Shown: positions 1 to 64,000 of the stretch, piece after piece
How the letters are laid out: the number at the start of each line of letters is the position of its first letter
Numbering within the stretch: position 1 is the first letter of the stretch
Assembly: GCA_025786725.1 (NCBI GenBank)
Contig: JAHLTZ010000004.1
Coordinates: 372,001 to 436,000, forward strand
Direction of reading: 5' to 3'
DNA: 64,000 nt
Source of the DNA: Syncephalis fuscata
Lineage: Eukaryota; Zoopagomycota; Zoopagomycetes; Zoopagales; Piptocephalidaceae
Program-made: the position numbers and the translations under genes
Notes under the pieces: generated by a model
Seen by the model: only the letters and a program-made list of their open reading frames with translations
Databases searched by the model: none
What the model was told of the DNA's origin: nothing

Positions 1-1
1 T

Positions 2-361
2 ACCTGCAATGCTATGGTTGTTCATTTCCGTATGGTAGCCTCAGCCTACCTACGTACCCATGCTGATGACTATTTACCATTTATTGAATTTGGACAAACT
101 ATAGAGCAATATTGTTCACACCATGTAGAAGCATTTGGTCGTGAATCAGAAGAAATGCACATTATCGCTCTTACAAAGGCACTAAAAGCCAAAGTTCAAG
201 TGGTATATTTGGATAACTCGACAGCCAACGATGGTCAAGTAAACGTTCATACCTTTGATGGATTGGATGAGACATCTTCCGCAGTATCACCCAGTGTAAA
301 TGAAGGCACGATTACACTACTTTATCGGCCAGGTCATTATGATATTCTATACCGAAGATAG
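2..361 (+). CDS. OTUB1: Otubain-type deubiquitinase, C-terminal part (5' truncated by window)
   Basis: OTU-family cysteine protease that removes ubiquitin, typically K48-linked chains. The visible part is the C-terminal third of the catalytic domain. It has the helix rich in aromatic residues (VASAYLRTHADDYLPFI), the HIIALTKAL segment, and the terminal YRPGHYDILY motif, whose His is the catalytic histidine of otubains. The catalytic Asp/Cys region lies upstream of the window. The frame is open from base 2, so the ATG at 14 is probably internal. The stop is at 359-361. Recognition rests on the GHYDILY block and the spacing to HIIAL. The downstream mL40 gene begins only 85 bp later on the same strand. 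Confidence 0.85.
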   Translation, partial: TCNAMVVHFRMVASAYLRTHADDYLPFIEFGQTIEQYCSHHVEAFGRESEEMHIIALTKALKAKVQVVYLDNSTANDGQVNVHTFDGLDETSSAVSPSVNEGTITLLYRPGHYDILYRR

Positions 362-446
362 TCAATTATAATCATATCGTTTATATAAAATTTTAATTTA
401 ATTTAATGTTTTCCATTTCAAAAAAATCACTTTTTATTTTACTACT

Positions 447-971
447 ATGATGATCTCAGCCCGTAGCATTTATTCTATGGCGGCACACCAACCCATGAAT
501 CGCTTAGGGATTCAGGCCCGCGGTTATGCGGTTAAATTGAGTGCAAGTGCTGCGGCTGCCGCCGCCGCTGCCGCCGCCGCCACTAAAGCAAAAAAAAGTA
601 TTGACGCGTCGTTGGGCGGTGATCCACGCAATCAGCTACTTAAGCGTATGCTATTCGAAACACCGGTACGTCAACCAACGATCACGGCCGAGATAGAAGA
701 GCGTCAACAAGTTATTGAGCGGGCTTGGCTACAAGAACAAGAGCGCTATGAAGCACAACATCGCCAAGCATTAGAGCGCCAACGTGAACATATCATAGAA
801 GCACATAATGAGCTTAAACAAACGAGTATGTATTTATATCAGGGCGCTACCAATTTTGAGCATGGTCTAGTCTTTCCGCGTCAAATGCGTGCCCCTACAA
901 ATACACCAGCCACTACTGGTTGGAATTACAGCTTTAAAGCACCTACACCAAAATCATCATCATCTACTTAA
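447..971 (+). CDS. MRPL28: Mitochondrial large-subunit ribosomal protein mL40 (yeast Mrpl28 type)
   Basis: Intronless 174-residue ORF. The N-terminus is Arg/Ser-rich with no acidic residues and carries a run of about 13 alanines (residues 33-45), which fits a mitochondrial targeting presequence. The middle is a charged, coiled-coil-like helix (EEIEERQQVIERAWLQEQ and onward). The C-terminal part has a HNELKQTSMYLYQGATNFEHGL block and an RQMRAPTNTPATTGW tail, matching the mL40 pattern of a Lys/Leu helix followed by a G/A-P-T-x-T-P motif. The protein would sit in the mitochondrial 54S/39S large subunit. The poly-Ala tract is coded by mixed GCN codons. The family is rapidly evolving, so the call relies on the C-terminal motif. 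Confidence 0.7.
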   Translation: MMISARSIYSMAAHQPMNRLGIQARGYAVKLSASAAAAAAAAAAATKAKKSIDASLGGDPRNQLLKRMLFETPVRQPTITAEIEERQQVIERAWLQEQERYEAQHRQALERQREHIIEAHNELKQTSMYLYQGATNFEHGLVFPRQMRAPTNTPATTGWNYSFKAPTPKSSSST

Positions 972-1191
972 TAAATAAATACATATTAACTAAACTTAAT
1001 TAATTAATTAACATTGTTGTGTGCATGTGTTTGTGGGTGGGTGGGCGATTTTGATCACTTTTATCATTAATGATGGTGTGCACAACACTCAACCTTCTCC
1101 TTTTACTCTCTCTCTCTCTTTCTCTCTCTCTCTATCCAGTCAACGATTACTACGCTGTTTCTCTAAGGATTCACCTGTAGTCATCTTAATC

Positions 1192-2254
1192 ATGCGTACT
1201 TACAAGGAAAAGTACTACCGTTTAAGAAATCGGTTCTACGCGTTATCTAGTGTAAGTGCCAGATCGCGTTCATGATGGTCATTAACTCAACTCGCTGTCT
1301 CTATATGCATTAGAGACGAGAAAAGATACAAAATGAAGTCAATAGCGTGCATACACAGCTTCGCGAGTTTGAGAAAGAAAAAAGTAACTATTAGCAATAG
1401 CGTGGTTACTATATACTTATTAACACTATCGATGTTCATAATAGCCATATACTGGACTTGATGATGGATATTAAAATGTATCCCATTTCTACTGACAGGT
1501 AACTGAATTGAATTAGCAACAGTATTGTACACTATTGACTGGTTTATATTGTAGTTCATCCGATGAAATGGATCAACCTATAAAGACTGAATCTGTAAAG
1601 ACTGAATCCATAAAAACCGAGCCTAAAGAGAACAATGAGGAACATATTGATGCTATAGAGGCGTTGAAGCTGTCAGAGTCTGATACAAACGAGCCTACTG
1701 TATCGCCTAATCGATTTGAATGTAAATAGATGATTTATATATTAATGCAATGCATAATAGATGATTAATACTGTCTATAGATATTCGTAAAGAATTCTGT
1801 CCGGATAAAGATGCTTCATTTTTGCGAGTTCATGTAAAGCGAAAGCGACTATCTCATTTTATTAAACAGGTTATTATCTAATATCTAGTTGACTCTGTCT
1901 ATAACTACTAACTGTATATTTGTTATTACTATTGCTATATTATCGTTATTATAGATAGTTGAAACAACAAAAACAAATCAATCTGCCATTAAAGAAAGTG
2001 GAAATGATAGGAATGGAAGTAATAACCATACTATGTTAAATAGTAATACAAACAGTCGTGGCCATCATCATCCTCATCATTTAATGATTAATAATACAAA
2101 TAGTCGTAATCATCATCATATAACGACTAATAACAGTACAAGTAATCATCCTATATCAATTCATAACGACGATCATGCTGCCATAGATGATACACTAATA
2201 TCTGGAGATAATATGGATGATAAACCAAAGAGACGACGACGAGCCCGTGTAAGT

Positions 2255-2288
<34 letters not shown>

Positions 2289-4037
2289 TTAATTAAATAC
2301 TAATTAAATAATGATAATAGAAATGGCGTGATCGTAGAGATGCTCAAGCAGTTCAATCATTACCAATTGATGAACAAGGAAAGGTTATAATACCAGTTAC
2401 AGTAGGACGTGGTGTTGATGCAGTGACTATCGAGAATTTAGGTAATATTATTAATGTTAACATATATAACTATTAGTAAATAGTATCTAATTTATAATAG
2501 GATCCATTGTATGGGATCGAGAATTATATCATACACAGAGATATATATTCCCGGCTGGATATAAGAGTACACGTATGTATCTTAGTGTTAAAGATCCACG
2601 TATTAGAGTACGATATACAAGTGAAATAATAGATGGTGGCACTTCACCCATGGTAAATATTAAATATTAAATATTATATAATATGTATACTAATATGTAT
2701 ACTAATATGTATATAATATGTATAGTTTCAAGTAACAGCAGAGGATTTAACTGAAGAACCTTTTATGGCCAATTCAGCCAGTGGAGCATGGAAGAAGATT
2801 ATCGACCGCATATTAAAACAAGGATTCAGTGCCAAAACACATGCCAGTGGACCACAATTATATGGTTTATCCGACTGGGGAGTAATGAAAGCAGTACAGG
2901 TAAGTAGGATTATCTAATATCTAATATCTAATATTTAATATAATCTATTTAATCTACTTAATTTAATTTAAGGAATTACCGGGTGCCAATAAATGTGCTC
3001 GTTATATTATGCAGAAATGGTCAGAAAAGAATGGACAGGAATTGATTATGGAGGATCACCATGATGATCATATAGATATCGGTGAAGAAGAAGAACTAGA
3101 AGATGAAGATGAAGATGAATTAGACGATGAAGAAGATGAAGAAGAACACAGATTAATGTTACAACGACATGATCCATATCGTCCATCTATTCCTAGACCA
3201 TATAATAAAGAAGAAGAGTTAGAAGAAGATGAAGAAGATGAAGAAGATATGTTTACAACTGCCACTCAATATCCAATGGATGTTTATCGTCAATCACATC
3301 CATCTCAATATTCACATCCACGTTCATCTCACTATTACCATCATCAATCACCACCACCACCACATCATATACCGTCATCAGATTATGATCCATATCATTA
3401 TAATGCATATTCATATTCATCCAATACACATCCATATACAGAACAGCCACCACCATCCCATTCACATTCACATCAACATTTACGACAACATCGATTATCA
3501 ATAGATCAATCACATTCACATCACCGTCATCATGAACAACAACAATTACGTCATCATCATGAACAACCACAGCCATCACAGCATCGACAACATCGATTAT
3601 CAATAGATCAACAACAAGTACCATATCCACCTTCATCTCCTTCATCTCATTCACATCATCAACATCATTTACATCATTCACGTCATCATCACCATGAACA
3701 ACCACAACAACCACATCCACGTCTACATCATCATCATGAACATCAACGTCATCCACATCATCCACATCCACATGAATCATACAATAATAGTAATATGAAT
3801 CAATGGAATCCATCTCATTCATCAAACGTACCAGCTATGCACCACAACTCAATGTCTGTACCATTACCTTTACAACCACAACAACAACAACCACATCCAC
3901 ATCCACAACAACAGCCAATGCCATCTTCTATGAGATCTCCTAATCCAAATTATAATTCCAATCATCCTAATAATAATGCATCTGGACAAGGTGTAAGAGA
4001 TAATAGTGTTATGAAATTGGCATTTTTAACTGATTAA
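1192..4037 (+). CDS. FYRN/FYRC-domain nuclear protein (TBRG1-like) with a long His/Pro/Gln tail
   Basis: Multi-exon gene. Exons read as 1192-1251, about 1314-1383, about 1445-1498, 1555-1721, 1781-1869, 1955-2248, 2321-2441, 2501-2652, 2726-2899 and 2973-4037. The N-terminus is a YKEKYYRLRNRFYAL helix followed by a coiled coil (EKIQNEVNSVHTQLREFEKEK), as in TBRG1. An acidic, Asn/His-rich linker ends in a KPKRRRRAR nuclear signal. The FYRN module follows (TIENLGSIVWDRELYHTQRY, then FPAGYKSTRMYLS and EIIDGG), then FYRC (FQVTAEDL, WKKIIDRI, GLSDWGVMKAVQELPGANKC). FYR pairs occur in chromatin factors, so a nuclear role is inferred. The last about 300 residues are an acidic block followed by His/Pro/Gln/Ser repeats. 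The join between exons 2 and 3 is one base out of phase; a missing A in the A-run at 1378-1383 would repair it. Confidence 0.8.
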
Positions 4038-4260
4038 TATTTAAATCAGTAATAATAATAATAATAAATATGATGTGATGTGTAAAATAAAAGTATTGTT
4101 ATAAATGTTTTGTAATAACAAATGTCTAAATATAATCCAATGATTACAACTTAAATTCTAATTGTTTGATTACATCATAAAAGACAAGCAATACTTTTAC
4201 ACAGATTGCTTCTTTGTTTAAGCTTCTTTTCTCCTTTCATTCTATCAAAGACTAAGTAAA

Positions 4261-7201
4261 ATGACTATGTTTAGGAACTTGAAGATGGGCAGGATTGTCC
4301 TTAATGACGATGAGTTTGAAGACGATGACTGGGCTCTTGACGTAAAGCCAGCTAGTGCGCCTAAAGTGGCTCCGGGTGCTTATAGTTCACCACCACCACC
4401 TCAAAAGTCTATGCGGTCCTCGTATGGTGGTGGTGGTGGTAGACATGACCATACAAGACAGTCTAACGTATCTGTCTCGTCTATACTTGACAGCGACGAC
4501 GAGACTTACTCTTACAGTGGTAGTAGACCGGCACGTCATCAGTCTATGGGTGTTGCGTCGTCATCCGCTCATAGTAGTCGGTATGGTGGACATGATGGCA
4601 ATCGTAGTTGGGCACCCTCTGAAACAGGTGGCTCCTCGGTGGATTATCGATATCATGACGGTAGACCGGTTACTCAATCCGCTACGAGTAGAACGGTATC
4701 GGTTGTGGGCAGTGCTATGGGACAGCGACGTATCGTAAATGATGAATTGGACTATGAAAACGATAAAGATTTAGATTGGAAGAATCAGGATGATAAGCCA
4801 CAGTTAATATCTTCGGATGCCACACCTGATATGACATTAACCGTGAGTGTATTAATATTGGCAAGTATTTAGTACTTAGATTTTGTCTATAGTGTCCATA
4901 TGACATTGATGTTGAAGGATTATTTGGTAAAGAGATGCGCGTATTTAAACGTATGAGTGATAATTCAACTGTTCATATTAAATACAATGCATCATCTCAT
5001 GTAAGTATTAAACTATAAATAGGATATTGATCTAATAGTATGGTGTGTGTATATATATAGGAAATATTTATGTGGGGCGAGTATTCACTTGTAAAGGAAG
5101 CAAAACGTACAATGGAACGCCGATTTGATTATTTGTGTGATGTAAGAGTGCTATATTAGGGATTAATACAATCTGACATTAATAAATTGCCATGTTTATA
5201 GAATATTGAGCGAATCACTAAAATGAATAAGAAGAGAAAAGAAGATGCTGGTCGAACTATTACTAGAAAGTCTGATATTCGTCGAACTGAAAAGGCTGAA
5301 AGGTTTGGACTGGTGGCCATGGATGATTTACGTAAACTGCCTGAGAATCAAACGAGTCATCGTGGTGTATTTATGTTGCCTAGAAGTGACGTGTTGCCTA
5401 TTGCTCGACTACTAGGCCCTAATGGAAAGCCATTGGATGATTTACGACATGATTTAGGTTGTCGTATTGTATTTGGGGAACGAGAAGCACAGGAAGGCGT
5501 AGGTCAATTAATAATAATATATATATATAAAAGTGTAGCTAATGAGTTTATAATAGATTATTAAAGTGGCAGGCAATTCGTATGAGCTAGTACGAGAAGT
5601 ATTATCTCGTTTAACTATTCATGTAGCAAAACGTGTAAGTTTTAAACTATTATTAAATGTTATGGCCACTGATGTTAATACTAGACTTATCCACGTCCAC
5701 CACCGGTACAAGAACGTCTATTTGATGTTACGGAAAAGCCAATGGAAATTACTACCGAACGAGTAACTGCCAACTATATACCATGGGATCTACCTCAAGA
5801 TAATGCCTGGCATACCTCGCCTACCGTATTAAAGGGTATTCTATCTGGTGATATGTTTAATAGTAGTCGATTGACCGAGTAAGTAGATATAGTCATTACA
5901 GAGTCATTTACTTATGTCTATATTATTAGATCGAGAAGTAGTCTAGAAGCGACCTTAACCCGTAACATTCAACGATTCGTGCGGTTTATTGGATTACACG
6001 ATGGCAATGCAAAGATGCGTATTTGGTAAGATTTAATTATAATAGTATAATAGCATAATAATATAATACTGAAATGCAATGGATCATTAGTCTAGGTACT
6101 TGTCTAGTCAGTGATATTTCACCAAAACTACACGATTTAAGTCAAAAGATTGCCCTTAAAGAAATATTTGTCACTCAAAATGCTTTAATGTATTTCTCGA
6201 GAAAGTAAGTAAAAAGTTTATACTAATAAGAACTGTATTAATACTTTATCTAGTTTATTACAGTCAAATCATCAAGTAGAATTATTGACTAGTCGTCTAC
6301 CCAGCAATTATCGTCGTGTAGATGATGATTATAGCGTTGGCTATTCGTTCCGGTGTGAACATCGATCATCGAGTGCAAGCTATTCGCCAAAAACGGCCTG
6401 GCCAAATATTAAACTACGCGTCTGGTTCTCCCGTGAAGGAAGAGCCAGTCGATGGGAAGCAGTTATTGGTGAACGACGTGAACTTGACTTGAATGTCATC
6501 TATCCAAACAAGTAAGTTATAGTCATTAATCCATATTATATATGGCTGGTTATTAAATATGCTATAGTGATTATTATAACAAACCAGATTGGCGACTTGA
6601 AGCCACTACTTGGTTCCATAGTCCAATTAAACCAGACTCGGAAATAGGTCGTCTCGTTACTCGAATGCGTATCAAGTAAGCTGCTTAATGATTAAAACAA
6701 CGGCTGTACTAATTATATATGTATATATATATATATATATAGTGAACGAGGCCGCCTTGAATATAGTAATACAGATCAATTGGTCGTGCAACAAATTACT
6801 TGTAAAACACGTATACTTTACGAATCAGCCGATGATTTCCAACTTGAAATAACTCGAGCTCAAGTTTGGAATTGTGATCCAGATACAGATGGACGTGATA
6901 CCCCTACACCATTACTGGCCAAATCGACATTTGAATCCTATGGTGCTACGGTAAGAACAGTATACAACACTTGTAATATAGCTAATGCATCTATCTATCT
7001 ATCTATAATATTCTATTGATTGATTGATTTTATTAGATATGGCCACTATTATGGAAACGACTATTAGAAGATAATAGCCATACCTCCATCGGCTGTGTGC
7101 CTAATTACAGTGAGGGTGACTTTTTCACCGGCAATTACATAAGTAAATTGGTTGATTCTGTCCACACCGTACAGAATACACTTGGATCTGTACTTCATTA
7201 G
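4261..7201 (+). CDS. Fungal protein with KH-like segments and conserved C-terminal domain, function unknown
   Basis: Thirteen exons join cleanly: 4261-4842, 4893-5000, 5061-5141, 5202-5498, 5557-5634, 5685-5878, 5940-6025, 6091-6204, 6254-6511, 6568-6675, 6743-6950 and 7037-7201, with phases agreeing throughout. The first about 190 residues are disordered (acidic, Pro-rich, Gly-rich, Ser-rich). A segment with YDIDVEGLFGKEMRVFK and SLVKEAKRTMERRFDYL, and a second with RLLGPNGKPLDDLRHDLGCRIVFGER, look like KH folds; GPNG resembles the GxxG loop. The remaining about 400 residues form a conserved region (FVRFIGLHDGNAKMRI, KTAWPNIKLRVWFSREG, RWEAVIGERRELDLNVIYP) that I associate with uncharacterised fungal proteins. 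RNA binding is inference only. The donor after ERE-AQEG at 5499 is GTAGGT. Confidence 0.75.
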
Positions 7202-7330
7202 TTATAATAAAGTACTGAACTGTTTTTTATCATTATACGTTTAATAATAGTAGTAGTAATATATAAACATTAAATAGATTTAATCTTAATCGAGTTATTT
7301 ATTCGAATAAGCCAGATATAATAAGGCAGT

Positions 7331-7864
7331 TTAAGCTTCTGCTTTGCCGGAAGACTTGGCGTTCTTGGGATTATCAGGCGATGTTTTCCACTAAAATGAT
7401 GTGATGTGATGTAATGTAAAAGAAAAAAGGAAAATGTAAACAAACGCGATCAATATAATTGCACCATTTTACTTACCATTGAAGCCACATGCTTAAAAGC
7501 ATCCTATAATAAAGCAAATAAAGATGGTTAGATAATTGTAATAGTATAATGGCAATAGACTACGTACGACGTGCTTCACTCCTGCGTGCTGTGCCTTGTA
7601 CTTGGCGAGTTGGTCCTATGAACGCGTAATTTATAATAAACACAAATATTAGATTAGATTGCTATGTTTATGCCATGCCAATAGCACTATGAAAGTCTAC
7701 AGGACATTGCTAAAATAAACATACCTTCATAAACTTGTTATATGGAGTAATCTTGCGCTTTTTACCGGCAGCTAAATAGCAAATACTATAAGTGATCTGT
7801 ATAATAGGCTTTATGTTTATTTACCGGCGGCGCTTGTTTTGGCAGCGGACTTTTCCTTAGGCAT
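7331..7864 (-). CDS. Small YABBY/HMG-box-like protein
   Basis: Five tiny exons on the minus strand: 7864-7825, 7771-7725, 7615-7568, 7503-7477 and 7390-7331. They join in phase to about 73 residues. The N-terminus is basic (MPKEKSAAKTSAA), then AAGKKRKITPYNKFMK, DQLAKYKAQHAGVKHV, DAFKHVASM and WKTSPDNPKN, ending in a Ser/Lys tail. The pattern of a basic stretch, P-Y-N-K-F-M-K, a helix, then D-A-F-K and W-K matches the YABBY/HMG-like fold found in plants and in short fungal proteins. This suggests a small nuclear DNA-binding protein. No single exon exceeds 60 nt, so ordinary ORF calling misses the gene. The third-exon donor could be GTACGT (used here) or GTCGTA, which differ by one residue. 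Confidence 0.7.
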
Positions 7865-8119
7865 ATTGGCTAGAGGTTGATCAAGAAGTGGTGTGCTAGT
7901 AAGCAGGTATTTAAACACCGATAGTGAATAAAAAGGTAGCTTGCGTGGAATAGAGCAACCAACGAAGGGCAATAAAAGGTGTGCTTCAAAAAACACGTAA
8001 GTAGAAAGTGTAGGCGGTAAAGAAAGGACAGTGCGTGCCTATGTGGATTGAGTGAATAGGTGAGTGAATAGGTGAGTGGGGGGAGAGAAGAGAGCAAAAA
8101 TGCAGAACTATTGTTAGTA

Positions 8120-8154
<35 letters not shown>

Positions 8155-9514
8155 CTAGGTAAAGAAAGGCGAGTAATGTGCGTCATCACCTCATTCGTCT
8201 ATGTATATCCAAATTAAGCTGATATTCAATAAAGAAAGAAAGAGAGAGAGAGCCATGTGATAACATAGATAGTAAGTATAGTATACTATTAGATGACAAA
8301 GACAAGGCATTATGTGAAGTGTGGTAGCTGTGTGTATAGACACTGCAGTGTATACTATCCACAATATATTCTATAAAGCATGAACCAGTTATCAATCCAT
8401 TAAATAGTGGTCAAGGTTGTTATAGGCCGGTTTTACAATGGCCATAAGGACAAATGTGATGGACGGCAATGGGCTACGTGAATAGTGGAGTGATCCATAT
8501 AGTGATAGCGATAGTGCTAATGGTTGCTGGTACATGAATAAAAGTCATGTGGCAGACCATCCATTTATCCATTCATTACAAGGCAATTTTATTGTGCAGA
8601 TTGACCGCGAGGTGTACTTTATTTACAAAATAGCATGGCATTATTCTGGTTATTGCTGCGGCTACTAGCCATTGTTGTTATGATGGCTATGGTTATGGTT
8701 ATTGCCATAATAACTGTTATAGTGAATAGAATGCAAGTATGAGCTGCACACACACACATACACAAGTTTAACTTTGGTACTTTTTTCCGTTCATGCTTGA
8801 GCGGTTCTCTTTGTAAAGTGAGCCATTTTCTGGCCTTATCTTCTATTGAGCGAGTCCTTAAATAAAATGCCTTTGTACTAATGTTTGTTGTGTTCATCAA
8901 GTCGTTGTATCAAATTCACCGATTAAAATTAAGTTTCAATTCTTGGCACGATCTATTCCATGGCTATACTGATGTTCCATACTATTATGATGATCGTTGT
9001 TGTTAGAGGATGGGCGACGGCCAGGGCGATTCACTCGTAATAAACTGAATTTGTTAGATGAAAATAAGTTGTTCCTGTAACCATTCGCTTGTGTAACCTT
9101 GGTTGGAGGCCTTCGTTGTACGCGTGCTCTCCTTGTCCACATGTAGAGACGCTCCATGGTAGACCACATGTTCATTGCCGCTTTAACAAGTGCTTGGCCT
9201 TATTCGCATGCCATTCCCTCACCACACCCGCTCACACCTGCCTACTTCCCCGCGTGTGCGTGCACCTGTCTCATTACCACTTGTATCCAACAGTACACCA
9301 TGTTAACGTGCCAATGCAGCCGGCAATTCGATCCATGACGCTGCTCAATCGTTGGCCAGTGTTCTCCGCATGGCCTTGTTCCCTACATGTGACACCATAT
9401 AAAACAGAAAGCAGTTCTGTCTTCGCCCTTTTTTCGAGTTAGAATAAACGTTGCTCTCTATATATCTTTAACATCGTCGTCGTCGTTATACTACCTTACT
9501 ACCATTGCCGCCCT

Positions 9515-9558
<44 letters not shown>

Positions 9559-9941
9559 ACTGCTACTTACTGCTACCGTTCTTAGCACTTGCATTTCCAT
9601 TTATATCAATCTTATCACAGCTCCGCTCTGTGATCGGCTCTTAACGCTACGCTATCCTTTCTGTACGGTACTACATTCACATTGATTCTATTTGACCAAA
9701 CCGGCCAATCCTTCTCCTCCTACTCCCTTTCAAACAACATTAACAACAATACTAGCTACCATTGATTCAATTCGTTTATTTGTGCTTCGATCCAGTATTA
9801 CGCAAAGTGACACACACACATAAATACTCTTTGCTTTTCAGTTTAGTATCACCCTGCGAGTTACGTTTTCTATCCTCGCACTCTCTACAACCATACAACA
9901 ACAACAACACATCTACATAAACAAAAGGTATTGATACGCTA
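7865..9941. other. 2.1 kb without a recognised gene; microsatellites
   Basis: Upstream of both flanking genes, which are divergent, so this is mainly promoter and 5' UTR. It contains a (TG)n tract at about 8122-8153 and an (ACT)n tract at about 9515-9557, and is pyrimidine-rich towards 9942. Two minus-strand ORFs, at 8619-8900 and 8936-9175, encode basic peptides (one begins a RSIEDKARKWLTLQ stretch, the other RRARVQRRPPTK). Neither can be tied to a family, and the first decays into repeats. They could be exons of a small unrecognised gene, but I do not call one. Confidence 0.5.
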
Positions 9942-10727
9942 ATGGCCCTCATGGTTAGTATTCACGATAACAACAGTCCATTGGACACTTCAGAAACCAC
10001 CCAACCGTCATTATGTTATGAAGCGTTGCCTGGTCTTAAAATTGATACGGCAGATCTTAGTGAACTGTCAGATACCATGGAATCGCCCACTTCACCGACC
10101 TTGCCTCCCATGACCAGTCCTCGTAGTCGTCGATCGTCGACCACTACCTTTACTATGCTGGTTGAACGTCCTATGCGCAAACGTTCCTGCTCATCTATAC
10201 CTGCTTGGTCGTTGGCCGACCAGCTGAGTCGTTGTTCACTGGCTGATGTCGATGAACAGAGTCAGGGGCATCACTACCAGCAACAACAGCCATACATCTC
10301 CGAACCAATTATTTATCAACGACGTGCCTCAGCTCATATGCTCGATGCCTACTCTCGTCGTCGTCATCGTCCTTATACGGCACCTCTACGTCTCTTTACA
10401 CCTGCATCGGCTATTACTGCCGAGCAAACACCGTCACAGCAACCGCCATTGGCTTCCTCAATACATGCCAACAATCAAGAGGAAGGTGTTACCAATGCTG
10501 CTGACCCATTAACCAACTATGCCAACTACAATGTTGCCCAGTCTTATAGCTCATACAATATGGGCAAATCATCGCTGTACTCTATGAATAACTCATCGGC
10601 TTCTTATTCGCCGGTAACTGCAGCTGCCATCGTGTATCTTAGTCGTCGTGGTCGTCGCAATGCCATTGGCAGTGCGTCACACGAATTGATTCTAACACGG
10701 CGCGTTTGCCGTCAAATGCCTGCATAA
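9942..10727 (+). CDS. Disordered hypothetical protein, Ser/Tyr/Gln-rich
   Basis: Intronless 261-residue ORF with no recognised domain. It has Ser-Pro-rich segments (ESPTSPTLPPMTSPRSRRSSTT) typical of phosphorylated disordered regions, RxxS motifs (RRSS, RRAS, KRSCSS), a short Gln run, an Asn/Tyr/Ser-rich stretch, and a basic C-terminus (YLSRRGRRNA). Codon use is unlike the surrounding AT-rich spacers and resembles the housekeeping genes, which supports real coding. A long pyrimidine-rich leader precedes it. The start at 9942 (MALMVS) is the first ATG of the frame; the ATG at 9951 is an alternative. A regulatory or scaffold protein is possible but there is no direct evidence for a role. Confidence 0.55.
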   Translation: MALMVSIHDNNSPLDTSETTQPSLCYEALPGLKIDTADLSELSDTMESPTSPTLPPMTSPRSRRSSTTTFTMLVERPMRKRSCSSIPAWSLADQLSRCSLADVDEQSQGHHYQQQQPYISEPIIYQRRASAHMLDAYSRRRHRPYTAPLRLFTPASAITAEQTPSQQPPLASSIHANNQEEGVTNAADPLTNYANYNVAQSYSSYNMGKSSLYSMNNSSASYSPVTAAAIVYLSRRGRRNAIGSASHELILTRRVCRQMPA

Positions 10728-11141
10728 ATGGGCCATTACTATCGTTTTTATTATTGCTAGATTTCTTTTATCCTTTCTTGACTTGGTCTCTCCATAGGAC
10801 TCATCGACCCTAATGGGCTTAATATATGGACAACATGTGAATAGTCAATAAACACTACCTATTATTAAAATATACTATGCTATCAATGAATATATTGTAT
10901 TATAATTATTAACACTATGATTAACATTGACTACATAGTTTATAAGGAAAGATATTTTATACTAAGAAATAAACTGCTTATTTTCATAAAAGTGTATACG
11001 AGTATTCATGGTAGTGTAGTAATATTGTTATATTAATAGTAGTAATGATACCATTAATAATATTGAAAATAGTGGTAATAGTAGTCATAAAAATATACTA
11101 GTGTTGATGTATATCGTTATTATCATAGTTATTAGTTTGTA
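10728..11141. other. Intergenic, convergent 3' ends
   Basis: AT-rich spacer between the disordered ORF and SAC1, which converge here. It contains AATAAA-like signals on both strands and runs of TAATAGTAG-type simple sequence. No coding evidence. Confidence 0.6.
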
Positions 11142-13980
11142 TTAAACAGTTTTTTTGTTTGATTCAGTCGAGACAGGGGCCACTTGTTCAATGGCTGTTG
11201 TAGTGCCATGTCGTCCAGTCTTTGTATCAAATGTCTTCTTTGATACAGCACGGTATGGATAGGCAACCAATCGTGGCCAGTCAACAAATTGATCGGCATG
11301 CTCGAGGACTAAACTGATACACGCACCAAGTAGTCCGAACCAAAGGGTGCACCATAGTAAAAAGACAAATGAGAAGAAGCCTGAAATATGGTTAGTTTGA
11401 TCAATAGTTGATATTATAGAAATACATACTGTCTGCACTTGATAGTATAAAACTTAAAAAGATAACCACCATTGATGCTAATAGAACCCATGGTACCTAT
11501 TAATCAATATTAGTATTTGAACTGTTAAATATAATACTACAAGTAATTATTATTATTATTATTATTATTGATACTTACTGCTTGTCCAATGGCCGTCACC
11601 TTGACAAGAAGTGGTGACATTCGAGTTGAATCAATTTCATATTCACCAAGTAAAATGTCATAGGCATCCTAAATATTATATTTATTAGATTCATTACCAT
11701 TAGTCTTGATTTTTGTTATTATTGTTAAGTAAAGTAATTACCTGGCGAGCACCATCCATAAAGTTATTCTTTACATAGCGAACAATGGAATTGCTCAAGT
11801 CTTGAAGTGCACCTGCCTTGGTACGCTTGCCAGTACTAGTTACCATAGTGGTATTAATAAATACAATATTACTGTAGCTAGTCTATACTATTACTTACCG
11901 AGTAAAGTCGGTCTTAAGTGCGCCAGTACCCGAATAGGCCACGCTAATAGCATTGGCATTATCGGCCCATACTAATAAAATGCATTATTAATTGTTAATT
12001 ACTAGCTATTAATTACTAGTTATTAATAACAACTTACTATTACGGAAAATAAGTTCAAAAACTGGATAGTTCTGTATCATTTCATTGGGGCCTAGTACAC
12101 CGACTGAGGCCAGTTGGCGTACCAACACATCACGAGCAACTGCCGATTGAACAACATTGGTACGATCTAGGCAGTCCATACAGTTGGTACGCACTACTGA
12201 GCTCTGCTTCCTTGTAACGTTAACTGATCCATCAGTATTCAATGTTTGTTCGAAATAACTATATTATTATTATAATAATAAAATTAACAAAGGCAATTCA
12301 AATCATTAACGCAATATTTACCCTTGTTTCTCGACATCGTCTTTGATATCATTCAACAATAGACGAATACGATCCCATCGCATACGACTACACTCTTTGT
12401 GGAAATCAAAGTGAATATACCGAATACTAGGATCATTCAATTCGGCCATCGTTGAACGGAACACATCACTCATAGGCTTTTCATAGCCATGCTTGTTTAC
12501 AAGATTCACAACAATCTGTGGTCCATACAAGGCTATTTGATCGTTGAAGTGTTTACGGGCGGCACTAAGCTATATTCAGATTAGTTATTGACGCTTATTA
12601 TACATGAACACCTACTGAATCTTGTTTTGTATCTAGATGCAATGTTGGGGTGTATTTCAATGTGCAGACCTGTGCCCAATAGACTGGAATAGAGCCGCGT
12701 GTCTGTATAAAAGACATTCTTCGACGGAGTCCTGACTTGTTCATGTCGTGAAGTACAACAATCTGTTCAGTCTCCACTTGATTGGCGACATTGCCTTCGA
12801 CATCAACACCACGGCGGAAGAACCGGGTACCTACATTAAATGATGTCATTAATCTTTATGGTTAATCAAACTTACTATTGATACTTACCTACTCGGTGAC
12901 GACTACGTCTTGATATTAATGCAAAGTCAAAAGATGCTTTATTAATCTCGACATGTCGAATTTCCAAAACTAGTATTTAATTAGTTTATTGTTATCCAGT
13001 ACTAGTTGTAATTATTACTTACAGCCAAAAATAACTGGCATGATATAAGCACCAGCCTAGAAATAGTCATTCAGCTATTTATAAGCTATTTCATAAATTT
13101 ATTTACCTCTGGCGACTTTTGGGCCAATTCAATCAAATCACGTTGAAGATGGCGATTCCAAAAGAAACGGTCCTTACTCTAATAACAATAATAGTATTAG
13201 TAACTGACTACTATTAATAGATTATAGCTAATACGTACACGCTCCCATAATGGCTGATCAGATCGCACAGGAATGGTGGATTCTCGTTGAATAGATTGAG
13301 TTAGATTGTACGTAAATGAAAAATAATAGCTTGGAAAAGCCAGTGCAGCCTTAAGTAGGCGTACATAGACCTCTTCATCTGCTTTCTAATTCGACATGCA
13401 TTATATTAATACATAGTATCAATAGTTAAATCACTAGTTATTTACCTGTCGTGGCGTTAAATGTGCATCACTGCGAGCATATCGAAATAGTTGTGTGTCC
13501 TTGATTGTATAAATGTCATGGCCATCAAGACAGCCAACCCATTGTCGATCCGTAATAACAATTAAGTAATTGCCTAATTGGTGCGCGTTAATGCTTTAGT
13601 TAACCTTTGTTGCTATATGCACTTACCAGATAGTAGACGTATTGTGCCTAGAATGCCATGACATGTAATAATCTTCTCTGCCTTGCCTGGATAAGCATCT
13701 TGCGTATCTAATACAAATAAATAAATAGATAGATAAACAAGATAATTAGTTATATAATAAACTAAAAGGCATCCACTTACTGCCAGTTGATGCCACGCCC
13801 GTTGCACGTTGCAATATAAGCTTAGGAGCATTACTCTTGCCTCTAGGTGCAGCAGTTGTTGCACTTAGTGGTTCAAAGACAAACGCATCTGGATAGACGT
13901 AACTGTAGCATAGACGAGTTATATACTTGTAACGTCATCAGGCCGCAGTCTACTTACAGCTTCAATACCTCATAAAGCAT
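11142..13980 (-). CDS. SAC1: Sac1 phosphoinositide phosphatase (PI4P phosphatase of ER/Golgi)
   Basis: Minus-strand gene of about 15 exons, starting at 13980 with MLYEVLKL and ending at 11142. Exons traced in phase include 13980-13958, 13902-13781, 13707-13627, 13573-13446, 13385-13239, 13178-13107, 13056-13023, 12969-12889, 12830-12616, 12569-12322, 12258-12038, 11971-11899, 11835-11742, 11668-11579, 11496-11430 and 11380-11142. The catalytic CX5R loop is in [16 protein letters not shown]. Sac-domain landmarks include [21 protein letters not shown] and [23 protein letters not shown]. Two C-terminal hydrophobic segments ([18 protein letters not shown] and [20 protein letters not shown]) anchor it in the membrane, as in yeast Sac1. 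It dephosphorylates PI4P. All junctions are GT-AG and phases agree, so the gene looks intact. Confidence 0.93.
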
Positions 13981-14259
13981 GATGAGCTAATATCAAACAA
14001 GTTTCAATGTCAAAGCGTCTACTACGCCAACAAATAGACAAACACAATAAAAGAGCCCGTTCGAAACGGCGTTGATGGCAATAACAGCAGTGAAAACACG
14101 AAAGAGAGGAGTGGTAGAGAAATGGTCGGGTGTGTCGGTCTACCTGCGTAATAAATCCCGTCGTTATTAATATTAATATTATTGTCGCTATTGCTATTGT
14201 TATTTTCTCGATCTTAACCATAGTGAATCTCACGCGTGACAACGTGTCAACACTTCAGC
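13981..14259. promoter_or_regulatory. Divergent intergenic region SAC1 / MAD2
   Basis: 279 bp between the SAC1 start codon (minus) and the MAD2 start codon (plus). It must carry both promoters and both 5' UTRs. There is no clear TATA box. Purine-rich on one side and AT-rich around 14160-14215. Confidence 0.6.
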
Positions 14260-15281
14260 ATGTCAACTGAGCAAGCCCACAAGATCACGCTCAAGGGCTC
14301 TACTGCCATTGTTGTGGAGTTTTTTGGTTAGTATTCTCATAAGACATATGGTTATACCGCCACGTGGATATAGCATGCGCTAACGTGGATTATTCTTAGA
14401 ATACAGTATTCATAGGTAAGTCAAAGAACAGTAGGCAAAGTGCATAGCAGTAGACAGTATGGCTTAATGGCTTATAATAGCATTCTATTTCAACGTGGCC
14501 TCTATCCGCCTGAGGATTTCAAAATGTCCAAGAAATATGGACTTAATATGATGATTTCTACTGATGATAGTTTAAAGAACTATCTTAAAGAAGTGCTAAC
14601 TCAGTTAGAAGGTATGTAGCCATCTATTTGTTTATTATAAATACATAAGCATTAGTAACAATATTACATTATAGCTTGGATGTTAGAAGGCAAAGTAAAA
14701 CGTCTTGTATTTGTTGTAATGTCTCGAGAGACACGACAAGTCCTAGAACGTTGGCAGTTTGATATTCAAGTTGTTCAATCGTCAGATACAACAGATAATA
14801 GGTAATTACGTTTATTATTATTATTATCATTATTATTATTACTTCTTACTGTAAACTAACTATAATATAGTGACAAGCCAGTAAAGACCGAGAAAGAAAT
14901 CAACGCCGAAATTCAAGCTATTATGCGACAAATTACTGCTAGTGTTACTTTTCTACCCATGCTTGAAGAGCCATGTAATTATTTGTAGCTATAAATGATG
15001 TCATACCACTAACGCGGGGAATATCGGACAGGCACATTTAACATTGTTGTCTACGCTGATCACAACGCAGAAGTACCCACAACATGGAACGATACAGATC
15101 CTCATTATATTCAACAGAATGAAGAACAAGTAAGTAGTAGTAGTAGTAGTACAGCTATATTAGATATTGTTTATATAATATAATTTGTTATTATGATGAC
15201 TAGGTACGTTTGCGTTCATTCTCTACTACTGTACACAAGATTGATGCGCTGGTCTCTTATCGATTAAACCAAAATCCGTAA
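14260..15281 (+). CDS. MAD2: Mad2 spindle-checkpoint HORMA protein
   Basis: HORMA-domain protein of the spindle assembly checkpoint, which binds Mad1 and Cdc20 at unattached kinetochores. Exons: 14260-14326, 14400-14415 (16 nt), 14481-14611, 14675-14801, 14871-14974, 15032-15129 and 15204-15281. The joined protein starts MSTEQAHKITLKGSTAIVVE and contains LFQRGLYPPEDFKMSKKYGL, a WQFDIQ strand, the HORMA core, and the C-terminal safety-belt region with FNIVVYADHNAEVP, TDPHYIQ, and the ending FSTTVHKIDALVSYRL. Length and order match Mad2 throughout. The 16-nt second exon shows that this genome does splice very small exons, which is relevant to the array at 19.7-21.8 kb. Confidence 0.95.
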
Positions 15282-15683
15282 TAATGCTCGTGTATAATTC
15301 TACTTATAAATCATTTGCTTATTACGGCTTAAACGACTGGATTAGTCTTATTTAATTGAATTAATGCTATTTAATTGATTGATCAATGGCTTAAATGGAG
15401 AATGGTAAAAAAATCAAAAATCAAATGTCAAATCAAATCTTCCGATCAATTCCGTTATAGTGATTTTCCAATATTTATATCTCATAATTTATTCACCGCC
15501 TTACACATAGCATGTCGCGTGTCTTTACGTCATATAGAAATAGAAATAGAAATATATAACTAGTGGAACTATATACACACACACACTTATATATATATTC
15601 CATCTGACTTTGCACACACATATCTCCACACACACTTACACTTCCTTCTTCTACTCTTTCTTTACTGTTCTACACTATTGGTC
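15282..15683. promoter_or_regulatory. MAD2 3' flank and KGD1 promoter
   Basis: 402 bp spacer. A TATATATATA stretch at about 15588-15598 lies 85-95 bp upstream of the KGD1 start and is a plausible TATA element. A CA-rich and CT-rich leader follows (15610-15670). No gene seen. Confidence 0.5.
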
Positions 15684-18600
15684 ATGCTGTCGCCGTTGCT
15701 TCAGCAATCTATACGCAGGGCACTGCGTCCTGCGGCATCCTCGTTACGTGCAGCATATCGACCACCTGCGTTTGGCCTATTTGCCACCCAACGTGCACAA
15801 TATGCTACCGCATCGCCCAACAACAGTGAGTCCTTTTTACAAGGTAGTTCGGCCAACTACGTTGATGAAATGTACCGAGCCTGGCGACATGATCCAAGCT
15901 CGGTGCATTTATCATGGCAAACTTACTTTAAAAACATTGCCGGTGGTGCACCACCCGGCCAGGCCTACCAAGCTCCGCCAACACTTGTACCCGGCAGTGT
16001 AGTGATGCCTGCAGGTACGGCTATAGGAGGAGCGGCTGCAGTGAAGTCGGCGACTAGTCAATCAGACGACATTTTCGACCATCTTAAAGTGCAACTATTG
16101 GTACGTGCCTACCAAATGCGCGGTCATCACTTGGCCAGACTAGATCCACTGGGCATTTTGGACGCAGATCTTGATTCCTCGTTTCCACAAGAATTAGAAA
16201 TTGAAAACTATGGATTTACGGCCAAGGATCTTGATCGTGAGATTACACTTGGGCCAGGCATGCTTCCAGGCTTCATTACCTACGAACGACCTACGATGAA
16301 GCTACGTGAAATTATTGAGCATCTTAAAGAAATATACTGTAAGCATTAAATTAAATTGAAATAAATAAACATGTATGCTAATTAATTAACGTGTCTTTTA
16401 GGTGGCTCTATCGGTATTGAGTATTGCCATATTCCAGATCGCAACCTATGTAACTGGATTCGTCAACGAATCGAGATTCCAACGCGTTATCGCTACTCTG
16501 TTGACGAAAAGCGTATGATTCTTGACCGCCTTATTTGGTCGGATTCATTTGAACGTTTTGTTGCTAGTAAATTCCCAAGCGAGAAGCGTTTTGGTCTTGA
16601 GGGCTGCGAATCTCTTATTCCTGGTATGAAGGCATTGATTGATCGTAGTGTTGATCTAGGCATTCGTTCGATTGTTATGGGTATGCCGCATCGTGGACGT
16701 CTTAATGTACTTAGTAATGTCGTTCGCAAGCAGAATGAATCCATCTTTTGCGAATTCAGTGGCGTACAAGGCCCATCAGAAGTCGAAGGCTCGGGCGATG
16801 TTAAATACCATCTTGGTATGAACTACGATCGACCCACACCGAGTGGCAAACGTGTACACTTGTCACTTGAAGCAAATCCATCGCATTTGGAGGCTGTGGA
16901 TCCAGTTGTACTGGGCAAGACACGTGCACTTCAATTCTACGCGGGAGATGAGCCAGAGCGTACTCATAGTATGGGCGTATTAATGCACGGCGATGCGGCA
17001 TTTGCTGCTCAAGGTGTTGTTTACGAAACACTTGGCATGTCCGACTTGCCATCCTATACTACAGGCGGTACAATCCACGTTGTTGTTAATAATCAAATTG
17101 GATTTACAACTGATCCTCGTTTTGCTCGCTCTACACCCTATTGTACCGATGTGGCCAAGGTAGTCAACGCGCCAGTATTCCACGTCAACGGCGATGACGT
17201 TGAAGCTGTGGTATTTGTATGCCAACTAGCTGCAGAATGGCGTCAAACATTCAAGAAGGATGTTGTTGTCGATATTGTTTGCTATCGTAAACAAGGCCAC
17301 AACGAAACAGACCAGCCAAGCTTTACCCAACCATTGATGTACCGTAAAATTAAAGAACAAAAGCCAGCACTACAGCTCTATGAAGAGCGTCTTCTTAACG
17401 AAGGCTCATTCACTGCTGATGAAATTAAACAGATGAAGGACCGTGTATGGAAGATGCTTGAAGAGTCGTATTCAGCCAGCAAGAACTACGAACCTACACC
17501 ACGCGAATGGATGGCCAGTATCTGGAATGGCTTCAAGTCACCTAGAGAATTGGCGAATGAAACTACGCGTACCTACCCAACTGGTGCTCCAAGAGATATG
17601 CTAGAACATATTGGCCGTGTTATTAGTTCATATCCAAACGACTTTAATGTGCATCCTAATCTGGCACGTATTCTTAAAACACGTCGCAAAACTATTGATG
17701 AAGGTGCCAACATCGATTGGCCAACAGCTGAAGCGTTAGCATTTGGCAGTCTGCTTATGGAAGGCAAGCACGTACGACTTAGTGGCCAGGATGTAGAGCG
17801 CGGTACATTCTCTCAACGCCATGCTGTTCTACATAACCAGGATAACGAACAACAATACATTTCGCTTGGTCGACTTGATCCACAACAAGCACCATTTACC
17901 ATTTGTAACTCTTCGCTGTCAGAGTTTGGCGCACTCGGTTACGAGTATGGCTATTCGCTTGTCAGCCCAAATGCGCTAGTTATGTGGGAGGCGCAATTTG
18001 GTGACTTTGCCAACAATGCCCAATGCATTATTGATCAGTTTATTGCATCTGGCGAAAAGAAATGGCTGCAACGTACTGGTCTTACTATGCTTTTGCCACA
18101 CGGCTATGACGGCCAAGGTCCAGAACATAGCAGTGGACGCATTGAACGTTTCTTACAGCTATGTGACGACAATCCATACCACTATCCAACACCAGAAAAG
18201 TTGGCGCGACAACACCAGGACTGTAATATGCAAGTTGTATATGCCAGTACACCGGCTAATTACTTCCATGCATTACGTCGTCAATTATTCCGCGACTTCC
18301 GTAAGCCTATGATTGTTTTCACTTCAAAATCATTGCTTCGCCACCCATTGGCCCGCTCAACACTTGCTGAAATGACTGACGAGACTATTTTCCGTCGTTA
18401 CATCCCTGAGGAAGACGTGAAGCAAGAGCTTGTGGCCAATGATAAGATTCGTCGACACATTCTTTGCTCAGGCCAAGTCTACTACAAGTTGGTACAAGCG
18501 CGTGAACAACGCGGTATTAAGGATGTGGCCATCAGCCGAGTGGAGCAAATCAGTCCATTCCCTTACGATTTGATTAAGCCACATTTGGACCAGTATCCAA

Positions 18601-18815
18601 ACGCTGAAATCTTCTGGTGCCAAGAAGAGCCGCTAAACTTTGGTGCTTGGACCTACGTTGAGCCGCGCATTATCACGGCCATGCAGGAAACCCAACACCA
18701 CAATAAGGCCAAGGTTTCGTATGCTGGCCGTGGTCCTACAGGTGCAGTTGCCACTGGCAAAAAGAAGCTGCATCTTAAGCAGGAAGAAATGATATTAGAT
18801 GCTGCGCTTTCTTAA
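15684..18815 (+). CDS. KGD1: 2-oxoglutarate dehydrogenase E1, mitochondrial
   Basis: Thiamine-diphosphate E1 component of the TCA-cycle 2-oxoglutarate dehydrogenase complex. Two exons, 15684-16338 and 16402-18815, give 1022 residues, the usual length. The presequence is [22 protein letters not shown]-like, Arg/Ser/Ala-rich, before the E2-binding-type segment [21 protein letters not shown]. ThDP-fold motifs are present: [35 protein letters not shown] (GD of the Mg/ThDP motif), [33 protein letters not shown]. The C-terminal transketolase-like halves follow ([54 protein letters not shown]). An in-frame ATG lies 6 nt upstream (15678). Codon use is the strongest of the window, as expected for a highly expressed gene. 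Confidence 0.97.
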
Positions 18816-19669
18816 ACTGCAATTAAGCTTCTGATTTATAAGAATTTTATTAGTAAAGCAAATTATTAAAAAAGCAATGATTCTTTCGAATGTTATATGT
18901 ATCACAGTATAGTATATAGCACATTAAATTTAAAATAATAACTATAATAGCGAAAGCGGTTTATTATTATTATGTTTTAATGGCATTGTTTAACATCCAA
19001 ACTAGACGTAGCTTTATAAAATAGCTTATTCTTTTCATAGCAAAACAAGCACAAATCGTTTAGAAAAGCATTTGTAATTATTTTTGGGTTATAGTAAACC
19101 AAACTATCAACATCTTCTATACGGCTTCGTAGGTGCCATGTCCTATTCATTTAATTAACTGCGGCAACTAAAAGTAGTTTCTTTTAAGACATAGCTAGAT
19201 AATAGGCTAAAGAACAAAAATAGTAAATTACTGCATATTAATTAGTCTGTTGTCCGCTCTCGTTTTATCCATTCTTTTTCAATAAAGTTTACTACTAGTT
19301 CTCAATCACACTATTATAACTCTAATATTAGTATATCTACTTGAGTAATATTTGCTAATTTTTACGCTTAAATAAAATATGAATATAAACCCAACAAATT
19401 GATAAAATATAATTAAATAGAACCATGTATTTATTACTACAACTTTGTATAGTTGAATAGATCCAATTAAAACTAGACTTGTTGGTAATATAATAAAATC
19501 ACTGATTAAAGGTTGAATAACTGGGGCATTGGATGAAGCTTGCTATAGATATGTAAGTAGGCTAAGCGGCAGCTGTTGAATGGTCTTGTTTTCCGCCGAA
19601 TACATACCTAAAGTATATTGAACTAGCAGCTTGATTATGCTACCAGTTCTAACGCCATGGGTATACCGG
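18816..19669. other. Intergenic, convergent 3' ends of KGD1 and the micro-exon gene
   Basis: AT-rich spacer with no ORF of interest. AATAAA-like motifs for both strands are scattered (for example 19278-19290 and 19370-19378). No repeat units of the adjacent array extend into it. Confidence 0.5.
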
Positions 19670-21764
19670 TTAAATTATTTCTGTAAATGCATATAAGTAA
19701 TGAATAAACCAGTAATATACACTATTGCTTACCTCCTGTTAATATTGAATTATTAATGCATATAGTACATATCATGTAGTTAGTGCATAGTCAATTTATA
19801 TACAATATTACATACCAACTATTAATATTAAATCGTTGGCAGGCACAATACGTAATAAGAATTAGTGTATAGTGGATTTATATATAATACCACTTACGGC
19901 CTATTAGTATTAAATGGCCGGTACCAACAATGAATATTTAATTAGCACATAATTAGCCAAGATACCATACCACTTATATCCTATTGATATCCGGTTGTCG
20001 ATACACAGAATGTATAGCATGCAATTAGTGCATAGGCAATTATTATAAAATCTCACTTACGGCCTATTATATCAAGTTGTTAACAAACACATTAATAGCA
20101 TATGGTTAATGCATAGCTAATTAATATACTATGCCACTTACAGACTGTTAATATTAAGTCATTAATAGACACAATAAATAGCTTTAGGTTAGTGCATAAA
20201 CAAATAATATGGAACATCACTTACAGTCTATTAATATTAAGTTGTTGATACAAACAGTGAAAAAGTAATTAATGTATAATCATATAATATAAAATATTGC
20301 TTACAACCTATTGGTATCAAGCCATTAATGCACGCAGTAAATAGTAAGCAATTAGTTAGTAGTCAATGAAGATACAATAGCACTTACGAGCTATCAATAT
20401 TAGATTATAGATACACACAGTATATGGTATGTAATTAATGCATAGTCAATTTCTATATAATGCCACTTACGATCTATCAATGTAGGCCATTGACGAATTC
20501 AGCGTATAGTATGTAGTCAGCACATAACCAATTGCTATAGAATATCACTTACCGACTATTGATATTAGTAGTAGTATACGCGGCATATATAGTTTAATTA
20601 ATGTACAGTTAAATAACATACAGCTTTACTTACATTCTATTTGCATTAAGTTATTAATTCATATAGTATATAAAATGTAGTTAGTACATAACTCATCAGT
20701 ATGCAAAGTTGCTTACGACCTATTATATCAAATTATTAATATGCACAATAAATAGTATTTAACAGTATACAGCTAATTGGTATAAAATGTTACTTACAAG
20801 CTATTAATATTAGTTATTGATACGCGCAGCACATAGCATGTGATTAGTACTTAGCCAATTAATATACAATGTTACTCACATTCTGTTAATATCAAATCGT
20901 CAACATAAATATAATGAGCATGTAATTAGCAGATAGCCACTAGTATATAATATCACCTACTATCTATTAATATCAAGTTGTTGATGTAAACAGCACATAG
21001 AATGCGATCAGTATATATCCAATTAATATATAATGTCACTTACTGCCTATTAGCATTAAGTCATTGATACACACAATGTATAACATATTAGCAATGCATG
21101 GCTAGTTGTTATATAATGTTACTTACAGCCTGTTAGTATCAGATTGTCGATACACATAATAGATAGCATGCAATTAGCGTATGGCTAATTGATATATAGC
21201 GTCACTTACCAGCTATTAGTATTAAATTGTTGATACACACAGTATATGGCATGTAATTAGTGTATAGTTAATTAATATGCAATAGTACTTACATTCTATT
21301 GATTTTTGTTTGGCAAAAAAATATTTAGTTAAATTGTCAGCTGACATACAGTAAAGCTTACGTCCTAGTAATGTCCATTCAGCATATTAGCATGACAAAT
21401 ATAACATTTGATTCGCTAGCTTATAATAAACTTACTTTTAGCCAATAGTACTGATTTAGTCATGTACATTAAAAGTAATATTTAATTAGCAAATATATAG
21501 CTATTAATGTTTTAAACTACGGGCTGATACATGTGTTTTTACGTTTGTCATGTGTATGATGGTAGCATACAATAAGTATTGGAACAGTAATCCATCACCA
21601 TGACTTACCATCTAATAGTATCTTTGGTTAAACATAGCGTTATTGTATATTTATTATAATTTCGACATACCACGACGACCTAGAGCTGGCTTAGCATCCA
21701 CAGAGGTTGTAGTAATTGCAAGGGCCATGGCAAGGGCGCAAACGACGGCAATAGAAAGCTTCAT
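19670..21764 (-). CDS. Secreted four-cysteine peptide precursor encoded mostly by 3-nt exons
   Basis: Exon 1 (21764-21671) codes for a signal peptide (MKLSIAVVCALAMALAITTT) plus a short pro-region and ends in phase 1. Then come 22 exons of exactly 3 nt, a 15-nt exon (21450-21436) and a last 11-nt exon (19680-19670). The 3-nt exons end-coordinates are 21611-21609, 21364-21362, 21295-21293, 21212-21210, 21129-21127, 21046-21044, 20963-20961, 20882-20880, 20800-20798, 20719-20717, 20636-20634, 20555-20553, 20473-20471, 20390-20388, 20307-20305, 20227-20225, 20144-20142, 20063-20061, 19980-19978, 19900-19898, 19818-19816 and 19735-19733. Joined length is 186 nt: 61 residues plus stop, without a break. 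A Lys-Arg site ends at residue 38. The 23-residue mature part starts with Gln and has cysteines at its positions 4, 8, 16 and 18 (C-x3-C-x7-C-x-C). All introns are AG-terminated; 23 of 24 start with GT. No family recognised. The model is from sequence alone. Confidence 0.75.
19733..21295 (-). repeat. Tandem array of homologous introns, period 80-83 bp
   Basis: About 19 units, each reading on the minus strand as GTAAGT, a conserved AT-rich body (with TGCACTAATTACATG-like and GTGTATCAACAAC-like blocks), then TTGATATTAATAG, then three variable bases. Spacing between successive triplets is 83, 83, 83, 81, 82, 81, 83, 81, 82, 83, 83, 80, 83, 81, 83, 80, 82 and 83 bp. The bodies are recognisably related but diverged, so this is not a young minisatellite. 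The splice-site-like ends are the best conserved part and the three bases between them the least. Confidence 0.9.
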
Positions 21765-24073
21765 GTTGATATAGAGCTGTTAAACAAACAAGTAGAGTAG
21801 ACGATAGTGTATGGTAATATATAGGTAGTAGTGGATATTTGGTAAATGACAGAGTATGATGATGATATTGCTAATTATTTGTGTGTATGGTATGGGCTAT
21901 TTAAATCAATGGTTATGCTGGGATATCAGCACGTTGCACTATATGATCCATATCATTGTTGTGTAATGTAAAATAATAATAGCACATCCACATAGTGGCT
22001 TGAAGCATGTATGTACCACCATATCGATAAACGGTAGAGTGCTGTCAAGTCTTGCTTCAAGCTGTTCGGCGTTTAGACACAGGGCATAGCGATGTTGGTT
22101 ATTTGGTGCATACGCGGCGAGATACTCAAATCAGCCTGTTTTTGTTACACAGTTCGACTATTTAGTAAAACTAAACCTGTTAGTTTTACTAAATAATAGC
22201 AATAGCTTTGTTTTCTTTCTATTTACTCGAGTCTCACTATCTGCATGCATACTAAACAGCACACAATATTAGCGCATTATTAAATTTAGCACACTATATT
22301 GATATTTTTTATAGATATACACTGCCATGCGTAGACTAGCTGTGGCTCCTTGAGTCAGAAAATAGATTGATTGGTACATGTTTGCGTTTAATTTAAAGTT
22401 ATGCAAACTTTACAAAGCAAAAGATGCATTGGATATATAACGCATTGCATTCATGCATATCAATGTCACATGCTGCATGATTTTCGGCATTTAAGATGGA
22501 TTTTAGTAAAAACTGACTAAAAATCGACAGAGCAATAAAAATATTGTACTACAATGCATCACAGCATTTTAGGCAGTAAATTATTCCATTCAGTCATGCA
22601 TGCAATAGATTTTTAATTGTGGAATAGCCTGTATTTACCAAATTACATGCAATACAATTTCGAACACAATATGCACATCAGATAGTTTTGTCCAAAATCT
22701 GGTTAGTTTTGGGTGTACAATGGCAGTAGACTGTACATTAACCGGTAACGACTCAAAGTCTAGTTGACAATCTATGCTTCTAGAAGCGACTTTGACAACA
22801 AATTAGGCATTCCGTTGGTGTAGTACATCGCTGCATTCTATCTTGCAGCGTGATTTTGTTCCTACTTGTGCTAAAAAAAACAAATCATTTCGTCGAATTG
22901 TCGAGATTGAAGCAAGTTAAAGCGAGCGTTGTTTTTTATGTTACTGTCTTTCTAAATATAGATCGCTTTCTAGTTTTTAAAAGCAGCAAACTAAGGCTAG
23001 TTTCAAAAGAACGAACTAAAACACTAGCTAAAGAAAAACAATTGGTGGTGCAAATATTGACTAACCACCTAGCTTAATAGCAGGTTTTATGGGCAAAAAG
23101 CAAACCATTATAATCATACTAAGCTAAATTGAAATAATCGGAAATTTGACTGATTCTAATATAATTAGAACGGCATAATTAAATAAAGATGAGGTACAAA
23201 AAAAGAAAGCGTTGTATCTAACATTTAATAAAATGCCAAAGAGTATGCACCTGATGGTTTAGTCACTTTTCTAAAACTAAATTGATAAATATCCACTATT
23301 CGATAATACATTGATATTAATATTTTCTTCTGGAAATTATAGTATTTGCCGCATAAGCTGATTTATGGCTAAATAGAATAATGATGTAACAATACGCGCT
23401 ATCTATAAAAACCATAGCATAGAAACAAAGTGTCTTATTCTATACTAATAAAGTCATAGACGCAATGAAAAACAAAAAAATGTTTTTAGAGTTTTAATTT
23501 GCAGCTACATTTCCAGCAATAAATAAGAGAAATAAAACGGTTTTATTTATTTTCTATTAAGAAATTGTAACTATTCAAATAATCCTATTAAAATATTAAT
23601 TATAATAATGGCCAATAGTAATAAAAAATTAACGGCTTCTAATGAGATCAGTAATATGTTAATAGTTTTGCCGGTATTAACATTTAATCAATATTTACCA
23701 TACGCCATAAATTATTGATACTGGACAATTTTGATCAATGAAAGAATTATGCTATACGTTAATACTTATATTGGCACCATACCTATATAATTACAATTCT
23801 GAAATACATGTTTAACTGCTCAATGGTAGCTGCAATTCTATAACCTTAGCTATAATATGAAAGTTGGCTTATTGCTTGTAGTGGGACAAAAGACTATTGT
23901 ACAACGTATTACTATTAATAGTAACATGACTGGGCTGTAGTCATACGGTCTACTCACCTTGGCCCTGCTCGGGTCTCTTTGTTCTTGGACCATGTATTTC
24001 ATTAACTTTCTAAATACACAATATCTTCTATTTATTTTTTAATTCGGTTTATACTTGGATATAGTGCTAAAAT
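21765..24073. other. 2.3 kb without a recognised gene; promoter and hairpin
   Basis: The first about 150 bp are the upstream region of the secreted-peptide gene; on the minus strand a TTTAAATAG element lies near 21905-21897. A 16-bp inverted repeat sits at 22158-22195. An ORF at 22850-23077 (75 residues, Lys/Val/Leu-rich) has no recognisable features. The end of the region is the promoter of the first receptor-like copy. Otherwise AT-rich, with nothing supportable. Confidence 0.5.
22158..22195. repeat. Near-perfect 16-bp inverted repeat with 5-nt loop
   Basis: Left arm 22158-22174 (CTATTTAGTAAAACTAA), loop ACCTG, right arm 22180-22195 (TTAGTTTTACTAAATA). The arms are complementary over 16 bp. 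It could be a transcript hairpin or a dyad binding site. It lies 390 bp upstream of the secreted-peptide start on the minus strand. Confidence 0.75.
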
Positions 24074-25083
24074 ATGGGCGATACGTGGAAAGTAAATGCA
24101 ACCAATCTATTTGGTATTCTGTTGCATCCGGATGGTGAAATGGATTTTCTTGGTTTTGTCAATAGAAAACAACAGAATTACGAGACAGCTAAAGATGAAG
24201 TTCAAAAGCGGCTGACAGTGGTTCAATTTCAAATGATGCTTAGTGTTGTACTGGGAACTCTATTTGCCTACAACTTAAGACGTTTATTACAGCATATTAC
24301 AGTTCAATCGTACAGCCTTCTCGACTTGTGCTATTTCATTCCATCTTTTTTGGGAATTGGATATACTATGTTAGCTATAGTGGCAGCACTAACCAACCAT
24401 CTAAATTGTAGAATAATTGTTTGGTATATTATGATAGCCATAAGCTTTTCAATGTTTTGCAACAGTATTGTTATACTATACAAAACCTATATTGTGCTGC
24501 TGTCGCAACGCCGAGTAGCCATTTGTGGCACCGTTTGTATTTTACCACAACTTTTCTTCAGTCTTGTTGCATGCAAACACTCTTATATTACATTGGAAAA
24601 ACAAGGCGGCTGTGTTTTTAACTACAATACCACTGTTGCGCTGTACTGGTTCACTATGATGATACCTAGCAACATACTTTTTTCAGGCATATTCAGCGCT
24701 GTAGTCTATAAACATTATAAGAAATACGGCTCCGATGCATAGAGAAGATTAGCCCGTAATGGTATTCAAATAATGTGTTTGGTAGTTCTCTGTAATATAG
24801 TATGCAGCATTGCTATTTTTTTAAAAATAGGAGAATCATTTGCAAGTAATTTTTATGTTTTTGACTGGTAAGTAGTTCATATAATTTAAAATGTATCTAA
24901 CGTTTATATAGGTATATTACAGCAACAATACTTGTGAGCGACGTTACGAAAAAGCGTACAAACAGCATACCCAACACTTCAAGAAGGAGTAGGCTGAATA
25001 ATATTTACAGTACTGACGTTGATATAAACCAGACCAGAACGGGATATTCTAGTCGGTTTGCAATTATCAGTAACTATATATAA
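24074..25083 (+). pseudogene. Seven-helix receptor-like gene, copy 1, interrupted by a TAG codon
   Basis: Exon 1 24074-24867, exon 2 24912-25083. Hydrophobic segments in order: FQMMLSVVLGTLFAYNL, YFIPSFLGIGYTMLAIVAAL, IIVWYIMIAISFSMFCNSIVIL, VAICGTVCILPQLFFSLVAC, VALYWFTMMIPSNILFSGIF, a sixth IMCLVVLCNIVCSIAIF, and a weak seventh spanning the splice. The codon that is TGG (Trp) in copies 2 and 3 is TAG at 24740-24742, just before helix 6; the frame is open on both sides and the splice junction is preserved. A single substitution therefore truncates it to 222 residues lacking the last two helices. The downstream frame looks little decayed, so loss is recent, or stop readthrough or a five-helix product remains possible. 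Confidence 0.7.
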
Positions 25084-25902
25084 TTTTTAACACTAATACA
25101 AACTATGGCTGTTATTGAGTTTATATCATTTGCTTTAATATTAATAAACAATTTTAACTTGGCAAATTCAACAATAGTAGCATTTGATCTACAAATGGTC
25201 AACAGTACAAATTAAAAGGCTTAATGGTTATTCGGTGCAATAATATAGTTTTAATTACTATAGGTTGCAGTATATTTAAAATAATAGATGATACAATTTA
25301 AATAATAAATGGTTTAGTTTTATTAACAATATATTACTAATGCTACTGAATTATTTATTGTCTTGAATGCTATTTATTTATAACACAGCAGGTACACAGG
25401 CTTACGTCAATGATTTTACAGTAAAAATAAGAATAAACTGTAGAATTGTCATGTAATCACTATGATTTCTGGCGTGTACATGCTTATCATAAACTGACAC
25501 AGAGTGTCATTTGTAACATAGGTATAAACTATTAATGCTAGGCATTCTGGATATAAATAAATTACGCCACATAGTGAGATAATCATATTGGCGCCATAAA
25601 CACATATCTGCAAAGTTAAATTTCAAATTTGACTGGCTAATGGCAGCCGCAATTGTATAATTTTAAAGTTTTAATAGCATGCAATTTAGTTTATTATTTA
25701 TAGTGCACCGAAAGTGGCTTTTTTACAGCATGGCAAGATTCGCTATTTATGGTAATAAGACCGGTTATTTTACGACATGCATTTTACTCGCCTTGGTCCA
25801 ACTTGGAGTCTTTTGCTCAGACTATGCACTGCTTTAATTCTTTAAATACCCACTTTTTAGTTACTTTTTAATTTCGTCTATATTTGTGAATAGTGTTGAA
25901 AT
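25084..25902. other. Spacer between receptor-like copies 1 and 2
   Basis: The first about 370 bp (to about 25460) are nearly identical to the sequence after copy 3 (28756 to about 29125), which shows a segmental duplication. The last about 100 bp are the copy 2 promoter, nearly identical to that of copy 3. No gene seen. Confidence 0.7.
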
Positions 25903-26912
25903 ATGACTAAGGAATGGGAAAAAGACGCTGAAAGACTGCTTGGTATTCCATTGCATCCACTTGGTGAAATAGATTTCTTTAGTTTTGTCAATATAAGAAC
26001 ACATAGCGATGCAACACCTAAAGCCGAAGCTCAGCATCGACTGATAGGAATTCAAATTCAACTGACATTTAGCATCGTGTTTGGAATTCTATCTGTTTAC
26101 AATCTAAGACGTTTAATCCAACAAATCGTAACTCACTCGTACGGTTTTCTCGATTTGTTTTATTTCATTCCGTCTTCTTTAGGCCTTGTATATGCTATGA
26201 TAGTTATGATCGCATCACTAACCAGTCATATGAATTGTAGGATAATTGTTTGGTATGCTATGACAGCCATTAGCATTTCGATGTTTTGCAACAGTATTAT
26301 TATACTTTACAAAACCTATCTCGTGCTATTGTCGCAACGCTGGGTAGCTATTTGCGGCACTATTTGCATTCTACCACAGCTCTTCTTTAGTCTTATTGCA
26401 TGTAAATATTCGCGTATTACATTGGAAGAATACTATGGTTGTTTTTATAACTATGACGATCTTGTCTCACTCTGTTGGTTTGGTATAATGATTCCCAGCA
26501 ACATACTTTTTTCGGGCATATTCAGCGTCGTGACATATAAACACTATAAAAGATACGGTTCTGACGCATGGAAAAGATTAGCTCGTGACAATATTCAGAT
26601 AATGTCTCTGGTGGTTCTTTGTAACATAATATGCTGTATTATTGCTATTTCTAAAATAGGGAATCATTTTTCAGGAAAGTTTTATGTTGTTGATTGGTAA
26701 GTATTCAATATAGTTCAAAATGTACCTAACATTTATCTAGGTATATTACATCAACGATACTTGTAAAATATGTTACGAAAAGACGTGCAACCAATATATA
26801 TAGCAATTCGGCAAAAAATGGACCAAATGATATTTACAGCATGGACGTTGATGTTAATAATACCAAAACGAACTATTCTAGCCGATTTGCAATTACTACC
26901 AATTATATATAA
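25903..26912 (+). CDS. Seven-helix receptor-like membrane protein, copy 2
   Basis: Two exons, 25903-26696 and 26741-26912, giving about 321 residues. An N-terminal about 50 residues (MTKEWEKDAERLLGIPLHPLGEIDF) precedes helices at roughly 53-75, 85-110, 118-150, 155-175, 190-220 and 235-258, with a seventh across the exon junction (YVVDWYITSTILVKYVTKR). The C-tail is Ser/Asn-rich. Conserved Cys pairs flank helix 4 and the following loop (ACKYSRITLEEYYGC), as in class-A-like receptor disulfides. No canonical DRY or NPxxY motif is visible, so I cannot assign a GPCR class; an orphan fungal 7TM family is the best description. Exon 2 is almost identical to that of copy 3, whereas helices 1-3 differ clearly. 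Confidence 0.7.
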
Positions 26913-27745
26913 TTTTTAACACTAATACAAACTATGGCTGTTATTGGGTTTATATCATTTGCCTTAATATCAATAAACAACCTTAATTCAGCAAATTTAT
27001 TTAAAATAGTGTTGGTAGTTTTAGGAATTAGTGAAATGCAACGAAACTTACGCAAAACTGATGTGTAGTACTAAGCGACTAGTTATTGAGTATGTAAGCC
27101 ATTTACTTGATAATAATAGTATATAAAGTGGTAGCACCTGATTTGAAAATGGCCAACAAAAAGTAAGTAAACTGCTCATAATTCAGTGTGGCAATATAGT
27201 TTTATTTAATGTAAATTGTAATATACTTTAAGATAATAGATAATGCAATTTAAATAGTGAAAGGTTTTAGTTTTGCTAGTGTTAGATTATTGATACTATT
27301 AAATTATCTTTTGCTTTAGATTCCGCTCATTCGTAACACGATAGATACACAGACCGATATAAATGATGTTACAATAAAATAAAAATAAACTGTAGAATTG
27401 TAAAGCGCTTTTTATAACTTTCAATGTGCGCATGCTTATCATAGACTGTCACAGGTTGTCATTTTTAACATAAGCTATAATTATTGCTACTAGGCAGTTT
27501 TGGATATTCTTAAGTTTTAGCAATATGCAATTTAGTTTATTATTATGTCGTAATAGAAGCGGCTTTTTACAGCATCACACGACTTGCTATTTATAGCAAT
27601 AAGACCGGTTATTTTACGCCATGCATTTACTCGCCTTGGTCCAACTTGGAGTCTTTTGCTCAGACTATGCACTGCTTTAATTCTTTAAATACCCACTTTT
27701 TAGTTACTTTTTAATTTCGTCTATATTTGTGAATAGTGTTGAAAT
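26913..27745. other. Spacer between receptor-like copies 2 and 3
   Basis: Homologous to, but more diverged from, the spacer after copies 1 and 3. It ends in about 110 bp nearly identical to the region just upstream of copy 2 (promoter and start codon). No gene seen. Confidence 0.65.
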
Positions 27746-28755
27746 ATGACTAAGGAATGGGAAAAAGACGCTGAAAGACTGCTTGGTATTCCATTGCATC
27801 CACTTGGTGAAATGGACTTTTTTAGTTTTGTCAACATAAGAACACATAGCGATGCAACACCTAAAGCCGAAGCTCAGCATCGATTGATAGGGCTTCAGCT
27901 TCAACTGACATTTGGCATTATATTTGGAATTTTATCTAGCTACAATATAAGCCGTTTGGTTCAACGTATTATAGCTCACTCATACAACTTTATCGATTTT
28001 TTTTATTTTATTCCATCTTCTTTAGGCGTTGGATACGCTATAACAGTCATATTGGCAACACTAACCGAACATCTAAATTGTAGGACAATTATTTGGTATG
28101 CTATAATGGCTGTAAGTATCTCGATGTTTTGCAACAGTACTATTATACTTTACAAAACCTATCTCGTGCTATTGTCGCAACGCTGGGTAGCTATTTGCGG
28201 CACTATTTGCATTCTACCACAGCTCTTCTTTAGTCTTATTGCATGCAAATACTCGTACATTACAGTAGAAGAATATTACGGCTGTGATTTTAAGTATGAT
28301 ATCATTGTTTCATTATGCTGGTTTGGCGTAATGATTCCCAGCAACATACTTTTTTCGGGCATATTCAGCGTCGTGACCTATAAACGTTATAAAAGATACG
28401 GTTATGACGCATGGAAACAATTAAACCGCGATAGTATTCAGATAATGGCTTTGGTGGTCCTCTGTAACATAATATGCTGTATTATTATTGTTTTTAGAAT
28501 AGGGGGTCATTCTTCAGGAAAAGTCTATATTGTTGATTGGTAAGTATTCAATATAGTTCAAAATGTACCTAACATTTATCTAGGTATACTACATCAACGA
28601 TACTTGTAAAATATGTTACGAAAAGACGTGCAACCAATATATATAGCAATTCGGCAAAAAATGGACCAAATGATATTTACAGCATGGACGTTGATGTTAA
28701 TAATACCAAAACAAACTATTCTAGCCGATTTGCAATTACTACCAATTATATATAA
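27746..28755 (+). CDS. Seven-helix receptor-like membrane protein, copy 3
   Basis: Two exons, 27746-28539 and 28584-28755, the same architecture and length as copy 2. The first about 50 codons and the last exon are nearly identical to copy 2. The segment with helices 1-3 (for example LQLTFGIIFGILSSYNISRLV and YAITVILATLTEHLNC) and the loop before helix 5 (YYGCDFKYDIIV) are replaced by clearly different residues. Such a mosaic suggests conversion of the ends with diversification of the helical bundle and loops, as seen in ligand-recognition families. Intact. Function unknown; plasma-membrane sensing is inference from topology. Confidence 0.7.
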
Positions 28756-29432
28756 TTTTTAACACTAATACAAACTATGGCTGTTATTGGGTTTATATCA
28801 TTTGCTTTAATATTAATAAACAATTTTAACTTGACAAATTCAACAATAGTAGCATTTGATCTACAAATGGTCAACAGTACAAATTAAAAGGCTTAATGGT
28901 TATTCGGTGCAATAATATAGTTTTAATTACTATAGGTTGCAGTATATTTAAAATAATAGATGATACAATTTAAATAATAAATGGTTTAGTTTTATTAACA
29001 ATATATTACTAATGCTACTGAATTATTTATTGTCTTGAATGCTATTTATTTATAACACAGCAGATACACAGGTTTATGTCAATGATTTTACAGTAAAAAT
29101 AAGAATAAACTGTAGAATTGTCATACTAACTACATAATTTTTCCAATGTTTTTAAGTTGAAGAATGCTATAGCTTAATGTAATTACTGACATACAGCAAT
29201 GACCAAAGATGAATAAGGCTGGCAAACGAACTCCTTTGCTGCGATAAAGCCGGTCTAGAGTTTATTTTATATTGTTTATGTAAACTTTAACAGTAATATC
29301 ATTTATTATACTTATTACATATTCTTAGCACAGTTAGTGTAAACTAATAAATATAAAATTAAGATAGGCATTTATTAGCTTAAACCAAACAATCATAGAC
29401 CAAAAATACCATCCAAGTAGTTTAAAATTGGA
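28756..29432. other. Spacer after receptor-like copy 3
   Basis: The first about 370 bp duplicate the region after copy 1. The rest is the 3' flank of the minus-strand secreted orphan gene. No gene seen. Confidence 0.65.
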
Positions 29433-30568
29433 TTACTGGCTATTTCGAGCATTTTGACCAGTAGGCGAATTTGGACGAGATAAAGTGCCAGCTGAATTGG
29501 TAGGTGAGTTTTGATGGTTTGAAGAAGCAATCAAGATATGATTTTGACTAAGCTGATAAGTAGGCATCTCTTCATCACTCAACAATAAGCCAGGATAATT
29601 ATTACTCACCATTTGTCGAGTGTCCACGCCCTCTTCTGGTAAAGAGTCTGAAAAAGCATAAAGACTCGCAAAAATGTGTTCTATATTGTTATCCAATTGT
29701 CTAAGCTTCTGAGTACTTCTTATGGTACCATCATTTAGTTTTATAGTAAAAGCATTCTTATCAGCTCTAATCAATATGTTGTTTCTCCAATCAAGACATA
29801 TATCTTATAAAAATTAATAACTTAGTCAGCAAGCAAATTATTTGACTTACTATTGCTGTCCGAGCTGTAGTACCAATTATTTCTTCTCAAATACATTAGC
29901 CCTAAATGTATGTCAGCAACAATATAAGTTTCAAGTACTGTGGCACTTACCTTTTCCAATTTGTTCAATTAGGCTAGATGATCTCATACCTGCAAAAAGA
30001 GAGTCATTTTCATTCTCTTTTTTCAAAAAACTGGCAAGCGTTCCACTACAAGTGTCTGGTGTAACATAGCAAAATCCCTTTTTAACGGGGAAGCTGATGC
30101 TTGGTCCTGCAACAAATTGACTACCTTCTGTAGAAATCTTATTTGGTGGGCCCGTGGGTGGTTTCAGTGTCTGTAAGTATGTTGTTATTAGTCAGTTGTT
30201 GTAAAAATCGATAACAGACTTACAGCGTACAGTTGTAAAAAACTGTTTTTACTGTGCGTATCTGCATCCGCGCATACTACATTTACATATCCCATTTTAT
30301 AAATTGCTTTAGCATAGTGAATGCCGCTATCTGGAAGACCTCTTTCTACGATTTTAATGCCATTTTTTACAAATGGGCTGTCTCCGTCTACTGAGTAACC
30401 ATAAAATGGAAGTTCTTCTGCATATGTCTAGTGTGGTATTTTAATTAGTTGAGATATTTTTATGCTTGTGTATCATACCATTTTAAGCACTGAGGGTACA
30501 CCAAGAGCTGATGTTGAGTTTACTATGCGGAGAGCAATAGTGATCGTAAAAAGTAGTTTAGAGAACAT
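29433..30568 (-). CDS. Secreted protein of unknown function, 311 residues
   Basis: Five exons on the minus strand, all phases agreeing: 30568-30479, 30427-30224, 30170-29951, 29901-29851 and 29803-29433. The N-terminus is a signal peptide (MFSKLLFTITIALRIVNSTS). Recognisable parts are a YGYSVDGDSPFVKNGIKIVE segment, VVCADADTH, GFCYVTPDTCSG, and NICLDWRNNILIRADKN; the few cysteines could form two disulfides. The C-terminal about 60 residues are Ser/Asn/Pro-rich and disordered (SNHQNSPTNSAGTLSRPNS). I do not recognise the family. It neighbours the receptor-like array and belongs to the accessory island. An extracellular role is inferred only from the signal peptide. Confidence 0.65.
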
Positions 30569-31683
30569 TGTAATAAATCTAAATGTCAGGTACCGAGGTT
30601 GGTAATCGTTAAAAATGGTTGTAAAGCGGGAAATGTAAATGATAAGAGGATAGAATTAAAAAACGTTCCAGTTTTATAGCAGACTGTTATTGGAAAAATA
30701 TGTTTCGGTAAAACAAGCCGACTACCATCTCAAAAAGATCAATGGCGTTTTGCCAAAAGTGATAAGCGGAATATTAAAAAAATGCTTTTAGCTATTTCGG
30801 ATGTTAAAAAGGGTCAGTCTCAAAATGTATTACCAAAACATTTCAAACAATGCCTCGTGTAATGGATTGTATTCCAATCTCAGCACTCATCCAAATACCA
30901 CTTTATTGCCAAATATACATATTGAGCATGCTGTGCGTTTGATTGAAACAAAAGCCATCGTTACTTGAGCACGACAATTGAAATTTACAAACTTTAGACG
31001 ATCAATATAGTAGCAATGGTAAATTGATATCTAAAAACAATAGCTATTTATCAATACCAATTTAGCAATTCTAAAAATAGGTCTAATATACTACAATTTA
31101 TCTATTCCGCAGTATCATCATAATAGCCCAACATCAAAGGGCTGTAATTTTGTAATTAAACTAAAACTTAAAACAAAACTATGGCCAATAATTATGCTAG
31201 GCTTTTAAAATGTACATAACTTATTGGTTTGTATTTAACGCATTTGATGGAAACCACGCTAGAGACATTAAAAACTCTATCGGCATAGTATCTATCAAAG
31301 TTATCTTTTTAGTTTGATGTTGCCCTTATGTCTATTTATTTTCTATTAATTTATATACTCGAATAAGTGATATTTGTATCATTAGGCTAAAAATAGCTTA
31401 GATGTTCGATGTTCTATAAAACATAAAAGGCGTAGTTTATTCTCTTTATCGTAAAGTGTTTCAAATACAAACTACATTAAAAAATAACACAAACGCAACT
31501 AGCCTATTTTGAAAAAACGCCATACAATTTTTATCATAAAAATGCTGCAATCACAAATACATTGAAGAATGTCGTATGAATATTGCCAAATAGCGTAGCC
31601 AATATTATTGTAAATTAAATTTTATATCCTTGGATTAATTAAACATTGCAAACTACACAATCTGAAATTATATCAAATTTATT
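30569..31683. other. 1.1 kb promoter side of the secreted orphan and 3' flank of OYE
   Basis: AT-rich, no ORF of note on either strand, no repeat recognised. Both neighbours are on the minus strand, so this contains the OYE terminator region and the promoter of the secreted protein. Confidence 0.5.
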
Positions 31684-33021
31684 TTAATTAGAAGAAGAGA
31701 AAAAAGGGTAGTCAGTATATCCTTTGGAGCCTGGAGTGTAAAAAGTATCACGATTATATGGGTTTAATGCCCAACTGTTAAGAAAACGAGCTGGGAGATC
31801 TGGATTGGCAATAAATAGACGGCCAAATGAGACGATGTCGGCACGATTGGCTTCTACGGCTTCGTTTGCCGAATCACCCGTATAGCCACCGGAACGAATA
31901 ACAGCACTACCGCCTTTCTGTATTTCATTAATAATCGGCTCAATACTTGGGATAGGCTTGATTGCCTCAGAGCCCTCAGCGTACCCAATACGAGGCTCGA
32001 TAATATGAACATAGGCGACACCGAGCTGTGTAACGGTTTGAACTGCTTCGGAGTACAGAGCAATCGGATTGTTGTCATGCATATCATTACTATTTCCATA
32101 AGGTGAAAAGCGAATGCCTACACGGTCGCTGCCAAATACATCAATGGCAGCTTTGACAACTTGGCTACAAAAACGAATGCGATTCCTAATAGAGCCGCCG
32201 TATTCGTCAGTTCGCTGATTAGTTCTACTTTCTAAAAACTGGTTGATCAAATAACCGTTGGCTCCATGGAGTTCCACGCCATCAAAGCCTGCCTCTTTTG
32301 CATTGATACTGGCACGGCGATAATCCTCTACAATAGTGGCAATTTCATTCTTTCCCAATGCTCGCGGGACCTCATACGGAACCGATTTCCATGTTTTATT
32401 CATAGTAGTAGCGCCCGAAATCGCTATTGGTGATGGTGCAACAGGTGGCTGATTGTTGGGCATAAAGTCTAGTTTATCGTTATTATTATTAATTTACCAG
32501 AAATCTATGTTTTCACTTTAACTTACCGCTATGGCAATCGCGTCCCCGATGCCTATTGATTATGCAAACAGCTAATTAGCTAATAAATTCTTCAATAATA
32601 CAGATATACATACCAAAGCTGCATTACAAATATAGTCTCGGGCGACTTTTCTTTTACAGATTTTACTATTTCTTTCCAAGCATCACGCTGCTTAGTCGTC
32701 CAAATACCCGGTACACTAAAACTACCGACGCCTGTATCAGATACGCCTGTCGCCTCAGTAATCAATAAACCTCCCGGGGTTGCTCTCTGTGCGTAATATT
32801 CGCCGGCTAATGAAGTATGTACATTCTGTAATAAGAATTATATGAGATAGGTTAATGTTTTAGTTACACAATACACGAACTATTGGAAAGTTGACAGTCT
32901 GAAATTTGCTTACATTAATTGCGCGGCAGCGCGTTAATGGGGCTAAAGCAATACGGTGATTTAACGGCCAGGCCCCAACATTCAATGGCTTAAACAGATG
33001 CTTAACAGCTGTGGTAGACAT
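31684..33021 (-). CDS. Old yellow enzyme-family NAD(P)H:flavin oxidoreductase
   Basis: FMN-dependent ene-reductase. Exons: 33021-32914, 32825-32614, 32552-32527 (26 nt) and 32468-31684. The start MSTTAVKHLFKPLNVGAWPLNHR leads into the barrel (IALAPLTRCRA). Later motifs are EYYAQRATPGGLLITEATGVS, MQLWHRGRD, the substrate-binding ELHGANGYLINQFLE block with HxxN, RTDEYGGSIRNR, a FSPYG loop, and the phosphate-binding RSGGYTG and FGRLFIANPDLP near the end. This is a full-length OYE of class II fungal/plant OPR type with the usual HGANGYL signature. The physiological substrate cannot be told. The gene is minus strand with a divergent BRD7/9-like gene 850 bp away. Confidence 0.93.
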
Positions 33022-33872
33022 ACTGACACTCGGCTATGATTGATCAAACTAAGTTAAATGTGAAATGAGTAGTTTATTTTAAGAAATAACTCGACGCATT
33101 TTATATGCAGAATTCTCGTAGGATGCTGACTAAAAATTGGTACTAAAATACGCGCTAGCTGATCTATGGGTAATTCCACAGCTAGGTCCGTGCTCAGTAA
33201 TACTGATCATCAGTAATTCAAATATCTTGCCGAGATCCGGTGTGCAAATAATAATACATCCAGACAGATGATTGGTGGAATTACAATGGACCAGTGAAAC
33301 ATTTGTATTATTACTAATTCCTGCAATGAAGCGCCACATGATTGGCCAAACAATTAGTAAATTTCTTATTACAAGTATACTATAGTTAGCTGTGTATGTC
33401 GAATAAAACAACTACTGTAGTCAATATTTACTTGACCACGCGCTAACCAAAGTCACAAAACATAAATATTTTATTTTGATAGACATTGGTGATAAATAGA
33501 CATAAAGTTTTGTTAGGTTATAATAATTAAATCTATACTAATACTATTAATAAATAAATGTAGTATTTATTTATCATCTAGCAACTGAATATTTAGTAAC
33601 ATCGCAATAGAAAATAGTATTTTAAAAGCGAAATTTAATTTACAAATAAGCAATATTTTATTTTTATAATAATAATTTTTAAATCATTTGATCTAAATAA
33701 ATAGCAAATAATATTTATAAAGCCACCTTTTATCTAAAATAGTATCGATATTACAGAGTCTAAACAATGCTCATTTTACAGCGATGGTGTTGGTGCTGAC
33801 CCAAACGCAATGTGATTTTAAATGTTCGCCTGAATTTAGCTCGAGTCAATCAATCTTTTTTTTCTTTTTCCA
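33022..33872. promoter_or_regulatory. Divergent spacer OYE / bromodomain gene
   Basis: 851 bp holding both promoters. A minus ORF (33130-33411) shows no motif and is not called. The stretch 33540-33730 is extremely AT-rich. A pyrimidine tract just before 33873 suggests the transcription start of the bromodomain gene. Confidence 0.5.
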
Positions 33873-35321
33873 ATGAAAGCCACTTTTGAAAACCACTCCA
33901 GCGGTACAGACGACGTTGACCGTGACGCCGAAGCACAACACAGCCAGGCAAGCGTAAGCGTGACGCGTCAGCCGGCTCCAATGCTCGGTCTGGCCATTCC
34001 AGCATGCGGAAACGGGATTTCTGGGCTGGTCTAACTCGTTTCCTTGATGCGTTTTTTAGGTTGGCTTCAAAAGATTAAGGCCAACTTGTCATAGCTAATC
34101 TACCCCATACCTTCTATAGAAAAGATGCATACGGCTTTTTTCACCAGCCTGTCGATACCACGATAGTGACCGACTATCTTACGGTAATTCGTAAACCGAT
34201 GGATCTTACGACCATGCGAACCAAAGTACTTGAGCATAGTTATGTAACTTTAGAGGAATTTAGAGTAAGTAGCCATTGCCACTTCAATGCAATAATATCA
34301 ATGGCCACTTTTTGCATTATAGGATGACATTGCATTAATATGCAATAATGCACGTATTTATAATAAGCCAGACACCATCTACTATCGAGAGGCTGCTCGA
34401 CTATGGGAGTATGCTGATCGAGTGCTTAAACGAAGCGGATCTCATTTGTTGTCACCTGAAAAAGACGATCAACCTGAACAAACCATTGCTGCCCACCACG
34501 AATCATCCGAATGGAACAAAAAGAATTGGAACGAAGAAGAAGTAGATGTAGTTGGTATGTTGGCCGATGGGCAAACCTCAACGCGAATCAATACGACAGT
34601 ATCAGCGACGACAACACCGGTATCCGTGCGATCATCCAGTGGAAATCAACATAAAACAAACGATTCATCCTACTCATCTGGTAAATGTTATATTATTAGT
34701 TAAGTGTACATTAAAATATTAATTGCCATTGTGACAAATAGTATCTACCAAAAAACCAGCCTATCATAATATTCGACGACGTAAATATGTCGATGCATCA
34801 TTCCGCACACTGGCCGATGGTAGCTTCAAAGAGTGTAAGTTACGCAATATTATTTTGCAAAATTATCTTATAATTATGTATAGTTGAAGAGGAACAATGG
34901 CTGGCTAGCTTGCCTGATTATGGCCTGCCACCAACCTTGCAGGTAACATCCGTAACCAACAACAATAAAGGCAGTGAAATTATAGAAAAGCCTGGTAAGT
35001 AATTTATTAATTAGCGACTGTTTTAGTTTAACACTGCCATAACAATGGTTTTTATTAGCTGGGTTTTTAGATTATGGTCCCTATGCTAGATTGGCACCAA
35101 AGAATCCGCCCCCTACTGCTGATCGAGCCATGTACTTGTTCTCTACATATGGTGACGAGATCGGAGAAGCTTATGCACGTAGCCTTGAAGCATTTACCTG
35201 TGACATGGATGATGATGTTAAATTGTTGGTACACGAACGGTTAAACCGTTTATCAGAAGGAGCACATGCCATTGTACATCAAGTGGTGCAAATTGCAGCA
35301 CAACAAAATGAAACCAAATAA
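33873..35321 (+). CDS. BRD7/BRD9-like bromodomain protein
   Basis: Chromatin reader. The bromodomain core reads RKDAYGFFHQPVDTTIVTDYL, then IRKPMDLTTMRTKV, then DDIALICNNARIYNKPDTIYYREAARL; the Asn in CNNARIYN is the acetyl-lysine anchor. Downstream exons 34323-34680, 34742-34834, 34884-34994 and 35071-35321 encode RRRKYVDASFRTLADGSF, a EEEQWLASLPDYGLPP stretch, a DYGPYARLAPKNPPP block, and a helix-rich C-terminus (LVHERLNRLSEGAHAIVHQVVQIA). This fits the BRD7/9 family, found in SWI/SNF-type remodelers. The first part (33873 to about 34120) is unresolved: a start MKATFENHSS at 33873 is likely, but the exon joining it to the bromodomain needs either an odd splice or one missing base near 34090. 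Confidence 0.8.
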
Positions 35322-35406
35322 ATAAACATTGTTGATAGGAAACGTATAGGCATATATTTATAATTATATCTGTATATGTTATGATAAACATTAATGATAG
35401 ACCCAT

Positions 35407-38400
35407 TTAAGCCGCCGATGTATTTAAAGGCTGTGTAAGGGCCGCTGACGCTTCTTGAGAGTGACGAGGAGTTTGACTAATCTCCGACGGAGTATCGTTG
35501 TAGCCATTTATATGACTATTATGCATGACCTGAGACGCCAATCCACCTCGAGGAATGCATTTGCCCGGAGTATCAATAGCAAATGGCAATGGAATCTCGC
35601 GAATGGCTCGGAAATTACCACAATTATTAACGTGCTACGTTATAATAAATGTCATCATTAATATCGTATATTATTGTATTATTATAAACACCTACTTCGT
35701 TCTCCATACGGTAGAAGTTCCATTGGAAGCGTCTAGTTAAATAGTTTGTCAAAAAATATACACTTTTTCTAAATTAATCTACCTAAATACTTCGAGTAAA
35801 GCTAGAATGAATGCGACAATTCGATGGTCATAAAATATGCCCCATAGACTTGGAGAAATATTCAATAGCCATGCAGCACGCAGTAACAAATCCGATCCCA
35901 TAGCAAAGTAATAGGTCTATTAAATATTGGTTAACAACTGAGTTAAATGGTAGTCATTAATACTTACCCATTTATAAGGGAAAACAAGTTCATCGCGTAA
36001 AAATCGATTTTTACTGCCTTGTTGAAAGAATCCCCAGTCCATGTAGAGATCCCAGAAGGTTGCATAACCTGTTACAAAAATAGATACAATGATCCAGAGA
36101 ATCTTCCATATTGATTGATCTGTATAAAGACAAATAGACGATTAGATAAATAAATACAAATAGATGTGGGCTTACCCGAAATACGATTTGCAGCTGCCAG
36201 GAATGTTACGGCAATAGTACCGCTATATTTAAATGCATTGGCCAAATGAGGCCATGCCATCTTCGAATCATAGTATCGACGAAGGCATTGCATTAAACGC
36301 CAGAATGGAGGTAGAACGGCAATAAATGGAGTAATCCAACTAACTTGTAATCACAGTGATCGCCTAAATATAAAGTGTTAATACCATGTATGTTTACTGA
36401 TAACACTACTCACCAAGCTCTTCCCAATCAGTGACATAAGTGCAAACTGTCAATTGAAGCATAGTAAACAGATACACTAGACTACAAAGTTCATCAGCAA
36501 TAAAAAAGTCACGGAACTGAACGTCAAAAAGACCACTAAAGAAAATACGTGTCTATTAAACAGGGATATATATATATATATATAAGTAATGTGTAAATAT
36601 ATTCATTAGCATAATATACAACTTACCGCAACTATAATACTCCAGCGTCTTGCTGAGTAGTAGAATATATTGAATGGCAAAAACATAATAGCCAGTACAA
36701 TACCTATGAAGATAGCCGGGAAATATTCAGATGGCAGTGTATCAGGCCATGGATTTGTTACAGATATTGCTACACAATAAGCAAATATAACAAAGAATAC
36801 ACCGGGAAACTACAATGATTAAATACCATGGGTGGTTAGTAATTGCTATTAATGCTGTTCCACTACTAACTTACTTCAAGAAATTGATAAAAATGCAGAT
36901 GATCACGTGGATCAACTTCAAAAATAAACTTGTAATTAACATGATACCGTGTCCAGGCACGCACATTAATGGCGAATAACAGCATAAACAAAACTGGTAA
37001 AAAGAAACTACTAAATATCTGCAATAGTCTAGAATCAAGCGAATCACGGCCTGCACCATCCTTGGCAACTATAATACAAGCATTAGTAGAGTAACTTATA
37101 TATATACATATAGTCTAGTTATTATTACCCTGTGATACAGCATGGAAAATAGCAGGAATGCCCAAGCCTAAGTAAAGACCAAATCGAAACATGGGTGCAC
37201 GGAACGACTAAATAAATAGGTTAAAAGTCTGTATAATATACATGCAACTCTATTGCTTACGTGTAATTCCTCAGAAGGTAATCGCAGCAATTGCATAGCA
37301 CGTCTTCTTGATCCATCTTCAAAATGTCTAGTAAATAGTTCCTATAATGCATGTTAATAAATAGATAGATACTTGTAATAACTGCTTGTTCTTACCTCAG
37401 CACGTCCTTGTGTCTGTTGAATACTGTCAGAGTGGGCAAAGTCGTAATCTTCCATTTTCTTTAAATAGTAATCTTTAAATTTACGGTCTGCCATCTACAA
37501 TAGCGTTTAAATGGTTATTATATGTTGTTATACTTTATCACTGACTTACCTTGTCAAACTTTTTTAGGATTTTAACAAATCCTGATTGATTTAATGTCTA
37601 TACATAAGAAATAATTAGTCTTATTTTGCTATGATAAATAGTAGCTTACACGATAATTTTGGAGTAAACGGATATTACGATAGTATTCTAATAAAGCCTT
37701 GCGAATACGGCGCTTGGCTGCCTTAATTTGAGTATCAATCCGATGATCTTCTGATGCTAAGGCTCCCACCGAATCTCTATCTCCATTGACTGAAGGCGTG
37801 GCCGATTGAGTTGGCTGCCAAGCTTGTCCCAGATGGCGCAAATAAGCTATATTGGCTTGTTGCAATCGAGCAATAATGGCCGTCGATGGGGATAACGACT
37901 TTGATTCATTAGTCAAAGGGATACTAGGTATAGTCGTGCCATCCTCAAGAACACGCAGAGATGCAGGTGTATCTATTATGGTCATCATACGTGTCAATAG
38001 TAGATATCAAATAATAGAATACATAGTGATACCGTCATCAATACTATCTAATCGTTAATGACTTACTAGGAGGAGTTAATTTATCTTTACTGCCATCTGC
38101 TTGTCCTTGTTCATATGATGCAATAATATCACATTGTTTTTGTAATAGCTCCAATCGTTCAAGTAATTTAGTCTCGTTTTCTAATCAAAAAATAAACACT
38201 CTATATAATAAAATATAGTCTATTTACCTTTATAAAATTGTTCAACCATTTCCAATTCAACATTTAACATATCAAAGAACTCCACTTCTTCTTGCGTGCA
38301 ATCCAATAATAACAGTGAAAGTTCTCGTTCCGCCTCTGTTTCATTTAATGTATTAGTGAATTTCTATTAATAGATTAATATGAATGGTAATATTTACCGT

Positions 38401-39089
38401 GCGGTGTCATTTCATTGGGTGGCTTAATAACATTTTTACCACTAGATGATTTTCTTGAATGTAGTGTATTATTATCCTCGTTATCGAGTGGTGGCAATGA
38501 CCAGCCAAGACTTGTTGATACACGGCGTAGTATATTAATACCGGATTGAGTGCTGAAATTGCGGAAATGACCACGCTTTGGCGCTACTGGGTTATGAACA
38601 GTACTATGTGGAGATTATATGATGAAGCCGTAGCTAACAACGGCTCTCGAGACGGTGTCTCAACGGCATACTAACGCGGTGACCACCATTTGGTGTAACG
38701 GCTGACGGACTAGTAATAGTTGGCTCATTTGTCGGAGATGTTGATAATGCCGACGCGAGTATTATCTCAGCATTCATATCATTATCGTTCGTATCCCACC
38801 GGCTTATCGATAGCAGCAATATCAGCAGCACCACTACCGTTAAATGGTGTGGATGAATCTTTCTGGGATAACGTGCCATAGTGACGATCCCCACGACCAT
38901 CAAGCGAAAGACGCTGGTCCTTTGATTTTGATCGCTTAGTTGGTACATAAGCCGCAGTTGATCCATCTTGTATCATCGCGTCCGTGCAGAGTGGACCCGC
39001 TTTATGGCCTTTTTAAGCCCTTTATAATCGATATACTTTTTGCGCCATTCAGGCACAGATTCTGCGTACAAATACTTTGCAAATTTCAT
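35407..39089 (-). CDS. SYG1: SPX/EXS-domain phosphate exporter (Syg1/XPR1 family)
   Basis: The N-terminal SPX start is MKFAKYLYAESVPEWRKKYI followed by DYKGLKKAIKRV, the inositol-pyrophosphate-sensing Lys helix. SPX helices continue around 38400-38200 (ELSLLLLDCTQEEVEFFDMLNVELEM, LLERLELLQKQC) and 37680-37480 (LEYYRNIRLLQNY). The C-terminal EXS domain, about 37200-35580, has several hydrophobic helices and the signature [29 protein letters not shown]. The disordered tail is Ser/Thr/Gln-rich. The family exports phosphate or signals phosphate status at plasma membrane or Golgi. The Ser-rich linker between 38976 and 38590 changes frame several times (near 38974, 38810, 38660, 38610), each repairable by one or two missing bases, without intron signals; see findings. 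Only 85 bp separate its stop from the bromodomain gene. Confidence 0.88.
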
Positions 39090-39876
39090 GTTGGTTCTAC
39101 ATGAATTACTAAAGGGTGTTATTAGAGGTATTACTGTTGTACTAATAAAGATGTTATATAACAATGACTAAAGATAAGGTATACTAAGCATAAAGACAGT
39201 GCCAACCGTAACCATAGGCCAGCGGTTGTTGTTGTTGTTCCTATAAACAGTATGCAAGAACAATACGAAGAGCGAAAGAAAGAGCGAAAGAAGACAAGTA
39301 GCTGCGCTCGCGTTAAAAACAAGAAATATAAACACCAATAATAAAGGGTTTGCACGCTGTAGCCGTAAAGAGTGGAGATAGTCAAGGGCGCGGCGACTTC
39401 AAGCCTGAATTCGATATGACAGGTTGCAGCTTGTTTGCTTGATGCTGCAGAAAACAGGTAACTACAAATTCATATAAAATAGCGGTCAGATAGAATTGGA
39501 CAGTTGGCAAGCTAAATAGTCGTTCGGCTATCTCGGCTATTGCACAATAAATAGATATACTTGAGAAAAGCAATAAAAAATGATAACATAATAGGCTGGG
39601 ACGGAATAGAGCGGCTCTTCTAACCATCTAATGGAATATCAATAATCCGGGAATATGACATTTATTCATCTAAGAAGGATGTCACATGTTGAACACGCAC
39701 ACACTCACATGTACACTTACATTAAGTAAAATCAGGTGATGAGTGTTTATAGAACATAAATAAAAGTCATTGATCCTTCAATTGTGTGTGTGTGCGTGTA
39801 CACAGTCTCGACCGAGAACGTCATCTCTTTGTAATAATTACAAGTAACTAACGAGTGACTATTCTATTGTAAAAAT
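39090..39876. promoter_or_regulatory. Divergent spacer SYG1 / FIG4
   Basis: 787 bp between two divergent start codons. Contains a short GTT repeat (about 39226-39240) and GT-rich sequence around 39783-39800 near the FIG4 leader. Minus ORFs here (39131-39627) show no motif. No gene called. Confidence 0.55.
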
Positions 39877-42800
39877 ATGGCCACACCCACGCCTACAAAT
39901 GAGCCGGGACTGACGAGTGTTCATGGATCTCGTTCTACGGGAACAACATCAGTACCGCAACCTGGACGGAATCATAGTGTTCCATTGGAAGAGAAGCTAT
40001 CGCGGACCGGTCCAGTCCCACCACAAGCAATGCCAGCACAATCAGCACCAAACACACCACCACGACAACATGTAGAGCTTTGTAAATTCTCATTATACGA
40101 AACAAAAGCCGTAAGATTCATAATTACAAAGTGAATTCATAGATTATTAATAATATGGATATATATATATACTGTAGCGTTATTATATTGTTGGATGCGA
40201 TGAGGCTGAATCGCGATTTCGCATATTAAAACTAGATCGTACCTCAGTATATTTAGGAAAAAGCGGTATGACCAATGGAGGTACGGCTGTATCGACTACT
40301 GCTCCAACGACAACAGCGGCACCGGTTACGGCGACCGGTATGCCTACAACAGCAAATACGACGATGCTTGCTACTACTACTACAGCGACAACAGCGGCTG
40401 GTAGTTCAGCACATACGGCATATTTGGCACCCGAACCAATACAGATGTCGACTAATATGTCTCATCCATCAAATGCATCCATTAATTCGGCGACAACGCT
40501 TGTTGACCAACAGCGACATAATAACGCAGCAAATGGTTATGGGCAGTATGGCAGTCGATCAACGATGGAAGAACCACCGGTCGTTGAAGTAGCTGCAGTT
40601 TATTCCCGCGAAGAGTGTGAAAATTTATTAGCTACAATTCAAGTAGGCAATAAAGCAACCGGTGGTATGCATAAAGTTATGGACTTTTATGGTGTTATTG
40701 GTAAATAGCTATCTATAATATAGAAAGTTCATTAATACATAGATATGTACAAATGTATACTAATAGGATTTGTCCGATTTACTGAAGGTTATTATATGGT
40801 ACTTATAACACGTAGAAGACCTGTGGCTACATTAGGTGGTCATTTTATTTATCATGTGGAAGATACAACCTTGCTAAGTATTCGTGGATCATCAAAATTA
40901 GAACGAAAAACCGAGGAGAGTCGGTAAGTAAAGTGAAATGTGCTATAACAACAGTAATAACAATCATAATATAATATCTTATAGATACGTAAATATTTTT
41001 CAAAGTGTCGATTTAAATCAAAACTTTTACTTTTCATATGCCTATGATTTGACAAATACATTACAACGAAATATGACACGTGATCCATCAGAGTCACCGA
41101 AACATAATCCAATGTTTATGTGGAATCATTATTTGGTAGCATCAGCCTTTCCAAATCTTGATTCTAACTGGGTACTGCCAGTAGTCCATGGATTTGTTGA
41201 TCAAAGATGTAAGTAAATATTTATTATGGATTAGAGTTTAATACGTAGCACAATTTACTAATCAATACAATGCTAGGTCTTGACATGCTTGGACATGATG
41301 TATATTTAACGCTAATTGCCAGAAGATCTCGTCACTTTGCTGGTACTCGATTTCTTAAACGAGGGGCCAATGATCGTGGCTATGTTGCAAATGATGTTGA
41401 AACGGAACAAATTGTTCATGATACGCGCTTTACTTCGATGCACCAACCAAATAGACAGCCCAATGGCAATCCAGGCTATACAGCCTATGTACAACATCGA
41501 GGCAGTATTCCATTAAACTGGTCTCAAGATACATCCAATATGGCACGAAAGCCACCCATTCATCGTAAGTCTATTCTTTTTCTTATTATTATTATTATTA
41601 TGATCTATTTATTAACAAAGTGGATATTAGTCAATGTTGTCGATCCATATTATAGTGCTGCAGCTCGTCATTTCGACAATATGTTTGCACGATATGGCAC
41701 ACCTGTTATTGTACTTAATCTTGTTAAGGTAAGCATAGATTTATAGTATTATAGATAGAATCACAGCTAATCTAAAGGTATAGAAACGAGAAAAGACTAG
41801 ACGAGAAGTTATTCTACTTGATGAGTTTACAGAAGCCGTTAATTATCTTAATCAATTCCTGCCAGATGGCAAGATTCAATATATTGCATGGGATATGTCA
41901 CGGGCCTTTAAAAGGTATATTCTACGCTATACTATTAGATAATAGTTGTTTATTTGTATGTAATAATTAGTGAAAAGGAAGATGTAATTAGTATGTTAGA
42001 GAAGATTGGTGAAGATGCATTACAAGAGACGGGATTCTTTCACAGTGGGCCTGAACCGCATATTAATAAAATACGGCGAGAAACAGATGGGTAATAATAA
42101 TATACAACTATATATATATAAATATATAAATATAAATATAAAAATATATAATACTAATATAATTTATTGCTAATATAGAACGGGAGAGCCACTTCATGGT
42201 ATGAATGCACCACATCAACGACAACATGGCGTAGTTCGTACCAATTGCATTGACTGTATTGATAGAACAAATGCAGCTCAATTTGTAATTGGTAAATGTG
42301 CATTTGGTCATCAAGTAAGTGAAGTGTAATATTGCCAAATCTAATAGTATTTTAATAAATCTGTATTATTGTGTCTATTTATTGCTAGTTATACGCACTA
42401 GGCATTATTGAACGACCTACAGTTGAATTCGACTCGGATGCTGTTGATGCTCTTACAGAGTTGTATCACGATCATGGCAATACTATTGCTCTTCAGTATG
42501 GTGGTTCCAATCTGGTCAATACAACACAAACATATCGTAAAATGAATCCATGGTCGAACCAGTCCCGTGATATGCTTGAAGCAATTAAACGATACTATAG
42601 TAATTCGTTTGTAGGCAAGTTACAGCAAAACTAACAGCTATATACATTTCTAATTCCATATAATTTATAGATGCGGAAAAACAAGGAGCAATTAATCTAT
42701 TTCTTGGTAATTATATACCACATCATGGTGGGCCGCCTCTATGGGAGTTACAATCAGATCATCATTTACACAATCTGGATCCAAGAGTTAGACGACCGCG

Positions 42801-44046
42801 TTACAGGTAAATATTACAACTATGTACAGTGCATATGATATCAATGATTAAAATTTATAATATACTATTCTAGCTATATACATTGGTATACAGATCAGCT
42901 TTTAGATAATCAAAAAGATTCAGAATGTGAATTAATCCCACCACCACCATCTGGCACATCATTTGTGGATATTAATGAAGAGGAATTGGCAGAGATGCTT
43001 TAAGAAGTTACTGGCTCGAATTCTATCCAGCGTATGAATTGGCATCACTATCTAAACAATTTACACATAATATGAAAAGTACAAATGAGTAGGTAATTAT
43101 TGATGTATTGATGTAATGTGTTAATTCTAGTTGCAGTAAAGAACCCGATGATTATTCGAGTCCATTTAAGGCAAGAACCAATGACGGGGCCATTTCCACG
43201 ACAGTTGGGTACGTTTATGATGATTTATGAATATTAACTCATACACAATAATAGATTGAATATTGGCGGATTTAAACGTTGGTTAACACTAAGTAATAAA
43301 AACTCAAAGCCAACATTACCAGCTGAAGAAGCTGAGAAAACATCGCCTCATGGGCCGATTGAATTGATCGATCAATCAAACGCTGAACCAAAACTGCCTC
43401 CACCATCAACCATGGACGGTATTGTAGCTCGTCTACTTCAACCACAAGTATCAGATCGTGAAGAGCACGAGTATGGCCGGTAAGTATTAATTAAGTGGTA
43501 TGGCAATAGCATCTAATTGTCGCCATTTAGATATGTGGATCAATTCCGTATGGCATTCCAGTCATTAAAGCCTGTACCAAGTGGTGGACTTATTCAAGAT
43601 CCAACCGTGCTTAAACATCCTGAATATCGCACCTATGCCAATTATGTGGGTCGGGCTCATTTACGCCCCAATGAATTGCGTACAAGTCATGCTGATGAAC
43701 AAATCTACACCACCTATGTTAAATTACCGGGTGAATTGATGGAATATGGTTTAATACGGAGTGAGAAGAGAGTGAAAGTGCTCGACAACGACGAGAAGCC
43801 TATCAACGCTGGTTAAAGACTGGAAAGTTCCGTGGTAAATATCCATTGTCAAAGCGACAACATCAACATCATCATCATCATCACCAACCAGAACATCAAC
43901 ATCAACAAGAGCAACAACAACAACAACAACAACAACAAGATCAACAAGATTATCATCAACAACCATTAGTATCACCGCAACAACTATCACAACCATCGCT
44001 ATTAACACAAGCATTATCATCTGCGTCTTCATCAATGTCCGCTTAA
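39877..44046 (+). CDS. FIG4: Fig4-type Sac-domain PI(3,5)P2 phosphatase
   Basis: Sac phosphatase of the Fab1-Vac14-Fig4 complex on the vacuole. Exons traced: 39877-40110, 40178-40700, 40767-40923, 40985-41208, 41277-41564, 41631-41728, 41784-41914, 41971-42090, 42179-42314, 42389-42614, 42671-42806, 42874-43088, 43131-43208, 43255-43479 and 43531 onward. Landmarks: [21 protein letters not shown], a Thr/Ala-rich insert, [38 protein letters not shown], and the catalytic CX5R loop in [17 protein letters not shown]-terminal Fig4-specific parts include [18 protein letters not shown] and GFKRWLTL. The donor after 42614 is GC. Two one-base breaks are seen: a stop at 43000-43002 (T-run) and another at about 43787-43792. 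After the second, the alternative frame continues [19 protein letters not shown] and a His/Gln-rich tail to 44046. Confidence 0.88.
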
Positions 44047-44098
44047 TTAAAATAATTAAAATGATATGTTTATAATCAAGCTAGTAACTTTATTATAA

Positions 44099-44897
44099 CT
44101 AAGATGCCGCTGCCTTGGCATCTTTTTGTAATTGTTGTTGTTGTTGCGCAGTCAATTTTGTTTGCATAATACTGACAACCGCTATAATAACATTGATAAA
44201 GAGGCATCAACTATCTAGATCTATTGATAAAAGTAAAACTACTTACCACGTAAATTATTCTGTTTAGTGGTAATCGTTTCTTCCAATTTATCCAAATTAC
44301 TGCGTAAAAAGTCTGTTTTACTCTTGTAAAACTTGGTGGCATCTTCACTTGACTAATTTATAACATTATTGTAAATGATTAATAAACTACCAGTAATTAA
44401 TAACTTACCTTTTCAACATAATAGCCGGTGCCCACATCAACAATGACCTTGTCAATGTTTGTCAATTCAGCTGGTACATACATGTATTAACAATTGAATT
44501 AAATTATAAACTACTATATACAATATGGCAATATTTGTTTTTAAATAAAGGATATCGATGCCGTTAATGGAACTAATATTGTACGACCTATTCATTATGA
44601 CTATAAGTATGCTATATATCTATATAGATATATAGTTGTAAAGATCTATTTACCTTCATTCTCTGGCACAATAGACTTGATGGCATCTGCACAGTCTAGG
44701 AATGTAGACTGCACTCTTTTCAATGAAACAAACGAGCCGTTAAAGTGCGATAGTTCCTATATCCAGTTGAGTCAGTAAATATCAGAATAAATAGAGCTAT
44801 TTACATCTTCAAGCTGTTGTTTTACAGATTGTAGCTGTTGCAAATCAAGATCTTGTAGCTGAACAGCTGATCCACCTGACGAAGAAGAGGATGCCAT
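44099..44897 (-). CDS. GIM5: Prefoldin subunit 5
   Basis: Subunit of the hexameric prefoldin co-chaperone that hands nascent actin and tubulin to CCT. Exons: 44897-44805, 44756-44654, 44587-44556, 44483-44409, 44352-44247 and 44181-44099. The joined protein begins MASSSSSGGSAVQLQDLDLQ, then the N-terminal coiled coil (QQLQSVKQQLEDELSHFNGS), then ILVPLTAS and MYVPAELTNIDKVIVDVGTG, YYVEKSSEDATKFYKSK, and the C-terminal coiled coil ending in a Gln/Ala-rich tail. Beta-strand motifs LVPLT, YVP and VDVGTGYYVEK are the prefoldin alpha-class signature. The intron between exons 3 and 4 has no GT or AG ends and fits an AT-AC intron (separate entry). Divergent from PRP46 with only 152 bp between start codons. 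Confidence 0.9.
44484..44555 (-). other. Candidate U12-type AT-AC intron in prefoldin 5
   Basis: On the minus strand the intron starts ATATCCTTTATTT, which matches the U12 AT-AC donor consensus (ATATCCTTT), and ends TTAATAC. It is 72 nt and phase 0. It joins the conserved strand LVPLTAS to MYVPAELTN exactly as in other prefoldin 5 proteins. There is no usable GT donor before the in-frame stop, and no AG acceptor at the junction. The branch-site match is weak. Confidence 0.75.
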
Positions 44898-45049
44898 GAC
44901 GTCAGTGTTAATGAAATGTTTAATACGACGACAATAACCAAATAACAATAACAACAAAAGAAAAGTGTAAAGGAAAGTGTTGACGCGATAGTGGCGACGT
45001 TTTCATTTTACCATTTCTTTCTAATTGCTGTACACCACCAATCGATAAT
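44898..45049. promoter_or_regulatory. Compact bidirectional promoter GIM5 / PRP46
   Basis: 152 bp between the two start codons. It holds a TGACGTCA-like palindrome on the edge (GATGCCATGACGTCAGTG spans the GIM5 start, around 44891-44908), a CRE/ATF-type site. No TATA. Confidence 0.6.
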
Positions 45050-46929
45050 ATGGATGTTGCATCGCCTAATCCTGCAGCGGTCGTGCCTGATCCCGAGACA
45101 ATTATTCGTCGATCACTTGAACGAACGCATAAACTGTTTGGTGATGTTGGAGTGCCGCCTCTAGACTCCAATGATAGGTAAATATGGCCGTGATTCCATA
45201 ATTGATTATTGTTGACTGGTTTGTACTAGTCAACGTGTAAAGCTAACAAGCAAGATTATCGATGAATATGCTGATGTACAAGAATTGCCAGAGGTTATAG
45301 CGAAGAAGCAGGGTGTCAGCAAAACGGCTACATCGGCTGCTAAACGCGCTAAAGTTACGGCAGTGTCCGAACATGCTACTTCAGAGATCACTATGCTTGG
45401 TAAGTAATAGCTATATAGCCTATTAAATATAATATAACATATCTATTTATTAATTATCATCATCATAACATATAAATTAGATGACATTAATACGGCTGAC
45501 GATACCATGCAGCAGGCAATCGATGGCTTAGCAGTGACCAAGAAAAGGTAAGTAATTGCATAGATGTTAAGTAATCAATATATTTATATAATAATTAGTA
45601 CAAGAAATACCAATAATAATGCTTTGGTACTTCGTGCCAATGATACAGTATTACCAACATTTGGTAGCGAAGGCAGTGGTGATTCAATGGTGGTACGCCA
45701 GCCTATCTTTAAAGCAGTACGGCCAACATGGCATGCACCGTGGAAGTTGATGCGTGTAAGTAGTTTAAATGGTTCTGTTTTAGCCTTAATTAATATTATA
45801 TTATTTCATAGGTCATTTCTGGACATTTAGGATGGGTGCGCTGTTTGGCAGTTGAACCTGGCAATAAATGGTTTGCAAGTGGTGCAGGTGATCGAACGAT
45901 TAAAGTAAGTATTTATACTAATAGACCATTAATAATCAAATTACAATTGGTATTAATATGGCATAAATGTAGATTTGGGATCTAGCATCAGGTACACTCA
46001 AACTTTCACTTACTGGACATATTTCATCAGTTCGTGGTCTTGCTGTATCTGAACGACATCCTTATTTGTTCAGTGGCGGTGAAGATAAAATGGTGAAATG
46101 TTGGGATTTGGAATATAACAAGGTGATTCGTCATTATCATGGTCATCTTAGTGGTGTCTATTCATTGGCTGTACATCCAACACTTGATATTCTTGTATCG
46201 GCTGGTCGTGACGCTGTAGCTCGTGTAAGTTATGGCTGTTGATAATAATAATAATAATAATAACTAGAATTGATATATTAATTATAACTACAACTATATA
46301 TATTATATATATATATATATATATAGGTATGGGATATGCGTACGAAACAAGCCATTCATGTATTGACTGGTCATACAAATACGGTGGCTTCAGTACGTAC
46401 TCAAGCAGCTGATCCACAGATTATTACCGGTTCAATGGATAGCACAATTCGTCTATGGGATTTGGCAGCAGGCAAGACAATGTCCACGCTGACCCATCAT
46501 AAGAAGTCTGTGCGAGCACTTGAGTTGCATCCACGTGAATTCACCTTTGCTAGTGGCAGTGCCGATAACATTAAACAGTGGAAGTTCCCTGAAGGTCGTT
46601 TTCTACAAAACTTTGAAGGCCATAACGCTATTGTGAATACACTATCGGTCAACGAGGATGGTGTTATGTTTTCAGGGGCCGATAATGGCACAATGCGATT
46701 CTGGGACTGGAATACTGGCCATTGCTTCCAATCTGGTGACGCTGTTGTCCAGCCAGGTTCATTGGAAAGTGAAGCCGGTGTATTTACATCTATCTTTGAT
46801 CGATCAGGTCTCCGTCTTATTACAGGTGAAGCCGACAAAACAATCAAGGTTTGGAAGGAAGATGAAACGGCCACCGAAGAGACACACCCACTAGACTGGA
46901 CACCATCACTAGCTCGAAAGCGATACTAA
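45050..46929 (+). CDS. PRP46: PRP46/PLRG1 WD40 splicing factor
   Basis: WD-repeat component of the NineTeen-related complex of the spliceosome. Exons: 45050-45177, 45230-45399, 45481-45547, 45599-45755, 45812-45904, 45973-46224 and 46327-46929. An N-terminal about 170-residue region with Ser/Lys-rich disorder precedes [30 protein letters not shown], which is the PLRG1/Prp46 signature leading into seven WD40 blades. Blades end with [54 protein letters not shown] and IKVWKEDET. Length and order match the family. All junctions are GT-AG. Intact. Its presence fits the intron-rich genome. Confidence 0.95.
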
Positions 46930-49039
46930 ATACACTTCTTGCCACTTCGTATATTTCTTGTCTTAGTAAAAACAATTTATTTCGTTGTCGATACTAGTGA
47001 ATACACTATGAATAGAAGCACTTTTAAATCATAGCCATTTAATAATAGACCAACAAAGCAGCAGTCGTATTTTCTTTGTTAGCTACTAAGGAAGTGTCAT
47101 GCGGCTAAACAATAATACGACGCGACAATAAACGTTATAGCCATTGTTGTAGCATCATGTGAGCCATGACCAATCAGTATAAATTGCATCCTAAAATACC
47201 TGACCAATCAATATAAATAACAAAGTGTTGGATACACGTTATGATTGGCTAACTACGTGTTCTTTTAACCAATCCATAAGTGATTTAACACTTTAATGTG
47301 TAGAAGTCATTAATATTAAGCTATAAGCAATTGAAATAGAAGCTAAAAGATAAACTCGCACTTTCCCAATCAAGCTAACCAAGCACGATGATCACATTAG
47401 TGATTAATGGAGTGAGCACATGGCAATAAAAGATTACAAGTATTTTGTAGCTCAACTGGATGAAGTTGGAGACGGTAAACACACGGTCTATCACGAATAG
47501 AATGCACACATCCACACATACAAGTCGTACACGCGTCTGTACATGTGAGGCCACACGCGTCATACCAAACTAAGCATGATTTTATTGCTAATAATTAGCG
47601 CACTCTACAAGGTTAGCTAGATAAGAGGGAATATATGAATGGTAAGTGAGTTAGTGAGTGAGTGAGTGAATAAGTGAGTGAATGAATGAATGAATATAGA
47701 CTCCTTGTCTGATAAACATGTTTATTTGATAAAAGGTAAAGCGTGTTTATTTGATAGAATACTGTAAATTATTGGTCAAGTATCAAATGACCATGATGTG
47801 ATGTGTCCAATTATTCTATCATCATCTATGGGTGGGTGTGTGGGTGGATGAGTGAATGAATGGACATGCCCCGATTTACTTCAAAAGGCTGACTTTTACC
47901 CTCCACACACACACCTTTCTTCTTCTTCTCGTTACCATCAACACTTCGCTTGTTTCTTTTTACTGACTCTTCATCTGCTGTTACATTTGCTCTTCTCATC
48001 TAGAGACTAGTAAAGTAAGTATACAAGGTGTGGTGGTGGCGGTGTTGAAAGAGCCACGGTCATTGATGTTTATGATAAATGGGTTTACGTGGCGTGATGA
48101 CGATGGCAGGTCCAGTGTGTATCGTTATGGTGGGCGCCTTTTGCTTTGTTAGATTATGACACTTTAGTATATCATCTATTTGTTTATTAATAGCAATAGT
48201 AAGTAGTATACATAATCTATTACGCTGTTTGAATACGATGACTAGTCATTATTATAAGATGATAGTCATTATAGTCAATGGTAGCTATAGACAACTTATA
48301 CTGCTTATTATTCGTGATGACGTCTACAATCCTAATAAACAAAGCGTTTATATACAAAGATGACTTGTTATAAGCGATGACGCGTCATGCTAAGCCAATC
48401 ACTATTCTATAGTGAATAACAAAGTGATGCATGAGGGTCTGTGTATGCGCGTTAAATGAACTGCGTTGAACAAGCCGCGTGTCAATTAAGCAGGTGGCAA
48501 TAGTAGTATTGCTCAATTAAGACAAAGTATTTGTCACGTGGTAAAGCTACAGCAGGTTGTTGCCCTGGCAGCATGGTTTCCTTTGTTTGAGGCGTTACAC
48601 TGTGAGCAATAGCTACTATAGCTTTCATGTGACAAACGCTTTGTCTTTTTGATACTGGTCTCTAAGAGAAAGAGGAATAATAGCTATAGTAGTCATTGTA
48701 GTAATAATGATATAATTGTAATAACAGTATACTGTTGGTTTTAAGTAAATGTTACTTTTAATCACGTTACTGCTAATACTATTATAACATTATTGTTATG
48801 ATGATTTGTATGCAGATGAAATACATTAGCCTATAGTCTAATGGTCTGCAGGGCATCCTTGACTATGATACCACGTGATGCAACACCATGCATTGTACAT
48901 TGATGTGGATGGAAATGCTGGCCTGTCATTGGTCTAGTGTACTTTAATGATACCATAGGTGTATACCAACTGACTAACGTTTATTATTATAGCCACTTTA
49001 CATTTTTCAATAACCTTTTAACCTTTTATTTCTACCACC
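46930..49039. other. 2.1 kb intergenic region before 14-3-3; CCAAT cluster and palindromic sites
   Basis: No ORF with coding character. 47165-47275 holds two GACCAATCA-x-TATAAAT blocks plus an ATTGG and a further CCAAT within about 110 bp. 47645-47697 is a GTGA/GAAT simple repeat. TGACGTC (about 48316), TGACGCGTCA (about 48377-48386) and two CACGTG boxes (about 48536 and 48872) follow. This looks like an unusually long regulatory region for the 14-3-3 gene, or it hides a non-coding transcript. Confidence 0.5.
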
Positions 49040-50161
49040 ATGTCCTCTGTAAGTTATCAAGGTTCATTATGGCAAGCAAGACTCATTCAATGATGTTATG
49101 CAAGCTACATGGATCATATCAAGTTATATGTCGCTGAAACTAACTTTTATTACCATAATTACTATTAATAGGACCGTGAATCCCATGTCTATATGGCCAA
49201 GTTGGCCGAGCAGGCTGAGCGCTATGACGGTAAGTTATAAACAAACACTACTTTATGTAAAACAATGAAACTAATAATCTTTTGTTTCATAGAGATGGTC
49301 GATAACATGAAAGAAGTCGCCAAGCTCAGAGAAGACCTCAACGTTGAAGAGCGTAACTTGCTATCCGTTGCCTACAAGAACGTCATTGGTGCCCGTCGTG
49401 CCAGCTGGCGCATCATTTCCTCCATCGAACAGAAGGAGGAGGCCAAGGGCAATGCCAGCCATGTCGAAAGAATCAAGGAATACCGTGCCAAGGTTGAGAA
49501 GGAACTGTCCGAAGTCTGCCACGACATTCTCAACGTATTGGACGAATACCTTATCATTAAAAAGGATGATGCTGAATCATCAAGCCAAGACGAATCCCAA
49601 GTGTTCTTCTACAAGATGTACGTATACCAACCACAGTAATATTCATAGAAACATTTTGTGCTAACCGCCCATGACTTTGTTTATCGCCTATAGGAAGGGT
49701 GACTATCACCGTTATTTGGCCGAATTCACATCGGGAGATGACCGCAAGAGTGCATCTGAAGCTGCTGAGCAGGCCTACAAGGAAGCCACGTCCATTGCCC
49801 AGACCAACCTGGCACCAACCCACCCAATCCGTCTTGGTCTCGCATTGAACAACTCGGTGTTCTATTATGAGATTCTTAACTCACCACAAAAGGCTTGCGA
49901 GTTTGCCAAGCAAGCATTTGACGATGCTATTGCCGAATTGGACACGCTATCCGAGGAATCGTACAAGGACAGCACACTGATTATGCAGCTATTGCGTGAC
50001 AATCTAACTCTCTGGACATCGGACATGCAAGACAGTACGTATAACTAGGATGAAGGTGCATTGTATAATGTATTTACTAATCGTTTTTCTACTTTTTTAC
50101 CATAGATGACACACCTGCTGATGCTAAGGACACAGAGGAAGCCGACAAGGATGATGCTTAA
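49040..50161 (+). CDS. BMH1: 14-3-3 protein
   Basis: Phosphoserine/phosphothreonine-binding dimeric adaptor. Exons: 49040-49048 (9 nt, Met-Ser-Ser), 49172-49229, 49293-49617, 49694-50034 and 50106-50161. The protein reads [22 protein letters not shown], then [35 protein letters not shown], the binding-groove helices with [16 protein letters not shown], and the signature [19 protein letters not shown]. The C-terminal acidic tail ends in EEADKDDA. Arg pairs of the phosphate pocket are present (GARRASWR and YHRY). Codon use is GC-richer at third positions than most neighbours, as expected for high expression. The first exon carries only three codons. Confidence 0.97.
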
Positions 50162-50560
50162 ATGAAGCAGCACACTATGTGCGTTTAACGTTTGCTTTAT
50201 TCACTTATTTCGATGTGTTGAGGTGTACTTCATGATCCACCAAAGCAACAATGTCTTTTACGTACATATGATTTGTGTTTAATACATGTTTAAATGTGTG
50301 TGTGTGTGTGTCTATTTGATTAATTATTATTAGTAGTAACATTAATGTATAAGTTATTTTATTAATTGAGTACAGAATTCAAAGGCAGAAGCTAAATATA
50401 ATAGGAGTACAATAAATAACACTTATGAAAAATAACAGTGCTGCATCATTAATAATGGCAATCCAATGACTACATTTAATAATATTTGCTCTATTAAACA
50501 TAGAGTTAGGTGGTAAGAAATACCAATAGTTAACTATTTAACTATATTGTGATTTTGATG

Positions 50561-50685
50561 CCAAATGACTAACTTTAACAACAATCAATCTATTGAACAT
50601 GATGATGGATGGTAAACAATATAGTTTAAATACTCAATATTATAGATTCGTTATCCAGTATGCATATATACTCTATTCGCATATA
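50561..50685 (+). repeat. Dispersed AT-rich element, copy A
   Basis: Contains the block TTGAACATGATGATGGATGG and, after about 45 bp, ATCCAGTATGCATATA. The same order is found at 60340-60465 and, inverted, at 51011-51130. A MITE-like non-autonomous element is the simplest reading. Confidence 0.65.
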
Positions 50686-51010
50686 GCATTCTACGATATA
50701 CTAAACACATTCTATTGTTTATATGTTCCAATACACCTTATTCAGTTCATTCATTGCACTATATGCACTATAACTTTAATATCGTTTTATATACTTTCTT
50801 ACCCTATATTTAGCATTTCTATATATTCTATACTCACATGGCCTTGCTTTATTCAAACTGTTTTTGTTTTTGTTTTAGCTTTATTATTAATAAATATCAA
50901 TTTATTTACCCTATTTATTTAGCAAACTATATTTAATTGGAATCTATAACAATATGATGTATTCAGTATAGCATAAAATGATATGCAATGGTAAAAATAT
51001 ATAATTAAAA

Positions 51011-51130
51011 GTATATATGCATACTGGATAATGAATCTACAATGATGAGTATTTTAAACTTTGATGTCATTCATCACCCACCATCATGTTTAATAGATTG
51101 ATTGTTATTAAATTCAATTATTTGACCATT
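51011..51130 (-). repeat. Dispersed AT-rich element, inverted copy
   Basis: The reverse complement contains TTAAACATGATGGTGGGTGA and ATCCAGTATGCATATA with the same spacing as the copy at 50561-50685. Together with it, this forms a fold-back structure enclosing about 325 bp. Confidence 0.65.
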
Positions 51131-51540
51131 AAACAAACAATAAATATGATGATGTAATAATTAAATAAAACTCACCACCTAGCTCCATCTTTAATAATAA
51201 TAAATTTAGTTTAATTACGCGAATAATATTAAAGTAGTCAGTTAATACCAAACTGTACTGAATAATTAATGAATTGTTAATAAAAGACAAAGGCATATAT
51301 AATTACTATAATTTGATGTGACTAAGAAAAAGGAAATGATTGGACATCTATCTACGAATGCGGCTTCTAAACTGTTAGACGGGACTCTCTTTCTTTCACT
51401 TGCATTTACCTTGCAGTATTTGTCGTCTATTTCAAGCATTCTTGCCAATAAGCATCTCCCCCTATTATCGAGTCTTTATTTGGAATACAGATCGCAACAG
51501 TCTTAGCTATGCTGCAGCTCATCAGAAAGTCACGGCATCA

Positions 51541-53962
51541 ATGGCGACTGTTGCTGGTGTATTTGTTACTATTAGTATTATTGTCGGCATCATTGACCGG
51601 TAAGTACCGGTTAAATAGTCTATATTCTACGGGAATGGCCATAAGCTCGTACATAATACCTAATTACTAATACGCCACTATTGGTATGGTTGTTAGTGAC
51701 GGCTGAACCTGTATGTGCTGCGTTAAAAACGCCATCCACGTTATGTCCGGACATTACGTTTAATACAACGGTAACCGATGCAAGTGCCACTGACAAAACA
51801 ATCAAAGGTAGTTTTAAAACAACAATAAACAAATCGATACATTTACTTATTGAATATAACGCTAATTTGCAGATTTATTGGATAAGATCAGTCGTGAAGG
51901 AGCTGGAAGCGCAGGCGCTGATTGCTTTCTGTCCATCCGTCGTACGCTTTGTCTTACACATTATCGCAAATGTGACCCAGCAGCCAATGCAACACTAACG
52001 CCCGTTTGCACTAGTGTTCGGTAAGTTTACCAGCGAGTATATGGTATGGAACTGTCAAATATTGACCATCAGTAGAAAACATGTATTTGAAGTCTGTGCT
52101 AAAGGTGGCGCATTTGCTGACACCACGGTGATCAAGGCCAATCTAGATGATAAGGCTTTTGGCGACGATAAAGATTGTATTGCTTTGGCAGTTGGCACAA
52201 ATGCTGTGGATGCAAAACCAGTCAACGCATCAGCGACAAAGACCAGTGAACCAGCACCGACTTCAGCTGTGCCTCTACGTACCTGTTCTCTATTCGATAT
52301 GGCTGCAAGCTACAAAGACCATTGTGCACAGCAGCACACACGTACGCTACTACTTCAGAAAAAGCTAAACACCAATTGTAATGATACTAATGTACTTGCT
52401 AAGACGGAACGCACTTTGCTTTGTCCATGTAGTTCCAATATGATGCGTAATTACACCTCGCCATGTGCCAAAGATGGAAAACAAATGGTTATTTCATATC
52501 AGCCTGATATACGTAATCAGCATTGTGACCGTCAATTAGCAATTCCACAACCTTTCAATGCTACATGTTCTTTCCAAGATGATCTGTGGGATGTTAGTAA
52601 TGGCGTTTATCGTGATTTTCGCGATATTCGATGGTCCATGCGTACTGGATGTGCACCAAACCATTGTTTCAACAAGAAAGGCAAAGATACACGCAAAAAG
52701 CATGATCCAGATTGCGCTATATCTCCAGAAGGCTGTAAAAAGTAAGTGCAAATAAACGCGTAGTTAATTTATAAATATTAATCAATGATTCGTTTATTAG
52801 TTGGCGTGTCACTAAAACTGGTGCACATATTGACGCACTGAACTCCAATTTAACTTCATTTTTAGAATTTGAAATATCTTCTTTGGTAATAATGATTTAT
52901 CTATTGCTATATTGAATTCATTCTAACTATTGATAATATCTAGGATACGGTCATGAATCCAGCTGTAATATTTACCTTTAATGTATCGACAAATATACCT
53001 ATTGACGTGGGTCTACGCGCCAAACTCGACGGCGTTGAACGTATGCCGCTTGTAAGCAATCAAACCAATATTACAGGTTATGAAATTGCATTAGTCCCCG
53101 GCAAAAAGCATCAAATTCGCTGGGAATGGCTAGGATTAGATGGTCACCAAGGCAATGCTAGTATTCATGAAATTGCCTTACGTGATACATTTGCAGAGAT
53201 TAATACTAGGCCTTCGATGCCACATAAGCCAACTCTTTCGTCCAGTGCTTCACCGCCTATATCGACTACTACGCCTATCGGCAATAATACAGTCAAGGCG
53301 GCTGCTAATTCTACCGATAATAAGCAAGAGCAGTTAAAACTTAATAATAATAATAGTAATACAACAAATAATACAAACAGTACCAATATAACACTGGCCG
53401 ACCAGACAGCTGTAGTTACACTGAATTCGTCTGAACTTTCTTCCAATATTAACCATCAACCAACACGACATCAATCGTCGAATGTCACAACTGCACAAAA
53501 GCCACAAAATCCATTTACAGTGGCTAATGTAGTCAGCGTGGCAAATGCAGAAAATGCCACTGCGGAAACGATTGACGAAGTTGCCGTATCACGTCGGTTT
53601 TCTGGCGGTGTATTTGTCACAACGCTATTTATTATATTTGCTGTTATTATTAGCAGTTTATTTTTATGGAGAAAAAAAATGGGCCACTATCTAGGTATTG
53701 CTAACTTAGTTAATCGATGGCTACAAAGGCGATATGCGGTTGTTCCAACTGCCGAATCGCTATCGCCACAGCCGGCAAAAAACGTGGACGACCAGGATGC
53801 GCAATTTGAAATGAATCATTTTCAAGTGATTGATGTAAGTAGCTGATTTAAAATGGTATTAACTAGGCAACTTAACCAATATAACTACTTTAGGATGAGG
53901 ATATTTTAGAGTTTGGTTCGTTAAAGGATCATCTGTCTGATGATGATGATACGGTTGTTTAA
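51541..53962 (+). CDS. Type I membrane protein with Cys-rich ectodomain, function unknown
   Basis: Likely start at 51541 (MATVAGVFVTISIIVGIID), a signal peptide. Clear exons follow: about 51695-51808, about 51874-52019, 52076-52741, 52801-52885, 52944-53834 and 53894-53962. The ectodomain is Cys-rich (PVCAALKTPSTLCPDITF, a LCLTHYRKCDP segment that recalls Frizzled-type CRDs, LLCPCSS, GCAPNHCF) with many N-glycosylation sequons in a Thr/Asn/Ser-rich stalk (53230-53560). One TM helix follows (GGVFVTTLFIIFAVIISSLFLW), then a basic stop-transfer and an about 80-residue acidic cytosolic tail (DHLSDDDDTVV). The splice joining the signal exon to the next exon is not in phase as I read it, so the 5' end is provisional. 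Function is unknown; a surface receptor or adhesin is possible. Confidence 0.7.
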
Positions 53963-54310
53963 TCATTTGCAACCATATCAGCAACATTTGATAAATATAT
54001 TCAACTAATTACAATTAATTATCTATTTAAATACCGATTAAGGATTAATGGTTCATGAGATATCAGCATAAACTTTTTTATTTAATCCTGTTAACAACAA
54101 CAATGACAAGTAGATATAGATAACACCAAAAAATATTGGGTTTTTTTAACTTTTGACAAAAACAATGCGTAGCATTATACATAGTTATAGGTAGATGTGC
54201 ACGCAATTATACTAATAGTTGGAACTGTTTCTTATATATTCTACTATTGGCTACTGTTATTATAAAATAAAATAAAATAAAATTTAATAATCCAATAAAT
54301 TGTAAATGGA
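53963..54310. other. Convergent 3' ends, membrane protein / HEM25
   Basis: 348 bp AT-rich spacer with AATAAA-like signals (54259-54275 contains a repeated AAAATAAAAT). Nothing else seen. Confidence 0.6.
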
Positions 54311-55630
54311 CTAGTGCTGTCTAGATGATTGCCATTGTGACCACCGTCGAACAGTCTCTTCGTAGACGGTCCATGTTAATGCAGAGCTTACAGCTTTACG
54401 TGAGATGCGCAATATTAGACCATCAAAGAATCCACGCCAGCCTTCTTGCTAATAATTGTATTATTATTATTATTAATGAATTTGTTGTTTAGCAGCCATT
54501 TATATCAACCTACTTGAAGGATTAACTGGGTAGCGGACCAGGCATTACGGTAAACATCCGGTTGTACTTGTACTCGTGTTTTTACCAAATCAAATGGTTG
54601 CGTAATTGTTGTTGCCAACAATCCAGCCGCCATTCCTGGTATTTGTTATAGCTATTAGCTTAATCTACATTGTCGCCAATACTGGCAGCTATTTACCTGA
54701 TATCAAGTTATTGGCCGAAATAGATAGCCTATTTCGTTCTATTTATATATTAATATTTGTCTTTTGCTATATTTAAAATGGAAAAAAAAGTTGTACACCA
54801 TACCTGTATTAAATACATTCGATTTACTACCTTCGTAGAAAAAAAGAAATAGACCTGCATACGGAGCATCGCGCAATGCTGTGACACCAAATCCTAGAAA
54901 TAACCCTGGGTATATTATAAAATTATCAATTATATTAGATATCCAGATTATGCCACAAGCTTACCGCGTACACCTTCACGGCTAGCAATATGCCGAAATG
55001 CTTGCCATAGATTACGATAGGCAAACGTACTACTCTACTTAATAATAATAATAATAATAATAATAATATGTTTATCATTAATTATTAATTTATAAATAAT
55101 AGTACATTACCTCGAAACGGGCCTTGGCCACAGTTAAGGGCATTACAGCCATACCAGCAAGTATTCGAGCTGTTGCACCAATAACTAAATGTTCTGTAGG
55201 TGTTAATACAGTGCTGGACTTTTGATATCGCCAACGAGTACGTAAATTTTCAATAATTGCAAAATAAAATGCTTGGCCAGGTACATTTCTAATTCACGAT
55301 TATTATCATGATTATTACTATCACATAGCTATTTCTCTACCGTGCTAGTGTTGGTATAGTACCGCGCCATAGTCCAAATACGCCATTGTGCTTAATGACC
55401 GTATGTATCTCATGCCATATCCGACTTTCTTTATGCAATAAATTGCTAGGATGCGTTGTTTGCTGTCGCTGCTGTTGTAGACGTGTTTTTAATAAATCCA
55501 GTGGTTGTAATAATATGCACGTCGCTACGCCGGATAAACCACCTGCTGTAAAGTAGGATGGACCTTTTGTCTTTTCTACGACACGACCGTTGCCAGCAGA
55601 TGAGACGACCAATGAAGTAGAACTGGTCAT
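54311..55630 (-). CDS. HEM25: Mitochondrial carrier, Hem25/SLC25A38 type
   Basis: SLC25 carrier with three repeats. Repeat 1: [27 protein letters not shown] (PxDxxKT-type motif) and [15 protein letters not shown]. Repeat 2: [22 protein letters not shown] and [29 protein letters not shown]. Repeat 3: [54 protein letters not shown]. The [14 protein letters not shown] and ALTWTVYEE blocks point to the glycine importer branch that supplies heme synthesis. Several introns; the start at 55630 (MTSSTSL) has an upstream in-frame ATG at 55636. Inner mitochondrial membrane. No breaks seen. Confidence 0.88.
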
Positions 55631-55636
55631 GCACAC

Positions 55637-56287
55637 GTAATGAATTGTTTTTGTAACAAAAGTAATGGTCGACTGGAGTGGAAAGAAGAAAGAATAATAT
55701 TTTGTTATTTAATTAATTGCCATTGCTATTATACTAATATTAAACAATTTAGTAATAATTTAATGTAATTTGGTGGCCAAATGACTACATTTAATAATAT
55801 TCATACATTTAAATTGAATATTCTTTCCATTGAACAGAATGGATGGTGAGTGACATTAAATATCAAATTATAATGCTTTGAATACTTTACAGCAACAATA
55901 ATATGGATTAACATTTATTTATTATATTTTATTGTAAGTAACAGAAATACTATTTAATATCTATTTTAATATTAAGAATAGTGCAAATTAATCAAGACTG
56001 ATCGATTTACTTTTCAATATTAAAAACTGACCGACGGTTTATTTGAGCTATGGAACTTTTTGTTCTTCATACACTAACGAATAAAGAAATTGGTTAAATA
56101 TATTGAAACACGCAAACAGGGTGCAATAACTAGTATGACGTGTATATGCTTGCTGTTGTTTCGTGTAACAATTGCACCGTATAAGACCGATACCCAACGC
56201 CTTTTGCCTTTTAAATCTTTTTCAACACTTCTGTCGTCGTTTTATTTAAAACGTATCCTTGTTGGAAATACATCTATTCTGATTATT
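55637..56287. promoter_or_regulatory. Divergent spacer HEM25 / DAK1
   Basis: 651 bp. Holds a partial copy of the dispersed element at about 55770-55890 and the promoters of both neighbours. An ORF at 56090-56326 overlaps the DAK1 first exon in another frame and is not called. Confidence 0.55.
55770..55890 (+). repeat. Dispersed AT-rich element, diverged copy
   Basis: Shares CCAAATGACTACATTTAATA with the stretch near 50460 and CATTGAACAGAATGGATGGTG with the copies at 50561 and 60340. It lacks the TGCATATA end. Confidence 0.55.
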
Positions 56288-58687
56288 ATGGCATCAGTAG
56301 ATAGCAAAGGTATGCTTGATGTATAACATGATGTTGTCTATACTGATGTTTATATTGTGTATATACAGCTGCTTCTCAAAAGCATATCATTAACAAACGG
56401 GAAAAGGTAGATTTAAACAATGGCAAACGCACGCATCAATGTATTAAGCAATAAGTAGCTAGTTGATGAGGCCATTCATGGTTATGTTTTAGCTCATCCG
56501 CACTTACAACTTGTGAAACAGCACAAAAGTAAGAATCAACGATTTTATTGATAATCACAAATAGCATCACTGATAAAACATTAGTTGTTATTTGTCGAGA
56601 TATTGATTCTGTACGAGAAAAACAAGTAACGGTTATTTCCGGCGGTAAGTGATATAATTTGTGTTTTAAACTGCGTTGTGCCGAAGACAACTGTAACTGA
56701 TATCAACAATCATTTTAGGTGGCGCGGGTCATGAACCAACAGCTATAGGCTATGTTGGCAATGGCATGCTAAGTGCTGCAGTTAGTGGTAATCTATTTGC
56801 ATCCCCTTCTCCGCGACAAATATTAGCGGCTATTCGTCTGTGCCAATCGCCTCATGGCACGCTGCTAGTGGTAAAGAACTACACAGGAGATGTGTTGAAT
56901 TTTGGTCTAGCACGTGAGCGTGCTGTCGCCGAAGGCATTCGTGTTGAGATGGTTGTAGTGGGCGACGATTGTGCCGTTGGCAAGGCAAAGGGCGGCCTGG
57001 TAGGAAGACGAGGGCTTGCAGGTGCGATAGTGGTCCATAAGATTGTTGGTGCGCTTGCTGCTCGCGGGTCAGTGTTTTTAGCTGCAACATGTTTCAATAA
57101 TTTATATTTTGCTATGTAGTGAACTGTTAGACACCATCCTAGCTACAGCAAAAAATGTTATATCCAATTTAAGCACGGTAGGAGTTGCGCTAGAGCCGTG
57201 TTATGTTCCGGGTGCCGACAACTCAAACGTAAGAAAGCTAAAGCCAAATGAAATCGAGCTTGGTATGGGTATGTGCTGTTAAATAAAAGTAAGACGGTCA
57301 TTAGTGCTGATTGCAATTAAAGGTATTCACGGTGAACCTGGCTGCGAAGTAATCCCTTTACTTCCATCGCGCCAACTTGCCCAGCGTATGCTGGCAATGG
57401 TGACGGCAACCGAGGAAACTGATTCTGATCGTGCATTTGTATCGTGGTCTAAAGAAAATAAGGATAGTGTTGTAGTGCTTGTTAATAACTTGGGAGGCAC
57501 TTCGGTACTAGAGTTATCTGCTTTTACCAACGATGTTGTGGAACTGGCTGGTAAGCGGCAGCTGATAGTTAAAGCAGCAGTGTACGCTTTATTGAATTTT
57601 AGCTAGAACAAAAAGGATTGTCGGTAAAAAGAATTTATAGTGGGCCTATAATAACGGCACTTAATACACCTGGAGTCTCAATCACCTTATTCCGGCTGGG
57701 AGATTCAAATAGCGAAGCGCAGCTACTTGGCCTTTTGGATGCTCCTAATCATGCCACTGGCTGGCTGCACGCAGCTGGATATAACAAAAACGTGCTGTAC
57801 AGCTTTACTGATAGTTCCAAAAATACAAAGGTTGTCGATAACAACGGTAAGAATGCAGATATGTGCATCGGTAGTTTAATAATCGTGAAAAAGTTGGAGA
57901 TAATCCGCTAATTGCAAAGGTCATTCGAAAAGCATGCGAATCTGTTATCAACGCGGAACCAGAGATCACTCGTTTGGATACAATTACAGGAGACGGCGAC
58001 TGTGGTCATACACTGAAAAGTGGCGCCAATGGTAGGTTTAAATTCATTAATAACGCATATTAACCGTTACATTGATCAGCCATCCTATCGGCACTTGATG
58101 CCAGTACTCTGTCTCTTGCTCCTTTGGATAAACTTGCCATTGGCATTGCCGATATACTCGAGGATTCAATGGGTGGCACATCAGGGGCACTGTATTGGTA
58201 ACTAAAATTATTGCGTTGTATAAAAGTTTTAATCAAACATACCATTGTCCATAACTTTATTTAGTATATATTTCAATGCGCTGGCAGCATATTTTGCATC
58301 ATCTACTACATCTGATAAAAAATCATGGCAATCAGCAGCTAGTGTAAGTATTGGCGGCAGCCAATGTGGCCATGTCTAGTATGCTAACACAGATAAATAC
58401 AAAAGGTGGCTTTGCAACAACTCCAGCGCTATACAGCTGCTAGAAAAGGCGATCGTACAATGTTAGACGCGTTGATACCATTTGTCGAAGAGTTTGACCA
58501 AGGAGCAACACTATCTAAGGCAGTTGATGCAGCTCGTCAAGGCATGGATGCAACTATAACGATGCAGCCAAAATTGGGCCGCGCTACATATGTAGGAAAT
58601 TTGGAGCACGTGAATGAAGTTGATGCCGGGGCATACGGTGTCGTTAGCATTTTAGACGGATTGCAATCTGCTCTTGCAGACTTGTAA
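56288..58687 (+). CDS. DAK1: Dihydroxyacetone (glycerone) kinase, DhaK-DhaL fusion
   Basis: ATP-dependent kinase of glycerol/methanol metabolism and dihydroxyacetone detoxification, cytosolic. Exons: 56288-56309, 56369-56406, 56459-56528, 56585-56644, 56719-57067, 57120-57268, 57323-57550, 57607-57846, 57894-58031, 58080-58197, about 58265-58343 and 58406-58687, all phases agreeing. The N-terminal DhaK has [31 protein letters not shown], and the IHGEPGCE motif whose His binds the substrate covalently. The C-terminal DhaL has [14 protein letters not shown] (Mg-ATP binding), [26 protein letters not shown], and [15 protein letters not shown]. Full length and intact. The very short first exon (22 nt) and one 38-nt exon are typical of this genome. 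Confidence 0.95.
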
Positions 58688-58829
58688 TTGCCGTATTACG
58701 TGTTTTGGGGATATAATCTAGCCAAATTATTAATTAGTTCGAGAATTGATTGAACATTGCAATGCAATAATAAAAAAATACTCTGTCCTATGCACCTGTG
58801 TCAATAATGTATACAAAGATGAAAGGACT

Positions 58830-59168
58830 CTACCTGTTTATTGGTTTGAGGGCAATTATATCACGTTTCATGGATGGAGCTGTACCAAGTTGAGACCAAT
58901 CGCATGGTTCGGTTGATAACTCCGCTGTAAGAGTTTGAAATAAATCTTGTTTACAATGCCATTTTTGCAGCATTGCATAACAGCAGTCACTGCTTGAATG
59001 TAAACTGCAGCCTGCAATCATATGGTTCAATTGACTAAACTCCGCTGTAAGAGTTTGAAATAAATCTAGTTTTTCATACCATTTTTGTAACATTGCATGG
59101 CAGCAGTCACTGTACGAATGTACACAGTTGTCTGCAGAGTATTGTTTCAGCATCATACCCGACATCAT
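58830..59168 (-). CDS. Small Cys-rich protein with an internal duplication, hypothetical
   Basis: 112-residue ORF from the ATG at 59168. It contains two copies of a 39-residue unit (117-bp period at DNA level: roughly 58911-59000 and 59031-59120) with S-D-C-C-x-A-M-L-Q-K-W and D-L-F-Q-T-L-T-A-E motifs. About nine cysteines. No signal peptide is visible in this frame, and no family is recognised. The open frame across both repeat copies, despite synonymous and non-synonymous differences, favours real coding. It overlaps the promoter region of the plus-strand secreted gene, which weakens the case. Confidence 0.4.
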   Translation of the reverse strand: MMSGMMLKQYSADNCVHSYSDCCHAMLQKWYEKLDLFQTLTAEFSQLNHMIAGCSLHSSSDCCYAMLQKWHCKQDLFQTLTAELSTEPCDWSQLGTAPSMKRDIIALKPINR

Positions 59169-59199
59169 GTTTTCAACGTGCAACGATATAGTAACTTGG

Positions 59200-59320
59200 T
59201 ATATAAAGCAGCTTCTATTTGGTGTCGAAATTAAATTATCACCACACTCAACAGATTCAGTCTACTTAACAACTTTCGTACTTACACAACAATAGCACCG
59301 AGCAAGCGCAGGCACTTCTC
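59200..59320 (+). promoter_or_regulatory. TATA box and shared leader motif of the Gly-rich secreted gene
   Basis: TATATAAAG at 59200-59208, then a leader with CGAGCAAGCGCAGGCACTTC at about 59299-59318. The same arrangement (TATATAAG at 63167, CGAGTAAGCGCAGGTCCTTC at about 63254) precedes the gene at 63331, with similar spacing to the ATG (80 and 77 bp). Confidence 0.7.
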
Positions 59321-59378
59321 ATATTTACAACATTTTAGTTTATTTTATTTAAACAAATTATATATCTAAGAATTCAAC

Positions 59379-60070
59379 ATGAAGTCCTATATCTATTTCG
59401 CTGTCCTTGCTGCTGCCGCTGCTATTGCATTAATCAATGTCGACGCTGCCCCTCAAACTTACACAGCCGACTCCACTTCATATAGCGTTGGTCCTGTCGA
59501 CACCAGCTACAGCACCGGATCAACTACTCCTGGATCATCTGGCGGCTCAAAGACTCCATCAACGCCAACCGGCTCTACTGGAAGTGGCAATGGCGGCAAC
59601 GGTGGCAACGGTGGTAATGGCGGCAATGGCGGTAACAGCAGCAGTGGCGGCAACGGTGGTAATGGCGGCAACGGCGGTAACGGCGGTAACAGCAGCAGTG
59701 GTGGCAATGGTGGTAACGGTGGTAACGGCGGCAATGGTGGTAACAGCAGCAGTGGAAGCAATGGTGGTAACGGCGGCAATAGCGGCTACGGCAGCAGCGG
59801 CAGTGTCGGTCAGGTGGCAGTGGCGGCAATGGTGGCAGCGGCGGTAATGGTGGCAATGGCCAAAACGGCAGCAATGGACAAAACGGTAGCAACGGCCAAA
59901 ACGGCAGCAACGGCTTATATGTCTCCCCACCTCGCGGTTCAAGTGGTGGTAAGCCTCGTCCAGTTGGAGGCTATTATGGCAGTGGCTCTAAAAGCAAGTC
60001 CTACGGCAAGGGTAGTGGTAGCACCACCACTGGTTCCACTGATACCAGCACTGACACTAGCTCCGACTAA
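59379..60070 (+). CDS. Gly/Asn-rich secreted cell-wall-type protein
   Basis: Signal peptide MKSYIYFAVLAAAAAIALIN followed by VDAAPQTYTADSTSYS. The body consists of GGN triplet repeats broken by NSSSG blocks (59580-59810), then QNGSNG repeats (about 59855-59910), a basic KSKSYGKGSGS stretch and a Ser/Thr/Asp tail ending at 60070. The frame changes by one base at about 59811-59814 (CAGGTGG; a third G would restore it). Before the break it reads SGYGSSGSVGQ, after it GGSGGNGGSGGN, so both sides are clearly one repeat protein. Structural wall or extracellular-matrix protein by composition. Paralogous in promoter and plan to the gene at 63331. Confidence 0.75.
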
Positions 60071-60808
60071 TGGTATACCATCGCTAAACACTGAATTTGC
60101 AATCTAGTGTTTAATACAAAATAACTTCGTCTAAATAAAACATTGAAACATCATTTGTTTGTAGTATGTTGTAATCTACTATCACAGCACCAGTATTTTA
60201 TTATTCAACAATGAGTGCAGCTTACTTTTGATCATTATATTTTGTTGTATAAAATCTATTGTATAAGTTATTAGAATTGACTACTTTTCCAGCTTAAACT
60301 ATCAGCACAAATCCAAATAATCGACAATAATAAAACAATTTAATACTATTCATACATTTAAATTAAATATCTTTTATTGAACATGATGATGGATGGTGAG
60401 TAACATCAAAGTTTAAAATACTCATCATCATAGATTGATTATCCAGTATGCATATATCTCTATTCATCCATATTATTCATCATTGTATACTCATACTATT
60501 ATATGCTATTCTATTAATAAAAAGTATTTGTCTATCATTAGTGCGTTTATTATGAGTTCAATTCATTGTGCTTAGTCATACATATAATAGTTTTAGCACT
60601 ATTATTCATACAGTTTATTTTATTCGCTTATATTCAACTATGTGTAAGCTAGTAAAACAGTTGTTTCTATTTATACATCTAACAGAAGTAAATGGATACA
60701 ATCACAATGCGGTGTAACAACTGATGAGACTCACTCAACAATAAGTACTGTCTACTCTTTCTATTCTTTGCTACTAAACTGATACTAGTTTAATTGCTCT
60801 CTTTAATA
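60071..60808. other. Intergenic spacer with a dispersed-repeat copy
   Basis: AT-rich. Holds the copy at 60340-60465 and the NAS2 promoter. No ORF of note. Confidence 0.6.
60340..60465 (+). repeat. Dispersed AT-rich element, copy B
   Basis: Shares TTGAACATGATGATGGATGG and ATCCAGTATGCATATA with 50561-50685, and CATACATTTAAATT with 55800-55814. Confidence 0.65.
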
Positions 60809-61682
60809 ATGACGCCTATTAACGGTTCTACCGCCTATAATACGGCTCTGGAGAATGCCAAAACGCTTTTGAAACAGAAAGACGAGGTGGAGGCAGAGAT
60901 TCGTAAGCAAGAAGCGTTGCTAAATGAGGTAGATAAATTAGCTGACTTTATGTTTTATGATTTGTAACAGTCCTAGCATCGCGTTGGTATGCATGAACCA
61001 TTAGTAGATCGAGAAGGATATCCCAGGGCGGACATAGACGTGTACTCGGCCCGTAAGATTCGTGTTCGAATCATTGGTAAATATCGCTATGATAAACGAA
61101 TAACAAGCTGACAAATACTCTCGCTGCTAGAATTACGCAACGATTTACGTGACTGTATGGCTTGTATTGAAAAGGCTCTTCATGAGGTACATGCTACTCG
61201 AGCCGAAGCTAATCAAGAAGGAGGGACAACCTTATGAGTGTTGATAATCCAGAGCCGGTCTTGCCACTCGCATCAATCGCCACCGCGTCTACTATTGCAA
61301 GTAAGCCATTTGCACGGGTCAATGCGGTGTCACCTGATTCGCCAGCATGGGATGCTGTAAGCTGAATACTTTGCTACAGGCATAGTAGCTGAATTTAACC
61401 ACATCTGCTTCATTAGGGACTGCGAAGAGATGACCGAATCCTATGCTTTGGCGATATCGACATTCAACAGTACGAATCATTGGCACAGATTGGCGAATTG
61501 GTCAATAGTAATGAAGGAGTAAGCTGCTGTCTCCAATTGAGGCAATTATTAACTTTTTTTATTAGCGTACAATCAACATTACGGTTGAAAGACTATTAGA
61601 TAACAGTGGCAATTCATGGAAACACCAGATACTGCAGTTGATTCCACGTAAAGACTGGGGCGGTCGTGGTATGCTGGGGTAG
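60809..61682 (+). CDS. NAS2: 26S proteasome assembly chaperone Nas2/PSMD9
   Basis: Chaperone that binds Rpt5 during base assembly; it has an N-terminal coiled coil and a PDZ domain. Exons: 60809-60928, 60977-61076, 61131-61356, 61417-61518 and 61566-61682. Signature parts: the coiled coil ([28 protein letters not shown]), [23 protein letters not shown], then the PDZ domain from [25 protein letters not shown] to [19 protein letters not shown]. The [18 protein letters not shown] block is diagnostic. A one-base break lies at about 61223-61225 in the variable linker (GGAGGGACA); a fourth G would join EANQEGG to [11 protein letters not shown]. Otherwise intact. Confidence 0.88.
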
Positions 61683-63330
61683 GTAGTTTAATATACGCAC
61701 GATAGTTTAACTAATGCACAAATAGCTGCCATATTGTTCCGATGGAGGATTAGTTACAATCAACTAATAAACACTGCATAGCACTTTATCATCACCAATA
61801 AACTGTATTACTGATAGTTCACTGATTAGTTCCACGCTTATGTTACAAAATTAAGTAGTTACAATCAGTATTAATACGTAAAACTCAATATTTTGAAAGT
61901 AATTGGAAAACAAGTTAGGCATTTGTGACGAGTAGACGAATAACCTGTATGAAATCATGCTATTAGTTATGTTTTTATAATCATGATAGCACTTTGAAAC
62001 TAGGGAATTTTAAAAATGTATTGTTTTTAAATAATTAATAAAAACTTTAGTCTACTTGCGATATCTTTTTATTCATACATTTCGTTATCGTATTGTATGT
62101 CACAAGTAACTGCAATGGTCTAACTGCATTTTTTAATTACCGCAATGTCTTCTAAACTATTTGATGGAATCATATTTACCAACATCAAAGAACTGAGGAT
62201 TGCAATTGACGAGTTGAGACTTGTTGACAATTGTAAATGATGTTCCTACATTCTCAAATATAAACCAAAAGATGTACAAATAAGAGCATTAAGTACATAT
62301 TTCATTGTTTAATATACACTAACGATTGTAATAGCTAATAGATGTTATATTTTTTATTACAAAACTGGCCTTCTTTTGATCCAACAAAAAAGAATGCCAT
62401 TGTTACGACACCAGTAATGAAATGATGTAACATTTATCAAATAACCAAAGGAGGAAAAGTAATAGTAGTAGTAGCTTAAATTAACATATTTATAACAAAA
62501 TTTGTCATTGTATAAATCCTGATAACAAGTTAAAATAAGTTGTATTGTAAAAGCATCTTTATTATTACTTGAGTAACAATATTATGTATTTATAATGTTG
62601 TTGAATAATAAGAGCTAAAAAGCTAAAAAAATTGATGGAAAAAGTTAATTACAATAAATATGAAATGCAGTTACAGAAATGATTTTATTACTAAATATCT
62701 TTTTTGATTAAAAATTGAAAACTGGGGCGTTTTTTAAATTCCCCTTAAAACTAATATCAGTTCAAAATACGTAACACCAATATAAGGATGGAACTAAAGC
62801 ATTAAACATGGGACTTGGAAGAAATTGAATAAAGCAGTCTTTAGCACTATAATATGATTGAATCATAATTTGCATAATTATATTCAATTAGCATGCGTAA
62901 AGCTGTATTATGACCAGTTTGGCTTTTTAAAAATGATACTTTGCACAACGACATGAAAGATAAATATTTGATTTGATACAAAAAATCAGAATTGTATTAG
63001 CATGCGACAAGTAATCGACCAATTGCATTCTGATGTCATCCTTTAGTACTTGTATTTTCAAGGTGCTTTTTGTAAATAGTAGCAGGGTACGTTGACTCCA
63101 TCAAACTTTGTTTTAGAAGGATGTACAGAATAATAGCTTTACTCGTTAATGATGTAACAATTTCAGTATATAAGCAATAGCTTTTAATGTTAAATCTCAA
63201 TATTCATTAAGTTAGCACCATCTATTTCAGCGTTCACATCTCTACAACATTATCGAGTAAGCGCAGGTCCTTCTCGTTTTAACACGTCGCTTTACTTTGT
63301 TTGATCAAATAGCATATTTACTGTTTCAAT
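61683..63330. other. 1.6 kb intergenic; nothing recognised apart from a downstream promoter
   Basis: AT-rich with no ORF of coding character on either strand. The end (63167-63330) carries a TATATAAG box and the leader motif shared with the gene at 59379. Confidence 0.5.
63167..63275 (+). promoter_or_regulatory. TATA box and shared leader motif of the second secreted gene
   Basis: TATATAAG at 63167-63174; CGAGTAAGCGCAGGTCCTTC at about 63254-63273. Matches the leader at 59299-59318 in 17-18 of 20 positions. Confidence 0.65.
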
Positions 63331-64000
63331 ATGAAATCATCTGTTTTTGCTATCGTCGCTATTGCCATTATCGCATTGACCAGATTGAAGCTACTCCTGT
63401 TTATTCCAATGGCAATGTGGGCAATTATGGAGGTCGTTCCAATAACTATGGTGGCAATAGCAACGATAGTGCAAGATATAATAATAACAATCCCAGGAGA
63501 GCTGCATACAGAGGTGCCACTCAAGGCCGTCGTGGATCCAGTGCCGGAAATGCACACAGATCTAATGGCGTAGCTTTGTATGGTCAAAGAAAGGGAGCAA
63601 ATTATAACAAGCGTGTTCAAGGTGAATACAGCACTGAAGTCCTTTAGAATATAATAAACAACAGGAGCAGGATATGGAGCAGGATATGAGCAGGATATGA
63701 AGCAGGAACATCTACTACCACTGATACAAATCAAACTCAGGTGCCACTACTACAGGGGAAATAGCAACAGGAACAGAAATGGCCACTTCGACCAATACAA
63801 ATCAATATTCTAGCTCTAATATTAATGAAGAGACGGGAACAGAACGGGAACAGGAACAGAAATGACCACCTCGACCAATACAAATCAATATTCTAGCTCT
63901 AATACTAATAAAGCAACAGGAACAGGAACAAGCAGTGGCACGAATGGTGGTTATTATTTCTCTGGAGATACTAAGGAAGAGGTAGGAACAGGAGCAAATG
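63331..64000 (+). CDS. Low-complexity secreted protein gene, frame-broken and 3' truncated by window
   Basis: Start at 63331 with a signal peptide (MKSSVFAIVAIAIIAL). The frame changes at about 63376-63380; the next frame reads IEATPVYSNGNVGNYGGRSN, NYGGNSNDSARYNNNNPRR, then a basic Gly/Ser/Asn-rich stretch to a stop at 63645-63647. Beyond it, sequence of the same low-complexity type continues in changing frames: GAGY repeats at about 63665-63700, then two copies of an about 90-bp unit with TSTNTNQYSSSN (63781 and 63865), running off the window. Single-base breaks therefore recur every 50-150 bp here. It is either a decayed gene or badly sequenced repeats. Shares promoter architecture with the gene at 59379. 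Confidence 0.5.

Follow-up and report, generated by a model that had tools for sequence, protein, structure and literature searches.

Arrays of 3-nt exons predicted to encode a family of secreted cysteine-rich peptides in Syncephalis fuscata

Introduction

Can the mature part of a secreted peptide be encoded almost entirely by exons of 3 nt? This question is raised by a locus on the minus strand of the window, the 64,000-nt stretch of Syncephalis fuscata DNA analyzed in this study. Between positions 19670 and 21764, a signal-peptide exon is accompanied by 22 triplets, each lying between a putative splice acceptor and a putative donor, a 15-nt exon, and a last exon. Joined in order, these pieces have a coding length of 186 nt, corresponding to 61 residues and a stop codon. 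S. fuscata is placed in Zoopagales, Zoopagomycota, and members of the genus Syncephalis live as obligate parasites on other fungi. Small cysteine-rich secreted peptides of fungi are characterized by a signal peptide, a dibasic site, a cysteine-rich sequence, and many paralogs. To our knowledge, no such micro-exon architecture is known among them.

Very small exons have been described in several organisms. Excerpts of the published accounts report a 1-nt exon in Arabidopsis APC11 (PMC4674806), a 1-nt exon in Fusarium CYP621A, a case that also leans on an intronless relative (PMC12940212), and a 3-bp exon in Drosophila homothorax (PMC7392893). These cases, one of them fungal, show that exons as small as 1-3 nt can be retained by spliceosomes. 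Schistosome micro-exon genes (MEGs) are described as encoding secreted proteins by series of very small exons, most of them a multiple of three in length (PMC10526429). The same source gives exons of 6-81 bp (3-81 in its abstract), mostly 15 bp, with 10-20 per gene and introns of 0.1-5 kb. Aphid bicycle genes, as excerpted from PMC9168663, encode divergent putative effectors and have about 17 exons on average, including many small internal exons that nearly all start from codon position 2. Among the matches listed in a search of the open-licence literature, including Syncephalis papers, no array of 3-nt or one-codon exons was found. In this study, the array in the window was analyzed together with its relatives in the S. 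fuscata genome.

Materials and methods

The source genome comprises 28.95 Mb in 299 contigs. A genome DNA search with the window array gave at least 124 matches, which were grouped by hand into at least 40 places (the best 40 of 268 candidates). The window array and the arrays at 39 other fetched loci were modeled, giving 40 loci. A first position-weight search returned 852 units, of which 844 had an exon of 3 nt; this search was over-strict and missed units, and chained models were used instead.

Stop codons were counted in joined micro-exons of 3 and 6 nt only, with five calls of 7 nt treated as 3 nt and with runs broken at gaps >110 nt. Triplets were shuffled within each locus for the expected values.

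Results

The array in the window

Exon 1 of the window array (94 nt, phase 1) ends in GRR/G and is followed by 22 phase-1 exons of 3 nt, 19 of them different, running from 21611 to 19735 on the minus strand (Table 1). The introns are of ~80 nt with a period of ~83, and the last exon has an early in-frame stop and a 3' UTR related to that of the family. Donors are GT in 23 of 24 cases, the exception being the ATAAGT after GAT at 19980-19978, and acceptors are TAG or CAG throughout. The GAT exon is possibly skipped, in which case the frame would be unchanged. Within the window, all 18 minus-strand matches of the pattern (C/T)AG-N3-GTAAG(T/C) fell inside the array, and a single match lay on the plus strand; with any other spacing between N1 and N9, each strand had 0-5 matches.

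The joined peptide has 4 cysteines. When the triplet order was shuffled, 2.2% of the orders were free of stops and 11.5% had at least four cysteines. By itself, this array provides no more than modest evidence for the joined frame; the weight of the case lies in the family data. The window copy is the longest branch in a tree of exon 1 and the 3' end; strongly diverged and with one non-GT donor, it may be decaying.

The coordinates of the array, the sizes of its exons (exon 1, the 22 triplets, and the exons of 15 and 11 nt), and the 61-residue frame proposed in the first-pass annotation were re-derived from the window sequence, and its counts of different triplets, GT donors, and TAG or CAG acceptors were obtained again. 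Two of its proposals stood in part. A Lys-Arg site would be formed via the 15-nt exon of the window copy, but within the family it is the Arg-Arg of exon 1 that recurs as the dibasic site, and the Lys-Arg site is weak. Similarly, the proposed 15-nt exon was located at 21450-21436, but exons of 15 nt were called in none of the 40 family models. This absence is weak evidence against the exon, because the automatic model of the window array, which recovered 21 of the 22 triplets, missed this exon as well, along with the ATG triplet that opens the series. One argument was weak. The "9-nt exon" of a 14-3-3 gene, cited as a sign that very short exons are spliced in this genome, is the coding part of the first exon (ATGTCCTCT/GTAAGT near 49040) and thus does not demonstrate splicing of an internal micro-exon.

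Table 1. Predicted features of the array, with positions in the window
Feature	Position	Strand	Remarks
Exon 1	21671..21764	-	94 nt, donor GTATGT; from the start codon through the signal peptide and a short propeptide with terminal Arg-Arg to the first base of the following codon
3-nt exon ATG	21609..21611	-	Acceptor TAG, donor GTAAGT
15-nt exon TACTATTGGCTAAAA	21436..21450	-	Acceptor CAG, donor GTAAGT; least certain part
3-nt exon GAC	21362..21364	-	
3-nt exon AAT	21293..21295	-	
3-nt exon CTG	21210..21212	-	
3-nt exon GCT	21127..21129	-	
3-nt exon GCA	21044..21046	-	
3-nt exon ATA	20961..20963	-	
3-nt exon AAT	20880..20882	-	
3-nt exon CTT	20798..20800	-	
3-nt exon GTC	20717..20719	-	
3-nt exon AAT	20634..20636	-	
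3-nt exon TCG	20553..20555	-	
3-nt exon ATC	20471..20473	-	
3-nt exon CTC	20388..20390	-	
3-nt exon GTT	20305..20307	-	
3-nt exon ACT	20225..20227	-	
3-nt exon TCT	20142..20144	-	
3-nt exon GCC	20061..20063	-	
3-nt exon GAT	19978..19980	-	Then non-GT donor ATAAGT
3-nt exon GCC	19898..19900	-	
3-nt exon TTG	19816..19818	-	
3-nt exon GAG	19733..19735	-	
Last exon, coding part	19670..19680	-	11 nt, in-frame TAA; 3' UTR continues below
Introns	within 19681..21670	-	Mostly ~80-nt tandem units, period ~83 bp; GTAAGT-type donors, (T/C)AG acceptors

A large family of arrays

The chained models of the 40 loci contained 1,168 micro-exons, with 13-42 per locus. Their lengths were 3 nt in 1,112 cases, 6 nt in 38, and 9 nt in 4; five calls of 7 nt consisted of 3 nt plus GTAA, and 9 of the 1,168 were of 1, 2, 4, or 5 nt. 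The donors were GT in 1,143 cases (GTAAGT in 990), GC in 23, and AT in 2, and the acceptor was TAG in 1,133 of the 1,168. The array introns were mostly 78-80 nt long, 1,076 of them falling within 70-84 nt. Since the scoring of the models has a small preference for 3 nt, the unbiased figure for the spacing is the genome-wide count of exact matches. TAATAG-Nx-GTAAGT occurred 2,716 times with N3, 14 times with N4, and 15 times with N6, and the backwards-pattern controls occurred 5, 20, and 7 times, respectively. The 40 loci held 764 of the N3 matches, i.e., 19.1 per locus, and extrapolation from this value suggests a total of ~140 arrays in the genome. A further array of the same kind was found at L057, a locus fetched later.

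In 1,010 strict units of the family, the information content of the three exon columns was 0.18, 0.14, and 0.04 bits, and that of every column up to 20 nt away on each side was 0.32-2 bits; the search pattern itself fixes the AG and GTAAG columns. These units included 59 of the 64 possible triplets, and their acceptors were preceded by a TTAATATTAATAG-like stretch.

Exon 1 had at least 150 matches in the genome (the best 150 of 345 candidates), all with E below 1e-7. The family type, which the window copy fits, is an MKLSIAVV...-like signal peptide ending in Arg-Arg plus G, in phase 1. Of the 40 array loci, 35 had an undamaged coding part of exon 1; it was broken in L016, L045, L046, and L047, and in L036 it falls past the contig end. 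A GTATGT located 3 nt further was the better donor in nine loci (L011, L014, L017, L018, L019, L031, L037, L040, and L041), and the frame was unaffected. The last exon was found in 35 of the 40 loci; by hand count, 33 of these 35 reached TAA within six codons in the phase of exon 1.

Clean models from exon 1 to the stop were obtained for 24 of the 40 loci. Eight models stopped early (L020, L022, L032, L042, L044, L045, L046, and L047), four overran the expected stop (L015, L016, L037, and L041), three had no last exon found (L023, L024, and L035, the last of which reaches a contig end), and L036 had no exon 1. Some of the non-clean models are modeling faults, of which the nine micro-exon calls of 1, 2, 4, or 5 nt are a sign, and some reflect real damage, as in the four loci with a broken exon 1. 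No tRNA was found by ARAGORN in the five loci with a long-intron insert.

Intron-free paralogs

A genome search with the GenBank protein BDF19DRAFT_453325 returned copies of the family gene without introns. By hand count, at least 39 of the 150 matches listed continued past exon 1 as far as query residue 46 or further with no stop. All nine intron-free paralogs that were fetched had exon 1 immediately followed by a contiguous cysteine-rich frame and, as judged by eye, ended in the same last exon and 3' UTR. The Arg-Arg was kept in seven of them and not in L051 and L054. In L048, the seams lay exactly at the exon-1 and last-exon boundaries predicted for the arrays.

The joined peptides of 39 loci (L036, with exon 1 missing at the contig end, was left out) were compared with the nine intron-free peptides. 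Sixteen of the 39 beat all of their 300 shuffles and 23 did not; L022, L032, L042, and L044 scored below their own shuffle means, and the window copy was not significant, with 52 of 300 shuffles as good. The joined L038 array and the contiguous L054 peptide aligned almost end to end over 36 columns with a score of 112, compared with 54 for the best of 300 shuffles, and had the cysteine spacing and an NYPYPS segment in common. At L038, the GenBank protein BDF19DRAFT_453770 corresponds in 60 of 60 residues to exon 1, CCA, AAG, and read-through from ATC. Two 3-nt exons are thus implied by the public annotation, be it transcript-based or predictor-based.

The 113 nt upstream of the intron-free L048 had a median identity of 88% to the arrays, compared with 62% for shuffled sequence, and L048 shares the 3' end with the arrays as well. 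The upstream likeness favors either common descent or cDNA that recombined with a family locus over a retrocopy that landed elsewhere. In the tree of exon 1 and the 3' end, intron-free copies were scattered among the arrays, with supports of 0.3 to 0.97. The intron-free paralogs would most likely have arisen by recombination of spliced cDNA with family loci. As far as origin is concerned, the reverse order can be considered, in which intron-free genes are ancestral and an intron unit entered later and multiplied with one codon per copy. The upstream region and 3' end that L048 has in common with the arrays fit either direction. However, the occurrence of intron-free copies at several tree positions among the arrays fits repeated intron loss, and 20-40 independent insertions exactly one codon apart seem implausible; we regard the reverse order as unlikely.

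Constraint on the joined reading frame

When the triplets of the 40 arrays were joined in order in the frame of exon 1, 4 stops were found in 1,110 codons, compared with 69.2 (sd 6.1) after shuffling within loci, a 17-fold depletion. None of 2,000 shuffles had four or fewer stops. The near-twins L032 and L042 accounted for two of the four stops; of the others, one was close to the end of L037 and one was in L046, a locus with no start codon. In 29 loci hand-picked to exclude near-twins, 2 stops were found in 850 codons, compared with 51.6 (sd 5.3). The other junction frame, with 94 stops and 89.8 expected, was not depleted. When each triplet was read as a codon, there were 12 stops in 1,193 codons, a frame that shuffling is unable to test. 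Cysteine codons in the exon-1 frame numbered 207, about double the 95.9 (sd 7.0) of the shuffled arrays; they were mildly raised in the wrong junction frame too (38 vs. 24.0), so that cysteine alone is not strictly frame-specific.

The depletion was confined to neighbors. Joining unit i to unit i+2 gave 64 stops in 995 codons (64.2 expected) and joining it to unit i+4 gave 55 in 854 (54.6 expected), both without depletion, and joining it to unit i+3 gave an excess (77 in 924, 59.0 expected). The loss of the depletion when a single unit is skipped argues for selection for complete and ordered inclusion of the triplets. Each triplet straddles two codons, and every codon therefore depends on two neighboring exons. 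On these counts, the triplets appear to be included constitutively. If they were instead alternatively spliced cassettes, with many peptide variants per gene produced by exon skipping, as has been reported for schistosome MEGs, any subset could be joined, as exons of 3 and 6 nt all keep the frame. Yet truncation of the peptide would follow from about 6% of single skips, and none of the skipped joins is depleted of stops, which makes the cassette model very unlikely. Rare skipping of triplets may occur beside constitutive inclusion.

Divergence of triplets, introns, and splice signals

In 15 pairs of close paralogs, which overlap in that loci recur and are not independent, and in which only columns with a local intron identity of ≥0.85 were used, the triplets differed at 121 of 1,041 positions (0.116), the intron interiors at 716 of 20,093 (0.036), and the splice signals at 17 of 3,666 (0.005). 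The triplets change about three times faster than the intron interiors. For the 228 units with flanks ≥95% identical, the values were 0.037 for triplets and 0.012 for introns; in the three closest pairs, triplets were not faster than introns. Double or triple changes within one triplet numbered 22, compared with 7.5 expected from independent hits (flank identity ≥0.90). L017 and L019, as well as L009 and L035, differed by whole units.

Over nine pairs (L014/L022 was skipped out of ten), pS was 0.221 and pN was 0.170, and pN was not above pS. Because the level is high for silent as well as replacement differences, simple diversifying selection and either unit exchange or local hypermutation are equally likely. 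With pN < pS, these sequences do not demonstrate plain diversifying selection at the amino acid level.

The low divergence of the splice signals also bears on the proposal that the 3-nt exons were once spliced, that most arrays are now relics, and that the peptide is made only from intron-free copies. Four of 40 loci (L016, L045, L046, and L047) have a broken exon 1, 16 of 40 models are not clean, 23 GC and 2 AT donors were counted, and the window copy has a bad donor, all of which would suit such relics. Against this, splice signals differ at 17 of 3,666 positions and intron interiors at 716 of 20,093, and the joined frames stay open; conserved splice signals together with open joined frames point to recent or current constraint and leave the relic proposal with very little probability. 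It is hardly credible that the arrays are a neutral, decaying ~81-nt minisatellite in one long intron with AG-NNN-GT as a by-product of the repeat since, despite tandem repeats of regular period and close paralogs that differ by whole units, variability peaks at exactly three columns, the 17-fold depletion of stops is seen when neighboring triplets are joined in the exon-1 frame and is absent when non-adjacent ones are joined, cysteine is doubled in the joined frame, 16 of the 39 joined peptides beat all of their shuffles in matching contiguous paralogs, and splice signals hardly diverge between paralogs.

Predicted peptides

The mature peptides predicted from the 24 clean models had 17-47 residues and 4-8 cysteines, often in two groups of closely spaced cysteines. 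Four models had 4 cysteines, three had 5, fourteen had 6, two had 7, and one had 8. The four intron-free members tried against Pfam had no match, and two protein searches of limited sensitivity returned only S. fuscata proteins (8 and 11 matches). Structure prediction for an intron-free copy gave a poor model (mean pLDDT 65.8) with no PDB matches; a sequence profile had only two matches in the PDB, both at chance level.

Discussion

The window array is best explained, with a probability of about 0.9, as a member of a large S. fuscata family of secreted cysteine-rich peptide genes whose triplets would all be spliced in order. The architecture, the family, the constraint on the joined frame, and the intron-free twins are read directly from the genome; from these, we infer transcription, splicing order, processing, disulfides, and function. 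Much of what the first-pass annotation had put forward from the window is borne out by the family. Secretion agrees with a family-wide conserved signal-peptide exon ending in Arg-Arg, and one-codon phase-1 exons in a joined frame agree with the depletion of stops and enrichment of cysteine in the exon-1 frame. A gene for a processed cysteine-containing peptide is supported by intron-free paralogs that share both ends and the type of mature peptide with the arrays, and the last exon said to close the frame is conserved across the family with an early in-frame stop. The variability of triplets between conserved splice signals recurs in the 1,010 family units, which have the least information at exactly the three exon columns, and the dismissal of a neutral minisatellite is upheld by the stops, the cysteines, and the skip test.

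According to the proposed mechanism, exon 1 would encode the signal peptide together with a propeptide that has Arg-Arg at its end, and the mature peptide would be spelled by 13-42 micro-exons, nearly all of 3 nt and phase 1, so that no 3-nt exon contains a whole codon; the last exon would supply the stop. The micro-exons would be separated by introns, mostly of 78-80 nt, that are tandem repeats of one another. Strong and uniform donors, the TTAATATTAATAG-like stretch before the acceptor, and short introns suggest that the spliceosome takes each intron as a separate unit (intron definition), by which all triplets would be joined in order. Adjacent introns only 3 nt apart could hardly be bound together, so the introns would presumably be removed sequentially. 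Gain and loss of intron-plus-triplet units would alter the peptide one residue at a time, with the triplets changing faster than the surrounding introns.

Several known systems resemble parts of this architecture. Like the MEGs in the excerpted account, the S. fuscata arrays would encode secreted proteins from many tiny exons; unlike them, they have exons of 3 nt, up to 42 per locus, and ~80-nt tandem-repeat introns, and inclusion is apparently constitutive. Exons of 6-81 bp, mostly 15 bp, with introns of 0.1-5 kb, as in MEGs, are not a feature of the arrays, and as to alternative-splicing variants, the stop test, an indirect one, argues against frequent skipping. The bicycle genes are similar in architecture only, with many small internal exons from codon position 2, and the excerpts of PMC9168663 describe no one-codon exon array or tandem-repeat introns such as those of S. 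fuscata. For APC11, CYP621A, and homothorax, the excerpts concern one ultra-small exon per gene, whereas 13-42 micro-exons were modeled in each of the 40 S. fuscata loci. In its predicted product, with a signal peptide, a dibasic site, 4-8 cysteines, and paralogs, the family is like the fungal small cysteine-rich secreted peptides. The product would be a diversifying secreted disulfide peptide for contact with the host or with rival fungi; a role as a pheromone or in self-recognition is possible.

A more speculative idea, to which we give guarded and less than even credence, is that the repeated introns serve as an evolvability device, the peptide being laid out as a codon-by-codon repeat and the family cycling between an "atomised" and a frozen, intron-free state. 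If so, unequal exchange would add, delete, and shuffle single residues in frame with the flanking codons unharmed, recombination with cDNA would freeze a successful peptide as an intron-free gene, and one genome would hold thousands of constitutive 3-nt exons.

If transcripts confirm the splicing of the arrays, they would form a class of genes whose 3-nt exons never contain a whole codon. They would be a natural stress test of splice-site pairing, with 13-42 such tiny exons resolved in each transcript, and the 2,716 exact-pattern candidates for 3-nt exons would be available for studying intron definition and splicing order. The working limits of gene finders and RNA-seq mappers would be overturned, and many secreted peptides of S. 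fuscata would prove to be missing or mis-modeled in the public annotation. Confirmation would also suggest a new route by which introns speed the diversification of proteins.

Annotation and integrity of the array loci

Four public models of the family, which consists of secreted Cys-rich peptide genes with tandem 3-nt exons, were checked against the array loci, and two could be placed. The GenBank protein P0003, at locus L038, links two 3-nt exons before continuing as read-through, and the GenBank protein P0004, at locus L037, diverges from the array locus past exon 1. The S. fuscata peptide family looks mis-annotated in GenBank. Four further loci are probably recent relics because exon 1, the signal-peptide exon, is broken while the arrays remain: it is disrupted in L016, L045, and L047 and lacks the start codon in L046. 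When unit i (an intron plus a 3-nt exon) was joined to unit i+3, stop codons arose in excess across the array loci (77/924 joins; 59.0 expected, sd 5.7), perhaps as a by-product of Cys spacing.

Long introns

Across the 40 array loci, 21 introns of 429-901 nt were found, including those in L021, L022, and L043. Mutual BLAST matches revealed an insert of approximately 410 nt common to most of them. The two inserts inspected (L021 and L043) have flanking repeats resembling GTGATATTGTATATT and end in a stretch with a tRNA-like appearance; hence, the insert may be a SINE. ARAGORN found no tRNA in five array loci carrying it.

Other open reading frames and a related leader

Additional ORFs of the window are listed below. 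One of the three membrane-protein-like ORFs, at 25903-26697, yielded five matches in a protein search, the named ones all from Syncephalis, and no match in Pfam. The Gly/Asn-rich ORF overlaps with further open frames.

Additional ORFs in the window
Feature	Position	Strand
Three similar, adjoining membrane-protein-like ORFs	24074-28543	+
ORF with signal-peptide-like start and long Gly/Asn-rich repeat	59379-60107	+	

P0016, a GenBank protein encoded on a contig of 1005272 bases, has a related signal peptide. Behind it, the 111-aa model contains two additional Lys-Arg sites and no Cys. P0016 may represent another type of product following the same leader.
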